A DNA stretch of 64,000 bases from Isosphaeraceae bacterium EP7 (GTDB lineage: Bacteria; Planctomycetota; Planctomycetia; Isosphaerales; Isosphaeraceae), in NCBI GenBank assembly GCA_038400315.1, contig CP151667.1, positions 5,839,174 to 5,903,173 on the forward strand, written 5' to 3'. The notes below the pieces were generated by a model. The model was not told the DNA's origin and did no database searches. It worked only from the letters and a program-made list of their open reading frames with translations. The position numbers were made by a program, and so were the translations under genes. This document shows, in pieces, positions 1 to 64,000 of the stretch (the stretch's first letter is position 1; each line of letters begins with the position of its first letter).

Positions 1-70
1 TCAGGCGGACGAGGTGGCGGATTCGTTTCACGTCGGGTGATTCGGGTCGATCCGTCGGGTTTTCCGCCAT
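1..70 (-). CDS. accB: Probable biotin carboxyl carrier protein of acetyl-CoA carboxylase, N-terminal fragment (runs off left end)
   Basis: An ATG on the minus strand at 70-68 opens a reading frame that stays open to the window edge (23 codons). The peptide ends in VKRIRHLVRLM, which resembles the start of AccB (DIRKIKKLIELM-type helix). The gene directly upstream is an aminopeptidase P-like M24 peptidase, and pepP-accB-accC is a common bacterial order. A CGGAG lies about 11 bases before the ATG. Only the extreme N-terminus is visible, so the lipoyl/biotinyl domain cannot be checked. The call is inference from a short match plus context. Confidence 0.5.
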   Translation of the reverse strand, partial: MAENPTDRPESPDVKRIRHLVRL

Positions 71-163
71 GGCAAGCGAGACTCCGGGGGCACTGGCGAC
101 TGCGGCGAGGGCGGCCTCGGCCTTGTGGCAGGGGCGGCCGAGAGACGAATGAGAGAGTATCGG

Positions 164-1264
164 TCAGAGGCGGGTCGAGTCGATCGACTTCGGCAGGGAG
201 GTCAGAACTTCGTGTCCGTCGGGTCTGATGAGGATGTCGTCTTCGATCCGGACACCCCCCCATCCCGGGAGGTAGACGCCGGGCTCGACGGTGACGACCA
301 TCCCCGGCTGAAGGATCACGCCGGACTCGCGGTTCATCCTCGGCTCTTCGTGGATGTCGAGCCCGAAGCCGTGTCCCAGGCCGTGAGTGAAGGCCGGGCC
401 GAAGCCCGACCCGTCCAGCGATCCTCTGGCGACGGCGTCGATCTCGGAGGCGGTCGTGCCCGGCCTGATCGCGTCGATGGCCCTCTGCTGGGCCTTCAGG
501 ACCGCCCCGTAAACCGCTTCGAATTTCGGCCAGACCTTACCGATGACGACCATCCGAGTCAAGTCGCTTTTGTACCCGCGGGTGCTCGCGCCCCAATCCA
601 CGAGTACAAATTCGTCGGGGCCAACCTGGCGTTCCGCCGAGGGCCTGGCGTGCGGCAACGCGGCGTTCTCGCCGGCGGCAACGATCGGGGGGAAGGCCGC
701 TCCGTCGGCGCCGGAGCACCTCAGGGAGCCTTCGAGCAGGTCGGCCGCGTCCTTCTCGGACTGGCCGACCTGGAGGCCGGCGCGGAATAAGAGGAAGGCA
801 CGCTCGGCCTGATCGACGGCGCGGCGAATCTCGTCGATCTCCGCATCATCCTTGACCATCCGCAGCCCTTCGACCAGCCCGTCGACGGCGACGAGTTCGA
901 TTCCGGGTGCATTCTCGGATAGCTTCCGGTGCTGAGCGACGGTGAGGGAGGCCGGCTCAAAGCCGAGCGATTGAACGCCGAGCTTGGCCGCGACCTCGCC
1001 GATTCCCGCTGCGAGGGGCTGGCCGATCGGCCGGATGTGGGCCTCGACGTCGGGGCATTCGCCGGAAAGTTGGGTGGTGTAGCGGCCATCGGAGATGGCC
1101 AGGACGCGGCCTGGCAGCACGAGCAAGGCCGTGGCATCGCCGGTGAAGCCGGTGAGGTAGCGGACGTTGGTCTCGGACGTGATGAGCAGTGCGTGGACGT
1201 GGACGTCCGTCGCCATCCACGTGGCACGAAGCCGCTCTCTCCGCCCCGCCTCGCGATCCGCCAT
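164..1264 (-). CDS. pepP: Xaa-Pro aminopeptidase-like M24 metallopeptidase
   Basis: This is a 366-residue cytoplasmic peptidase of the creatinase/prolidase fold, which removes N-terminal residues preceding proline. The five metal ligands of the family can be read: Asp in VLVDWGA, Asp in YKSDLTR, His in GLGHGFGLDIHE, Glu in VTVEPGVY and Glu in VRIEDDI. The N-terminal half (residues about 10-130, with YLTGFTGD) is the usual creatinase N-domain. The length matches the short bacterial Xaa-Pro dipeptidase/aminopeptidase type. An in-frame TTG at 1303 would add 13 residues; the ATG at 1264 is preferred because it gives the usual length. The gene precedes the accB-like fragment, a frequent bacterial arrangement. 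The exact substrate (dipeptide or longer) is not decided by sequence. Confidence 0.88.
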   Translation of the reverse strand: MADREAGRRERLRATWMATDVHVHALLITSETNVRYLTGFTGDATALLVLPGRVLAISDGRYTTQLSGECPDVEAHIRPIGQPLAAGIGEVAAKLGVQSLGFEPASLTVAQHRKLSENAPGIELVAVDGLVEGLRMVKDDAEIDEIRRAVDQAERAFLLFRAGLQVGQSEKDAADLLEGSLRCSGADGAAFPPIVAAGENAALPHARPSAERQVGPDEFVLVDWGASTRGYKSDLTRMVVIGKVWPKFEAVYGAVLKAQQRAIDAIRPGTTASEIDAVARGSLDGSGFGPAFTHGLGHGFGLDIHEEPRMNRESGVILQPGMVVTVEPGVYLPGWGGVRIEDDILIRPDGHEVLTSLPKSIDSTRL

Positions 1265-1354
1265 GCGTCCGTGCCCGCTTCTTGAGATCTCGACTCGCCC
1301 CAAGGCGTTGCGCTAACAGTTACCAGACCCGGCGCCCCGGGGCAATCGAACAGG

Positions 1355-1777
1355 TCAGCGATATTGGTTCAGCAGGGCGCGGACTTGCTCAGGATCGGGG
1401 ATTCCCGCGACGTCGATCTCGACTCCACTCTGGCCCGAGCTGGAGATGCCGACCGAGCCGACACCCAGGATGCGCTGGAAGAAGGACTGGTTGAGCTGGA
1501 TGTTGCGGACATCTTCGTTGCGGATGTCGCTGAGCCGCTTGGAGAGGATGCCGGTGCGCAGGACCGTCCGGCGATTGGTAACCGTGAGGGTGGTCCCCTG
1601 GCAGTGCAGCCACCAGCAGAGCAGGATCAGGAAGCCGACCCCGAACAGCGGGACCAGGAGCAGGCAGACGACGTAATCGATGGGCCGGTTGCGAAACATT
1701 GACGGGTGGGCGTTGTAGAGGACGACCTCCTCGTCGAAATCGAGGCCGGAAACCAGGGCGGGCTTGGTGGCGAGCAT
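1355..1777 (-). CDS. Membrane protein with bacterial PH domain (YdbS/bPH2-like)
   Basis: A 140-residue protein. Residues 1-30 resemble the lead-in of bPH2 proteins (EEVVLYNAHPSMF). A hydrophobic stretch at about 33-57 forms one or two membrane segments. The C-terminal part from about residue 60 (TLTVTNRRTVLRTGILSK, then DIRNEDVRNIQLNQSFFQRI) is the bacterial pleckstrin-homology pattern. Such proteins sit in the inner membrane with the PH domain in the cytoplasm; their role is generally unknown. The gene lies 51-90 bases from its minus-strand neighbours and may be co-transcribed with the peptidase gene downstream of it. Confidence 0.75.
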   Translation of the reverse strand: MLATKPALVSGLDFDEEVVLYNAHPSMFRNRPIDYVVCLLLVPLFGVGFLILLCWWLHCQGTTLTVTNRRTVLRTGILSKRLSDIRNEDVRNIQLNQSFFQRILGVGSVGISSSGQSGVEIDVAGIPDPEQVRALLNQYR

Positions 1778-1851
1778 AGCGTGCGAGTCTCCCGGACGGG
1801 TGGGGCCCCGGGGAAGATTCGCACGCCACGCCCGATTCTTGGATCAGAGGC

Positions 1852-2835
1852 TCAGCCGGTGGCGCCCAGCACCATCCGCTCGACGGCCCCTCGGGCGAGC
1901 TGGATGAGGAACTCGCCGTAGGCCAGGCCCGCGGCTTCCAGGGCTTTCGCCAGGCCGCCGTGGGGGCCGAGGTCGGGGTTGGGGTTCACTTCCAGGAGGA
2001 CCGACCGCCCATCCGGACGTAGACGAACGTCCATCGTCGCGTAATCTCTGCATCCGACCGCGTAGAATGCCCGCTCGGCGAGGTGATTCAGGCGTAAGGC
2101 GAGTTCGGGTTCGAGGTCCGCGACCGAGTGGCTCAGGCCCCGGCCCTCGGCCCATTTCCGGTCATAGGTCACGATGGGCCAGGAGTCGCCCTCGAAATGG
2201 ATCTCGGTCGGGGGGAGCATGGTGAGGCCGGGGGCCTCGATGACGTGGAGCTGGAACTCGCGGCCGGCGATGTATTCTTCGATCAGAACCGGGGCGCCGT
2301 ACTCGGCCAGCAGCAGGGCGACGCGGTCGCGGAGCTGCTCGTCGGTCCGGACGACCGAGCCGTCGTCGATCCCCTGGCTGCTGTCCCTGAGGGCGGGCTT
2401 GACGATCACGGGCCAGCGGTCGAGGGACTCGACAAGGGGCAGCTCGCTGACGATCAGGCCGTCGGGCACGTCGATCCGGGCACGCCTGGCGAGCCGCTTG
2501 GTCCGGTCCTTGTCGCGGCCGGCCCGCAGCGCCGTGGCGGGCGAACCGGTGAAGGCGACGCCCGAACGCTCCAGGATGGTGGCGACGCGGGCCTCGGAAT
2601 GGGGCTCATCCAGCATCCGCTCGTACAGGTTCACGACAACGTCGGGTCGGCGCGACCTGAGGGCCTCCACCAGCACCGAGAGGTCGTGCCCCACCTCGAG
2701 GCATTCGACCTGCATGCCGGCGCCCTTGAGCGTCTCGGCGACCGCACGCACCGCCGGGATGTTGCCGCGCTCGGAGGCGGACTCGGGGTGCGACTCGGGA
2801 AGGATCATCGCGTTGTGCAAGACGAGCAGTCGCAT
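1852..2835 (-). CDS. ATP-grasp ligase related to D-alanine--D-alanine ligase
   Basis: A 327-residue soluble protein. It starts with a Rossmann-like segment (MRLLVLHN) and has the Ddl/ATP-grasp layout. RPDVVVNLYE lies near residue 65. FTGSPATALRAGRDKDRTK is the Ddl-type hinge. VIVKPALRDSSQGI is the nucleotide-binding lysine loop. VLIEEYIAGREFQ is the glutamate hinge, and VLLEVNPNPDLGP is the magnesium-binding end. True Ddl usually reads EINTLPG at the last motif, so this is probably a related ligase with another substrate rather than the cell-wall enzyme. The start is supported by GAGGGC five bases upstream. It stands 90 bases downstream of the ExbD operon and could be read with it. Confidence 0.75.
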   Translation of the reverse strand: MRLLVLHNAMILPESHPESASERGNIPAVRAVAETLKGAGMQVECLEVGHDLSVLVEALRSRRPDVVVNLYERMLDEPHSEARVATILERSGVAFTGSPATALRAGRDKDRTKRLARRARIDVPDGLIVSELPLVESLDRWPVIVKPALRDSSQGIDDGSVVRTDEQLRDRVALLLAEYGAPVLIEEYIAGREFQLHVIEAPGLTMLPPTEIHFEGDSWPIVTYDRKWAEGRGLSHSVADLEPELALRLNHLAERAFYAVGCRDYATMDVRLRPDGRSVLLEVNPNPDLGPHGGLAKALEAAGLAYGEFLIQLARGAVERMVLGATG

Positions 2836-2925
2836 CGATGCCCTCGAACAGGACGCGAAACGAGCCGACCCTCGCGGGCCGGTCTGCCAGACCCGTGTCT
2901 ATCGGCGATCGCCTTCGTCGAACTT

Positions 2926-3618
2926 TCACGATCGGGAAATTGCGTCACCATCGACGTCGTCGCCATGCGGGCTGGTCCGGTCATCCGCCGGGAACTCATC
3001 GCCGTCGATGAACACGGGGGGCGGGTCGCGGTCGATCCTGGGCGGCGGTGGTCTTCGCTGATAATTCCGCATCAAGGCCAGAATCAGGACCAGGGCTGCG
3101 CCGCCACCAACCGCCCAATCAAGCGAGATCGGCCGCGGCGGAGGACGCACATCCACTTTTGAAGGCGCGATCACCTCAGGTACGCCCGGCCCGACGATCA
3201 GCGGCGCCAGCCTGGGGACGTCCGTCGCGCGATACTCGATCTTCTTCAGATAAACACCGACGAAGGAAACCCTGGACCCGATCTTCGGGCTGGCCTCGGG
3301 GCTGAGCAGGCAGATTGGATCGCCGGAACCGGTGGTCAGCCAGACTTCCACGAGCGCGGGCAGCTGGCCCGCGGCCCCCTGGTGAAAGAGTCGCCGGACT
3401 TCTCCCTCGACGCGCACTCGCTTCCCGAGGAACGACTCCGGGTGGTCCCATAGGTCGCGGAAGCTTGCCGTCCTGGGCGGATCGGTCGCCGCCCCGGGCT
3501 GCAAGGCCGCGTGTAGCCCGGCGATGTCGGCCAGGGTCAGCGGGCCGTCTTCCGCCAGGCAGGCGGTGCCAATCAGGAGGGTCAGGGCGACGAATAGCCG
3601 GCCGTCCCGTGGTTTCAT
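2926..3618 (-). CDS. Secreted or membrane-anchored protein of unknown function, end of ExbB/ExbD operon
   Basis: A 230-residue protein I cannot assign to a named family. Residues 1-22 form a signal peptide (LFVALTLLIGTACLAEDG). The middle (about 60-140: GKRVRVEGEVRRLF, then GSRVSFVGVYLKKIEY) has the look of two OB-fold-like beta segments, each introducing an accessory strand with V-x-G-x-V. A hydrophobic helix near 170-187 (WAVGGGAALVLILAL) is followed by basic residues and a proline- and aspartate-rich tail. This predicts an outer-face domain anchored by a C-terminal helix. The start overlaps the stop of the upstream exbD-like gene (ATGA, 3615-3618), so translation is probably coupled, and a role near that energy-transducing complex is likely. 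Confidence 0.65.
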   Translation of the reverse strand: MKPRDGRLFVALTLLIGTACLAEDGPLTLADIAGLHAALQPGAATDPPRTASFRDLWDHPESFLGKRVRVEGEVRRLFHQGAAGQLPALVEVWLTTGSGDPICLLSPEASPKIGSRVSFVGVYLKKIEYRATDVPRLAPLIVGPGVPEVIAPSKVDVRPPPRPISLDWAVGGGAALVLILALMRNYQRRPPPPRIDRDPPPVFIDGDEFPADDRTSPHGDDVDGDAISRS

Positions 3619-4124
3619 GGCGTGGCCGTCGACGCGTTGGTGCCCGAGGGGTCGGCCAGCCGGATCGCGGCGGCCCCGGCCTTGCTGCAGACGGCGATCA
3701 GCTTCGCGGCGAATTCGTACCGCAGGCGGTCGTCGGCGGCGATACGGACACGCAGGGGGCGGTCGCCCAGGAGCTTGGAGTACCGTGTAAGCCGATCGCC
3801 CAGGCCGTCGATATCTGGGACGGGGGCGTCGCCCAGCTTGAGGGCTTTCAGGTCGCCCAGGTCGTCGGCCTCGACGCGGAGCAGGAGGTCGTTTTCCAGG
3901 TCCGAGTCGATGCGGGGGGTGCTCGAGCGTGCCTGGCCGCCGGGCAGGCTCGGCAGCACGGCGGGGGCCGCGGGCAGATACATGTCGAGCCTCGTCTCCA
4001 GGGTGGGGGCCTGGAACGTCAGCACGAAGAAGGCCAGGAGCTGGAAGGCCATGTCGAGCATCGGGGTCACGGGGAACATGACCTCCTTGTGCTCGGTCAG
4101 GCGTTGCCGCATGGCCCGGCTCAT
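3615..4124 (-). CDS. exbD: ExbD/TolR-family biopolymer transport protein (second copy)
   Basis: A 169-residue protein with a short basic cytoplasmic start, one membrane helix at about 17-36 (FPVTPMLDMAFQLLAFFVLT) and a periplasmic domain. The aspartate in PMLD is the conserved proton-path residue of ExbD/TolR. Together with the ExbB-like protein encoded upstream it should form a proton-driven motor that energises outer-envelope processes. It overlaps the preceding exbD-like gene by ATGA at 4121-4124 and the following gene by ATGA at 3615-3618, so the genes form one operon. The periplasmic part has a proline-, alanine- and serine-rich insert near 50-65 and differs clearly from the first copy, which suggests a heteromeric ExbD pair. 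Confidence 0.85.
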   Translation of the reverse strand: MSRAMRQRLTEHKEVMFPVTPMLDMAFQLLAFFVLTFQAPTLETRLDMYLPAAPAVLPSLPGGQARSSTPRIDSDLENDLLLRVEADDLGDLKALKLGDAPVPDIDGLGDRLTRYSKLLGDRPLRVRIAADDRLRYEFAAKLIAVCSKAGAAAIRLADPSGTNASTATP

Positions 4125-4633
4125 GATTTGGGCTCCCGCGTCAGCACGATCAGGCTGAAGTGGGCGAACCCTCGCTCTTGCGCCGCCTGCAACGTCTTAC
4201 GCACCGATCCGTAAGGGGCATCCTTGTCGGCGCGGATCACGACCAGGGTGGGCAGCTCGGCCACCGGCCCGGCCGGGGCGAAATCGGCGCCGGTCGGCCC
4301 TCGCTTGCGGTCGGCCAGAAGTTCCTGCCCCTCTCGCCTGAGCTTGGCCTGGGCGTCCCACCAGCGCGCGGCGCTCGCCTCGTCGACCGCCTCGTCGTCA
4401 ACGAGCAGCCGCCCCCGGGCGTCGATGGCGGCGCTCAGACGATCGATGCCCAGCTCGCCGCCGGGCAAGGCCGCCGCGGCCACGGGCAGGCGCACGCGCT
4501 TGGTCTCCCCTTCCAGCTTGGTGCCGAAGTGGATCAGCATCATGAAGAAGGTGATGAGCTGGAGCACCACGTCCAGGAGCGGAGTCAGGTTCAGCTCGAA
4601 CCCGCCGCCCCCCCTCCGAGTCCGGCGTCTCAT
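4121..4633 (-). CDS. exbD: ExbD/TolR-family biopolymer transport protein (first copy)
   Basis: A 170-residue protein with an arginine- and glycine-rich cytoplasmic start (MRRRTRRGGGG), one membrane helix at about 14-37 (LTPLLDVVLQLITFFMMLI) and a periplasmic domain ending in LPTLVVIRADKDAPYGSV, typical of the ExbD/TolR C-terminal fold. The aspartate in PLLD is the conserved ionisable residue. It lies 44 bases after the ExbB-like gene and overlaps the second exbD-like gene by four bases. It is likely part of the same membrane motor. Tol and Exb roles cannot be separated without partner genes such as tonB, tolA or pal, none of which is in view. Confidence 0.87.
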   Translation of the reverse strand: MRRRTRRGGGGFELNLTPLLDVVLQLITFFMMLIHFGTKLEGETKRVRLPVAAAALPGGELGIDRLSAAIDARGRLLVDDEAVDEASAARWWDAQAKLRREGQELLADRKRGPTGADFAPAGPVAELPTLVVIRADKDAPYGSVRKTLQAAQERGFAHFSLIVLTREPKS

Positions 4634-4677
4634 CCGTCACCCCCCTGTTTGTCGGCCGGCGAGGCGCGGACCATCGG

Positions 4678-5574
4678 TCAGGCTTCCGGCTTGGGCAGGG
4701 TCGATGCCGTCGACGACGCGGTTGCCGACGACGATGCCGCGGAGTTGGCCGTCGGAACCAGGGGAGGTCGCTGCGGGCTGATCGGCGGCAGCCCGGTCCC
4801 CGCCTGCATCTGGGGGTGGAGCGCCCGCAGGCCCGGCGTGAACAGCTCGAGCAAGCTCTCGGCCGCCAGGGCCACTTCCAGCGAGATGCGCGCGATCCGG
4901 TTGCGGTACAGCGCGTGGAAGTAGATGGCCGGGATCGAGATGGCGATGCCTTCCAGGGTGGCGAACAGGGCCGTCGAGATCCCCGCCGCCAGGGCGCTCG
5001 CCTGGGGCGACGAGCCCGCCGTGGCGATCACGCGGAAGCTGAGGATCATCCCGTAAACCGTCCCCACCAGCCCGATCATCGGGCCCAGCGTGCCGACCGT
5101 CGCCAGGTAGGTGGTCCTGTGCTCCATCGCCATGCTCATGTCGTCGTTGGACAGCTCCATCGCCCGCTGGGCTTGCGCCGCACCCGACGGCAACTTGCGC
5201 ACCCCCGCGGCCAGCACCCGAGCGAAGAACGAGTCGTCGCCTGTCAGCCTGGAATAGGCCTCGGTGTATTGCTTCCGGCCGAGCAGCTCGGTCAGGTCGT
5301 CGACCAGCCTCGGCGGCATGGCGACGACGCGGCGGAAGTGGAACGCCATCCAGGCGATCAGGGCCACCAGGTAGAACGACATCAAGAGGATGATGATGCC
5401 GATCCAGCCCGAGGCTTCGAACATCCACTTCAGGAAGTTCTGGGTCGTCTCGGCGTCGGCCTGCTCGACGACCTCCTGGGCCACCGCCCCACGCGCGACC
5501 GCCAGGATGAGCAGGGCAAGGCAGAAGCCCTTGACGTTCAGGCCGAGCAACGGGCGTCTGCGGGACCTCGGCAT
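4678..5574 (-). CDS. exbB: MotA/TolQ/ExbB proton-channel family protein
   Basis: A 298-residue inner-membrane protein. It has a cleavable-looking signal (residues about 12-32, CLALLILAVARGAVAQ), a first membrane segment at about 50-72, and the family core further on: YLATVGTLGPMIGLVGTVYGMI and AAGISTALFATLEGIAISI, the two channel helices that pack around ExbD. The C-terminal tail from about 265 is rich in proline, serine and alanine. The frame is open further upstream, but the ATG at 5574 has GGAGAGG six bases before it and places the signal peptide at the start. The gene heads the operon with two exbD-like genes and a secreted protein. Confidence 0.87.
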   Translation of the reverse strand: MPRSRRRPLLGLNVKGFCLALLILAVARGAVAQEVVEQADAETTQNFLKWMFEASGWIGIIILLMSFYLVALIAWMAFHFRRVVAMPPRLVDDLTELLGRKQYTEAYSRLTGDDSFFARVLAAGVRKLPSGAAQAQRAMELSNDDMSMAMEHRTTYLATVGTLGPMIGLVGTVYGMILSFRVIATAGSSPQASALAAGISTALFATLEGIAISIPAIYFHALYRNRIARISLEVALAAESLLELFTPGLRALHPQMQAGTGLPPISPQRPPLVPTANSAASSSATASSTASTLPKPEA

Positions 5575-5941
5575 GGAAACGCCTCTCCAACTGAGAATCG
5601 GCACGTCGCGGCCGGCTGCGAAGGGCACACGGCCGACCCCGTCGCCCGCCCGGTTCACACTATCCGATCGGCCCCCGGCCCACAATCCGGGCCGCAGCCC
5701 CTTGCGCCGCGGGCACCTCGGGACGCAGAAGTCAGCGTCAGGCGGGACCAGGACGGCTCGGCGTGGAGTCCACTCGTCGCGAGGTGAGGCGGCCAGCGTC
5801 GCGATCGGTGGACAGGCGTTTCGAGCGTCGATACACTGATCGGGATTCGACGACGGCCGGCCCTCGCTCCCCGGCGGGCCGGACCCGGGCCGATCGTCGG
5901 CGCTTCCATCGACGAGCGAACGAACCAAGGACGTCCCACGG
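5575..5941. other. Divergent intergenic region between exbB operon and uvrA
   Basis: These 367 bases separate two divergent transcription units and must hold promoters for both. A candidate uvrA promoter is listed separately. No convincing open frame, repeat or SOS-type palindrome was seen by eye. Confidence 0.6.
5809..5837 (+). promoter_or_regulatory. Candidate sigma-70-type promoter of uvrA
   Basis: TGGACA at 5809-5814 and TACACT at 5832-5837 are separated by exactly 17 bases. The -10 element is about 105 bases before the uvrA start codon. It is a pattern match only; short matches of this kind occur by chance. Confidence 0.4.
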
Positions 5942-12418
<6,477 letters not shown>

Positions 12419-12451
12419 CCAACCCAGGGATGACCCGAGTCCGCAACCAAG

Positions 12452-12495
12452 AACGCGACGCCAACGCCCCGTGGTCGGGGCGTTGGCGTCGCGTT
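12452..12495 (+). terminator. Perfect 19-bp hairpin after uvrA
   Basis: The left arm 12452-12470 and right arm 12477-12495 are exactly complementary, with a six-base loop (GTGGTC). It lies 33 bases after the uvrA stop. There is no real T-run after it, only TTGGCC, so it may act as an RNA-end stabiliser or as a terminator that does not depend on a U-tract. Confidence 0.7.
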
Positions 12496-12698
12496 TGGCC
12501 GTTGGATGCCCAGCCCGAACCGGGACGAGGCCAAACTGCATCCACGCATTGACAAAATCGGGAAATCGTCAAGAAATCAGGGAGAAAATCCGGAGTTCGA
12601 ACGATGGTTTTCTATGAAGGATTGTCATTCGAGGGATGTGGGCGAAAACCCTCCTGCTTTTACGCCCAGGATTTGGTCCGAACCGCGAAAACAAAGAT

Positions 12699-12910
12699 GA
12701 CGAAACGAACCCGGGAACACCTCTTCGCCCCAGACGCAGTCATGGTCCGACTCGAGATTTCCCGAGACAAAACGAACCCAAGCTCCCCTGGAAAACCCCG
12801 GTCAGGCCCCGGCCGATGAGCCTGCGTCACCTACAAGGCAGTCACTCGCTCGCTCTTTGACAATCCTGTGAACCCGGCCCCATCGGCCTCCCACGACGAA
12901 ACGAACCCGA
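12699..12910. repeat. Cluster of three GAC(G/A)AAACGAACCC motifs
   Basis: GACGAAACGAACCCG is at 12699-12713 and again at 12895-12909; a one-base variant, GACAAAACGAACCCA, is at 12766-12780. The first two lie behind a shared TGGTCCGA element (about 12675 and 12743), so the unit looks like a degenerate repeat of roughly 70 bases. A fourth copy is at 52095-52109. All copies are outside genes. The function is unknown. Confidence 0.6.
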
Positions 12911-13162
12911 GGGCCGACGACCGGGCCGGGCCGTCGCCGCGAGGGTTGCCGACGATGGGTGGCAGCGATACCATTCGAACTGGCTTCTATCGCGACTCGT
13001 AGAACAGGGACACGTGGCCGGCGAGATGCCGCCGCCCTGACCCTCTTCGTCTCGCGGTGGACCTTGCCCCCGCCTACCGCAGTACCTCCCGCCCGTGCCA
13101 GCGTCGAATCAAGCCTCGCGCCCCCCAAGCGTGCCGGCGGCCAGGCCGTCCGAGGGTCTAAG

Positions 13163-16100
13163 ATGATGCGCCGACTGACCGACTTGCCAGCCTGCCCATC
13201 TCGCCGAACAAACCCAATGGCCCCGATGCTGGCCGCCGCCTTGATCTGTCTGGCGCAGTCGGTCTGGGCCGATGTCCCGGCACCTAAGGTCCAGTACAAC
13301 CGAGACATCCGCCCGATCCTCTCGGAAAACTGCTTCGCTTGCCACGGGCCCGACAAAGGGCATCGCAAGGCGGACTTGAGGCTCGACCTCCGCGACGTGG
13401 CCATCGAGATGGGCGCCATCACCCCCGGTGACGTCGACGCCAGCGAGCTGGTCGCTCGCATCCTCGCCGCGGCCGACGACGAAGCCCTGATGCCGCCGAC
13501 CGAGTCGAACAAAGTCCTCACCTCGGCGCAGAAGGACCTCCTGAAACGCTGGGTCGCCGAGGGGGCCGAGTACCAGCCCCACTGGGCCTATGTGCCGCCC
13601 AAGCGACCGATGCCCCCGGCGGTCGACGCCACGCGCGGGCAGGTCGTCAACCCGATCGACGCGTTCATCCTGGCCGGCCACCCCCTGAAGGCATCGCCCG
13701 AGGCCGACAAGCGGACCTTGCTTCGCCGCCTGAGCCTCGACCTGACCGGCCTGCCGCCGAGCCCCGCCGAGGTGAATGCGTTCCTCGCCGACGAGTCGGC
13801 CGATGCCTATGAGCGGCAGGTCGACCGACTGCTCCGGTCCCCTCACTATGGCGAGCGGATGGCCGTCCCCTGGCTCGACCTCGCCCGGTTCGCCGACACG
13901 GTCGGCTACCACGGCGACCAGAATCAGAACGTGTTCCCCTACCGCGACTACGTCATCAACGCCTTCAACACCAACAAGCCGTTCGACCAGTTCACCACCG
14001 AGCAGCTTGCCGGCGACTTGCTGCCCGACCCGACCCCCGAGCAGCTCACCGCCACCAGCTTCAACCGCCTGAATATGATGACCCGCGAGGGGGGTGCCCA
14101 GGCCAAGGAATACCTCGCCAAGTACGCCGCGGACCGCGTCCGCACAGTCTCGTCCACCTGGATGGGCTCGACCCTGGGTTGCGCCGAGTGCCACGACCAC
14201 AAGTATGACCCGTTCACCGCCCGCGACTTCTACAGCCTGGGCGCCTTCTTCGCCGACGTCCGCCAGTGGGGCGTCTACTCCGACTACGGCTACACCCCGG
14301 TCCCGGAGCTGAAGGGCTTCAACAACGACTTCCCCTTCCCGCCCGAGATCGAGGTCGACAGCCCCTACCTCAAGCGCAGGCAGCAGGGCATCGAACGCGA
14401 GATCGCCAGGGTCGCCGCCGAGGCAACCGCCCCAATCGACGCCGACCGTGCCACCCGGGACGCCTTCGAAGCCTGGCTCGCCCAGGCACGCAACACGTTA
14501 AAGGTCTGGCCCGACGGCTGGATTTCGCCCTCCTCGACGATCCTCCAGCCCAAGCCCGGAGACGCCTCGACCGCCGCCGAACTCGAGGATGGCTCGATCC
14601 TCGTCGCCGGCAAGCCCGCGGGTGGTGGCGGCCTGAAGGTCGAACTCCGCCCCACGCCCGGTCGCGTCTCGGCCCTCCGCGTCGAGCTTCTGCCCGACCC
14701 CGCGAACCTGGGTTATCTCGCCCGCGACAAGGCCGAGTCGATCTCCGTCAGGCTCGAAGTCGGCCTCCTGAAATCGGGCCAACCACAGCCAACCCCGCTC
14801 CCCATCTGGTTCGCCGATGCCGAGATCAAGGCCCCTCGATACAACGGCGGGTCGCCCATCCAGGGCGTCACCGACGTCTGGACTTCCCCCAACACAGTGA
14901 ACGCCCAGGCCCGGTCGGCCGTCTACGTCTTGAGGACTCCCATCCGCCTCGCGGAGGGTGACGCCCTCGTCGTCTTCGCCGCGTCGTCCAACCTCGGCCG
15001 CGTCCGGGTCTCGGTCAGCCCCTTCGGCACCGATCTCCCCCTGACCCCGGTCGTCGATGCCCCCCTGGTCGAAGCCTTGAATGCCGAGCGAGACAAGCGG
15101 ACGGCCGAGCAGACCGCGCGGCTCCGCAAGCTGAGCCTCCTGTCCCACGCCGACGATCCCGACGCCCTCGCCCGGATCCAGGCCCTTCGAAACGAAGCCA
15201 ACGACTGCCGCGACGGCCGGGCCTATATCACGGTCACGAAGGCCTGGGAACCGTCCACGACGAGGGTCCTGCCCCGCGGCAACTGGCAGGACGAGACCGG
15301 GCCCGTCGTCACGCCCGCCGTCCCCGGCTTCCTCGCCATCGGGACGAAGTCGGAAGGGCGGCAGACGAGGCTCGACCTGGCACGCTGGCTGACCTCGCCG
15401 GAGAACCCGCTCACCGCCCGCGTCTTCGTCAACCGCCTCTGGAAGCAGTTCTTCGGCAACGGACTGAGCACGGTCGTCGAGGACCTCGGCTCACAGGGCG
15501 AGGCTCCCACCCACCCCGAGCTGCTCGACTGGCTGGCGGCCGACTTCGTCGAGGGGGGCTGGGACGTCAAGGCGACGGTCAAGCGCATCGTTATGTCCGG
15601 CACCTATCGGCAGGACTCGCGGCCCAGGCCCGAGCTGCGTGAGGCCGACCCCAACAACCGGCTGCTCACCTCGCAGAACCCTCGGCGGCTGGAGGCCGAG
15701 TTCGTCCGCGACAACGCCCTGTCGATCGCAGGCTTGTTGAACCTGGAGCTGGGCGGTCCGAGCGCCCACCCCTACCAGCCGGCCGGCTACTACGCCAACA
15801 TCCAGTTCCCCGACCGCGACTACAAGGCCGAACGGGACGACCGCCAGTATCGAAGGGGCCTCTACTCGCACTGGCAGCGCACCTTCTTGCACCCGATGCT
15901 GGCCAACTTCGACGCCCCCTCGCGCGAGGAATGCAACGCCGCCCGCAACGTGGCCAACACCCCGCAGCAGGCCCTGACCCTGCTGAACGACCCCACCTTC
16001 GTCGAGGCCGCCCGCGCCCTGGCAAGCCGGACCCTGGCCACGCCGGGGGATGACGACGCACGCATCGACGGTCTTCTCCGCCTCGCGCTCGCTCGCCCCG

Positions 16101-16309
16101 CCAAGCCCGCGGAACTCCGATCGCTGATCGGTTTCCTCGGGGAGCAACGCCGGATCTACGCCAGCGACCCCGACGCCGCGGGCAAGCTCGTCGCCGCCGG
16201 CCCTACGCTGTTCCGCTTGCAGCCGGGCCCGGACGCCTCCGAGACGGCCGCCTGGATGAGCGTCTGCCGCGTCGTCTTGAACCTGCACGAAACCATCACG
16301 CGGTATTGA
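13163..16309 (+). CDS. PSCyt1/DUF1549/DUF1553 planctomycete cytochrome-type protein
   Basis: A 1048-residue exported protein. A signal peptide lies near residues 18-40 (MLAAALICLAQSVWA). A PSCyt1 segment (QYNRDIRPILSENCFACHG) carries a CxxCH haem motif near 57. The DUF1549 (PSCyt2) domain at about 180-390 contains a second CxxCH (GCAECHDHKYDP, near 340). The DUF1553 (PSD1) domain runs from about 738 (LARWLTSPENPLTARVFVN) to the end. This family is greatly expanded in planctomycetes and is usually paired with a DUF1501 protein, as here, four bases downstream. The pair is thought to act in periplasmic oxidative or polysaccharide metabolism, but no activity is proven. The frame is open upstream; the ATG at 13163 follows GAGGG. 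Confidence 0.9.
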   Translation: MMRRLTDLPACPSRRTNPMAPMLAAALICLAQSVWADVPAPKVQYNRDIRPILSENCFACHGPDKGHRKADLRLDLRDVAIEMGAITPGDVDASELVARILAAADDEALMPPTESNKVLTSAQKDLLKRWVAEGAEYQPHWAYVPPKRPMPPAVDATRGQVVNPIDAFILAGHPLKASPEADKRTLLRRLSLDLTGLPPSPAEVNAFLADESADAYERQVDRLLRSPHYGERMAVPWLDLARFADTVGYHGDQNQNVFPYRDYVINAFNTNKPFDQFTTEQLAGDLLPDPTPEQLTATSFNRLNMMTREGGAQAKEYLAKYAADRVRTVSSTWMGSTLGCAECHDHKYDPFTARDFYSLGAFFADVRQWGVYSDYGYTPVPELKGFNNDFPFPPEIEVDSPYLKRRQQGIEREIARVAAEATAPIDADRATRDAFEAWLAQARNTLKVWPDGWISPSSTILQPKPGDASTAAELEDGSILVAGKPAGGGGLKVELRPTPGRVSALRVELLPDPANLGYLARDKAESISVRLEVGLLKSGQPQPTPLPIWFADAEIKAPRYNGGSPIQGVTDVWTSPNTVNAQARSAVYVLRTPIRLAEGDALVVFAASSNLGRVRVSVSPFGTDLPLTPVVDAPLVEALNAERDKRTAEQTARLRKLSLLSHADDPDALARIQALRNEANDCRDGRAYITVTKAWEPSTTRVLPRGNWQDETGPVVTPAVPGFLAIGTKSEGRQTRLDLARWLTSPENPLTARVFVNRLWKQFFGNGLSTVVEDLGSQGEAPTHPELLDWLAADFVEGGWDVKATVKRIVMSGTYRQDSRPRPELREADPNNRLLTSQNPRRLEAEFVRDNALSIAGLLNLELGGPSAHPYQPAGYYANIQFPDRDYKAERDDRQYRRGLYSHWQRTFLHPMLANFDAPSREECNAARNVANTPQQALTLLNDPTFVEAARALASRTLATPGDDDARIDGLLRLALARPAKPAELRSLIGFLGEQRRIYASDPDAAGKLVAAGPTLFRLQPGPDASETAAWMSVCRVVLNLHETITRY

Positions 16310-16313
16310 ACCC

Positions 16314-17780
16314 ATGAACAACGCCCACCCCTTCGACTCGCCCGAGTTCCGCCAGGGCGTCAACCGCCGGACGTTCCTCGGCCGCTCGGCCTACGGACTC
16401 GGCGGGATGGCGCTCGCCGGCCTGCTCGATCCCTCGTCCGCCGCCCGGGCCGATGCGGCCGCGGCCGTCGAAGCGGCCGGCCGCTGGCGTGGGGTGATCC
16501 GGACGCCGCAGTCGCCGGTGCGGGCCAAGCGGATCATCCACCTCTGCATGGCCGGCGGCCCATCTCAGCTCGAGACGCTCGACTACAAGCCCGAGCTGGC
16601 GCGGCTCGACGGCAAGCCGTTCCCCGAGTCATTCACCAAGGGGCAGCAGCTCGCGCAGCTCCAGGGGGCCGAGCTGATCGCCCGGGGCCCGGCCTGCGGC
16701 TTCAAGAAGTTCGGCCAGTCGGGCCAGGAAATCTCCGATCTCTTCCCCAACATCGGCGCCCTGGCCGATGACCTCTGCATCATCCGCTCGATGCAGACCG
16801 AGCAGATCAACCACGACCCGGCCCACGCCTTCATGAACTCCGGGTCGATCATCAAAGGCCGCCCGAGCATGGGTTCGTGGCTGCTGTATGGCCTGGGGTC
16901 TGAGACCGACGACTTGCCCGGTTACGTGGTCCTCACCTCCGCGGGCAAGACCGGCCAGCAGCCCGTCTCGGCCCGCCAGTGGTCCGCTGGGTGCCTGCCC
17001 AGCAAGTTCCAGGGGATCCAGTTCCAGTCCAAGGGAGACGCCGTCCATTACATCGGCAACCCCGAGGGGGTCTGCCAGAGCACCCAGAGGCAGGTGATCG
17101 AGGAGGTCAACCGACTCAACGGCCTGCTCGCCGAGGACCGGCCCGACCCGGAGATCCAGACGAGGATCAGCCAGTATGAACTCGCGTTCCGGATGCAGAC
17201 CTCGGTGCCCAACCTGACCGACTTCAAGAGCGAGTCGCCCGAGGTGCTCGACCTCTACGGCATCAAGCAGCCAGGCGACGGCAGCTTCGCCTCCAACTGC
17301 CTGATGGCCCGCCGCCTGGCCGAGCGCGGGGTCCGTTTCATCCAGCTCTATCACCGCGCCTGGGACCACCACGGCGAGATCAAGAAGAGCATGGAGATGA
17401 CCGCCGAGGAGGTCGACCGCCCGTGCGCCGCCCTGGTCAGCGACCTGAAACGGCGCGGGCTGCTCGACGACACCCTGGTGATCTGGGGCGGAGAATTCGG
17501 CCGGACGCCGATGGGCCAGGGTTCCGGCCGAGATCACCACATCCTCAGCTTCGCCCTCTGGATGGCCGGCGGCGGCATCAAAGGGGGGGTCACCCACGGC
17601 GCCACCGACGAGCTTGGCTATCGAGCCGTCGAGGACGTCGTCCACGTCCGCGACCTGCACGCCACCCTGCTCCACCTCTGCGGGGTCGATCACCACCGCC
17701 TGACGTACAAGTTCCAGGGGCTCGACCTCAAGCTCACCGGGGTCGAGCCCGCCCACGTCATCAAGCAGGTCCTCGCCTAG
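16314..17780 (+). CDS. DUF1501 protein with Tat signal
   Basis: A 488-residue protein. Residues 17-28 (NRRTFLGRSAYG) form a twin-arginine signal, followed by a hydrophobic stretch, so it is exported folded. The rest matches DUF1501, a sulfatase-like fold: RIIHLCMAGGPSQLETLDYKP, DNTLVIW-type core (LLDDTLVIWGGEFGRTP) and ARGDHHILSFALWMAGGG-type C-terminal motif (read here as GRDHHILSFALWMAGGG). It follows the PSCyt/DUF1549 gene by four bases and is certainly its operon partner, the standard planctomycete pair. Its stop codon lies in a CTAG shared with the stop of the convergent gene. The biochemical role is unproven. Confidence 0.9.
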   Translation: MNNAHPFDSPEFRQGVNRRTFLGRSAYGLGGMALAGLLDPSSAARADAAAAVEAAGRWRGVIRTPQSPVRAKRIIHLCMAGGPSQLETLDYKPELARLDGKPFPESFTKGQQLAQLQGAELIARGPACGFKKFGQSGQEISDLFPNIGALADDLCIIRSMQTEQINHDPAHAFMNSGSIIKGRPSMGSWLLYGLGSETDDLPGYVVLTSAGKTGQQPVSARQWSAGCLPSKFQGIQFQSKGDAVHYIGNPEGVCQSTQRQVIEEVNRLNGLLAEDRPDPEIQTRISQYELAFRMQTSVPNLTDFKSESPEVLDLYGIKQPGDGSFASNCLMARRLAERGVRFIQLYHRAWDHHGEIKKSMEMTAEEVDRPCAALVSDLKRRGLLDDTLVIWGGEFGRTPMGQGSGRDHHILSFALWMAGGGIKGGVTHGATDELGYRAVEDVVHVRDLHATLLHLCGVDHHRLTYKFQGLDLKLTGVEPAHVIKQVLA

Positions 17781-19204
17781 CCGCTGGAAGAGACCGATTT
17801 CAGGTCGGCCCGCTGGCTCTCGTAGGTCTCGGCAAAGGCGAGGGCTTTCGGGTCGGGCTCGATCCCCCAGTGCTTGCAGGCCTGAACATAGACGCGCGGC
17901 CACCAGTTCTCGTGCTCGGTCAGCCCTTCGTCGCGCACCGTCGTCCAGTTGCTCAGAATCTTGGACCAGCACTTGTCGCCGTAATCGAGGGCTTCCTTCC
18001 AGTGCTTGAACTGGGGGACGTACCACTCGCGGCCGATCGCCGCGTGCAGAACCTCATCGGCCCAATCGAAGTCCTGGATCGTCGCCATCAGAGGGCTGCC
18101 CGAGCGTACCCCGACCTCCCACTCAAACTTCTTGCCCGTCTTGGACATCAGGCCTTGCTCGATGAAGTAGAGCACCGCGTGCCGTTCCAGGGGCTCGCAC
18201 TCAGTGTTCAGCCGCAGCGACCAGTTGTGGGTGAACCGGGCCTCGGTCCAGTCGACTCCGTTGGCGACGAAGCCGACCTCGCCCATCATCGCGTGCCTGG
18301 CCTCGTCCCAGAGCTGCCGGGTCATATCTCGATAATAGCCCCAGGGCTTGCCGGGGGTCTGCACGATGATGCTCGCCATCATCTCGGGGACGTCGATCTC
18401 CCGCAGCCGCTTGAAGAGCATCATCAGGCTCTTGGTGCGGTCGTCGAAGGAGGGGTCATACAGCAGGGCCTCGGGGTTGACCCCCTGGTTGTAGGGGTCC
18501 TTGAACCGCTCATCACGCTGCGGCACGGGGTCGTACACATAGGGACTGGCCGAGTGCATCCGCGCCGGAGCGAGGGTGTGCGGGCCCGCCGAGGTGCTCA
18601 GCAGCCCCGACGTGTCGAAGGCCCGTTCGAGCAGGTCGAGCCAGGGCCGCATCGCCGCGAGTTCGTCGGGGCCGACGAGTGCGGCCACACACTCGCGGCC
18701 GAACGTGATCATCTCGGCGATCTCGAGCCTTGCGAACCGGAGCAGGCGCAGCGAGGGGGCGTCGGTCAGCGGGTTGGTTTCCTCGGCGTAGAACTCAATG
18801 GCCCGGTCGAGCGAGGGGAGGGCGGTCTCGTAGATTCCGACCAGCAGCTCGAGGGTGTTCGGCGCCGACCTGATCTCGTCGAAGGCGACTTCCATCGCGG
18901 GGTCGGGGATGGCGTCGAGACCGAGCGGTGGCTCGCGCATCTCGCCCACGCGGTCACGCAGGGCCATGACGTGCTCGGAGCAGAGGTAGGCGTGGTGCGA
19001 GAAGCCCGTCTTCAGCTCGTAAATGGGCTCGGCGGTGATGCGTCCGACGAAGATCTCGTGCAGCCTGCGAAACGCGTAGTGGAACCGCTTCAGGCGGCTG
19101 ACGCAGTCCTCGATCCCGAGGCCGGGCCTGGCCGCGCCGGCCACCGTTCCGAGACCCGCGAGCTGAGGCAGACCCTTGTACGACCGATAGGTGCCCGGAC
19201 CCAT
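17777..19204 (-). CDS. Ferritin-like di-iron fold protein of unknown function
   Basis: A 475-residue soluble protein without a signal peptide. It has several helix motifs with the acid/histidine spacing of ferritin-like di-iron proteins: SEHVMAL near 73, RLEIAEMITFG near 158, WDEARHAMMGE near 298 and DEVLHAAIGREW near 383. The two ExxH-type motifs (EARH and EVLH) are the best evidence. The family resembles DUF455/MiaE-like proteins but I could not place it firmly. An ATG at 19219 would add five residues; the ATG at 19204 is preferred because GAGGGG lies just before it. It is divergent from the TrmB-like gene, 106 bases away. Confidence 0.6.
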   Translation of the reverse strand: MGPGTYRSYKGLPQLAGLGTVAGAARPGLGIEDCVSRLKRFHYAFRRLHEIFVGRITAEPIYELKTGFSHHAYLCSEHVMALRDRVGEMREPPLGLDAIPDPAMEVAFDEIRSAPNTLELLVGIYETALPSLDRAIEFYAEETNPLTDAPSLRLLRFARLEIAEMITFGRECVAALVGPDELAAMRPWLDLLERAFDTSGLLSTSAGPHTLAPARMHSASPYVYDPVPQRDERFKDPYNQGVNPEALLYDPSFDDRTKSLMMLFKRLREIDVPEMMASIIVQTPGKPWGYYRDMTRQLWDEARHAMMGEVGFVANGVDWTEARFTHNWSLRLNTECEPLERHAVLYFIEQGLMSKTGKKFEWEVGVRSGSPLMATIQDFDWADEVLHAAIGREWYVPQFKHWKEALDYGDKCWSKILSNWTTVRDEGLTEHENWWPRVYVQACKHWGIEPDPKALAFAETYESQRADLKSVSSSG

Positions 19205-19310
19205 GATTCGCCCCTCCATGCAACGTGCCCTAGGCCGCAGGTGGCCGACTCGATCATAATCGGTCGGGCCGAGGGCCAGACAGGTGGGAACGAGCGAGAA
19301 GGCGGGCGGA

Positions 19311-20087
19311 ATGGCCGATGAGTCGGGAATCGAGTGGGAATTTGGCATTCCGATCCCGGGCAGGATCCTCCCCGAGGCGGAGTGGGCCCGCACCGGGATC
19401 AAGCGGATGCCCCCGCCAGGGGCGCTCGACTGGCCCGAGATCTTCGGCCGATCCGCGCCGGTTGTGCTGGAGCTGGGCTGCGGCAACGGCCGCTATACCC
19501 TGATGAGCGCCTTGCGGCGTCCAGACCACGATCACTTCGCCAGCGACCTGCTGCCGGTGGTGATCCGTTATGCCACCCGCAGGGCCAACCAGCGCGGACT
19601 GGCCAACGTCCGGTTCGCCGTCCGGGACGCCCAGTCGATCGTCCGGTCGTATGTCGCTCCGGGGTCGGCGGCCGAGATCCACCTGTATCACCCGCAGCCC
19701 TACCACGACCCGCGGATGGCCCACCTCAGGCTGATCACCCCCGCTTTCGTCGCCGACGTCCACAAGGCCCTGACGCCGACCGGGCTGTTCGTCGTGCAGA
19801 CCGACAACCCCGATTACTGGCAGTACATCCGCGACCTTCTGCCCCACTTCTTTGACTTCCAGCCCCTCTCAGAGCCCTGGCCCGATGCCCCCGAGGGGCG
19901 TTCCAGGCGAGAGATCCTGGCCCGCAGCCGGGGCCTGACGATCTACCGTGCGGAGGCACGCAGGCTCGACGATCTCTCGGTCGCAGAGGCCAGGGCGCAG
20001 GCCGAGCGGCTCCCCCTGCCCCGCTTCCGGAGCCGAGGGCCCTGGTGCGATCTCGACGCCTGGGAAGAACGTCAGCGTCCGGATTGA
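19311..20087 (+). CDS. trmB: TrmB-like SAM-dependent methyltransferase (tRNA guanine-N7 type)
   Basis: A 258-residue soluble protein with a class I SAM fold: VLELGCGNGRYT at about 51-62 is motif I. HPQPYHDPRMAHLRLITPAF at about 127-146 replaces the TrmB signature (FPDPWPKKRHxKRRL) but keeps its spacing and the following leucine/phenylalanine. TrmB methylates G46 of tRNA. The altered signature (two prolines kept, fewer basic residues) leaves some doubt about substrate. A GTG at 19284 is in frame upstream; the ATG at 19311 is chosen. It converges with the DUF3179 gene, with only seven bases between the stops. Confidence 0.75.
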   Translation: MADESGIEWEFGIPIPGRILPEAEWARTGIKRMPPPGALDWPEIFGRSAPVVLELGCGNGRYTLMSALRRPDHDHFASDLLPVVIRYATRRANQRGLANVRFAVRDAQSIVRSYVAPGSAAEIHLYHPQPYHDPRMAHLRLITPAFVADVHKALTPTGLFVVQTDNPDYWQYIRDLLPHFFDFQPLSEPWPDAPEGRSRREILARSRGLTIYRAEARRLDDLSVAEARAQAERLPLPRFRSRGPWCDLDAWEERQRPD

Positions 20088-20094
20088 GGATCGA

Positions 20095-20955
20095 TCATTC
20101 AGCGGGGATCGGTGGTTCTCGATCGGTGCCGACGAGGACGCTCGTCCTGGGATGGTCGCCGGTCCACGCTGCCCAGGTCGTCTTGACGAGCGGCTTGTAC
20201 GTCGGGAGCGACTTGCCCTGGAGCGGCCCTGCCACGCAGTCGAGCTGATCCTTGCCCGGCAGCCAGAGGCTCCGCGTCCGCCGGTCGTAGAGCAAGGGGC
20301 GAACCTCGCTCTGATAGCCGGTCGTCCCGAGGCTGAGGGAGCGCCCGTCCAGGATCCGGGTGTAGGTCTCCGCTCGGCCGGTTCCCCGCGACACGACGAC
20401 CGCGAAGGGTACGCCGGTCTCCTCATCATTGACGACTTCGGCCTTCAGCAGCAGGTCGAGCGGAAAGGCCCGCGGCCCGTCGCCGCTCTCCATTCCGAAG
20501 ACCTCCTTGCGCGGGGGGAAGTGCCTGCCCAACGTCGTGTCGACCCCCTGGAAGATCGGGTAATCGATCCCGACGATCGAGTCCATGCCGAAGCCGCCGC
20601 TCAAGTTCAAGGTCGGGTCGAACGCGGCACCGGTGATATCGAAATAGATCGTGGGCAGGTTCTTGTCGTCCATGGCGGCCCAGAGCAGCCTGCGGCCTTC
20701 GCGTTCGACGATGAACCGGCTCGGCCGATTATTGTAGGTCCTGCGGTAGTGCAGGCCGACGTAGCCGATCGGCGTCGAATCCTCGGCCGCCCGCTCCTCC
20801 TCGCGCGTGATCTTGTAGTCGCGCCAGAGGTCACGGCCGACGAAGAACCAGACCACGATGACGATGGCCGCGAGGGCGATCCACGAGAGGATCCGGCGGA
20901 CCCGGAACGGGATCCTCGATTGGAGGGGCGAGATGCCTGGCCGCTCTGCGCTCAA
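20095..20955 (-). CDS. DUF3179 domain protein, membrane anchored
   Basis: A 286-residue protein. One membrane helix lies near residues 20-40 (RRILSWIALAAIVIVVWFF), then an outer-face domain. PRAFPLDLLLKAEVVNDEETG is the DUF3179 core (usually ARAYPLRLLxxHEVVND). The usual downstream cysteine motif (YCPLCGSA) is absent; the position reads VVVSRGTGRA. A TTG at 20955 overlaps the stop of the upstream UnbV gene as TTGA, with GAGG about ten bases before it. This start puts the membrane helix near the N-terminus, while a start further upstream would bury 100 bases in the UnbV gene. It is the last gene of the DUF1559 - lipoprotein - UnbV - DUF3179 unit. The function is unknown. Confidence 0.75.
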   Translation of the reverse strand: MSAERPGISPLQSRIPFRVRRILSWIALAAIVIVVWFFVGRDLWRDYKITREEERAAEDSTPIGYVGLHYRRTYNNRPSRFIVEREGRRLLWAAMDDKNLPTIYFDITGAAFDPTLNLSGGFGMDSIVGIDYPIFQGVDTTLGRHFPPRKEVFGMESGDGPRAFPLDLLLKAEVVNDEETGVPFAVVVSRGTGRAETYTRILDGRSLSLGTTGYQSEVRPLLYDRRTRSLWLPGKDQLDCVAGPLQGKSLPTYKPLVKTTWAAWTGDHPRTSVLVGTDREPPIPAE

Positions 20956-22766
20956 GGTCGGACCTCGTGGGAAAGGAGCCCAACGGCTTCGAACCGGGCG
21001 CGATCGGGACGGACTTCGACGGCCGCCTCTTCCTGACGCACGATGATCCGGCACCCGACGGGTAGCCCCTCATGCGACTGCATCGTCCCATCGGGCCAAC
21101 GCACGAGCAAGCGGTCGACCCTCTCCGCAGCCCCGACGCCGAAATGGGCCGCCACATCCGAGGCGGCCAGCAGGCTGCCGCCTCGCCTGACCACCGCCAC
21201 CTGGGTCCGGCCGGCCGCGGTCAGTTCCACGACGGCGCCGACCCCCTCGGTGTTGGGGGCCTTGCCGGCGAGAACCACCCGGATCGAGCGATTGGGGCTG
21301 CTCCCTTCGTTGACGAGAACGCGCAAGGGGCCGTCCATGGTGGTCATCACCAGGTCGACATCGCCATCGCCGTCCAGGTCGCCGGCGGCGACGGCCCGGC
21401 CTGACTGCATCTCCGCGAGCCTGGGGCCCCAGGCGTCGGTCACAGCCCTGAAGCTCGCCCGACCTTCGTTCTTCAGGAAGAGGGGGGGCATCGCATAGGT
21501 TGCGTCGGGAACCATGGGATAGACGTGGCCGTTGCCCTGGAAGAGGTCGGGCCAGCCGTCGTCGTCGAAATCGGCCAGGACGATCCCCCAGCCGACGAAC
21601 CCGAGCGAGGCGACCCCGATGCGGCTTCCGGCCGAGGCGTCGAGATAATTCCCATCGGACTGTCGCAGGTGGAGTCTGGTCCCTTCCTGGCGGAAATTGC
21701 TGTAAACCAGGTCAAGGTGGCCGTCGCCATCCATGTCGGCCACCTCGACACCCATGCTCCCCTCGGGGTTGCCGAACGTGTTGGCGGCGACCCCGACCGC
21801 GACGGCCACCTCCTCGAATCGACCCCGGCCATCGTTGAGGAAGAGTTCGTTCGGCTGGGTGTCATTCGTGACGTAGAGGTCGAGGTCGCCGTCCAGGTCG
21901 AGGTCGGCCAGGACCGCACCCATCCCCTTGCATTCGGGCCGGACGAGCCCCGCATCTTTCGTCGCATCCACGAACGTGCCGTCACCCCTGTTCTTCCAGA
22001 GGACGTCCGGCTCGCCTCTGAGGACGGACGGGCCGGCGAAGACCATGTGGCCATTCATATAATCGATGAGCGGGGCCGGGGCCAGCGGGTCGGCGACGAG
22101 GTAGTTCGTCACGTAGAGGTCGAGCCAACCGTCGCCGTCGACGTCGCCCCAGGTGGCCGAGGCGCCCCAGAGTTGCTCCTCCCCGAGCCCCGCCTCCGCG
22201 GTCACGTCCCGGAAGACGCCCTTGCCTTCATTCCGCCAGAGCTGGTCGGGGCCTTCGTGGGCGACAAACAGGTCCGAGTCGCCGTCGGCGTCATAGTCGG
22301 CCACGGCAACACCCTGGGCCCAGCCGGCGTCGGTCAGACCCGACCCCTTCGTGATCTCGGTCCAGCGACCTGGTCCGTCATTGCGGAACAGCCAGGGGCC
22401 GCCCGAAGACTCAACCCGGCCGCCGACGACCCGACTTCCCGCGGCGACGTAGATGTCCAGGTCGCCGTCGACATCGAGGTCGAACAGGGCGACGCCGGTC
22501 CCGAGCGCATCAAGCGCCGATCGCTTCTCGGGCGAGCCGCATCGGGTGACCACGGCGAGTCCCCAATCGGCCGCCCGGTCGACGAACCAAGGGGCGTCGC
22601 CGCTGCGTGTAGGCCTGACGACGGCCGCAGGCGAACTGGGTGCAAACTCGATCGACGGCCCACCGCAGCCGCCGCCGCACGTCGCAATGCTGGCGGCTGC
22701 GATGAGAAGAATGAGGGGCCTGATGGGTCCGTGCCCTTGCTCGGCTGACAATCGCGCCGCGCTCAT
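20952..22766 (-). CDS. FG-GAP/VCBS repeat protein with ASPIC/UnbV domain
   Basis: A 604-residue exported protein. Residues about 14-34 form a signal with a lipobox-like end (IAAASIATCGGGC), so it may be a lipoprotein. Then follow at least six FG-GAP-type calcium-binding repeats of the D-x-D-x-D-G-x-x-D-L pattern (DVDGDLDIYVA, DADGDSDLFVA, DVDGDGWLDLYVT, DLDLDGDLDLYVT and others) that build a beta propeller. Near residues 500-590 lies the ASPIC/UnbV domain (VVLAGKAPNTEGVGAVVEL). The start ATG has GAGGGG five bases upstream. It lies 16 bases after the small lipoprotein gene. Such proteins are thought to act in cell-surface binding; no enzyme activity is assigned. Confidence 0.9.
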   Translation of the reverse strand: MSAARLSAEQGHGPIRPLILLIAAASIATCGGGCGGPSIEFAPSSPAAVVRPTRSGDAPWFVDRAADWGLAVVTRCGSPEKRSALDALGTGVALFDLDVDGDLDIYVAAGSRVVGGRVESSGGPWLFRNDGPGRWTEITKGSGLTDAGWAQGVAVADYDADGDSDLFVAHEGPDQLWRNEGKGVFRDVTAEAGLGEEQLWGASATWGDVDGDGWLDLYVTNYLVADPLAPAPLIDYMNGHMVFAGPSVLRGEPDVLWKNRGDGTFVDATKDAGLVRPECKGMGAVLADLDLDGDLDLYVTNDTQPNELFLNDGRGRFEEVAVAVGVAANTFGNPEGSMGVEVADMDGDGHLDLVYSNFRQEGTRLHLRQSDGNYLDASAGSRIGVASLGFVGWGIVLADFDDDGWPDLFQGNGHVYPMVPDATYAMPPLFLKNEGRASFRAVTDAWGPRLAEMQSGRAVAAGDLDGDGDVDLVMTTMDGPLRVLVNEGSSPNRSIRVVLAGKAPNTEGVGAVVELTAAGRTQVAVVRRGGSLLAASDVAAHFGVGAAERVDRLLVRWPDGTMQSHEGLPVGCRIIVRQEEAAVEVRPDRARFEAVGLLSHEVRP

Positions 22767-22782
22767 CGAGGCCCCTCGCAGG

Positions 22783-22971
22783 TCACTTGATATTCGCGGC
22801 CTTCTTGGAGCTCTGGCCGTATTCCCTCTGAATGCGCTGCTTGGCTTCTTTCTGCGCTTCCTCGATCTTGGCGGGGCTCTCGGCCGGGGCAGTGTCGCCG
22901 CCGCAGCCGACGAACCCGACCATGAGGGCCGCAAGGGTGAGCGTTGCGAGCGGGCAGGACAGCGTCTTCAT
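22783..22971 (-). CDS. Small lipoprotein
   Basis: A 62-residue protein with a lipoprotein signal. The hydrophobic stretch LATLTLAALMVGFVGC ends in the lipobox cysteine at residue 23, followed by GGD and then a charged, helix-forming tail (AKIEEAQKEAKQRIQREYG). It lies between the DUF1559 gene and the UnbV gene on the same strand; small lipoproteins in this position are frequent in planctomycetes. No function can be inferred beyond membrane attachment through the lipid and a possible coiled-coil contact. Confidence 0.75.
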   Translation of the reverse strand: MKTLSCPLATLTLAALMVGFVGCGGDTAPAESPAKIEEAQKEAKQRIQREYGQSSKKAANIK

Positions 22972-23008
22972 AGGTTCAGATCCTGAGGAAATGTGAGACT
23001 GGAGAGCG

Positions 23009-23046
23009 GCGACGGGCCGGCCCCGGAGGATCGGACGGCCCGTCGC
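23009..23046 (-). terminator. Hairpin between DUF1559 and small lipoprotein genes
   Basis: A perfect 10-bp stem (arms 23009-23018 and 23037-23046) with an 18-base interior lies 18 bases after the DUF1559 stop. There is no T-run. It may reduce read-through so that the pseudopilin is made in excess of the downstream genes. Confidence 0.45.
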
Positions 23047-23064
23047 GTTGCGTCGAGTCGATGA

Positions 23065-24072
23065 TCAGTAGGCGTCGGACGAGATGACCTCGCCGCCGGC
23101 CCTCGTGCTGAGACCCATCCAGACCTGCTGGTTGATGGTCTCCTTCACCGCCTTGACGCTGCCATCGGCCATGGCGGCGGTCGCGATGCCGGGGTGGTAG
23201 GACGAGGCGGGCTTCATGATGTACCACCAGCTGACGTCATCCATCGTGCAGCACGACTGGTTGGGCGTGCGGATGGTGTTGAACCAGTTGCGCCACATCG
23301 AACCCTCGACCCAGGTGTACCCCTTGTAGCGCCAGCCGCCGGTCCAGGGGATCTGCCCGTTCTGCCAGCTGATTGCGCTGCAATTGGCCGTCGCCTGCTG
23401 CACGGTCGAGGTCGCGGTCAGGCCTCGGACTTCGTAACAGTCGGAGACCTTGGTGCGAGCCGCGCCGGAGACGAGAGGCCCGTTGGCCACTTCGGAGGCC
23501 ATGAGCGTGTTGCTCAGGCCGTCGGTGATGGCATTGAACCCCACCTGCGTCGGGACGTAAGGCCGGAGCGAGGCGTCATCGTCATAAGAACGGCCGAACA
23601 GGCCGTCCCAGGTCTTCGTGCGGGGCCACCAGGTCCCCGAGTTCCAGGCGTAATTGCTCGCCCAGAAGTTGAACCCGTCCGTGGCGTAGTTGGTGTAAAT
23701 TTCCGAGGGGCAGACGTAGCCGGCCACTCGGGTCCGGCCGGCCGTCAGCGTCGCCGCGTTCGTCCAGATCCAGCGGTCGCCGAGGTTGAAGTTCATCGAG
23801 TTGTAGACCTGGTTCTGCTCGATGAACGGCAGCAGCGCGATGTGGGTCGAAAGCCCGCCGGGCATCTCGCCCATCGGCAGAATTCCCCAACTGCTCGCGT
23901 AGTTGTGGAACGCCAGCCCGATCTGCTTCAAGTTATTGGTGCACTGCATGCGCCTGGCAGCCTCGCGGGCGCTCTGCACCGCGGGCAACAGGAGGGCGAT
24001 GAGCACTGCGATGATCGAAATGACCACGAGCAGCTCGATCAGCGTGAAACCGGGACGTCGTCTTCTCGACAT
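23065..24072 (-). CDS. DUF1559 protein with type II pseudopilin N-terminus
   Basis: A 335-residue protein. Residues 1-6 (MSRRRR) are the basic leader. [18 protein letters not shown] is the prepilin peptidase site (cleavage after G8, methylated F, E at +5) continuing into the long hydrophobic helix. [20 protein letters not shown] is the hallmark N-terminus of DUF1559. The C-terminal half carries [16 protein letters not shown] and [15 protein letters not shown], also typical. These proteins are a large planctomycete family, probably exported by a type II secretion or pilus-like machine to form surface fibres. The start is supported by AGAGG about eight bases before the ATG. The gene heads a four-gene minus-strand unit and has a strong promoter candidate far upstream. 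Confidence 0.92.
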
Positions 24073-24433
24073 GATCGTACCTCTGTTTCTGATGAGGGCG
24101 GAGTGAGAGATCGGCCTTGGGCAGGCCTGAGACAGGACCATCCAAAGTCATGAACGAAGGATGAGGCGACTCGTCTGGGCGGGACCAGCGCGTGCGACTA
24201 CTCCCCCTTTGATGGGTTTGCGGGAGATCCCAGGTTTTCGAAACTTCAGGTACCGACGGGTTGGAGTGCCGGACGTCTCGAAGGTTGAGGACGTCGACCG
24301 CGTCGAGAAAGACTGACGGAAGGATCGAGGTGGCGAACGTTCCTTGCCGTGTTGCGAAGTGAACGGCAAGTTGTTGAGGTAGGAACGTCCCGAGCGAAGG
24401 AGCTTCGCGGGAAGACCCCACCTCAATTAGACG

Positions 24434-24462
24434 TTAATATCACGCCTCAAAATTCGTGTCAA
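24434..24462 (-). promoter_or_regulatory. Strong sigma-70-type promoter for the DUF1559 gene
   Basis: On the minus strand TTGACA (24462-24457) and TATTAA (24439-24434) are separated by exactly 17 bases in an AT-rich island. The -35 is a perfect consensus. It points toward DUF1559. Confidence 0.6.
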
Positions 24463-24543
24463 ACACTAAGTGAAAATTCGCGTCTATAAATGCGGTTACA
24501 TCGATCCCATCAAGAGCCGATGATTTTTCCAGTCCAATCGCTC

Positions 24544-24564
24544 ATGACTGATGCAGTCAGTCAT
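24544..24564. promoter_or_regulatory. Palindrome upstream of the lipoate-ligase gene
   Basis: ATGACTGA (24544-24551) and TCAGTCAT (24557-24564) form a perfect 8-bp inverted repeat with a five-base centre, 42 bases before the ATG at 24606. The position and symmetry suit a dimeric regulator's operator. No regulator gene is nearby. Confidence 0.35.
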
Positions 24565-24605
24565 ATGCTGGTTGCACCAAGTTCCACTTTGAGAGTCAAC
24601 AAGGC

Positions 24606-25361
24606 ATGGATCACTGGACCGAGGCACTGGCCCCAACGCACTTCCTGGATTGGACTTGTGCGACACCTGCCGAGGATCTCGCCCTCGACGAGGCACTCCT
24701 CGAAGAGGCCGAGGCGGGCCGACTCCCTCCGATCGTTCGCGTCTGGGAACCGAAGGTGTTGAACGTCGTTCTTGGCGCCTCCGGACGCGTCGATTTAGAG
24801 ACCAATCTCGAAGCATGCAAGGCGGATGGCATCGGGATCTTGCGGCGTTCGAGCGGTGGCGGGACGGTCCTGATCGGCCCAGGCACGCTCAACTTGACGG
24901 TTATCGTCCCCATCGAGATTAGCCGGGCGATGCGGGCGGTCGACGAAGGGCAGAAGGAAACGCTCGGGTTGCTGGCACGCGCATTGCGTCGTCCCGGACT
25001 CGATGTCGAACTGCGAGGATCGGGCGACCTGACGCTCGGGGACCGGAAATTCTCCGGGAGCGCCCAGAGGAGGATGAAGCGGTTCGTCCTGATCCACGCG
25101 ACCATCCTGTACCGGCTCGATCTCGGCCTGATCGCCGGCTACCTCAAGCAGCCTTCGAGGCAGCCGGACTATCGCTTGGGTCGGTCGCACGCCGAATTCC
25201 TGACGAATGTCCCGCTCGGCCGCGACGAGATCCTAAGCTCCATCCGTCAGGCCTGGCTCGTGGATTCCCGATGTCCCGGATCGGTCAGGCCACCCGTAGA
25301 GGTGGTCGACCGGCTCGTCCGGGAGAAATTCGGCGATCCGAACTGGATCTGCCGCTTCTGA
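24606..25361 (+). CDS. lplA: Lipoate--protein ligase A family protein
   Basis: A 251-residue soluble protein of the BPL/LplA/LipB fold, which attaches lipoate (or octanoate) to the lysine of lipoyl domains. LRRSSGGGTVLIGPGTLN at about 79-96 is the RRxSGGGTVxxxxGxLN motif. DRKFSGSAQRR at about 146-156 holds the catalytic lysine (KxSGxAQ). A hydrophobic HATILYRLDL follows, as usual. It lies directly before two gene clusters that encode lipoylated E2 proteins, which are its expected substrates. It could be a free-lipoate ligase, an octanoyltransferase of the LipM type, or an amidotransferase of the LipL type; the sequence alone does not decide. There is a 234-base gap to sucA. Confidence 0.82.
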   Translation: MDHWTEALAPTHFLDWTCATPAEDLALDEALLEEAEAGRLPPIVRVWEPKVLNVVLGASGRVDLETNLEACKADGIGILRRSSGGGTVLIGPGTLNLTVIVPIEISRAMRAVDEGQKETLGLLARALRRPGLDVELRGSGDLTLGDRKFSGSAQRRMKRFVLIHATILYRLDLGLIAGYLKQPSRQPDYRLGRSHAEFLTNVPLGRDEILSSIRQAWLVDSRCPGSVRPPVEVVDRLVREKFGDPNWICRF

Positions 25362-25595
25362 TCGGAGAGCCGATGACCCGACCCAGGTCACATTTCGAGG
25401 CCCTCATCCCAGGCCAGCCGTCGGCCCCGCCGCCCGGTTTGGACTCGGAAAAGGGGTGTGTGCAGGCTTGGGTTTGGGTTATGCTTGAATTGGAGCGTTC
25501 GCGCGCCCTGCGCGCACGGACTGGACGCCCGAACGACTCGCCTCACGGCACAGGGACCGGCAGCCTCGGCCGGCCCGACACGGGACCTTCATTCC

Positions 25596-28376
25596 ATGAA
25601 TCGCCCGACGGTTGCCAGTCGGTGGAATCTCGAACTCCTCGAAGATTACCAACGACGCTGGAAGAATGATCCCTCCTCGGTCGACGAATCCTGGCGCAAC
25701 TTCTTCGAAGGATTCGAGTTAGGCTCGTCCGGCGGGTCACCGCCCGGCGGCGCCGATCTCGATGCCGCGCGAGCCCAGGCCGCCGTCACCCGACTGATCG
25801 ACGCCTACCGCGAGGTCGGCCACTATCTCGCCGACCTCGACCCTCTGAAGCTCAAGCCCCCCCGCGATGCGTCCGAGTGGCTCGAGCCCTCGGCCTTCGG
25901 GCTGACCGAGGCCGACCTCGACAAGACCTTCGCCACCCAGCTCTTCGAGTCGGGCCAGTCAACACTCCGCGAGCTGATCTCCACCCTGCGGGAGATTTAT
26001 TGCCGCTCGGTCGGCGTCGAGTACATGCACATCCGCAATATGCGGGTACGGCAGTGGCTCAAGGAGCGGATGGAGCCGAACCGCAATCGGCCCGACTTCG
26101 ACCAGAAGAAGAAGCGCCGCATTCTCCTGAAGCTGACTTCCGCTGAGCTGTTCGAGAATTTCCTCCAGACTCGGTTCGTCGGCAAGAAGCGTTTCTCCCT
26201 CGAAGGGGGCGAGTCGCTCATCCCGCTGCTCGACGCGATCATCGAGCGGTCGTCGAAGCACGGGGTCGGCGAGATCCTGATGGGCATGCCCCATCGGGGC
26301 CGCCTGAACGTGCTGACCCACACCTTCAACAAGCCCTACAGCCTCATCTTCTCCGAGTTCAAGGAGATCATGACCGAGGCCGTCACCGACGGTGACGTGA
26401 AGTACCACCTCGGGTTCTCGGGCAAGCACGTCACCGCCGAGGGGTACGAGGTCCACCTGTCGCTGACCCCCAACCCCAGCCACCTCGAGGCGGTCAACCC
26501 CGTCGTCGAAGGGCGGATGCGGTCAAAGCAGCGGCGGTTCAAGGACGGGAATCGGGCGCACGGGCTGCCGGTGCTCATGCACGGCGACGCCGCGTTCGCC
26601 GGTCAGGGGCTCGTCTCCGAGACTCTGAACCTGTCGCAACTTCCCGGCTACGACACCTGCGGCACGATCCACATCGTGGTCAACAACCAGATCGGCTTCA
26701 CGACCAACCCCGAAGACGGCCGGTCGACCCGATACTGCACCGACGTGGCCAAGATGCTGGAAGTGCCCATCTTCCACGTCAACGGAGACGACCCCGAGGC
26801 CGTCGTTTACGTGGCCGAGCTGGCGATGGACTATCGCCAGACGTTCGGCCAGGACGTGGTCATCGACATGGTTTGCTACCGCAAGAACGGCCACAACGAG
26901 ACCGACGAGCCGGCGTACACCCAGCCTTTGATGTACGACGTGATCCGGTCGCGCAAGTCGGTGCCGACGAAGTACGCCGAGAGCCTGATCGCCTCGGGCG
27001 AGATCACGTCTGAAGACGTCAAGATCATCACCGAGACGATCACCAGCAAGCTGGAAAGCTCGTTGAAGGAAGTTCAGGATCAGGACGGCCCCAGGCCCCC
27101 CCAACGCCGGTCGTTCACCTCGCAGTGGTCGGGGCTCCAGGCCAGATGGTCGTTCGACGCGGTCGACACGACGGTGCCAGCCGCGACCCTGCGGGAAGTC
27201 GCCGCGTCCGCGACCCGGTTCCCCGAAGGGTTCACGCCCAACCCCAAGCTTCAGAAGATGTTCGCCGGCCGCCTCGCGTCCGTCGAGGCTGGCGGGCCGA
27301 TCGACTGGGGCACCGGCGAGGCCCTGGCCTTCGGGTCGCTCCTGCTGGAACAGATCCCCGTCCGCCTCAGCGGCCAGGACAGCCGGCGCGGCACGTTCAG
27401 CCATCGCCACGCCAGCCTCGCCGACATGAAGACCGGCAAGCATTACGTCCCCTTGAATCACATCCGACCGGGCCAGGCCGGCTTCTGCGCCTATGACAGC
27501 CTGCTCTCCGAGGCGGCCGTCCTGGGCTTCGACTACGGGTTCTCGATCGACGAGCCCCACATGCTCATCATGTGGGAAGCTCAGTTCGGAGACTTCGTCA
27601 ACGGCGCCCAGGTCATCATCGACCAGTTCATCACCTCGGCCGAGTCGAAGTGGGGCCGCTCCAGCGGCCTGGTCATGCTGCTTCCGCACGGCTACGAGGG
27701 GCAAGGGCCGGAGCATTCCAGCGCCCGGCTCGAACGGTTCCTCCAGGCCTGCGCCGAGGACAACATCCAGGTCGCCAACGCGACCACCCCGGCGCAATTC
27801 TTCCACCTGCTCAGGCGTCAGGTGAAGCGGGACTTCCGCCGACCCCTGATCGTGATGAGCCCCAAGAGCTTGCTGCGGCACAAACTGGCCGTCTCCAAGA
27901 TCGAGGACTTCACCTCGGGCACCTTCCAGGAAGTGCTCGACGACACGGTCGACCCCGCCCGGGTGCGCCGGGTCCTGCTCTGCAGCGGCAAGGTCTTTTA
28001 CGACCTGCTCGCCCAGCGCGAGGCCGCCGGCAAGCAGGCCGAGGTGGCCATCGTCCGCCTGGAACAGCTCTACCCCTGGCCGGCAGAGCGGCTGGCCGCG
28101 GTGCTGGGCCGCTATCGGGCGGCCAAGGACTGGGTCTGGGTCCAGGAAGAGTCTCAGAACATGGGCGGCTGGTCGTTCGCGGCCCCCAGGCTCCTGGAGA
28201 CCCTGGGCAAGTCGTTCCAATACGTCGGCCGGGACGCCAGCGCCAGCCCGGCCGCCGGGTCGCTCAAGGTCCATCAGGCCGAGCAAGACGAGCTCGTGCA
28301 GGCCGCCATCGGCGCGGACCTGCCTCACCTGGTCGCCTCGACGCCGGTCCGGTCCGTCGCAGCCGCCAAGGGCTGA
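25596..28376 (+). CDS. sucA: 2-oxoglutarate dehydrogenase E1 component
   Basis: A 926-residue thiamine-diphosphate enzyme that decarboxylates 2-oxoglutarate in the TCA cycle and passes the succinyl group to E2. The N-terminal signature NLELLEDYQRRWKNDPSSVDESW is present (residues about 11-33). GMPHRGRLNVLTHTFNKP lies near 228. GDAAFAGQGLVSETLNLS near 328 and the NNQIGFTT that follows form the thiamine/magnesium site. SHRHASLADM and HGYEGQGPEHSSARLERFL lie in the C-terminal half. The length is usual for SucA (about 930). The frame is open 46 codons further upstream, but the ATG at 25596 begins the conserved N-terminus. Its partner genes sucB and lpd follow. Confidence 0.95.
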   Translation: MNRPTVASRWNLELLEDYQRRWKNDPSSVDESWRNFFEGFELGSSGGSPPGGADLDAARAQAAVTRLIDAYREVGHYLADLDPLKLKPPRDASEWLEPSAFGLTEADLDKTFATQLFESGQSTLRELISTLREIYCRSVGVEYMHIRNMRVRQWLKERMEPNRNRPDFDQKKKRRILLKLTSAELFENFLQTRFVGKKRFSLEGGESLIPLLDAIIERSSKHGVGEILMGMPHRGRLNVLTHTFNKPYSLIFSEFKEIMTEAVTDGDVKYHLGFSGKHVTAEGYEVHLSLTPNPSHLEAVNPVVEGRMRSKQRRFKDGNRAHGLPVLMHGDAAFAGQGLVSETLNLSQLPGYDTCGTIHIVVNNQIGFTTNPEDGRSTRYCTDVAKMLEVPIFHVNGDDPEAVVYVAELAMDYRQTFGQDVVIDMVCYRKNGHNETDEPAYTQPLMYDVIRSRKSVPTKYAESLIASGEITSEDVKIITETITSKLESSLKEVQDQDGPRPPQRRSFTSQWSGLQARWSFDAVDTTVPAATLREVAASATRFPEGFTPNPKLQKMFAGRLASVEAGGPIDWGTGEALAFGSLLLEQIPVRLSGQDSRRGTFSHRHASLADMKTGKHYVPLNHIRPGQAGFCAYDSLLSEAAVLGFDYGFSIDEPHMLIMWEAQFGDFVNGAQVIIDQFITSAESKWGRSSGLVMLLPHGYEGQGPEHSSARLERFLQACAEDNIQVANATTPAQFFHLLRRQVKRDFRRPLIVMSPKSLLRHKLAVSKIEDFTSGTFQEVLDDTVDPARVRRVLLCSGKVFYDLLAQREAAGKQAEVAIVRLEQLYPWPAERLAAVLGRYRAAKDWVWVQEESQNMGGWSFAAPRLLETLGKSFQYVGRDASASPAAGSLKVHQAEQDELVQAAIGADLPHLVASTPVRSVAAAKG

Positions 28377-28395
28377 GTTGCCCAACCATCAACAG

Positions 28396-28423
28396 GGCCC
28401 GGGCGGCGAGCGTCGCCCGGGCC
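28396..28423 (+). terminator. Hairpin after sucA
   Basis: Perfect 10-bp stem (28396-28405 with 28414-28423), extended inward by a G-U and a C-G pair, 20 bases after the sucA stop. There is no T-run. It sits between sucA and sucB, so it may separate their expression. Confidence 0.5.
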
Positions 28424-28568
28424 TCGTCATGTCAGCGAGTGCTGCCCCAAACGCCCGGCCCGCCTCGCGCACGTGAGGACGGCCGGGCCCCAACGCCTTC
28501 CGGGCTCGCCTCCCACAAACGGGCCGGAGTCGCGCGACGACGGCCGGAACCCGAACCAGGACTCAACG

Positions 28569-29825
28569 ATGGCCAGCCAACCGATCATTGTGCCCAGCTT
28601 CGGCGAGTCGATCACCGAGGGCGTCCTGGCCAAGTGGCTCAAGCCCGACGGCGCCGTGGTGAAGACCGGCGAGGATCTCTTCGAGCTGGAGACCGACAAG
28701 GCCAACAACGTCGTCCCGTCCCCCTTCTCAGGGCGCCTGAAAATCGAGACGCCCGAGGGGACCACCATCGACATTGGAGCGGTCGTCGGCCAGCTCGATG
28801 ACTCCGCCGTCGCCGCGTCTGCCCCGGCCCCAGAGCCCGCACAGGCCAAGGCCCCCGCCCTACAGGCCGCTTCGCTCGCCACGGCGCCGGTCAAGGCGGG
28901 CGCAAACGCGGGCAACGGCAACGTGGAGCTCGCCCCGTCGGTCCGTCGGATCGTCGCCGAGTCGAACATCGACCCGGCTCAGGTCACCGGCACCGGCCGC
29001 GATGGTCGCCTGACCAAGGGAGACGTCCTCGCCCACGCCGAGGCCCCCAAGGCCCAACCGGCTGCCGCACCCAAGGCCGCGCCCGCCCCGTCGCCGAGCC
29101 CCACGCCTTCGGACGCGAGCCGGGGTCCCCGCGAGACCCGGCAGCGGATGCCCCTGATCCGCCAGAAAATCGCGCAGCGGCTGGTCGAAGCCCAGCACAC
29201 CGCGGCCATCCTGACCACGTTCAACGAGGCCGACCTGTCGCGGGTCATCGAGCTGCGCACCAAGTACAAGGACGCGTTCAAGGCCAAGCACGGCGTGAAC
29301 CTCGGCTTCTCGTCGTTCTTCATCAAGGCAACGATCGAGGCCCTGAAGGCCTTCCCCGCCGTCAACGGTCGGGTCGAAGGCACCGACATCATCCTCAACA
29401 ATGTCTATGACATCGGCGTGGCCGTCAGCACCGAGCGCGGCCTGGTCGTGCCCGTCCTGCGCGACGCAGACCGGATGAGCTTTGCCCAGATCGAGAAGGG
29501 GATCGGAGCCTTCGCCGCCAAGGCCCGCGAGGGGACGATCGCCGTCAGTGACCTTCAGGGCGGCACGTTCACGATCACGAACGGCGGCGTTTTCGGCTCG
29601 CTCCTCTCGACGCCCATCCTGAACCCGCCCCAGAGCGGGATCTTGGGCATGCACTCGATCCAGCAGCGGCCGGTCGCCATCGACGGGCAGGTCGTCATCC
29701 GCCCGATGATGTATCTGGCGCTCTCCTATGACCACCGGATCGTCGACGGCCGCGAGGCGGTCGGCTGCCTGGTCCGGATCAAGGAAGGGGTCGAGAACCC
29801 CGAGCGGTTGATGCTCGACCTATAA
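28569..29825 (+). CDS. sucB: Dihydrolipoyllysine succinyltransferase (2-oxoglutarate dehydrogenase E2)
   Basis: A 418-residue core protein of the 2-oxoglutarate dehydrogenase complex. The lipoyl domain (residues 4-76) starts [18 protein letters not shown] and holds the lipoyl lysine K44 in ELETDKANN. An alanine/proline linker is followed by a peripheral subunit-binding domain at about 122-156 ([20 protein letters not shown]), a second linker, and the catalytic domain with [13 protein letters not shown] near 388 (HxxxDG active site). FGESITEG is the mark of SucB rather than pyruvate E2. The gene follows sucA after 192 bases and precedes lpd by 114. Confidence 0.95.
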
Positions 29826-29939
29826 TCTTTCGCCGAGACGAGTACGGCGATCTCGCCAGCGGGGCCGGGCGGCCCCCGGATTCCCCGCGCGGGGGCCCGG
29901 CCGCCCTTCGCCCCGCTCGCGTCCTTCAAGGAGCCTGCG

Positions 29940-31346
29940 GTGTCGGATGCTTACGATCTGGTCGTCATCGGGGCCGGTCCCGGCGGGTATGTCGCCGCCA
30001 TCCGCGCGGCGCAGCTCGGCCTGAAGGTCGCCTGCGTCGAGAAGCGGCCGACGCTCGGCGGCACCTGCCTGAACGTCGGCTGCATCCCCAGCAAGGCCCT
30101 GCTCGATTCCAGCGAGCTGTTCTACCTGGCGCAGAAACGGTTCGCCAAGCACGGGATCAAGACCGGCGAGATCGGCATCGACGTCCCGACGATGCTCGCC
30201 CGCAAGGATGAGGTCGTCAGGTCGATGACCGTTGGCATCGGCGGCCTGTTCCGCAAGAACAAGATCGAAGGGATCTTCGGCACCGCCAAGGTCACCTCGC
30301 CGACCACAGTCGCGGTCGACGGCAACGACGGACAGGCCCGGACGCTGGAGGCCAAGAACATCCTCGTGGCCACCGGCAGCGTGCCGATCGAGCTGCCATT
30401 CCTCAAGTTCGACGGCCGGGCCGTTGTCAGCTCGACCGAGGCCCTGCTCTTCGACAAGGTTCCCAAGCATCTCGTCGTCGTCGGCGGGGGCTACATCGGC
30501 CTTGAGCTGGGCTCGGTCTGGAAGCGGCTGGGCGCCAAGGTCACGGTCATCGAGTTCCTCCCCCGCGTCGTCCCCATGGCCGACGTTGAGGTGGGCAACC
30601 TGCTGGCCAAGAGCCTTCAGAAGCTCGGCCTCGAGTTCATGATGGAAACGAAGGTCACCGGCGCCACGGTCAACGGGGATAGCGTCACCCTCAGTGCCGA
30701 GGCCAAGGACGGGTCGAAGATCAGCGTCGAGTGCGACCGGGTCCTCGTCGCCGTCGGCCGCAGGGCCTACACTGATGGGCTCGGCCTGGCCGAATTGGGC
30801 GTCGAGCTGAACCCCAAGACCGGCAAGGTGGGCGTCGACGCCCACTACCACACCAAGGTCCCCACCATCTCGGCCCTCGGCGACGTGATCGACGGGCCGA
30901 TGCTCGCCCACAAGGCCGAGGAAGAAGGCGTCGCGTTCGCCGAGATCCTGGCCGGCAAGTCGGGCCACGTCAACTATGACACGATCCCGAGCGTCATCTA
31001 CACCTGGCCCGAGATGGCGAGCGTGGGGATCACCGAGGAGCAGGCCAAGGAGCGCGGGATCGAGTACAAGGTCGGCAAGTTCCCGTTCCTGGCCAACGGC
31101 CGGGCCAAGGCGATGGACGAGACTGACGGCATCGTCAAGGTCCTTGCCGACGCCAAGACCGACCGCGTGCTGGGCGTCCACATCATCGGCCCACGCGCCA
31201 GCGACATGATCGCCGAAGCGGTCACGACGATGGAGTTCCAGGGAAGCGCCGAGGACATCGCCCGGATCTGCCACGCCCACCCGACGCTCTCCGAGGCCCT
31301 GAAAGAAGCCGCGCTGGCGGTCGACAAGCGGACGATCAACTACTGA
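29940..31346 (+). CDS. lpd: Dihydrolipoyl dehydrogenase (copy with 2-oxoglutarate dehydrogenase)
   Basis: A 468-residue FAD flavoprotein that reoxidises the dihydrolipoyl arm of E2 with NAD. VVIGAGPGGYVAA at 8-20 binds FAD. GGTCLNVGCIPSK at 40-52 carries the redox cysteines C43 and C48. VVVGGGYIGLELGSVW near 180 binds NAD. ALGDVIDGPMLAHKAEEEG is the second FAD motif, and HAHPTLSEALKEA at the end holds the catalytic His-Glu. It starts with GTG; AAGGAG lies seven bases before it, which fixes the start. It is the third gene of the sucA-sucB-lpd group and faces the second lpd across a hairpin. Confidence 0.95.
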   Translation: MSDAYDLVVIGAGPGGYVAAIRAAQLGLKVACVEKRPTLGGTCLNVGCIPSKALLDSSELFYLAQKRFAKHGIKTGEIGIDVPTMLARKDEVVRSMTVGIGGLFRKNKIEGIFGTAKVTSPTTVAVDGNDGQARTLEAKNILVATGSVPIELPFLKFDGRAVVSSTEALLFDKVPKHLVVVGGGYIGLELGSVWKRLGAKVTVIEFLPRVVPMADVEVGNLLAKSLQKLGLEFMMETKVTGATVNGDSVTLSAEAKDGSKISVECDRVLVAVGRRAYTDGLGLAELGVELNPKTGKVGVDAHYHTKVPTISALGDVIDGPMLAHKAEEEGVAFAEILAGKSGHVNYDTIPSVIYTWPEMASVGITEEQAKERGIEYKVGKFPFLANGRAKAMDETDGIVKVLADAKTDRVLGVHIIGPRASDMIAEAVTTMEFQGSAEDIARICHAHPTLSEALKEAALAVDKRTINY

Positions 31347-31370
31347 TCGGATCGGCTGACCGGGAATCAA

Positions 31371-31414
31371 ACGAGGCCCGCGCGACGGTCGGATGACCGT
31401 CGCGCGGGCCTCGT
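31371..31414. terminator. Perfect 20-bp bidirectional hairpin between converging lpd genes
   Basis: Arms 31371-31390 and 31395-31414 are exactly complementary around a GGAT loop. It lies 25 bases from the stop of the plus-strand lpd and 23 from that of the minus-strand lpd, so it can serve both transcripts. There is no T-run on either side. Confidence 0.75.
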
Positions 31415-31436
31415 CGTTGACATCATCCGATCGGGA

Positions 31437-32816
<1,380 letters not shown>

Positions 32817-32898
32817 CTCGTTGAATCCTGCGTGGTGGGGTGGGTGCCCGCGTCGGCGTGGGCCGTTGTGGAATTGTAGGCAAGCCGGGAAATAGCAA

Positions 32899-32928
32899 CG
32901 CCCCCGGGGCTTTTCAGACCCGGGGGCG
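32899..32928 (-). terminator. Hairpin after pyruvate dehydrogenase E2 gene
   Basis: Perfect 10-bp stem (32899-32908 with 32919-32928) with a ten-base loop, 23 bases after the E2 stop on the minus strand. On that strand it is followed by TTGCTATTT, a weak T-rich tract. Confidence 0.55.
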
Positions 32929-32951
32929 AGCAGTTTCGTTCGAGCAATCGC

Positions 32952-34274
32952 TCAGAGCAGCATCGACGCCGGCTCTTCCAGCAGGCCTTTCAGGGTCCGC
33001 AGGAACTCGGCGGCGGTGGCACCATCGACGGCCCGGTGGTCGGCGGTCAGGGTCACCGTCATCACGGTGGCCACGGCCAGCGCGTCGCCCACGACGACGG
33101 GCCGCTTCTCGGCGGCGCCGACGGCGAGGATCCCGACCTGCGGCAGGTTCAGGATGGCATCGAACTGCTTGACGCCATACATCCCCAGGTTGCTGATCGT
33201 GAAGGTGCCGCCGTTCATCTGATCGCCGGTCAGCTTCATCTGGCGGGCGGCGTCGTAGAGCGTCTCGCTGCCGGTGCGGATGTCACGCAAGCCGAGCGTG
33301 TCGGCATTGCGGAGGACGGGCACGATCAGGCCGCCGTCGAGGGCCACGGCCAGGCCGACGTTGACGTCGGAGTGGCGGACGATGGCGGACTCGCCCAGCT
33401 TGTCGTTGCTCCCCTCGAAGGTGGCGTTCACCGCCGGGTGCCGACGGAGGGCGACGGCGACGGCCTTCGTGACGAAGTCGCCGACGGACAGCTTGACCTT
33501 CTCGGCGGCCAACGCCTTGTTCAGACGCTCGCGGAGCTTGACGATCTCGTCGACCTTGATATCGACGGTGACATGAATCTCGGGGGCGGCCTTCTTGGCT
33601 TCGAGCATCCCGCGGGCGATCGCCTGACGCATCCGATTGAGCGGCTGACGCTCGGTGGCGCCAGGGGCTCTTGGTGCGGGCGCGGTCGAGGGCCTGGCGG
33701 AAGGAGCCGGGGCAGAGGTCGACGGGCCCTTCTTGAGGAAGGCCTCGACGTCGTCGCGGACGACCCGGCCGTTCGGCCCGCTGCCGGTCACCTGGGCGAT
33801 CTGGATCTTGGCCTCGGCGGCGACCTTGCGGGCCAGCGGGGTCGACTTCACCCGACCCTCGCCGACCGAAGCGACGACCGGCTCGGGTGCGTGCGAATCC
33901 TGGCCGTTGCTGGCGGCATCCGACTGGGGAGCGGCCTGGGCGTTGTTCGCCTCCGCGGCGCCTGCCGGAGCCTTGACGGCCTGCTTGGCAGTGGCTCCTC
34001 CGCCCATCGACGCCGCAGCCTGCTTGGCGTCCTCGCCCTTCTTGGCGATGACCAGCATGCGTTGGCCGAGCTGGACGTCGTCGCCTTCGTTGACGTCGAG
34101 GAGGGCGATGGTCCCCTCGTCGAACGACTCCATGGTCATCACGGCCTTGTCGGTCTGGATCTCGGCGAGCGCGTCCCCTTCTTTGATCGGGTCGCCGACC
34201 TTGACCAGCCACTTGACCAGTTGGCCGCTCTCCATGGTGGGGCTGAGCTTGGCCATTTTCACTTCAATCGGCAC
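32952..34274 (-). CDS. pdhC: Dihydrolipoyllysine acetyltransferase (pyruvate dehydrogenase E2)
   Basis: A 440-residue E2. The lipoyl domain (residues 2-75, VKMAKLSPTMESGQLVKW) carries the lipoyl lysine K43 in EIQTDKAVM. MAKLSPTMESG is the pyruvate-type signature. A long alanine-rich linker is followed by the subunit-binding domain near 143-180 (PLARKVAAEAKIQIAQVTGS), another linker and the catalytic domain ending in TADHRAVDGATAAEFL (HxxxDG). The frame is open to a TTG at 34373, which would add 33 residues not found in the family. The GTG at 34274 has AGGAG eight bases before it and begins at the usual lipoyl-domain edge, so it is chosen. A hairpin lies between it and pdhB. Confidence 0.93.
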   Translation of the reverse strand: MPIEVKMAKLSPTMESGQLVKWLVKVGDPIKEGDALAEIQTDKAVMTMESFDEGTIALLDVNEGDDVQLGQRMLVIAKKGEDAKQAAASMGGGATAKQAVKAPAGAAEANNAQAAPQSDAASNGQDSHAPEPVVASVGEGRVKSTPLARKVAAEAKIQIAQVTGSGPNGRVVRDDVEAFLKKGPSTSAPAPSARPSTAPAPRAPGATERQPLNRMRQAIARGMLEAKKAAPEIHVTVDIKVDEIVKLRERLNKALAAEKVKLSVGDFVTKAVAVALRRHPAVNATFEGSNDKLGESAIVRHSDVNVGLAVALDGGLIVPVLRNADTLGLRDIRTGSETLYDAARQMKLTGDQMNGGTFTISNLGMYGVKQFDAILNLPQVGILAVGAAEKRPVVVGDALAVATVMTVTLTADHRAVDGATAAEFLRTLKGLLEEPASMLL

Positions 34275-34380
34275 GGCAGGCGCTCCTGGTCGGCGTTGGA
34301 CGCGGCGAAGGGCGGGTGCGACGGGGGCGGGCGCAGTTGCCCCGGGAGTCTGCACGCTTTGATCGACGGACAAGGGCGAG

Positions 34381-34414
34381 CCCGCGAGATCGGAACGAAG
34401 TCCGATCTCGCGGG
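34381..34414 (-). terminator. Hairpin after pyruvate dehydrogenase E1 beta gene
   Basis: Perfect 14-bp stem (34381-34394 with 34401-34414) with loop ACGAAG, 16 bases after the pdhB stop on the minus strand. It lies before the GTG start of the E2 gene, which supports that later start and suggests partial separation of E1 and E2 expression. Confidence 0.55.
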
Positions 34415-34429
34415 GAGTTCTCCGGCCGA

Positions 34430-35407
34430 TCAGCGATACATGACTTCATGGACCTTGGCGACGATCCGCTCGACGCTGGGGAGCATCGAGGCCTCGAGCG
34501 CCCGATTATACGGGATCGGCGCATCGAGGGTGGCGACCCGGCCGATCGGTGCATCGAGCTCGTCGAAGACGCGCTGATAGATCCGGTCGGCGACACTGGA
34601 GCCGACGCCGCAGTAGGGCCAGTTTTCTTCGATGACCACGACGCGATGCGTCTTGACCGTCGAGGTAATCAGGGTGTCGAGGTCGAGCGGCCGGATGGTG
34701 CGAAGGTCGATGACCTCGGCGCTAATCCCCTGCTCGGCGAGCGCCTCGGCGGCGGCCAGGGTCGTCTTCACGGAACGTGAGTACGTGATGAGAGTCACGT
34801 CCTCCCCCGGCCGCTTGATCTCGGCCTTGCCGATGGGGACGAGGTGGTCGCCGTCGGGGATCTCGCCCTTCTCGCCGTACAGGTTCTCGTGCTCAATGAA
34901 GATGACGGGGTCGTCCGACCGGATGGCGCTCTTGAGCAGCCCTTTGGCGTCGGCCGACGAGTAGGGGGTAACCACGGTCAGGCCCGGGATGTGGGCGTAC
35001 CAGGCTTCGAGCCGGTGCGAGTGGGTCGCGGCCAGGCAGCCGGCCATCCCCGATGAGCCGCGGAAGACGATCGGCACGGCGAACTGGCCGCCCGACATGA
35101 ACCGCATGTTGGCCGCGTTATTGACGATCTGGTCGATCGCCACGAGACTGAAGCTGAAGGTCATGAACTCGATGATCGGGCGCAGCCCGACCATCGCGGC
35201 GCCGATGCCGATGCCGGCGAAGCCTTCCTCGGAGATGGGCGTGTCGATGACTCGCCGGCCGCCGAAGCGGTCGAACATCCCCTGGCTGACCTTGTAGGCG
35301 CCGTTGTACTCGGCGACCTCCTCGCCCATCAGGAAGACGCGGTCGTCGCGGTCCATCTCTTCGGTCATCGCCTGGTTCAGCGCGTCGCGGTACGCAATGA
35401 CGGCCAT
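34430..35407 (-). CDS. pdhB: Pyruvate dehydrogenase E1 component, beta subunit
   Basis: A 325-residue protein that forms, with the alpha subunit, the thiamine-dependent E1 of the pyruvate dehydrogenase complex. Family motifs are VFLMGEEVAEYNGAYKVSQG near 24, RVIDTPISEEGFAGIGIGAA near 52 (the Glu that activates thiamine), GGQFAVPIVFRGSSG, and the C-terminal ViDLRTIRPLD (EVIDLRTIRPLDLDTL). The length is usual for E1 beta. It starts ten bases after the alpha-subunit stop, so the two are surely co-transcribed and made together. Confidence 0.95.
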   Translation of the reverse strand: MAVIAYRDALNQAMTEEMDRDDRVFLMGEEVAEYNGAYKVSQGMFDRFGGRRVIDTPISEEGFAGIGIGAAMVGLRPIIEFMTFSFSLVAIDQIVNNAANMRFMSGGQFAVPIVFRGSSGMAGCLAATHSHRLEAWYAHIPGLTVVTPYSSADAKGLLKSAIRSDDPVIFIEHENLYGEKGEIPDGDHLVPIGKAEIKRPGEDVTLITYSRSVKTTLAAAEALAEQGISAEVIDLRTIRPLDLDTLITSTVKTHRVVVIEENWPYCGVGSSVADRIYQRVFDELDAPIGRVATLDAPIPYNRALEASMLPSVERIVAKVHEVMYR

Positions 35408-35417
35408 CGGTCGTCTC

Positions 35418-36428
35418 TCACTCCTGAGGGGTGTAAGGGGCCACCGTGATATCCTCGTAGAGCGCCTCGAAGGGCGTCTCGGGGCTCTCCTCGGCGAAGG
35501 TGATGGCCTCTTCGATCTCCTGCTTGACCTCGTCGGTGATCCGGTGAAGGGTCGCCTCGTCGATCCAGCCGCGGTCCATCAGGATGGCCTGATAGGCGAT
35601 GATCGGGTCGTTCTTCTTGGCCTTCTCGAGCTCGTCCTTGGTCCGATACTTCATCGGGTCGCTCATCGAGTGGCCGCGGAAGCGGTAGGTCCGGGCCTCG
35701 ATGAAGGTGGGCCCTTCGCCGGCGCGGGCGCGGCGGGCGGCTTCGAGGGTGACCTTGGCCATGGCCTCGATGTCGTGGCTGTCGACCAGGACGCCCGGCA
35801 TGCCGTAGGGGGCGCCGCCGCGTGCGGTGAGGTCGAGAACCGCCGACGAGCGTTCGAGCTGGGTGCCCATCGAGATGAGGTTATTCTCGACGACGTAGAT
35901 GACCGGCAGCTTCCACATGCTGGCCATGTTGAAGGTCTCGTGCAGACCTCCCTGGTTCATGGCCCCGTCGCCGAAGTAGCAGATGCAGACGCGGTCCTGG
36001 CCCTGGTACTTGCTGGCGAAGGCCATCCCGGCGGCCAGGGGGATGTGGCTGCCGACGATGGCGTGCCCCCCCATGAAGCCCTTCTCCGCGTCGAAGAAGT
36101 GCATCGAGCCGCCCTTGCCCTTGGAGCAGCCCGTCACCTTGCCCATCATCTCGGCCATGCCGAGCTTGACGTCCATCCCGCGGGCGATGGCGTGGCCGTG
36201 GTCGCGGTAGGCGGTGATGACGTAGTCATCTTCACGCAGCACGCCGATCGAACCGACGGCCAGCGGCTCCTGTCCGCTGTACAGGTGGCAGAAGCCGCCG
36301 ATCTTCTGGTTCTGATAGAGCATCGCCGAGCGCTCTTCGAACCGGCGGATCAGCATCATCTGACGGAGCCAGCCCACCGCCTGATTTCGGGAGACGATGG
36401 GCTTGGACTCGGCCTGGACTTGAGACAT
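35418..36428 (-). CDS. pdhA: Pyruvate dehydrogenase E1 component, alpha subunit
   Basis: A 336-residue thiamine-diphosphate enzyme subunit. RRFEERSAMLYQNQKIGGF near 28, YRDHGHAIARG, and CSKGKGGSMHFFD are characteristic. GDGAMNQGGLHETFNMAS followed by VVENN is the GDG(x)nNN thiamine/magnesium motif. YRFRGHSMSDPMKYRTKDE is the phosphorylation-loop region seen in all alpha subunits. The frame continues upstream, but the ATG at 36428 has AGGAG nine bases before it and gives the usual length. This is the first gene of the minus-strand unit pdhA-pdhB-pdhC-lpdA. Confidence 0.95.
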   Translation of the reverse strand: MSQVQAESKPIVSRNQAVGWLRQMMLIRRFEERSAMLYQNQKIGGFCHLYSGQEPLAVGSIGVLREDDYVITAYRDHGHAIARGMDVKLGMAEMMGKVTGCSKGKGGSMHFFDAEKGFMGGHAIVGSHIPLAAGMAFASKYQGQDRVCICYFGDGAMNQGGLHETFNMASMWKLPVIYVVENNLISMGTQLERSSAVLDLTARGGAPYGMPGVLVDSHDIEAMAKVTLEAARRARAGEGPTFIEARTYRFRGHSMSDPMKYRTKDELEKAKKNDPIIAYQAILMDRGWIDEATLHRITDEVKQEIEEAITFAEESPETPFEALYEDITVAPYTPQE

Positions 36429-36771
36429 GGAATCCAGCTCCTGATCGGGGTCGCAGGGCGACGAAAGCCGGGGCATGGCGGCGATCGGCGCGGGAGATTG
36501 GGGTTCGACCGCGGAAAGTGCCGGGCCGCCGCCGGGAGGTCGTCGATACGCTCCGGGTTGGGCCGCCCGGGGAAGGAGCGACCGGATCCACGATAAGATC
36601 CTAACCAAGAAGCGTGACCTCGTTCCAGCTAGGTCGACGAAAGTTCAACGTACGGGCGGACCCAGAGGGGCCGGATTGCCGGCGAGTGGGGAGCTCGCCG
36701 GGCTTGCATCGCATGAGATCGGGGGATCCCGACCGGGTGGCGACGGACGTCACGGCCGCGGCAGACGGGGG
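36429..36771. other. Intergenic region upstream of pdhA and downstream of aconitase
   Basis: These 343 bases must contain the pdh promoter on the minus strand; I could not find a convincing -35/-10 pair. An 8-bp hairpin at 36679-36701 may end the aconitase transcript. No gene was seen. Confidence 0.5.
36679..36701 (-). terminator. Possible weak hairpin after aconitase gene
   Basis: CCGGCGAG (36679-36686) pairs with CTCGCCGG (36694-36701) across a seven-base loop, 70 bases past the aconitase stop. It is shorter than the other hairpins here and has no T-run. Confidence 0.3.
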
Positions 36772-39597
<2,826 letters not shown>

Positions 39598-39769
39598 GAT
39601 CCTGACAACCTTGGCTGAGGCGAGAGTTCCGGGCGGGCCCGACGGCCCGAGCATCCGCGACGAGGCCACGCCTGAAGTGGGGCGCAAGAGGCGTGGCCGC
39701 GGTCCTCCGATGATACACGAAGATGCGCCGGCATGCGACCGCGGCCCGGATCTCGCCTTGAGCCGTGGT

Positions 39770-40630
39770 TCAACCCACGAATTCGACGGAAAGCGGGCCG
39801 GGGATCAGGCCCTCACGCTCGGCGCGGCCCAGCAGGGCCCGGACCGCCTCGCGGCCGCGGGGGCCGTAATCCACGGTCCACTCGTTGACGTACATCCCCA
39901 CGAATCGATCGGCCAGCTTGGGGTCGAGATCGCGGGCGTACTGGAGGGCGTAGTCCAGCGCCTCCTGGCGGTTGGCCAGGGCGTATTCGATGCTCTGCCT
40001 GAGCAGCCTGGCGATCAGCTCGACCTTCTCGGCCCCCAGATCCTTGCGGACGACGTTGCCACCAAGGGGCAGCGGCAGGCCGGTCTCGCCGAACCACCAC
40101 TCACCCAGGTCGACGACCTTGTGCAGGCCCTTCTCGCCGTAATAGAGCTGTCCTTCGTGGATGATGAGCCCGGCGTCGACCCGTCCTTCAGCCACGGCGG
40201 GGAGGATCTCATCGAACGGCATGACGACGACGGGGACGTCCTTGCCGAGGCAGAGTTGCAAGGTGAGATAGGCCGTCGTCAGGGTGCCCGGGATGGCGAT
40301 CGTGGTGCCGGCGGCCTTCAATTCGTCGAGCGTCTTCGGCTCGCGGGTGATGATCGTCGGGCCATAGCGGTCGCCCATGCTCGAGCCCGAGGCCAGCAAC
40401 GCGTACTTGTCGGCCAGGTGGGCAAAGGCGTGGATGCTGACGGCGGACACCTCCAGCTCACCTTGCAGGGCTCGTCGGTTGAGAGTCTCGATGTCTTCAA
40501 GCTGGTGGACGAACGTCAGCCCGCCCGTGTCGAATTTGTCGTGGGTCAGGGCATAGAACATGAAGGCGTCATCCGAGTCCGGGCTGTGTCCGACGCGGAT
40601 GACCTGGCCTTCGGGGCTTGGGCTGCTCAT
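39770..40630 (-). CDS. mqnD: MqnD-like protein (1,4-dihydroxy-6-naphthoate synthase family)
   Basis: A 286-residue protein of the MqnA/MqnD family, which has a periplasmic-binding-protein-like fold but works in the cytoplasm in the futalosine route to menaquinone. Visible motifs are [17 protein letters not shown] at the start (MqnD: SPCPNDTFxF), [60 protein letters not shown] (the catalytic histidine region in MqnD) and [26 protein letters not shown] and the two-lobed layout favour MqnD over MqnA. No other mqn gene is in this window. The start has no strong ribosome site. Confidence 0.82.
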
Positions 40631-40742
40631 GGGATCGCGATCTGCCGTGAAATGAGTCGGGGAATCAGGCCGAGGGCCGCGACGGCCTCGCATCACCCGA
40701 TTATGGTACGCACGAGCGACCCCCGAGGCCACCTGTCGACGA

Positions 40743-40772
40743 CGAACCCCCCGGTGGACGCCGGGGGGTTCG
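40743..40772 (-). terminator. Hairpin after the 469-residue ABC-partner gene
   Basis: Perfect 12-bp stem (40743-40754 with 40761-40772), loop TGGACG, 30 bases past the stop at 40802 on the minus strand. No T-run. Confidence 0.6.
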
Positions 40773-40801
40773 AGGTGAAGCGTCCGAGTTTGGGATGAGC
40801 C

Positions 40802-42211
40802 TCAGCGGCTCGCGGGCGGGGGTGAAGTCGCACCGCTCCGGCTGTTGGTGGGCATCATCTCGAGTGCATCGAAGGGGTCGCGGGTGGTGTCCTTGGACGC
40901 CGCCCTGGCGAGGTCGAGGAACGGGGTCTTGTCCGGAATTTCCTCGTTGAGCTGGGTCAACGTCCGCAGGTATCGCTGGGCGACGAGACCGGTGTCTTTC
41001 TTGTTCAGGTCGTCATTGCGATACGCGGTGTGGTTTTCCAGCAACTTGGCCCAGATGCCGAGGCCCTCCTCGAACTTGACCTTGGCGGCGGGGAACTCGG
41101 CCCGCTTGTAGGCCTTGGTCCCCTCGTAGAAGAGCCGCCGGGCCTGGACGCCCTCGTCGGTCTTCTCCGCCGCGCAGCGGTCTTTCCAGTAAGGGTAGTT
41201 CATCTGCGAGGCCCAACGCTCGGTCCAGTACTTCACGTTCGGATGGAGCGTGTCGTAGACAACGGGGTTGGTGGCGTCGTCCATTTTCACCACCTGGCCC
41301 GCGTAATCCTCGATGTTGTTGTGCACCGGGAAGGTGTAGGAGCCGAAACGGACCCACTCGCGGAGCGCCTTGTCCCACTCGTTCTTGGCGACCTCGCCGA
41401 AGGTGGCCTCGATCCCCATGATGCTCTCCTTCTCCAGCCCGGCCGCGTAGCGGGTCTGGGCGTGAGGGGGCATCGAGCGGAAGGCCAGATCTCCGGGACG
41501 GCCCTTGCGCTGGACCGGGGCATCGACGAACTCGACGACATCTTCGGCGCCAGAGACGAGCCGCTCCTGACCGAGGTCGACCAGGTCGATGGCCGACTGG
41601 AACCAGCCACGACCGAGAAGGAAGTTGTCGTTGTGGACGACATTCTCGATGGGGTCGGTCTTAAAGTCGTCGTCGGGGTCGTCGCGGAAGAGACGACGGA
41701 GGATGATCGTCTCGTCGGAGAAGCCGAGCTTGTGGTAGTAAGTCCAGGCGGTGTCCCACCGAAGGTCGGGCGACTTGGCGTTCTTGCGGACGCCATCCTT
41801 CAGGAACTTGATCCCCTGCTTGATCCACTCGTACTTGTCTTCGGGGGCGTCCCACTCGACCGAGACGTTGTAGGCCAGGTTCCACCCCTGGAACGTCCAG
41901 ACCGAGAGGAAGTGGGGCTGGAGCTTGGTGATGAGGTCGACGGTCGACTTCATCTTGTCCCAGTCTTGCGCCCGCTTCATCTCCTCGGCGCGATTCCAGA
42001 GGACGTTGGCCGCGATGCCGCGTGCCCCGCCCAGCAGGGCCAGCTTCAGCATGAAGCTGCCGGTGTCGACCTGGCCGATGGTCGCCTCGCCGAGGTCCTT
42101 CTCGGCCTTCACCTTGTTGAGCCACGAAGTGTACGGGTAGATCGCGCCGAAGATGACGACGATCGCCAGCCCGTAGAGGAGCTTGCGCGACTGGTTGGGG
42201 TTCGTTTTCAA
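40802..42211 (-). CDS. Membrane-anchored protein of unknown function, partner of an ABC exporter
   Basis: A 469-residue protein with one N-terminal membrane helix (about 10-28, KLLYGLAIVVIFGAIYPYTS) and a large outer-face or periplasmic part. The latter shows TPR-like helical character in places (WNRAEEMKRAQDWDKMKSTVDLITKLQPHFLSVW; RAEFPAAKVKFEEGLGIWAKLL) but no firm domain. I recognise it only as a type of conserved planctomycete protein. The start overlaps the stop of the ABC permease gene by four bases (ATGA, 42208-42211), so the two products are probably made together and act in one complex. The tail is rich in serine and proline. Confidence 0.65.
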   Translation of the reverse strand: MKTNPNQSRKLLYGLAIVVIFGAIYPYTSWLNKVKAEKDLGEATIGQVDTGSFMLKLALLGGARGIAANVLWNRAEEMKRAQDWDKMKSTVDLITKLQPHFLSVWTFQGWNLAYNVSVEWDAPEDKYEWIKQGIKFLKDGVRKNAKSPDLRWDTAWTYYHKLGFSDETIILRRLFRDDPDDDFKTDPIENVVHNDNFLLGRGWFQSAIDLVDLGQERLVSGAEDVVEFVDAPVQRKGRPGDLAFRSMPPHAQTRYAAGLEKESIMGIEATFGEVAKNEWDKALREWVRFGSYTFPVHNNIEDYAGQVVKMDDATNPVVYDTLHPNVKYWTERWASQMNYPYWKDRCAAEKTDEGVQARRLFYEGTKAYKRAEFPAAKVKFEEGLGIWAKLLENHTAYRNDDLNKKDTGLVAQRYLRTLTQLNEEIPDKTPFLDLARAASKDTTRDPFDALEMMPTNSRSGATSPPPASR

Positions 42212-44634
42212 GCGGCCACCTCGCGATTCTTCAAGATGAAATAGCCGGCGATGGTGAATGGGAGGGCGTAGGCGAGGGCCATCAGCGTGTTCTCGAGCAG
42301 CAGGCGGCCGCCGACGGCGTAGCCCTCGGCCACCGTGTTGCTCACGTCAAGCGCAGTGAAGTTCGGCACGATGTAGACCAGCCTCGACATGACCGGCAGG
42401 ACCAGCGAGTCGAGCGTCTTGGCCACGACGACGGCCATCGTCGGCGACAGGTCGTTGACCAGGTTCTCGTGCGAGAGCAGCCGGATCAGCGACTCGAACG
42501 GCCCGCCCCCCTGCATCTGGATCGCCTTGAGGGCGAACTCTTGCAGGAAGCCGAATGCCATCTGGCCCGCCACGAAGAAGGCGATCGTCAGCAGGAGTGC
42601 CACCGGCCAGCTCAGGAACGACCCGGCGAAGACTCCGATGGCCGTCAGCACCATCGCCTGGAGCCAGACTCCGAAGAGTCCCTTGAGGAAGTTCCAGCCG
42701 AACGTGCCCGACGGGGCGACCAGGTACAGGTCGCTCTCGGCCATCCCCAGATACTGGGTCGGGCTGAGACAGCGGACCTCGATACGGAGGGCACCCTGCG
42801 AGCCGGCCAGCAGCGTAGCCGGCAGGAGGAGCTTGTTGGTGTAGTACTCGCGGATGGCGAACGTGTCCTCGAACCGGGCATTGGTCACGGGGTTGACCGC
42901 CTGGATCGACGCGTAGACGGGGTCGCCAACGATCCCCTTGGTCGTCCTGTAGACGCTGAAGGTCATCTCGGCGGGGACGTCGGGCGAGTGCAAGGCCCGC
43001 TCGTCGCGCCTGGTCTTGTCGGCGTCCGCGGCCTTTCCGGCCGCCTCGTCGGCGTCGGCCTTCTTCAGCAAGTCGGCCGACTGCGTGACCATGCGGGCGA
43101 TCTGGGCGTCGAGCCCCTTGACCTCCTCCATGTTCCGCGAGATCGCCGTGGTCAGCCTCGACGATTCAGCGGCCGGAAGGTCGGGGCGGCCCTTGGCCTG
43201 CTCGGCAGACTGGGTCTGGACGAGCAGGTCGCCGCGGCGATTCTGGAGGTCTTCGATCGTGTCCTTGCGGAGGAACTGGTCGACCGGGATCCGCCGATCC
43301 AGCGGCAGCTTGGGATCGATCGGGTCGGGCACAACACCGAAGACCCAGATGGCCGCCGACGGGGTCGCCCCTTCGACGAAGCTCCGTCGCTCGGTCTCCT
43401 GGCCGACATCGATGCCCTTGTAGTGCGGCTTGCCCAGCGAGTCCAGGAATGTCAGCGAGCCCTTCACGGGCACTCGGGCCGACATTCGGGTACGCAGCTG
43501 ATCGGCCTGATCGCGGGCGGCCTTGGCCTGGGTGGTCAGGTTCTGCGAGGTGTACTTCTTTGCATCCTCGTCGACCTTGCTGATCGTCCCGCCGACGGTC
43601 CTGCTCAGGTAGAAGAGGCTGATGCCGCCGAAGATGGCGATCATCACCGTGACCAGGCCCATGTAGCCGATCAGGCGTCCCCAGATCAGCTCCAGCCGAC
43701 GCACCGGCTTGCTGACGATCGTGTAGATCGTCTGCTGGCGGATGTCATTGGGTAGGCTGATCGACGACAGGATCGTCACCATGACCGTCAGGAGCAGCGA
43801 GCAGAGCAGGGTCAGCATGCCGACATACAGCCGGCCCATCTCGGCCGCGCGAGGGGCCTGGAGAAACCAGTGGGTGAAGGCCAGGATCACGCCGAAGATC
43901 ACGAGCACCACGTAGGGGGCCCACATCCGGCGGTTGGCTTCCAGGATGCTGAAGTTGGCGATCGAGTAGAGACGGCGCCAGCGGATGGCCGCCAGCTCGG
44001 TGGAGAGGATGAGGGCGAGTTGGATCAGGGCCACGAAGCCCATGTAGGTTGCGCCCAGCCGGGCACCAGAGGCCAGGACGTACGGGAAGGATGCCGGCGT
44101 GAGGGTCGTGTTGAGCAGGCCTAGGGCGGCGAAGAAGCCGAGCACCAGGGCCAGGTGGGCCCCGATCAGGACCAGCGGGTCGGACTTGTGGCCGACCCGG
44201 CCGACGGTCGTCCAGAGCAACTTTTCGACCCAGGCCAGCAGCACCAGGCCGAAGCCGGTCGCCAGGACCGTCGTCAGCGGGATGCCGCCGAGGCCGAACG
44301 ACCTCACTCGCTGGGTCGCGACAAGGACCTGAAGGAACGACGTCCCGATCAGGCCCGCGAGGGCCGCCAGCGCGGCGATCGACAGCCAGTCGAGGCGGAC
44401 TTGCCCCCCCTCCTTGGCGGCCCGCAGCACCCGCGAGCCCACCCAGCCCATCAGCGTGAGCAGGCCCACGATTTTCAACCAGGTGATCAGCGAGCCGAGG
44501 AGCCCCGGGACCGAATACATCGGGTCGCCGAAGACCAGCAGCCACTGCAAGGGGATATCCAGCCAGGGGCGAGGGCCCGCCGGGCCGGGACCGGCTTGCG
44601 CCCAGAGCATCAATGTAGGGAGCAACGAGACCAT
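42208..44634 (-). CDS. ABC-2 type transporter permease with large central domain
   Basis: An 808-residue membrane protein. The N-terminal third (to about 350) has roughly seven to eight hydrophobic helices. DIRQQTIYTIVSKPVRRLELIWGR near 310 is the ABC-2 permease coupling motif. From about 350 to 620 there is a long charged, non-membrane region (KVDEDAKKYTSQ, then RRDERALHSPDVPAEMTFSVY), then two or three more helices (about 645-700 and 780-805). This layout resembles export permeases whose inserted loop lies outside the membrane. The partner ATPase gene is 182 bases upstream and the 469-residue protein gene overlaps downstream. The cargo is unknown. Confidence 0.8.
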   Translation of the reverse strand: MVSLLPTLMLWAQAGPGPAGPRPWLDIPLQWLLVFGDPMYSVPGLLGSLITWLKIVGLLTLMGWVGSRVLRAAKEGGQVRLDWLSIAALAALAGLIGTSFLQVLVATQRVRSFGLGGIPLTTVLATGFGLVLLAWVEKLLWTTVGRVGHKSDPLVLIGAHLALVLGFFAALGLLNTTLTPASFPYVLASGARLGATYMGFVALIQLALILSTELAAIRWRRLYSIANFSILEANRRMWAPYVVLVIFGVILAFTHWFLQAPRAAEMGRLYVGMLTLLCSLLLTVMVTILSSISLPNDIRQQTIYTIVSKPVRRLELIWGRLIGYMGLVTVMIAIFGGISLFYLSRTVGGTISKVDEDAKKYTSQNLTTQAKAARDQADQLRTRMSARVPVKGSLTFLDSLGKPHYKGIDVGQETERRSFVEGATPSAAIWVFGVVPDPIDPKLPLDRRIPVDQFLRKDTIEDLQNRRGDLLVQTQSAEQAKGRPDLPAAESSRLTTAISRNMEEVKGLDAQIARMVTQSADLLKKADADEAAGKAADADKTRRDERALHSPDVPAEMTFSVYRTTKGIVGDPVYASIQAVNPVTNARFEDTFAIREYYTNKLLLPATLLAGSQGALRIEVRCLSPTQYLGMAESDLYLVAPSGTFGWNFLKGLFGVWLQAMVLTAIGVFAGSFLSWPVALLLTIAFFVAGQMAFGFLQEFALKAIQMQGGGPFESLIRLLSHENLVNDLSPTMAVVVAKTLDSLVLPVMSRLVYIVPNFTALDVSNTVAEGYAVGGRLLLENTLMALAYALPFTIAGYFILKNREVAA

Positions 44635-44749
44635 CGGAGATCACTCCTCGGGCGCCGCGCGGATCGTCGCGGGCGTTCAGCCGAGCCGTCGTCAGTCGGT
44701 AGGTCGTAATGCCGCGGGGAGCGTGCTGCGTGGATGGGCAAGGGCAAAA

Positions 44750-44768
44750 GCCCGGATTCGATCCGGGC
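44750..44768 (-). terminator. Hairpin with T-run between ABC ATPase and permease genes
   Basis: GCCCGGAT (44750-44757) pairs with ATCCGGGC (44761-44768) around a three-base loop. On the minus strand the stem is followed by TTTT. It lies about 48 bases after the ATPase stop and may act as a partial terminator inside the operon. Confidence 0.5.
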
Positions 44769-44816
44769 CCGCCCGCCTTGGCGTTTCGAAAAAACAAGGA
44801 GAGGCGGCGGCGGGGC

Positions 44817-45764
44817 TCAGTTCTTGCCCGGGACGGCCGCCAGCTCTTCGGGAGTCATCGTGGGCAGGCCGGCGTCGCCCGGCTTGTCGCCCACCCGGCG
44901 TCGGCCCGGGTGCAGGTCGCTCTCGCGGACGATGCGCAGGAAGAGTTCTTCCAGCGTGGTCGTCGGGTGATCGACCGCCAGGAGTTGCGCGCCGTGACGT
45001 CCCAGGACGCCCTTGATCTCTTCGAGCGCCGTGTCGGGCAGGTCGCGCACCTTGAACTGGGTGACGTCCTGGACCGTCAGCAGGTCGCTCACCTTGCCGA
45101 GCTCTTTCAGCTCGCCGCGGTGAAGGATGGCGATCCGGTCGCAGATGTCCTGCATGTCGGCCAGAAGGTGACCCGACAGGACGATCGTCTTGCCCTGCTC
45201 TCGGAGGTCGCGAATCAGCTCCTTGATCTCCGACGTGCCGATCGGGTCGAGGCCGCTGGTCGGCTCGTCCAGGAGGATCAGCTCGGGATTGTTGATCAGG
45301 GCCTGGGCCAGGCCGATCCGGCGCTGCATCCCCTTGGAATATTCGCGGAGCTGCCGGTGCTTGGCGCCCGAGAGACCGACCATGTCGATCAGGCGGTCGA
45401 CCCGCTTGGTGCGCTCGGCCCGCGACATCTTGAAGAGCCGCCCGTAGAAGTGCAGCGTCTCCTCGGCGTTCAAGAACTTGTAGAGGTACGACTCCTCGGG
45501 GAGGTAGCCGATCCGCTCATTCTTGGCGACGTTGGTCGTCGGCTCGTTGAAGATGAAGGCATCCCCCTCGGTGGGGAAGAGCAGACCGAGGAGCAGCTTG
45601 ATCGTGGTGGTCTTGCCCGAACCGTTCGGTCCGAGGACACCGAAGATCTCTCCCCGATAGACCTTCAGGTCGAGCGCCTTGAGGGCCTGGACCTTCGGCC
45701 TGCCCCAGAAGTCGCGGTAGACCTTCGTCAGGTTCCGGGTCTCAATGATGACGTCTCGGCTCAT
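44817..45764 (-). CDS. ABC transporter ATP-binding protein
   Basis: A 315-residue ATPase. [17 protein letters not shown] at about 42-58 is Walker [16 protein letters not shown] is the ABC signature. [13 protein letters not shown] is Walker B, and [17 protein letters not shown] is the switch histidine region. The C-terminal extension from about 235 ([18 protein letters not shown], then [15 protein letters not shown]) is typical of ATPases that pair with ABC-2 exporters (DUF4162-like). The frame is open upstream; the ATG at 45764 begins the conserved sequence. It drives the permease encoded next on the same strand. Confidence 0.9.
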
Positions 45765-46205
45765 CGCGGGCGCCTTATTCGGGGACGAAAGATGGAGACG
45801 ATTTCGGCCGCCCTCGGCGACCTCGTCGAGTCCGCCGCGCGGACGCACTCGAGACCGGCGGGCACGTATGTGCGGATAGAAGATCTGCTCGATGAATCGG
45901 AAGAATCGTCCGAGGCGAGACGACACGGGGGTCGACTCGCGAGCCCCGGAATCCGCCAGAAGACGCCGGCGATTTGCCAAGACGGCAGGGCGGCGTCACG
46001 CTTGCTACGCCGCACCGACCTTGTTGGTTCGCCACCGGCACGAATCATTTTCGCCCGAACATGGCAGGCTGGGCAAGGGACTGCCCCGATTTAGGTGCGA
46101 CATCGCCGGGCCAGCACGCCTCGTTAGACGCTCGAGGCCGCTTCGGCCCCGAGCGATTCTCGGGGCCGAAGCGGCCAGCTCAGACGCTCGCGAGATCACG
46201 GCCGA
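45765..46205. other. Intergenic region upstream of the ABC exporter operon
   Basis: These 441 bases hold a perfect hairpin (46136-46176, listed separately) and presumably the promoter of the ABC operon. No clear -35/-10 pair and no gene was seen. Confidence 0.5.
46136..46176 (-). terminator. Perfect 18-bp hairpin after the CxxCH protein gene
   Basis: Arms 46136-46153 and 46159-46176 are exactly complementary around a five-base loop (CGATT). It begins 30 bases past the stop at 46206 on the minus strand. No T-run. Confidence 0.65.
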
Positions 46206-46703
46206 TCAGGGGGTCAAACCCGAACCACCGGGAGCAATCGGCGTCGCCTCCACCCGACCACTGAACTTGGGCGTGGCGATTCCGGAGTCCCTCGCCAGCG
46301 CCTCTTCGTAGGGGAAGACGGGCGTCATCGCGCTGGCAATCGCCGGGCCTCCCATCGGGTGGCAGCCACCGCAGCCTGCGTAAGCGATGTAGCGCTGACC
46401 GCGGGTGACATACGGGTTGTAGTAGCTGGGGAGGAACATCTGGATTGGCGGGGCGGCGAGATAGCGCGGGAAGTAATATTCGGCGATCCGATCGGCGCCG
46501 ATCGGCAGAGCCGTCCCGAAATCGACCCAGCCGTAGCCATCGGGGTTCCCATTCGGGAATCCGTATCCGTTGCCGGGCCCGGGGCCAAGAATCTGGCCCC
46601 CTCCGCCGTGGGAGTGGCCCTGGACCGGATGGTTGTGGGCGGGGGGGCCGGCGACGGCTCCCAGGGAGATCGCGAGTGCAAGCGAGGCCAACGCGCCAGT
46701 CAT
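46206..46703 (-). CDS. Small secreted protein with one CxxCH motif
   Basis: A 165-residue protein with a signal peptide (ALASLALAISLGAVAG, residues about 4-19). A histidine- and glycine-rich stretch (PPAHNHPVQGHSHGGGG) and a glycine/asparagine/tyrosine-rich section follow. AYAGCGGCHPMGG near residue 110 holds a single CxxCH, the c-type haem attachment pattern. No known domain is evident. The start at 46703 is fixed by GGAGG five bases upstream; an ATG at 46715 overlaps that site and is less likely. It is a single-gene unit with its own hairpin. Confidence 0.65.
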   Translation of the reverse strand: MTGALASLALAISLGAVAGPPAHNHPVQGHSHGGGGQILGPGPGNGYGFPNGNPDGYGWVDFGTALPIGADRIAEYYFPRYLAAPPIQMFLPSYYNPYVTRGQRYIAYAGCGGCHPMGGPAIASAMTPVFPYEEALARDSGIATPKFSGRVEATPIAPGGSGLTP

Positions 46704-46972
46704 GCTCACCTCCATGATCGGCCGGGCTGCTCGATGCGCCAGGCTCAAGTGGGACAGGCCGAGCCAAAGTGCTCGCGGCGATCCTGCCGCGGGCGAGACG
46801 CTCGTGCCACCAACGCAGAGCCTACACGCGCAAACCGAACCATGTCGCCGGAAGCGCGGTCTGCCACTTCCGGTCGCGCCCACGAATGGGTACGATCCGG
46901 ACGAGGCGGAGATCCGCGCCCCTCGATTTCTCGGAACCATCCGCGCGGGCTGACCCCCCTTCCGGGAACCGC

Positions 46973-47572
<600 letters not shown>

Positions 47573-47618
47573 CGCGAGGCCCGGTCAACCACCCCGAATC
47601 ACGACGGGCGCCCCGTCC

Positions 47619-48857
47619 ATGCTGACCGACAAGGAAGCGACACTCGCGGTGCTGGCCGCCGCCGAGCCACTGCCCGCGCACCTCGTCTCGCTCGGAGACG
47701 CAGGCGGCCTGATCCTGGCCGAGAATGTCTCCGCCGACCTCGACTCTCCCCCCTTCACCAAGGCTCTCGTCGACGGCTACGCCGTGCGGTCCTCCGACCT
47801 CGGGGCGGCGGGCTCGTCGTTGCCTCTGGGCCGCCAGATCCTCGCGGGTCAGAGCCCGGACACTCCACTGGGCCCACGCGAGGCAGCCTCGATCATGACC
47901 GGGGCGCCCATGCCCGAGGGCGCCGATGCCGTCGTGATGATCGAGCGGACCGTGCTCGCGGGCGACCTGGTCGAGTTCCTCGATGATGCCCCCAGGCCGG
48001 GCAGGAACCTGATGCCCAGGGGCCGCGAGATGCGTGCCGGAGACCTCGTCGCACGCCTCGGCGACGTCCTCAGTCCCGCGCTCATCGGCCTCCTCGCGGC
48101 CGTCGGCCGGCCCAGGATCGCCGCGTTTGGGCCGGCCCGAGTCGCCGTCGTCCCGACCGGTGACGAGTTGGTCGAGGCCGACTTCCAGCCCGGCCCGGGC
48201 CAGATCCGCAACTCCAATGGCCCGATGCTGGCCGCCCTGGCTCGCGAAGCCGGCGCCCTCGCCACCCTTTACCCGATCGCACCCGACGACGAAGGCCCGC
48301 TCACCCTCGCCCTCAAAGAAGGGCTGGACGCCGACGTCCTGCTCATCATTGGCGGCGTCTCGGCCGGGGTCCGCGACCTGGTCCCGCATGCCCTGGGGTT
48401 ACTGGGCGTGGAGACCGTCTTCCACAAGGTCCGGATCAAGCCGGGCAAGCCGCTGCTGCTCGGGCTCGGGCCGAACCGGTCGGAACGCCCGCGCTGCCTG
48501 GTCTTCGGCTTGCCGGGCAACCCGGCCAGTGGCTTCGTCAATTTTCACGTCTTCGTCGCCCCGGCCCTCGACAAGATGACTCACCGTCAGGATCGGACTC
48601 GTTGGGCAAGGCTCCGGCTCAGCACGGACTTCGCCCATCGCGGCGACCGCCCGACGTATCACCCTTCTCGGTATGAATTTCGAGACGGGTCGATCGCGAT
48701 CCGGCCGCTCGACTGGGCGGGTTCGGCCGACCTCCGGAGCCTGACCGACTCCGACGCCTTGATCCGGTTCGCCGAAGGCGACCGTCACTATCGAGCCGGC
48801 GAGGAGGTCGATATCCTCCAGACCCGCGGCCGATCCCCGGACCTCCCCCAGCCTTGA
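47619..48857 (+). CDS. moeA: Molybdopterin molybdenumtransferase
   Basis: A 412-residue enzyme that inserts molybdate into adenylylated molybdopterin. The signatures are SPPFTKALVDGYAVR near 44, REAASIMTGAPMPEGADAVV near 88, VVPTGDELVE near 180, IIGGVSAGVRDLV near 246 (MoCF-binding domain) and VFGLPGNPASG near 298. The length and domain order are those of MoeA. The start ATG follows the trpG stop by 46 bases, and the stop overlaps a possible TTG start of lnt. Confidence 0.92.
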   Translation: MLTDKEATLAVLAAAEPLPAHLVSLGDAGGLILAENVSADLDSPPFTKALVDGYAVRSSDLGAAGSSLPLGRQILAGQSPDTPLGPREAASIMTGAPMPEGADAVVMIERTVLAGDLVEFLDDAPRPGRNLMPRGREMRAGDLVARLGDVLSPALIGLLAAVGRPRIAAFGPARVAVVPTGDELVEADFQPGPGQIRNSNGPMLAALAREAGALATLYPIAPDDEGPLTLALKEGLDADVLLIIGGVSAGVRDLVPHALGLLGVETVFHKVRIKPGKPLLLGLGPNRSERPRCLVFGLPGNPASGFVNFHVFVAPALDKMTHRQDRTRWARLRLSTDFAHRGDRPTYHPSRYEFRDGSIAIRPLDWAGSADLRSLTDSDALIRFAEGDRHYRAGEEVDILQTRGRSPDLPQP

Positions 48858-48868
48858 GCACCCGACCG

Positions 48869-50590
48869 ATGACCCCCGAAACGATCGCGGTCTCCCCACA
48901 GCCGAGGTCTCCGCTTGACCGCAGCCCGGCGTTGCTCTCGGTCGCTTCGGCACTGCTCACCTGGGCCACCTTCCCGCCGGCCGAGGCCAGTTGGCTCGCC
49001 TGGGTCTCGCTCGTCCCCTTCTTCTCGGTCCTCGGCAGCCAACGGCCCGCCCGGTCGATCTACTTCGGGGCCTGGCTGGGCGGCCTGGTCTTCTGGGTGC
49101 TCGCCATCCAGTGGATCCGGCATACCGACGAGACCGCCTGGCTGGGTTGGCTGGTCATGGCCACCTTCCTCTCCCTCGGCTGGCCCCTGTTCGTCTGGCT
49201 GACCCGCACGGCCGTGCTTCGGCTGAGAATCTCGCCGCTGGCCGCCGCACCGATCATGTGGGTTGCCCTGGAGTTGGTCCGCTCTTACATCCTGACCGGG
49301 TTCCCCTGGTATTACCTGGCCCATAGCCAGTTCCGGATGCTCCCGGTGATCCAGATGGCCGACCTCACGGGTGCGCTGGGCCTGAGCCTCCTGATCGCCC
49401 TGGTCAACGCAACACTCACGAAAGCGTTGCTCTCGTGGACCAATCCCGCCAATCTGGGCCACCCGCAACTCGACCGTGACGCGATCCGCGGGGTGATCGT
49501 CACCTCAGCCTTGCTGATCGCGACCCTCGCCTACGGCGGGATCCGGCTCGCGACGTCCCGCTTCGAGGCCGGCCCGCGCATCGCCTTGATGCAGACGAAT
49601 ATCCCCCAGAGCTACAAGAACAGGGCCGAGAGCACAAAGATCATCGCCGATATCGAGGCTATGATCGCTCGACTGGCCAAGGCCAAGGAGCGGCCCGACC
49701 TCCTCGTCTGGCCCGAGACCTCGTACCCCCACGGCCTCGTCCAGATCGCCGGCGGCCTCTCCGCGTCCGAGTTGGAGACGCAAGGCAAGGTCTACGGCCC
49801 CAACCGAGAGCCAGCCTGGTACAACGAGCAGAAACGCATCACCGATGGCTATTTGCTCGAACTCGCCGGCTACCTGAAGACGCCCATGGTCGTTGGGGTG
49901 ACCTTGTACGACTTCGCTCGGGGGGGGGCCTCGCGATTCAATTCGGCCGTCGTCATCGAGCCCGGCAAGGCCGTGTCGCAGGCCTATCACAAACTCTTCC
50001 TCGTCCCGTTCGGCGAGTACATCCCGCTCTTCGAAGTCTTCCCCTGGCTCATCACGCTGACCCCGTACCGCGATGGTTACGTCCCCAACCTGTCGTTCGG
50101 CCGCGAGACGCCGCCACTCGACGTCAACTCCTGGCGTTATGCCGTCGCCATCTGCTTCGAGGACACGGTGGCCCGCGTCGTCAGGCGCGGCATGGTCCCG
50201 GACGCCACGGGGCGCGCGCCCGATGTCCTCTTGAATCTGACCAATGACGGCTGGTTCCACGGGTCGCCGGAACACGAGATGCACCTGGCCGTCAGCGTCT
50301 TTCGGGCCGTCGAGAACCGGGTTCCCCTGGCCCGTGCGGTGAATTCCGGCATCTCGGCGATCATCGACGGCAACGGCAAGATCATCGCCAGCTTGCCCAA
50401 GATGACCGAGGACATCCTGAGCGTCGTCACCCCGCTCGATGGCCGCGTGAGCCTGTATACCAGGCTCGGAGATTGGGTCGGCGGTCTCTGCCTGGCGGCC
50501 TGTCTGGCCGTCACGGTCATGGCATTCCTGGGCAAGACACGCCACCAACCTATCTCCGCCAATCTTCCCGGCTTGCCCCAAGGCGGATGA
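48869..50590 (+). CDS. lnt: Apolipoprotein N-acyltransferase
   Basis: A 573-residue inner-membrane enzyme that adds the third acyl chain to lipoproteins. The N-terminal part has about six membrane helices. The C-terminal nitrilase domain has the catalytic Glu in LLVWPETSYP (near 280), Lys in HKLFLVPFGEYIP (near 370) and Cys in VAICFEDTVAR (near 425), and ends with one more helix. A TTG at 48854 overlaps the moeA stop (TTGA) and would add five residues; neither start has a good ribosome site, so the ATG is chosen. Several lipoproteins encoded in the window are its likely substrates. Confidence 0.93.
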   Translation: MTPETIAVSPQPRSPLDRSPALLSVASALLTWATFPPAEASWLAWVSLVPFFSVLGSQRPARSIYFGAWLGGLVFWVLAIQWIRHTDETAWLGWLVMATFLSLGWPLFVWLTRTAVLRLRISPLAAAPIMWVALELVRSYILTGFPWYYLAHSQFRMLPVIQMADLTGALGLSLLIALVNATLTKALLSWTNPANLGHPQLDRDAIRGVIVTSALLIATLAYGGIRLATSRFEAGPRIALMQTNIPQSYKNRAESTKIIADIEAMIARLAKAKERPDLLVWPETSYPHGLVQIAGGLSASELETQGKVYGPNREPAWYNEQKRITDGYLLELAGYLKTPMVVGVTLYDFARGGASRFNSAVVIEPGKAVSQAYHKLFLVPFGEYIPLFEVFPWLITLTPYRDGYVPNLSFGRETPPLDVNSWRYAVAICFEDTVARVVRRGMVPDATGRAPDVLLNLTNDGWFHGSPEHEMHLAVSVFRAVENRVPLARAVNSGISAIIDGNGKIIASLPKMTEDILSVVTPLDGRVSLYTRLGDWVGGLCLAACLAVTVMAFLGKTRHQPISANLPGLPQGG

Positions 50591-50724
50591 TGAGGTAAGT
50601 TTGCCCCAATCAGGTTGCACAACGGCGCGAGCCATGGGTTGTCAGGGCGTAGGTCTCGATCTGTGCCCTGACCCTCCTTGCCGCGACTTGCGTTGCGCCG
50701 ATACGATAGATCGAACCTAACTCG

Positions 50725-50758
50725 GCACACGCCCACGGCGTCGTCGCCGGGCGTGTGC
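50725..50758 (+). terminator. Hairpin between lnt and the coiled-coil gene
   Basis: Outer stem 50725-50733 with 50750-50758 and inner stem 50736-50740 with 50745-50749, 14 pairs in all with a two-base bulge, loop TCGT. It lies about 135 bases after the lnt stop. No T-run. Confidence 0.45.
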
Positions 50759-50874
50759 TCATACCCTCACTTCGGACGCGAACGGACCAAACGCCCTCGC
50801 CTCGCTCGTCCTGTGCCGGCGTGGTCGGAGGGTTGGCCGGTCGACCGTCTCCTCCTGACATTTAGGGTGGAACT

Positions 50875-51750
50875 ATGACGTTCGTCGGCAAGATCCTGGT
50901 GATCGCCATCATGGCGTTCTCCCTCCTGTTCCTCGCCTTCACGACGGTGGCGTTCGTGACGGGCACGAACTGGAAACTCGAGACGAGCAAGGTCAAGGAA
51001 GTCCTCAACAAGAAGCAGTCCGAGGTCTCGAATCTCACGGCCGAGGTGACCAAGCAGAAGACCGAGATCGACGCGGCCAAGAAGACCCACGAGACCGAGG
51101 TCAAGGACTTCGACAACAAGATCGCCCAGCTCAACAACGATATCGCCCAGATCCAGCAGCAGGCGACGGAGGCCAAGGGCTCGCTCGAGGCCGCCCAGCA
51201 GGCAGCCAAGCTGGCGCTGGATGAGGCCAACGCGAGGACGAAGGAAGTCGACCTGCTCCGCGCCCAGAATGAGGCGGTTCGCAAGCAGTCCGACGAATTC
51301 AAGCTCTCCAAGACCGCCCTTGAAGACGCCCGCCGCGAGCTCGAGCGTCAGCTCGAAGTCGCCAAGAAGCTGAACGAGAACCTGCGAGATCGGGTCTCGA
51401 CCCTCGCCGCGTTCCTCCGCAGCAAGGGCCTGACCGACAACATCAATCAGGTGAAGGCCGAGATCCAGGGCGCGGTCGCCCCGCCGCCCGACGTCGAAGG
51501 CGTCATCACCCGGATCGATGCCCAGTCGAAGCGGGTCGAGATCAGCATCGGCTCCGACGACGGCCTGATCATCGGCCACGAGCTGAACATCTTCCGCACC
51601 AAGCCGAGCACCGATTATCTCGGCAAGATCCGGATCATCTCGGTCGAACCGAACCAGGCCGTCGGAACGCTGGTCAACGGCAAGACGTACCAGGGCAAAA
51701 AGCTGGAGGAGGGGGACATTGTCGCGTCTACGATCCACCCGAGGGGCTAA
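50875..51750 (+). CDS. Membrane-anchored coiled-coil protein of unknown function
   Basis: A 291-residue protein. One N-terminal membrane helix (about 6-30, ILVIAIMAFSLLFLAFTTVAF) is followed by a long coiled coil from about 35 to 185, rich in Lys, Glu, Gln and Ala. A beta-rich C-terminal domain lies at about 195-290 (VEGVITRIDAQSKRVEISIG, DDGLIIGHELNIFR, then KKLEEGDIVAS). That domain resembles the SH3-like C-termini of some cell-envelope proteins, such as FlgT-C or MreC-like folds. The start has AGGGTGG eight bases before it. The small gene that follows overlaps it by 32 bases and is probably its partner. Confidence 0.7.
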   Translation: MTFVGKILVIAIMAFSLLFLAFTTVAFVTGTNWKLETSKVKEVLNKKQSEVSNLTAEVTKQKTEIDAAKKTHETEVKDFDNKIAQLNNDIAQIQQQATEAKGSLEAAQQAAKLALDEANARTKEVDLLRAQNEAVRKQSDEFKLSKTALEDARRELERQLEVAKKLNENLRDRVSTLAAFLRSKGLTDNINQVKAEIQGAVAPPPDVEGVITRIDAQSKRVEISIGSDDGLIIGHELNIFRTKPSTDYLGKIRIISVEPNQAVGTLVNGKTYQGKKLEEGDIVASTIHPRG

Positions 51751-51952
51751 GGCCCCCAGCCGACCCGCAGGCGGGCGCCCCGGCGTCTTCGTCCAGAGCC
51801 CGCAGAGCGACATTTACGTCGTGATGCTCTCCATCGCCCTGGGCGCGATCCTGCTCGGATGCCTGCTACTGGCGCTCATCATGAACCAGTACGGCTTCTC
51901 GACCCAGGTCTCGTCGCTCGTGACCGAGACCTCGAGCCGGCTCCTCGCCTGA
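51719..51952 (+). CDS. Small single-helix membrane protein
   Basis: A 77-residue protein with a basic proline-rich start and one membrane helix at about 33-58 (IYVVMLSIALGAILLGCLLLALI), then a short polar tail. It starts with TTG inside the end of the coiled-coil gene. A GGAGGAGGGGG ribosome site lies just before that TTG and decides the start. The overlap implies coupled translation with the coiled-coil protein. Confidence 0.65.
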   Translation: MSRLRSTRGAKAPSRPAGGRPGVFVQSPQSDIYVVMLSIALGAILLGCLLLALIMNQYGFSTQVSSLVTETSSRLLA

Positions 51953-52094
51953 CCCCCGAAAATTTCGTACACTGTACGCTTGTCAATCCCCAGCCAAAGC
52001 GATACAATCCCTACCGTCCGACCGATCGTTCCACCCGGAACGGCCTGTCGGACGGTGGCGCGCCACTTGCTTTGGACTTGTGCCTCGGCGTGCC

Positions 52095-52110
52095 GACGAA
52101 ACGAACCCGG
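52095..52110 (+). repeat. Fourth copy of the GACGAAACGAACCC motif
   Basis: GACGAAACGAACCCGG lies in the 289-base gap between the small membrane protein and the Rad52-like gene. It matches the copies at 12699 and 12895 over 15 bases, 39 kb away. Confidence 0.6.
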
Positions 52111-52241
52111 CGCGGGCTTTGGCCTGCCCCGTTTCGCTTCTCGCGTCCAAGAGGCGATTGATTTGCACCCGGTGTCCGACATCAAACGAGGGGGGCTGAC
52201 GACCATCGAGTCGCGGCCCAGTCCTCCGGGGGGCGGTACTC

Positions 52242-52970
52242 ATGACCCAGAATCCCGACCTATTTGCGGCCCTCGCCGCGTCCTTCGACCCGCAGGAAGT
52301 CCGCGTCCGCTCCCAGGGCGGCCGCCAGTTGCACTACATCACCGCCCGGACCGCCATGAACCGGCTCGACGACGTGCTCGGGCCCGAGAACTGGTGGGAC
52401 GATTACGCCCCCAACGCCAACTCGGTGCTCTGCCGCCTGACAATTCGCCTGCCGGACGGTTCCACCGTCACCAAGCAGGACGCCGGCGGCTACGCGGGCA
52501 TGGCCGACCAGGGCGACGACGATAAGAGCGGCTTCTCCGACGCCTTCAAGCGGGCTGCTGCCAAGTTCGGCATCGCTCGGTACCTTTACCGCGACGGTGT
52601 CCCGGCCTTCGTCCGGGAGCGAGATCCCGCCCTCAACATGCCCGCGCAGGACAGTTCAGCCCCTCAGAGGGCCGTCGCGGCCCCGGTTCCGCAGGCTGTT
52701 CCGGCGAATAACAACGCCAATGTCCGGCCTGCCGGCTCGGCTCCTCGCAGCGGCCGTGCCCTGTTCGCCTGGACCAAAGAGCAGGAGCAACTCCATGAAG
52801 TTGGCCTGCTCAAGTATCTGAACAACTGGGCCAAGCTCCAGGAATTCCCCGCCAGGATGGTCGACTGGGACGCCGATCAGGTTGCTCTCGCCTATACCGA
52901 GGCGACCCGTAAGCTCCAGTCGATCCAGCCGACCCACTCCGAATCGTATCAAGAAGCGCTGTCCAACTGA
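52242..52970 (+). CDS. Rad52/Rad22-family DNA annealing protein
   Basis: A 242-residue protein. Residues 1-130 match the Rad52/Rad22 core: LHYITARTAMNRLDDVLGPENWWDDY, then GYAGMADQGDDDKSGFSDAFKRAA and KFGIARYLY. This domain anneals single-stranded DNA and is otherwise found in eukaryotes, phages and scattered bacteria. A linker rich in Ala and Pro follows, then a helical tail (about 170-240) whose role I cannot name. GGGGGGCGG lies before the ATG. The neighbours are not phage genes, so this looks like a resident chromosomal copy. The terminator after it is shared with the converging acyltransferase gene. Confidence 0.82.
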   Translation: MTQNPDLFAALAASFDPQEVRVRSQGGRQLHYITARTAMNRLDDVLGPENWWDDYAPNANSVLCRLTIRLPDGSTVTKQDAGGYAGMADQGDDDKSGFSDAFKRAAAKFGIARYLYRDGVPAFVRERDPALNMPAQDSSAPQRAVAAPVPQAVPANNNANVRPAGSAPRSGRALFAWTKEQEQLHEVGLLKYLNNWAKLQEFPARMVDWDADQVALAYTEATRKLQSIQPTHSESYQEALSN

Positions 52971-53004
52971 TCGGCTTGACCTTCGGAATTTGAGCGTCAC
53001 ATTC

Positions 53005-53037
53005 CGGCCCTTCGTGCTTCACAAGCACGAGGGGCCG
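53005..53037. terminator. Hairpin between converging rad52-like and acyltransferase genes
   Basis: Fifteen-pair stem (53005-53019 with 53023-53037, one G-U) with a CAC loop. It lies 34 bases after one stop and 39 bases after the other, so it can serve both strands. No T-run. Confidence 0.65.
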
Positions 53038-53076
53038 CTCCATTTCTCGGGGCTAGGGCCAAAGCCATCGTGCCAT

Positions 53077-54243
53077 TCAGGGAGCCACGGCAACCTGGGC
53101 TGGCATCCTCGGTCGCGTCCGGTCGGAAGCCGTCGTCGGGGTTGTATCGACGAAAAGGCTTTTCCAGGCGAGGAATCGCTTTTCGTAGAGGTGCCAACTA
53201 AGCCAGGCTGTGGCCATCGAGCCTGCGACGATGATCCCAACCCGCGACGCAAGGGCCCAACCGGGGTCGAGCATTCCCATGGTCATCCGAGCCGCCAACA
53301 TGATGAACAGAGGATGGAAGACGTACAGGCCGTAGCTGTACTTCCCCAGCCAGCGAAGCATGGCCGAGCGGAACGGAACGGCGGCCCATCTCGAGGTTAC
53401 GGCAAGCACCAGGATCGATCCATAAAAGACGCCGATCAGCGAGTACTTGAACACCTGCAACCAGGCCGCGCCTGAGCCGGAATTCGCCAGATAGATCGGG
53501 GCTGCCAGGCCCGCCGTCACGATCGACGTCACCCAGGCCTTGCCACGCCAACCTGCCATCCCCAGCGGTCCCCGTGCGGCCAGGGCGAGCCAGGCCCCCA
53601 GGGTCAACGAATCCATCCGCGCCAGCGTGAACGTGAATGACGAGAACCCATAAATTTCCATCACCACGCGGATGGCCGCGGCGCCCGCGATGCAGCCGAG
53701 GCAGACGCCCATGAGCCGTCGACGCCCGAACGCGAAGATCACGGCAGGCCAGACCAGATAAAACTGCTCCTCGATCGCCAGCGTCCAGAAGTGACCGAAC
53801 GTGCCCCCCTCAACCCCGAACGTCGCCGGCAGATTGGCCGTGTACGTCCAGAGCCAGATGGGGTTTACGCCCACGGGTCCGATGCCGAAAAGAGCGGGCG
53901 TAAGCACGAACGCGGCGATCAGCACGCCGTAGTAAAGCGGGAAGATGCGAAGCGTGCGGCGTCCGTAAAAATTGAAGAAGTAGCGGGGCGAGGCCTTCGT
54001 GTCGTACAGAATCCCTGTAATCAGGAATCCAGAGAGCACGAAGAACAGGTCTACACCCGTCTGGCCAATCCGAGTCGCACCATAGAATGCCCGCGCGATC
54101 CCGCCGGATGGGGCGACTTCGGACTGAGCGATATGGAAGACCAAGACCAGGAGCACGGCCAGCCCTCGCAGGCCGTCGAGGGCCGGGACGTGGCCACGAA
54201 GTTCAGACGGGATCGAGTCGACGTCGTTGGTGAGCGGATTCAT
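53077..54243 (-). CDS. Acyltransferase-3 family membrane protein
   Basis: A 388-residue integral membrane protein with about ten helices. HVPALDGLRGLAVLLVLVFH near residue 18 (with the catalytic-type His), TGVDLFFVLSGFLITGILYD near 65 and FYGRRTLRIFPLYY near 93 are the acyltransferase-3 motifs; FWTLAIEEQFYLVWP near 148 also fits. Such enzymes O-acylate sugars or polysaccharides at the membrane. The target is unknown. The frame is open further upstream, but the ATG at 54243 begins at the family start. A promoter candidate is listed just upstream. The gene is divergent from glgA. Confidence 0.88.
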   Translation of the reverse strand: MNPLTNDVDSIPSELRGHVPALDGLRGLAVLLVLVFHIAQSEVAPSGGIARAFYGATRIGQTGVDLFFVLSGFLITGILYDTKASPRYFFNFYGRRTLRIFPLYYGVLIAAFVLTPALFGIGPVGVNPIWLWTYTANLPATFGVEGGTFGHFWTLAIEEQFYLVWPAVIFAFGRRRLMGVCLGCIAGAAAIRVVMEIYGFSSFTFTLARMDSLTLGAWLALAARGPLGMAGWRGKAWVTSIVTAGLAAPIYLANSGSGAAWLQVFKYSLIGVFYGSILVLAVTSRWAAVPFRSAMLRWLGKYSYGLYVFHPLFIMLAARMTMGMLDPGWALASRVGIIVAGSMATAWLSWHLYEKRFLAWKSLFVDTTPTTASDRTRPRMPAQVAVAP

Positions 54244-54614
54244 GGTGGTCAATCCTTCGACCCTGAAAATTCGCGCAATTTCCGTGACGGGCCTCCGCCC
54301 GCTTGGTCGCGGAGTACTATCCGCCGACGATGACGTTCCTGTCAAGCATTCCCCTTGACCCCTGCAAACGCGAGTCCGCCGGTATTGAGGTCTCCTGCCA
54401 GTTGCCGCAGGGTCATTGTGCGGTCGGTCGGACGACGGAGTCGAGCCCCTCCGAGGGAATGCAAACTTCGAGGAACGCTTTAGAGATCGCTCGAGCGACG
54501 ATCCAGGTTGCCCGCCGCCTCGCGACTCGTTACAACCGACGACCGGTCTCGCGGCCGAAACGGTCGCGCGACGCCGGCCCACGGACGGCCATCGACGCAG
54601 TTGACGAGACGGTT
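54244..54614. other. Divergent intergenic region between acyltransferase and glgA
   Basis: These 371 bases hold the promoter candidate at 54316-54345 and presumably that of glgA, for which no clear elements were seen. Part of it (from 54303) is an open extension of the glgA frame without family character. Confidence 0.5.
54316..54345 (-). promoter_or_regulatory. Candidate promoter of the acyltransferase gene
   Basis: On the minus strand TTGACA (54345-54340) and GATAGT (54321-54316) are 18 bases apart, about 73 bases before the ATG at 54243. The -35 is a perfect consensus and the -10 matches at four of six. Confidence 0.45.
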
Positions 54615-56132
54615 ATGCGACGAGCAGGCGAGGACTCTCCACTCCACATCGCGATCGTCGCCTCGGAGGCGGTCCCGTTCTCCAAGACGGGCGGACTCGC
54701 GGATGTCGCAGGCTCGCTCCCCCGCGCGCTCAACGCGATCGGGCATAGGGCCAGTCTCTTCGCCCCACTCCACCGGTCCAGCCGCCAATCGGGCCTGCAA
54801 CTCGAAGACACGGGCCTGAGGCTGGACATTCCCGTCGGACCACGGATCATCCAGGGTTCGGTCTTCCTCGTGAGGCTTCCCGGCACGGATGTCGTCGCTT
54901 ATCTCATCGACCAGCCCGAATACTTCGACCGGCCACAGCTCTATCAGACGGACGGCGTCGATTATGGCGACAACTGCGCCCGGTTCGTCTTCTTCTGCCG
55001 GGCTGTGCTGGAGACTGTCCGCCTCCTGAACCTCGATGTCGACGTCTTCCACTGCAACGACTGGCAGACCGGACTGATCCCGGTCTATCTCGATGAGCTT
55101 TACCGCGCCGACTTGAGACTCGGCCGGGCCGGCACGCTGATGACGATCCACAACCTCGCCTATCAGGGATGGTTCTGGCATTGGGACCTGCCATTGACGG
55201 GCCTCGATTGGGGCCTGTTCAACTTCCGGCAGCTCGAGCACCACGGCCAGCTTAACTTTCTGAAGGCGGGCATCGTCTTCGCGGATCTCGTCAGCACAGT
55301 CAGCCCGACCTACGCCCGAGAAATCCAGACCCCGGCCTTCGGCTGCGGCCTGGAAGGTCTGCTCCAGCAACGCGGGGCCGACCTCCGAGGGATCGTCAAC
55401 GGCATCGACACAGACGTCTGGAACCCTCGCATCGACCCTGTACTCGCCGCGAAGTACGACATCGAGAGCGTCGCCATCGGCAAGGCGGAGTGCAAAGCCC
55501 AGCTCCAGCGTCGGGCCAGCCTGACCGAATTTCCCGATGTCCCGCTGTTCGCGCAGATCGGCCGCCTCGACAGCCAGAAGGGCTGGGACCTGTTGCTCGA
55601 GGTGGCCGAGCAACACCTTCAAGGAGACGTGCAGGTTGTCATCCTCGGCGAAGGGAGCCCGCGCTACCACGAGGCCCTCGATCGCCTGGCGCATCGGTAT
55701 TCGGGGAAGCTGCGCGTCTTCCTCGAGTTTTCGAACTCGCTGGCACACCAGATCGAGGCGGGCGCCGATCTGTTCCTGATGCCCAGCTTGTACGAGCCAT
55801 GCGGCCTGAACCAGCTCTATAGCCAGGCCTACGGTACCGTGCCGATCGTTCACAAGACCGGCGGCCTGGCCGACACAGTGGTCGACGCAACCCCGGAGAA
55901 CCTGGCCTTGAGGACAGCGACCGGGGTCACCTTCGACGAACCGACCCCGCAGGCCCTGATGGGCGCGATCGAGAGGGCGACGAGGCTCTTTCGCGACCGG
56001 GGCGCCTGGATGTCGATGGTCCGAGCGGGAATGGCGCGGGACTCCTCCTGGAATCAGAGCGCCCGCGAATACGTCGCCCTCTACCGGGAGGTCGTCGAGC
56101 ATCGTCGAGTCTCCCCGGCCGAGGTCATCTGA
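54615..56132 (+). CDS. glgA: Glycogen synthase (ADP-glucose type)
   Basis: A 505-residue GT5 glycosyltransferase that extends alpha-1,4-glucan from ADP-glucose. [19 protein letters not shown] near 21 has the lysine (K24) of the KTGGL substrate motif. [14 protein letters not shown] and [13 protein letters not shown] lie in the N-domain. [13 protein letters not shown] lies near 257. [29 protein letters not shown] near 394 holds the catalytic Glu and the second KTGGL. The frame is open about 100 codons upstream; the ATG at 54615 is the closest to the family start, although its ribosome site is weak. A galT-like gene follows after 89 bases. Confidence 0.93.
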
Positions 56133-56221
56133 CTCGGTTGCGTCGGGGCGATCGCCCGACGATGATCGATGCGGAACGCGCGATTCAGCCGGTCGCCAAG
56201 TTGTCTGGGGATTGTGCACGC

Positions 56222-57238
56222 ATGCCCGAGCTCCGCAAAGATCCGATCCTGGGACGCTGGGTCATCATCGCGATCGAACGGGCCAAGCGTCCCCACGACT
56301 ACAAGTCGGCCGCTCACCAGCAGCTCGACGGTGACAACTGTCCGTTCTGCGAGGGCAACGAGGCACAGACGCCCGCCGAGGTCCTGGCGTACCGCGAACG
56401 AGGAACGCTGCCCAATCATCCCGGCTGGCGTGTCCGGGTCACCCCTAACAAGTTTCCCGCCCTGAAGATCGAGGGAGACCTGGATAAGCGCGGCGATGGC
56501 ATGTACGACATGATGGCAGGAGTCGGGGCGCACGAGGTGATCATCGAGAGCCCCAGGCATCACGTCAGCATGGGCGAGTTGCCGGAAGAGGCGATCCGCG
56601 AGGTCATCTGGGCCTACCGCGACCGCATGGTCGACCTCAAGAGAGACCAACGGTTCCTGCACGGGATGTTGTTCAAGAACGTCGGGGCGGCCGCGGGGGC
56701 CAGCCTGGAGCACACCCATAGCCAGCTCATCGTGCTGCCGGTCGTCCCGGTCACCGTCTGGGAAGAGATGATGGGCTCCCTGGAGTTTTTCAACTACCGG
56801 GGACGCTGCATCTATTGCGACATGATCCTCCAGGAATCCACCCAGCAGAAGCGGATCGTCCTGGACACGCCGCACTTCTCGGTCTTCTGCCCCTATGCCA
56901 GCCGCTTCCCATTCGAGACCTGGATCGTCCCCAAGGCCCATTCAAGTCACTTCGAAAACATCACCAAATCGGCCGTCGACGACCTTGGGACTGTGCTGAA
57001 GTCGGTGCTCAACAAGCTGGAGGTCGGACTCGACAAGCCGGCCTACAATTACATCATCCACACAGGTCCGTTCGACCACGGCGACTTGCCGCACTATCAT
57101 TGGCACATCGAGATCATCCCCAGGCTGACGAACATCGCCGGGTTCGAGTGGGGCACCGGGTTCTACATCAACCCCGTTCCCCCCGAGGCCGCCGCCACGT
57201 TCCTCGACAACGTGCGCGTGCCCGAGACCGTCCGGTGA
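56222..57238 (+). CDS. galT: GalT-like hexose-1-phosphate uridylyltransferase
   Basis: A 338-residue HIT-superfamily nucleotidyltransferase. [21 protein letters not shown]-type start is the GalT N-terminus. NCPFCEGNE (C40, C43) and the His in ESPRHHVSM form the zinc site. [12 protein letters not shown] near 162 has the HxHxQ motif, whose second His carries the nucleotide in Gal[13 protein letters not shown] and [10 protein letters not shown] follow. Its place beside glgA suits either galactose use or a nucleotide-sugar role tied to glycogen (ADP-glucose phosphorylase is a related family), so the substrate is not certain. An ATG at 56162 is also in frame; 56222 gives the usual length. Confidence 0.85.
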
Positions 57239-58179
57239 TGGCTCGTCTGGCGGCCTGGTGGAAGCGACGGCGCAAGCTCGATGAGATGGCCCCGTCGACC
57301 CGCAATGAGTTCCCGAGCCAGGCCGCGGCCTTGCTCCGCCAGGTCCGGCGCCTCCGTTTCAGGGCTCGACCCGGCGACCTGGCCCAACTCTCCGGGGCTT
57401 ATCTCGGCAGCCGGCCGGGCTCGGGCCTGACCTTCTCCGAGCTCAAGCCTTACGAGCCGGGAGACGACGTCCGCCACCTTGACTGGAACGTGACCGCCCG
57501 CCAGGGAAGGCCTTATGTCCGTTCCTACATCGAGGAACGGGCCCTGACGCTCTGGATCGTCGCCGACATCTCGGCGAGCCTGGGATTCGGCCCACCGCGG
57601 GCCCGCAAGGCCGACCGAGCCATGCAATGCGCGGCGCTCCTGGCGACGGCCGCCTTGCGGAACCAGGACCGGGTCGGGTTGCTGCTGGTTGGCGATCGGA
57701 TCGAGCACGAACTTCCGCCCGGCGGGGGTGTTCCTCATCTCTCCAGGCTCCTCAGGCTGCTCGTCCTCGCCCCGTGCTCCGGCCAGAAGACGAACCTGAA
57801 CGCGGCAATCGAACGCCTCGCGCGCCTGGAGCGACGTTCCTTGATCGTCGTCCTGAGCGATTTCCTCGACCTCCCCGACCCGATCGCCTGGGGCAAGATC
57901 GCGTCGAGGCATCAGGTGCGGGCGCTCCGATTCGTGGCGCCCCTGGAACGGGAGATTCCCCAAACAGGCCTGCTCTCAGTCACGGACGCAGAGAGCGGCG
58001 CATCAATCGTCCGTGACACTGCCTCCACGCGTGCCTCAGCCCGCTATTCTCACGGGGCAACGCAGCGGCAAACCGCCTTCACCCGCTGGTGTCGCTCCTC
58101 CGGAGTGCTCGGCACCGAGGTCGATACCCGTCACGAACCTCTCGTGGCCCTGCTCCGACTCTTCCGCAATCTCCCATGA
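57238..58179 (+). CDS. DUF58 domain protein
   Basis: A 313-residue protein. SGLTFSELKPYEPGDDVRHL followed by DWNVTARQGRPYVRSYIEE (about 60-98) is the DUF58 signature, and LTLWIVADISASLGFG starts a von Willebrand-A-like fold with a DxSxS metal site. DUF58 proteins usually work with a MoxR ATPase and VWA membrane proteins in envelope or metalloprotein assembly. The start shares bases with the galT stop (TGATG at 57236-57240), and the stop overlaps the next start (ATGA), so translation is coupled. No MoxR gene is in view, which is unusual. Confidence 0.85.
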   Translation: MARLAAWWKRRRKLDEMAPSTRNEFPSQAAALLRQVRRLRFRARPGDLAQLSGAYLGSRPGSGLTFSELKPYEPGDDVRHLDWNVTARQGRPYVRSYIEERALTLWIVADISASLGFGPPRARKADRAMQCAALLATAALRNQDRVGLLLVGDRIEHELPPGGGVPHLSRLLRLLVLAPCSGQKTNLNAAIERLARLERRSLIVVLSDFLDLPDPIAWGKIASRHQVRALRFVAPLEREIPQTGLLSVTDAESGASIVRDTASTRASARYSHGATQRQTAFTRWCRSSGVLGTEVDTRHEPLVALLRLFRNLP

Positions 58180-58661
58180 ACCAACCCGGAATTCTCATCC
58201 CACCTCGCCCCCTGCCCGGCCTCGAAGGCTACCCCGCCGCGCGGACCTTGCCCCTTTGGGGCGTCTCGGCCGCCCTGGCCATCGCGGCATTCGCCTCGAT
58301 CTGGTGGTTCCGCCGTCGCCGGCACGAACCAAGACGCGCAGCCGCCCCTTCGATCAGGCAATCGCAGGACGTTGAAGGCGAACTCACGCACGAGCTGGTC
58401 GCACGAGTACGAAACGCGTTGGTGACGCGCTTCGGGGCCGGCTGGTCGGCGAGGACCACCGAGGAAATCGCCGCCAGCACGGAGCTGGCGGCGATTCTCG
58501 GCGACGACTTGAGTCGCATGCTCATCGCCTGGCTGGCCGAGCATGACCAGTTTCGGTTCGCGCCAAATCGAGGAACGGAGGACGAGCCTCGAATTCCGCC
58601 CGGACCATGGCTCCAGGATATTCTCAATCGACTCGGCCAAGTCGACGGCGTGACGCGCTGA
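58176..58661 (+). CDS. Small membrane protein, partner of DUF58 protein
   Basis: A 161-residue protein with one membrane helix at about 28-46 (LWGVSAALAIAAFASIWWF), followed by arginines and a cytoplasmic helical part (TTEEIAASTELAAILGDDLSRMLIAWLAEHDQFRFAP). It resembles the DUF4381-like helper proteins of MoxR/DUF58/VWA loci, in which TSEEL near the middle is typical. The start overlaps the DUF58 stop by four bases. The family assignment is tentative. Confidence 0.65.
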   Translation: MNQPGILIPPRPLPGLEGYPAARTLPLWGVSAALAIAAFASIWWFRRRRHEPRRAAAPSIRQSQDVEGELTHELVARVRNALVTRFGAGWSARTTEEIAASTELAAILGDDLSRMLIAWLAEHDQFRFAPNRGTEDEPRIPPGPWLQDILNRLGQVDGVTR

Positions 58662-58682
58662 GCCGACACCTGCCAGCCTCTC

Positions 58683-59261
58683 TCAATCACCGACTTTGGA
58701 GGGACCAGGGGAGGCGGGCTTCTGCGCGTCGTTCGCCGTCAGTTCGAGAGGTTTCTTCAACTCCTCCGCGGCGACGACTTTTTCAACGCCCTTTTTACGT
58801 TCGGCCGCGTTGGGGTCGATGTACTGCGTAGGTGAAGCTTCGGCCTGATCGGCAAACGGTTCGGAATAGACAGGTCGTGCCGACCGCCGGTAGATAATCC
58901 GGGCCTCCTTAATTTTCAAAGAATCGGCCTGGCTGCGACTATTTGTATGGCCAAGCTTGGCAACTTTGAGCAAGTCAACCGGTAGCTGTGGCGCCAGCTC
59001 GGCAACATTCGACCCCTGGACCGTCAACAGACGCGACCCCTCGACGACCTCCTCGGCACGAACGATCTCATGTCCACCCGGGAAGTGAGTATCCATGAGC
59101 TTGTCCGCCTGGCTCCGATATTTGGTCGGCCAGTGGTCGGTGTTCTCCGGGATGGCGACAACGCCGAAGTCTTTGTCTTGGTAGACGTAACGCACCCCTT
59201 TCGTCGTTCCACAACCGACGACCAGGGGAATCAGGATCGCGAAAATCGTGTGCGGGCGCAT
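58683..59261 (-). CDS. Lipoprotein of unknown function
   Basis: A 192-residue protein with a lipoprotein signal. TIFAILIPLVVGC ends in the lipobox cysteine (residue 17). The rest is soluble and polar: RYVYQDKDFGVVAIPENTDHWP near 24, later KIKEARIIYRRSARPVYSEP, and a tail rich in Lys, Ala and Pro. GGGAGG lies about seven bases before the ATG and fixes the start. I do not recognise a domain. It converges with the DUF58 partner gene, with 21 bases between the stops. Confidence 0.7.
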   Translation of the reverse strand: MRPHTIFAILIPLVVGCGTTKGVRYVYQDKDFGVVAIPENTDHWPTKYRSQADKLMDTHFPGGHEIVRAEEVVEGSRLLTVQGSNVAELAPQLPVDLLKVAKLGHTNSRSQADSLKIKEARIIYRRSARPVYSEPFADQAEASPTQYIDPNAAERKKGVEKVVAAEELKKPLELTANDAQKPASPGPSKVGD

Positions 59262-59800
59262 GTTGAGCCTCCCATGCGAGCGCCGCTATTCCGGAGCCTG
59301 GCCGTTGTATCCGTTCCAACGGAGGCCAGAGTCCGGGCGCGTCGAGGCAGACTGACGCAAACAAATCGAGTTAAGCTCAAGGTAGTCGATCGAGGTGAGT
59401 GAAGAGGTCAAGAGCAAAATTCGCGCCGAGCCTCACTTGACATCGCTCGATTCAGCAGTTGCCAGGTCGATCTCAACTCCTAGCCGACACAAATCAAGCG
59501 GCCAGGTTCGCCGAAATTGCACCGTTCCGACGAGTCCCTCGACCACATCCGCCCTCCCTGCGGGCGAGGACGAGGCGATCGAACTCGCCTTCACGAGTCG
59601 AAATTGCGAACTGACCTTGGGAACGGATCATTCCGCGGAGCATCGGTTCGCAACCCTCCGGATCGACGGGCGTGCTCGGTATCGTAGCCAAGTGGTGGGC
59701 CACGGCTGCTCCGAAAACCTGGACCGTTCAGCCGCGGAATCCAGCGCGATTGACCTTGACCAAGGCCCCCCGATCCAATAAACTTCGACTCTCTTGATGA
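59262..59800. other. Intergenic region before the tRNA gene
   Basis: These 539 bases hold the tRNA promoter candidate at the right end. An open frame at 59395-59781 exists on the plus strand but has no ribosome site, domain or codon pattern like the neighbours, so I do not call a gene. Confidence 0.5.
59756..59784 (+). promoter_or_regulatory. Promoter of tRNA-Val
   Basis: TTGACC (59756-59761) and TAAACT (59779-59784) are exactly 17 bases apart. A start about seven bases after the -10 would lie some ten bases before the mature tRNA, as expected for a short 5' leader. Confidence 0.55.
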
Positions 59801-59874
59801 GGGCGATTAGCTCAGTTGGCTAGAGCACCAGCTCGACACGCTGGGGGTCACAGGTTCGAATCCTGTATCGCCCA
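59801..59874 (+). tRNA. tRNA-Val (anticodon GAC)
   Basis: A full cloverleaf of 74 bases. The acceptor stem is GGGCGAT with ATCGCCC, the D stem GCTC with GAGC, the anticodon stem CCAGC with GCTGG (59828-59832 and 59840-59844), and the T stem ACAGG with CCTGT around TTCGAAT. The discriminator is A, and no CCA is encoded (ATGAA follows). The seven-base loop reads TCGACAC, placing GAC at 59835-59837. The base before the anticodon (position 33) is C instead of the nearly universal T. Confidence 0.9.
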
Positions 59875-59922
59875 TGAAGTTGTTATCTCGCAAGTCGTTG
59901 CAAAACTTCTTGGAGTAATAGA

Positions 59923-59969
59923 CTGAAGAATCCCTCTGGGTCACGATCCAGGGTGATGGATTCTTCCAG
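59923..59969 (+). ncRNA. Long hairpin in the tRNA-Val trailer
   Basis: CTGAAGAATCC (59923-59933) pairs with GGATTCTTCCAG (59958-59969, one bulged C), and an inner stem pairs 59934-59941 with 59946-59953. In total about 19 pairs form an elongated hairpin. It sits between the tRNA and a T-tailed terminator, so it should be in the same primary transcript. Whether it is a stable RNA of its own is unknown. Confidence 0.4.
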
Positions 59970-59987
59970 ACGACCGATGAAGTGTCG

Positions 59988-60027
59988 AGGCCCGGCGAAT
60001 CCTTCAGGGATTCGCCGGGCCTTTTTT
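59988..60027 (+). terminator. Intrinsic terminator of the tRNA-Val transcript
   Basis: Perfect 15-bp stem (59988-60002 with 60008-60022) with loop TTCAG. A run of six T starts at 60022, the last base of the stem, and is followed by A. This is the clearest rho-independent terminator in the window. Confidence 0.85.
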
Positions 60028-60684
60028 ATTGCCTGTCGGCCCACTTCCGAGTTGACCGAGAGGCAACTCATGGGCACAGACTTCGTCCTCTCTCGAGCAA
60101 CAAGATGAACGGTCGCAATGCGACCACCACGACTCCGCGCGATCAGGAGTACGTCGAAGTCGGCCATCCCCTGGGCTTGCAACTGCCGCGAGGCGTTGAG
60201 GTCCTTCAGAGCGAGGACATTGGGGACACCAGGTCGCCGGGCCGTGTCCGCCGTCACCTGGATGGTGGCGATCAAGCGGCGGTGTCTACCGTTCAAGTTT
60301 ACGCCCAGAGAACTCAGGGTGATTCATCCTCCCCTTGCCGTTTGACGCTGAATTGCGAAGTCGTCGCGGATGCGTCTTCGCAGTTTCCGACCGCTTGGGG
60401 CGTTCAGCGACGAGGAACGCCTCAGGGGCGTGTTCGGGGAGCCCCGGACGGTCGAACTCGGGATGGCCGACTCCTCGATGTCGAACAGACCAGGGGCGTA
60501 GACAGGTTCTTGCGGTCCGAGATGACCTGGAAAGTGTGCGGACGCGTTGACCAACGCCGTCACCTGCGACAGATCACCGCAGCCCCCATCTCCACCGCCC
60601 CCAGCGACGCGTCGTCGGGATTCAGTCTCGCCATGAACTCGTGATCTTCCGCGTCAGGCCTGGCTCGAACATGGGCCGGGGGGC

Positions 60685-62262
60685 TCAGAGCTTCTTGAGG
60701 AGATCCGCCACACTCTTCTCGAAGCGCTGCTGCCATTCGGGCGCGAGGATGCAATCGCTATCCTCCTGGGCCCCGCCCACGTTCCTGAGCTGGTCCGCAG
60801 TCGGCGCATAATAGAGATATCCGTTGGTATAACCCGCGATGAATGTCAGGTCGTGCGGAGACCTCTCCTTGATGTCGAGGCCGGTCCGTACGGTCAACTC
60901 CCCTGGAAATGTGACGAGCACGAAATCGCCGATCCTGAGGCCCATTACCTCGACTTCGATCGTCCGACTGCCTGCCGCCAGGTTGTCCGCCTGATGCTTC
61001 TTCAGCAGGGCCAGATTCGTTTTCGTCCTCGTCATTTGCTCCATGATGTGAATATTCTCGCGATAATCGTTCATGTTCGCGCGGTTCTCCGCGTCGAGTC
61101 TCGTCAGATCATCCCGGCCTGCCGCTTTCTCGGACAGATAGCGGTGCGAGGCGGCTGAAGGAGACTGGCCCGAACCCTCGTATTTCACGACGAGCGGGAT
61201 GAACGATTTCAAGTTCAAGCTCGTGCCCTTCAGGGATTGGAGCAGATCCTGAAGCTCGGCCTCCCTGGCCGCGATAGGTTGCGCGAGATCGGCCCGTGGC
61301 AGCGAGACAATCTCGCGGAAGATCTTCAGGCGACTCTCCGGGACGCAGCGGATTGTCTTCGATGCGTGCAAGGTGCTGAGGCCCAGCATGTTCCCGAGGG
61401 GCTCGGCGTTGCGCGGGTGGTCGACGGCTTTATAGGAGACGGGATTGATGTCGCCTCCGCACCCTTGAAGGAACAGGGCGACTGTTCCGTCGCTGAGATT
61501 GGCCTCGATCACACTGGAGGCAAACCCCGTGAGGTCGGCGGTGATCCCTCCACTCGGTACACCTTGGATTGGATGGCAGGCGAAGTTGTAGACGATAGCC
61601 AGGGTGCGCCCGTCTTCCCTTTCCAGTCGCAGGAGGCCAATCTCCGGGTCGACCGGGCCGACCCCGGTGACGAGTTCATCGGGCGGGAGCGAATACGCAT
61701 GGCGGACGTCAGCTTCCTTGCCATTCTTCAGCGTCAGCCTGCGATTCTCCATGATGCGGTCTTCGTGGCCCGCACCGGCGCCGACCTTGACGGGGACCAT
61801 CGCCTTCGAGGCTTCCTCGACCGCCCGAACGGTCCGCTCGGCGACATCCGCGCAGACCACGCCGTGGCAGTGACTCGCATTGATGAGCACTCCCTCGGGC
61901 TTGATGCCCAACGTCTTCTCCAGCTTCGAGCGGACCTCGGGAAGGTAGTTATTGCCGATATGGCCGATCTCGCCGATGGCGACCGCGTCGACGGTGATGA
62001 TCACCGCCGTCGTCAGGTCATCCTTCAGCACGAGTGCCCTGGCGTAGAGGCGGTCGTTGATCGGCCCGGCGACGGTGCTCGTGATATCCACCTTCGCAAC
62101 GCCAGCCCTGATCCCGGCCGCGGTGGCGACGCCCGGCTGAGAGCAGAACGCAGCACACATCACGAGAAGTCTCAGCAGAAACCTCACGGAACGAGATCCC
62201 CCGCCCTTGATGCGAGACTTTTCCATGGATCCGAGATTCTGGCGAATGGTTGCGGTCATCAT
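60685..62262 (-). CDS. Neutral/alkaline ceramidase-like exported protein
   Basis: A 525-residue protein with a signal peptide near residues 27-48 (FLLRLLVMCAAFCSQPGVATA). GIRAGVAKVDITSTVAGP is the ceramidase N-terminal pattern (AGVAxxDIT). INASHCHGVVC near 127 and FACHPIQG near 231 supply the zinc histidines; the usual NxSHTHSGP motif is altered. FLQGCGGDINPV is well conserved, and near the C-terminus FPGELTVRTG and AGYTNGYLYYAP give the remaining zinc ligands (Glu, Tyr). The C-terminal immunoglobulin-like domain of full ceramidases is missing. In planctomycetes such proteins may act on other amides. Starts at 62271 (GTG), 62262 and 62226 are possible; 62262 follows AAGG. Confidence 0.82.
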   Translation of the reverse strand: MMTATIRQNLGSMEKSRIKGGGSRSVRFLLRLLVMCAAFCSQPGVATAAGIRAGVAKVDITSTVAGPINDRLYARALVLKDDLTTAVIITVDAVAIGEIGHIGNNYLPEVRSKLEKTLGIKPEGVLINASHCHGVVCADVAERTVRAVEEASKAMVPVKVGAGAGHEDRIMENRRLTLKNGKEADVRHAYSLPPDELVTGVGPVDPEIGLLRLEREDGRTLAIVYNFACHPIQGVPSGGITADLTGFASSVIEANLSDGTVALFLQGCGGDINPVSYKAVDHPRNAEPLGNMLGLSTLHASKTIRCVPESRLKIFREIVSLPRADLAQPIAAREAELQDLLQSLKGTSLNLKSFIPLVVKYEGSGQSPSAASHRYLSEKAAGRDDLTRLDAENRANMNDYRENIHIMEQMTRTKTNLALLKKHQADNLAAGSRTIEVEVMGLRIGDFVLVTFPGELTVRTGLDIKERSPHDLTFIAGYTNGYLYYAPTADQLRNVGGAQEDSDCILAPEWQQRFEKSVADLLKKL

Positions 62263-62806
62263 GGTTGGCACCTTGTCGCGGCGGTCTGCCCGATCGTTTC
62301 CGGACCGGAGAGTGTCGCAGCGGAACGGGCTCGTCGCTTCGTCGCCGAGCGCGGCGAGGAATGGAGACGAAGAGTTTAGAACGTGTGCGAGGCGAGATCG
62401 ACCTTCAGGCTTGGCGGCGGCCCGGATCGACCATGACCGGACTTTGCCGAGAGAATGGTGCCGCTTGGGGATTCAAAGGAGAAGTGCAATCGCTCGATTG
62501 CTCGTCCCTCTCCTCAGACCACCGGCCCGGGTCGGATCTGCGGGAAAGATTCACCGACCGAGCTCTTCGATGGCTAGAATACGGCCGGCTCGGCCCGGTC
62601 ATCGTGCTCAGCCTGACAGGAACGGAGCAAGAAAGCGACCGACCTTCATTTCAGTGGTTCTGAACGGGTGATGCAGGCTTGACCACTCCTATCGCATTTA
62701 GACTTGCGAATTCGTCCTTCTTCAAGACCGCGACGTGTTTGCAGTAGAGAGGATTCGCCCGCCGGTATTGACCGTGCGATGGAGCCGCCGACCCTGGAGA
62801 TCTTTT
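62263..62806. other. Divergent intergenic region between ceramidase-like and sulfatase genes
   Basis: These 544 bases hold no believable gene. They should contain both promoters, but no well-spaced -35/-10 pair was seen; TTGACC at about 62672 has a TAGACT only 14 bases on, which is too close. Confidence 0.5.
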
Positions 62807-64000
62807 ATGTCCCGGACATACCGAATGACGCAGGCCTTCGCCCTGGTGGCGATCGGCTCCCTGTTAACACTCTCGACCCTCGAGGCCGCCCCCGGGGAAG
62901 GTCGGGGTTTGCCCTCGGCGGAATTGGCCGCAAGCGAGGGCACGCCGAAGCGTCATGGCGAGTTGCCCGATGCGCCGTTGCTGGCCTTGGCTCGACGGAA
63001 CGAAGCCGCCGCCTCCAAGGCCTCCCAGGCGGGCAAGAAGCCGAACATCCTGGTTATCTTCGGCGATGATATTGGCCAGGCGAATATCAGCGCCTACACG
63101 ATGGGCCTCATGGGCTACCGAACGCCAAACATCGACCGGATCGCCAGGGAAGGGATGATCTTCACCGATTACTACGCAGAGCAGAGCTGCACCGCAGGCC
63201 GATCGTCGTTCCTCACAGGCCAATGTACCTTCCGGACCGGCCTGAGCAAGGTCGGGGTCCCTGGGTCGCCCGTCGGGTTGAAAAAGGAGGACCCGACGAT
63301 CGCCGAGTTACTCAAGCCGCTCGGTTACGCAACGGGGCAATTCGGCAAGAATCACCTGGGAGACCTCAATGAGTATCTTCCCACGGTGCACGGATTCGAT
63401 GAATTCTTCGGCAACCTGTACCACCTGAATGCCGAGGAGGAGCCTGAGCAGCGGACCTACCCGCGCGACCCGAAGTTCAAGGAGATGTTCGGGCCCCGAG
63501 GCGTGCTGAAGTGCAAGGCCACCGACGTGGACGACCCGACCGATCAGCCTCGATGGGGCAGGGTCGGCAAGCAGACGATCGAGGACACCGGCGCGCTGAC
63601 GAAGAAGCGGATGGAGACGATCGACGACGAGACATCGGACGCGGCGGTTGACTACCTCAAGCGGCAAACTTCGGCGGGCAAGCCGTTCTTCTGCTGGTTC
63701 AACAGCACCCGGATGCACTTCCGCACCCACGTCGCGGCCGACCGCCGCAGCCCCCCAGGCCTGACCGCGCGGACCGAGTATGCCGACGGCATGGTCGAGC
63801 ACGACGGACATGTCGGCAAGCTCCTCAAGGCCCTGGACGACCTGGGCATCGCGGACGATACGATCGTTCTCTACACGACCGACAACGGCCCGCATATGAA
63901 CTCATGGCCCGACGCGGCGATGACCCCGTTCCGCAACGAGAAGAATTCCAATTGGGAGGGGGCGTTCCGGGTCCCGTGCGTGATTCGCTGGCCTGGCAAG
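62807..64000 (+). CDS. Sulfatase (arylsulfatase family), runs off right end
   Basis: The 398 visible residues start with a signal peptide (FALVAIGSLLTLSTLEA). KPNILVIFGDDIGQANISAY near 80 supplies the two metal-binding aspartates. SCTAGRSSFLTGQ near 127 is the type I sulfatase active site, with C128 expected to be converted to formylglycine. GYATGQFGKNHLGD near 173 holds the conserved lysine and histidine. The gene is still open at the window end (DGMVEHDGHVGKLLKALDDL and YTTDNGPHMNSWPDA near the end are typical of the family), so about 100-150 residues are missing. It hydrolyses sulfate esters, probably of marine or plant polysaccharides, outside the cytoplasm. GGAG lies eight bases before the ATG. 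Confidence 0.92.
   Translation, partial: MSRTYRMTQAFALVAIGSLLTLSTLEAAPGEGRGLPSAELAASEGTPKRHGELPDAPLLALARRNEAAASKASQAGKKPNILVIFGDDIGQANISAYTMGLMGYRTPNIDRIAREGMIFTDYYAEQSCTAGRSSFLTGQCTFRTGLSKVGVPGSPVGLKKEDPTIAELLKPLGYATGQFGKNHLGDLNEYLPTVHGFDEFFGNLYHLNAEEEPEQRTYPRDPKFKEMFGPRGVLKCKATDVDDPTDQPRWGRVGKQTIEDTGALTKKRMETIDDETSDAAVDYLKRQTSAGKPFFCWFNSTRMHFRTHVAADRRSPPGLTARTEYADGMVEHDGHVGKLLKALDDLGIADDTIVLYTTDNGPHMNSWPDAAMTPFRNEKNSNWEGAFRVPCVIRWPGK

Follow-up and report, generated by a model that had tools for sequence, protein, structure and literature searches.

A short intergenic motif of Isosphaeraceae bacterium EP7 may belong to a dispersed family of repeat-array RNAs with a partner protein

What is a short sequence doing when it stands several times between two genes, and once more, alone, elsewhere? 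The question is raised by a 64-kb stretch (the window, meaning the whole of the DNA analysed here; contig C1, positions 5839174-5903173) of the 7.2 Mb genome of Isosphaeraceae bacterium EP7. The initial annotation had noticed a motif there, GACGAAACGAACCC, and had left three readings side by side: a site for a regulator, a family of repeats, or the remnant of a small mobile unit. The four copies are real, three of them exact (Table 1), and they have company: at up to two mismatches the window holds ten matches to GACGAAACGAACCC, against 0.80 expected, and none of 100 shuffled sequences reaches ten. The explanation that we favour, with as much doubt as belief, is that the motif serves as the repeat in short transcription units of a dispersed family, whose array RNAs would be partnered with a protein.

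In the window, the presumed unit lies between a gene ending at 12418 and one starting at about 13216, as placed by our own simple gene caller; its limits follow from these flanking genes and from the geometry of units elsewhere. The third motif copy starts 41 nt after the first base of an element that we take for a boxA. The left neighbour (5942-12418, forward strand) is a single open frame of 2158 amino acids, which, judging from its sequence, resembles two UvrA proteins in tandem. Shortly 3' of its stop stands a perfect inverted repeat (12452-12495, arms of 20 nt separated by 4 nt) with the look of a hairpin, such as a terminator. A search of the whole window against Rfam 15 returned a tRNA gene as the only match (59801-59874, forward strand), and a relaxed threshold over 12300-13300 gave only matches far below gathering scores. 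Likewise, 20 array loci searched against Rfam 15 gave no match at the gathering score.

Table 1. Features of the motif-bearing region and of the distant copy, in window coordinates.
Feature	Position	Strand	Remark
Motif copy 1, GACGAAACGAACCC	12699..12712	+	exact
Motif copy 2, GACAAAACGAACCC	12766..12779	+	one mismatch to GACGAAACGAACCC
Motif copy 3, GACGAAACGAACCC	12895..12908	+	exact
Motif copy 4, GACGAAACGAACCC, single	52095..52108	+	exact; next called gene 133 nt on
TGGTCCGA, local companion, no general part	12674..12681	+	25 nt before motif copy 1
Second TGGTCCGA, local, no general part	12743..12750	+	23 nt before motif copy 2
boxA TCTTTGACAATCC (GCTCTTTGACAATCC from 12852)	12854..12866	+	13-mer identical to the organism's own rRNA-operon boxA
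Presumed repeat unit between two flanking genes	12500..12950	+	inferred from flanking genes and unit geometry elsewhere

Counted over the genome, the motif is well above chance. The exact 14-mer GACGAAACGAACCC is present 38 times and the exact 13-mer ACGAAACGAACCC 89 times (40 forward, 49 reverse), while the same patterns read backwards are absent; allowing one mismatch, ACGAAACGAACCC is found 130 times and its backwards control four times. Nor are the copies spread equally into genes. In a 464-kb sample, made of the window and 20 stretches of 20 kb picked for holding the motif, 43 of the 44 exact 13-mers lie outside the genes marked by our simple codon-usage caller, which assigns 83% of the sampled bases to coding sequence. 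This strong intergenic excess bears out the annotation's idea of a repeat family, which extends to relatives, with at least one exact 13-mer in 24 of 45 Isosphaeraceae genomes. Within the clusters listed for the sample, all copies point the same way. The motif comes in direct arrays with periods such as 19, 25, 33-36, 44-46 or 65 nt, some clusters comprising 9 to 17 copies, and in many loci the spacers differ from one copy to the next. A fortuitous origin, be it through base composition or through tandem duplication of a 13-mer that arose by chance, could account for some matches of a species-wide scan (see below) that are like-spacer tandem copies or simple repeats; but the backwards and permuted controls are near zero and the differing spacers do not fit. 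For the family as a whole this explanation is refuted by the controls, and its probability is negligible.

Several simpler ideas can be discarded. The companion TGGTCCGA, a TGGTCC element, was proposed as a second element shared by two copies. It does precede copies 1 and 2 in the window, but a general role fails: it is found within 60 nt upstream of four of 53 sites, where 1.1 would be expected, and at two loci only. A single peptide-coding origin is disfavoured, since the tandem arrays with a 19-nt period present in the genome have a unit that is not a multiple of three, which argues against one encoded peptide, and copies fall in several frames and on both gene strands. Evenly spaced chromosomal sites are rejected as well: the 65 exact clusters are no more even than random (CV 1.19). 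On the chromosome, about 888 kb (C1:2317000-3204000) are devoid of the exact 13-mer, a gap longer than random placement would predict (P about 0.01).

The placement of arrays relative to genes is polar. The gap to the neighbouring gene is the shorter one on the 3' side of the motif in 16 of 21 intergenic clusters of EP7, 17 of 22 of Pararhizobium and 16 of 17 of genomes G039-G041 (Wilcoxon P of 0.0005, 0.007 and 0.0008, respectively); further clusters lie inside genes, one in EP7, one in Pararhizobium and three in G039-G041. A shorter 3' gap is what is expected of a unit carrying its array at its 3' end. The fourth lineage behaves differently: in G450, 11 of 17 clusters are in genes (seven sense, four antisense) and only two of the other six show the shorter 3' gap. 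These observations bear on whether the motif is an ordinary transcription-factor site controlling neighbouring genes. Intergenic position, a conserved core and the many loci would suit such a site; however, at 11 of the 21 intergenic clusters of EP7 the 3' neighbour ends there instead of starting, clusters can reach 17 copies, and the motif also stands inside the tails of protein genes (see below). We therefore find this explanation highly improbable. The regulator site of the annotation, taken in its simple form, is not the best reading of same-strand arrays that have 3' placement in three of four lineages and are associated with a boxA, a promoter pattern and the tails of protein genes.

One of these associations is that with boxA. 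In rRNA operons boxA is the signal for antitermination via NusB and S10. The sequence TCTTTGRCAATYC, noticed at the window boxA, at other arrays and 3' of EP7 genes of the protein family described below, is present as 38 perfect sites in the genome, and its backwards control gives none. Thirty of these sites were examined: eight belong to rRNA operons, 15 follow genes of the family, five are at arrays and two are at neither. The eight correspond to the leader and the 16S-23S spacer of four operons, two of them confirmed by cmscan and two by identical sequence, and it is for its presence in these leaders and spacers that TCTTTGRCAATYC is taken as the boxA of EP7. One such operon, with boxA in both places, lies just left of the window (C1:5833587-5835671). 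After family genes, the element stands 23-47 nt past the gene end in 13 of 15 cases, and at 204 and 233 nt in the other two. When the 22 sites outside rRNA operons are considered over -450 to +600, the motif is found on the same strand in 20, four of which are the loci where the element was first seen, and on the other strand in none of the 30 sites. In the 464-kb sample, each of the four sites matching CTTTGRCAAT stands either within a motif cluster or upstream of one. That the motif goes with boxA in the EP7 genome is thus well supported. The association has its limits: only four of the 26 clusters of the sample have a boxA, leaving 22 that have none, and the order varies, the element coming after the motif in protein genes and mostly before it in arrays. 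A looser pattern places four of five sites upstream of clusters in the stretches of G039-G041 and finds none close to arrays in the remaining groups that were tested, other Isosphaeraceae among them; a search with the strict pattern gave no site up to 400 nt from arrays outside Isosphaeraceae, and none in the loci of G025, G013, G014, G016, G021 and G007, which belong to that family. At one EP7 locus (L301, C1:412408 region), 16 copies of AGAACGAAGCCA in a strict 25-nt period come after a boxA and are themselves followed by CGAAACGAACCC.

A signal of a different kind appears in the genus Pararhizobium, where many arrays lie downstream of a GAACN7GAAC element that is separated by 25-28 nt from a TGCTA on its 3' side. 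This promoter pattern has 68 matches in three genomes, against one for its control. Among 30 matches that were read, 29 lead into an array or into the protein gene: 24 have a repeat on the same strand within 450 nt downstream, four precede a family gene, the repeats of which lie at +682/+726 or, in one case, at +683/+727, and one opens a two-gene operon that ends in repeats; the last looks like a chance match. PMC3091678 gives GAACN7GAAC as an alphaproteobacterial LexA site. Hence the array promoters of Pararhizobium contain what may be a LexA operator, a matter of sequence likeness only, and a comparison of dyad counts upstream of 31 EP7 clusters found no shared promoter element there.

How far does the motif extend? 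In other Isosphaeraceae, arrays are built around the same core with spacings of about 65, 87, 27, 34, 44 and 46 nt. When 84,980 species, each represented by a single genome, were scanned for two copies 6-36 nt apart, 46 stretches were returned, where arithmetic that ignores tandem duplication predicts 0.06 by chance. Several of these stretches consist of simple repeats or of tandem copies whose spacers are alike, including those of Ferrovibrio, Sinomonas and Lacticaseibacillus (examples are L084, L093, L101 and L103). Stretches with differing spacers come from Planctomycetota, Acidobacteriota, Gammaproteobacteria (Ca. Thiosymbion, a Chromatiaceae MAG and another MAG), Alphaproteobacteria (Geminicoccaceae, Pararhizobium) and Actinomycetota (Marmoricola). 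The pattern CGAAACRAASCCA has a match in 23 of 25 genomes searched, the highest counts being 251 in Pararhizobium ih9, 180 and 74 in two Planctomycetota MAGs and 73 in a Bryobacterales MAG, with backwards controls of 11, 0, 0 and 0. Over the 25 genomes the control is 0 in 17, 1-4 in seven and 11 in the genome with 251 copies; the three genomes examined of the genus Pararhizobium have 251, 173 and 135 copies, with controls of 11, 6 and 7. A related 13-mer, AAACRAACCCAAT, matches in 68 of 392 genomes across Planctomycetota, but reaches five copies in only three, EP7 (11), G186 (32) and G431 (5), so that the motif is patchy or varies in dialect. Copy number differs strongly even among relatives. 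A Pararhizobium locus (L179, G448:C1:1676524 region) carries twelve 19-nt tandem motif units, with the period of the EP7 tandem arrays.

The protein emerged at arrays that had been found by DNA pattern. Genes of one family, multi-copy and all-helical in its product, with an N-terminus reading NRxNAxxSTGPRTxEGKxxSxxNAxxHGL or similar, have arrays in their tail or immediately behind them in Marmoricola, Pararhizobium, an Isosphaeraceae MAG and a Bryobacteraceae MAG. A profile of the N-terminal region has matches in 34 of 45 Isosphaeraceae genomes, with 37 in EP7, and in 21 of 25 genomes chosen mostly for their arrays; the genus Pararhizobium is low in copies, with 4-6 matches. It yielded 60 distinct genes, six of which, the profile seeds, had been found through the motif and were left out. 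The motif, at up to one mismatch, is present either in the coding tail or no more than 300 nt past the stop in 26 of the 54 that remain (32 of 60 with the seeds), while 20 permuted patterns hit between none and four of the same genes each. By source, the carriers are 11 of 29 genes from Isosphaeraceae and 15 of 25 from the genomes mostly picked for arrays; the copies are 33 sense and six antisense, the latter orientation being seen in the family genes L119, L211, L229, L246 and L196. In the other 28 genes, several of which are cut by contig or locus ends, the motif is absent at this tolerance of one mismatch. The backwards control, at five of 54 (seven of 60 with seeds), stands above the permuted patterns, which we ascribe to the near mirror symmetry of the motif. 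As this control is poor for 12-mers here (it also gave 24 matches in another test), permuted patterns were used. In EP7, five of six family copies examined have the core AACGAASCC in their gene region and the sixth has CGGGACGAACCCA; no family gene was found in the window or in the 20 EP7 stretches picked for the motif.

Protein and motif also travel together. In Isosphaeraceae, all nine genomes with at least four exact motifs have at least five protein matches, as do eight of the 36 with fewer motifs (Spearman 0.34 between the counts); among 24 other genomes, the protein is present in all 17 with more than four motifs and in three of the seven with fewer. These cut-offs were set after the counts had been seen, and the genomes are not independent. 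The eight Isosphaeraceae genomes that are rich in the protein and have fewer than four exact motifs may possess dialects of the motif. Taken together, there is good support for an association of the motif with this family of proteins. As for the protein itself, AlphaFold models are all-helical for an EP7 copy (mean pLDDT 85.9, pTM 0.66) and for another member (76.2, 0.54). The EP7 model had no match at E 0.001 in PDB or among viral models. Sequence searches of 23 members gave nothing convincing in Pfam (best E 0.0037, an unrelated family; two ORFs were searched as well) or in PHROGs ('terminase small subunit' in three of 23, best E 0.0088); sequences of solved structures also gave nothing convincing (best E 0.0052, ClpC), and two ORFs, one of them a family copy, had no convincing NCBIfam match.

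What does the protein do with the motif? It might recognize double-stranded DNA, for chromosome organisation or site-directed spread, transcription of the arrays being incidental. The co-occurrence of protein and motif is compatible with this, as are the antisense copies in several protein genes and the directional direct repeats, which would suit a DNA-binding protein with a logic akin to that of RAYT and REP. Yet boxA is an RNA signal, and it keeps to the strand of the motif; the order of promoter and array in Pararhizobium, the 3' polarity in three lineages, the chromosomal spacing in EP7, no more even than random, and the lack of a DNA-enzyme family among Pfam matches all speak against a DNA site, which we consider unlikely, though the strongest of the rivals. 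By contrast, boxA, promoter order and polarity point to RNA as the working form of the arrays. The antisense motifs in family genes, the differing order of boxA and motif, and the many clusters that have no boxA count against RNA.

A selfish origin must be weighed too. The protein gene with its repeats could be an autonomous mobile element and the orphan arrays its non-autonomous derivatives, spreading within genomes and between phyla. The annotation's suggestion of a small mobile unit finds an echo here, in the patchy, multi-copy presence over several phyla and the very unequal copy numbers among relatives; the promoter pattern is common to orphan arrays and protein genes in Pararhizobium. 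In one Isosphaeraceae genome (G025), six arrays with a period of about 65 (L031-L036) occupy one end of a larger dispersed repeat, several hundred bases long and with copies about 79-90% alike; two of these arrays are at contig ends. Against mobility, similarity between EP7 loci, among the matches listed, is mostly confined to 18-42 nt around the motif, and clusters occupy matching places in two congeneric species (G039, G041). Between these, identity is 199/208 in the motif and 1249/1462 in the flanks, somewhat higher in the motif, but the comparison took only loci with copies in both species, which makes this a weak test of conservation; in one pair the motif is kept in an otherwise diverged stretch. 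Pfam and PHROGs give no convincing transposase, recombinase or nuclease family, and the fold search of the EP7 model adds none. The double motif matches no stretch of a viral contig collection, on which ground a phage origin is rejected. Finally, the protein was matched in just two of 72,556 plasmid records (of Picosynechococcus and of Planctomyces sp. SH-PL62, with the relative annotated 'hypothetical protein' in both), in which near-copies of the motif are weak. We regard a mobile element as distinctly improbable; the annotation's remnant of a small mobile unit keeps some probability from the patchy, multi-copy distribution.

We thus return to short transcription units with a protein partner. 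The arrays would be transcribed as untranslated RNAs bearing several CGAAACRAASCC motifs, and the boxA, through NusB/S10 antitermination, would keep RNA polymerase on them. The family protein, or another factor acting together with it, may bind the motif in the array RNAs and in the protein's own mRNA; the dispersed arrays would then offer the protein a pool of sites to bind, in the manner of a decoy or a scaffold. Reading further from sequence patterns, we tentatively propose, with slightly less belief than doubt, an undescribed RNA-protein system: dozens of small genes, marked by boxA or promoter, would make untranslated CGAAACRAASCC-array RNAs for a helical protein, multi-copy and in many cases encoded by a transcript that itself contains the motif, and this in Planctomycetota, Acidobacteriota, Alpha- and Gammaproteobacteria at least, and in one actinobacterial genome. 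The accessible parts of the open PMC literature yielded no description of the motif or its peptide traces, of the protein signature, or of repeats of this kind. Such a system would tie together three unexplained observations, a multi-copy family of 'hypothetical proteins' (37 matches in EP7), short dispersed repeats of several phyla, and boxA outside rRNA operons. It also illustrates how one may be led from a faint motif, seen in a single window, to a system of genome-wide extent.

The proposed system would work most like those that combine repeat arrays with a cognate protein: REP/RAYT, CRISPR arrays with boxA, and CsrB-like decoys. Those defining features of REP/RAYT and of CRISPR that were tested are absent. 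REP/RAYT couples high-copy extragenic repeats to a gene joined to them, repeat abundance following presence of the gene, as PMC2817692 describes. Copy number, the repeats joined to the gene itself and the tracking of abundance are the points of likeness with REP/BIME-RAYT. However, REP palindromes stand inverted on either side of their gene and REP/BIME arrays alternate, whereas the motif is non-palindromic, direct and on one strand per cluster; RAYT is a Y1/HUH transposase, of which there is no Pfam match among 23 family members, and boxA and promoter signals are present here. CRISPR repeats are about 23-47 nt long, with spacers of uniform length; by contrast, the core here has 12-20 nt, periods are irregular from 19 upward, each genome has dozens of small arrays, and the partner is a helical protein belonging to no Pfam family. 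Type III toxin-antitoxin systems of the ToxIN type have RNA repeats adjoining a gene for a ToxN-like RNase, whereas the partner protein has no ToxN-like Pfam match. DNA uptake sequences reach about a thousand copies or more, within and between genes, a far cry from 89 exact 13-mers, 43 of 44 sampled outside genes. CsrB and RsmZ are untranslated decoy RNAs with many CsrA-binding motifs, and the logic proposed here, an untranslated RNA with many protein-binding motifs, would resemble theirs, with CGAAACRAASCC in place of GGA, many loci in place of few, and no CsrA among Pfam matches. The array promoters of Pararhizobium resemble the alphaproteobacterial LexA operator in sequence, and the EP7 arrays showed no shared upstream element. 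The boxA matches a known element: the 13-mer of the repeat units is identical to that of the organism's own rRNA operons, the 30 sites examined being divided between eight in rRNA and 22 elsewhere, and it is found here beside short repeat units and on the 3' side of a protein gene.
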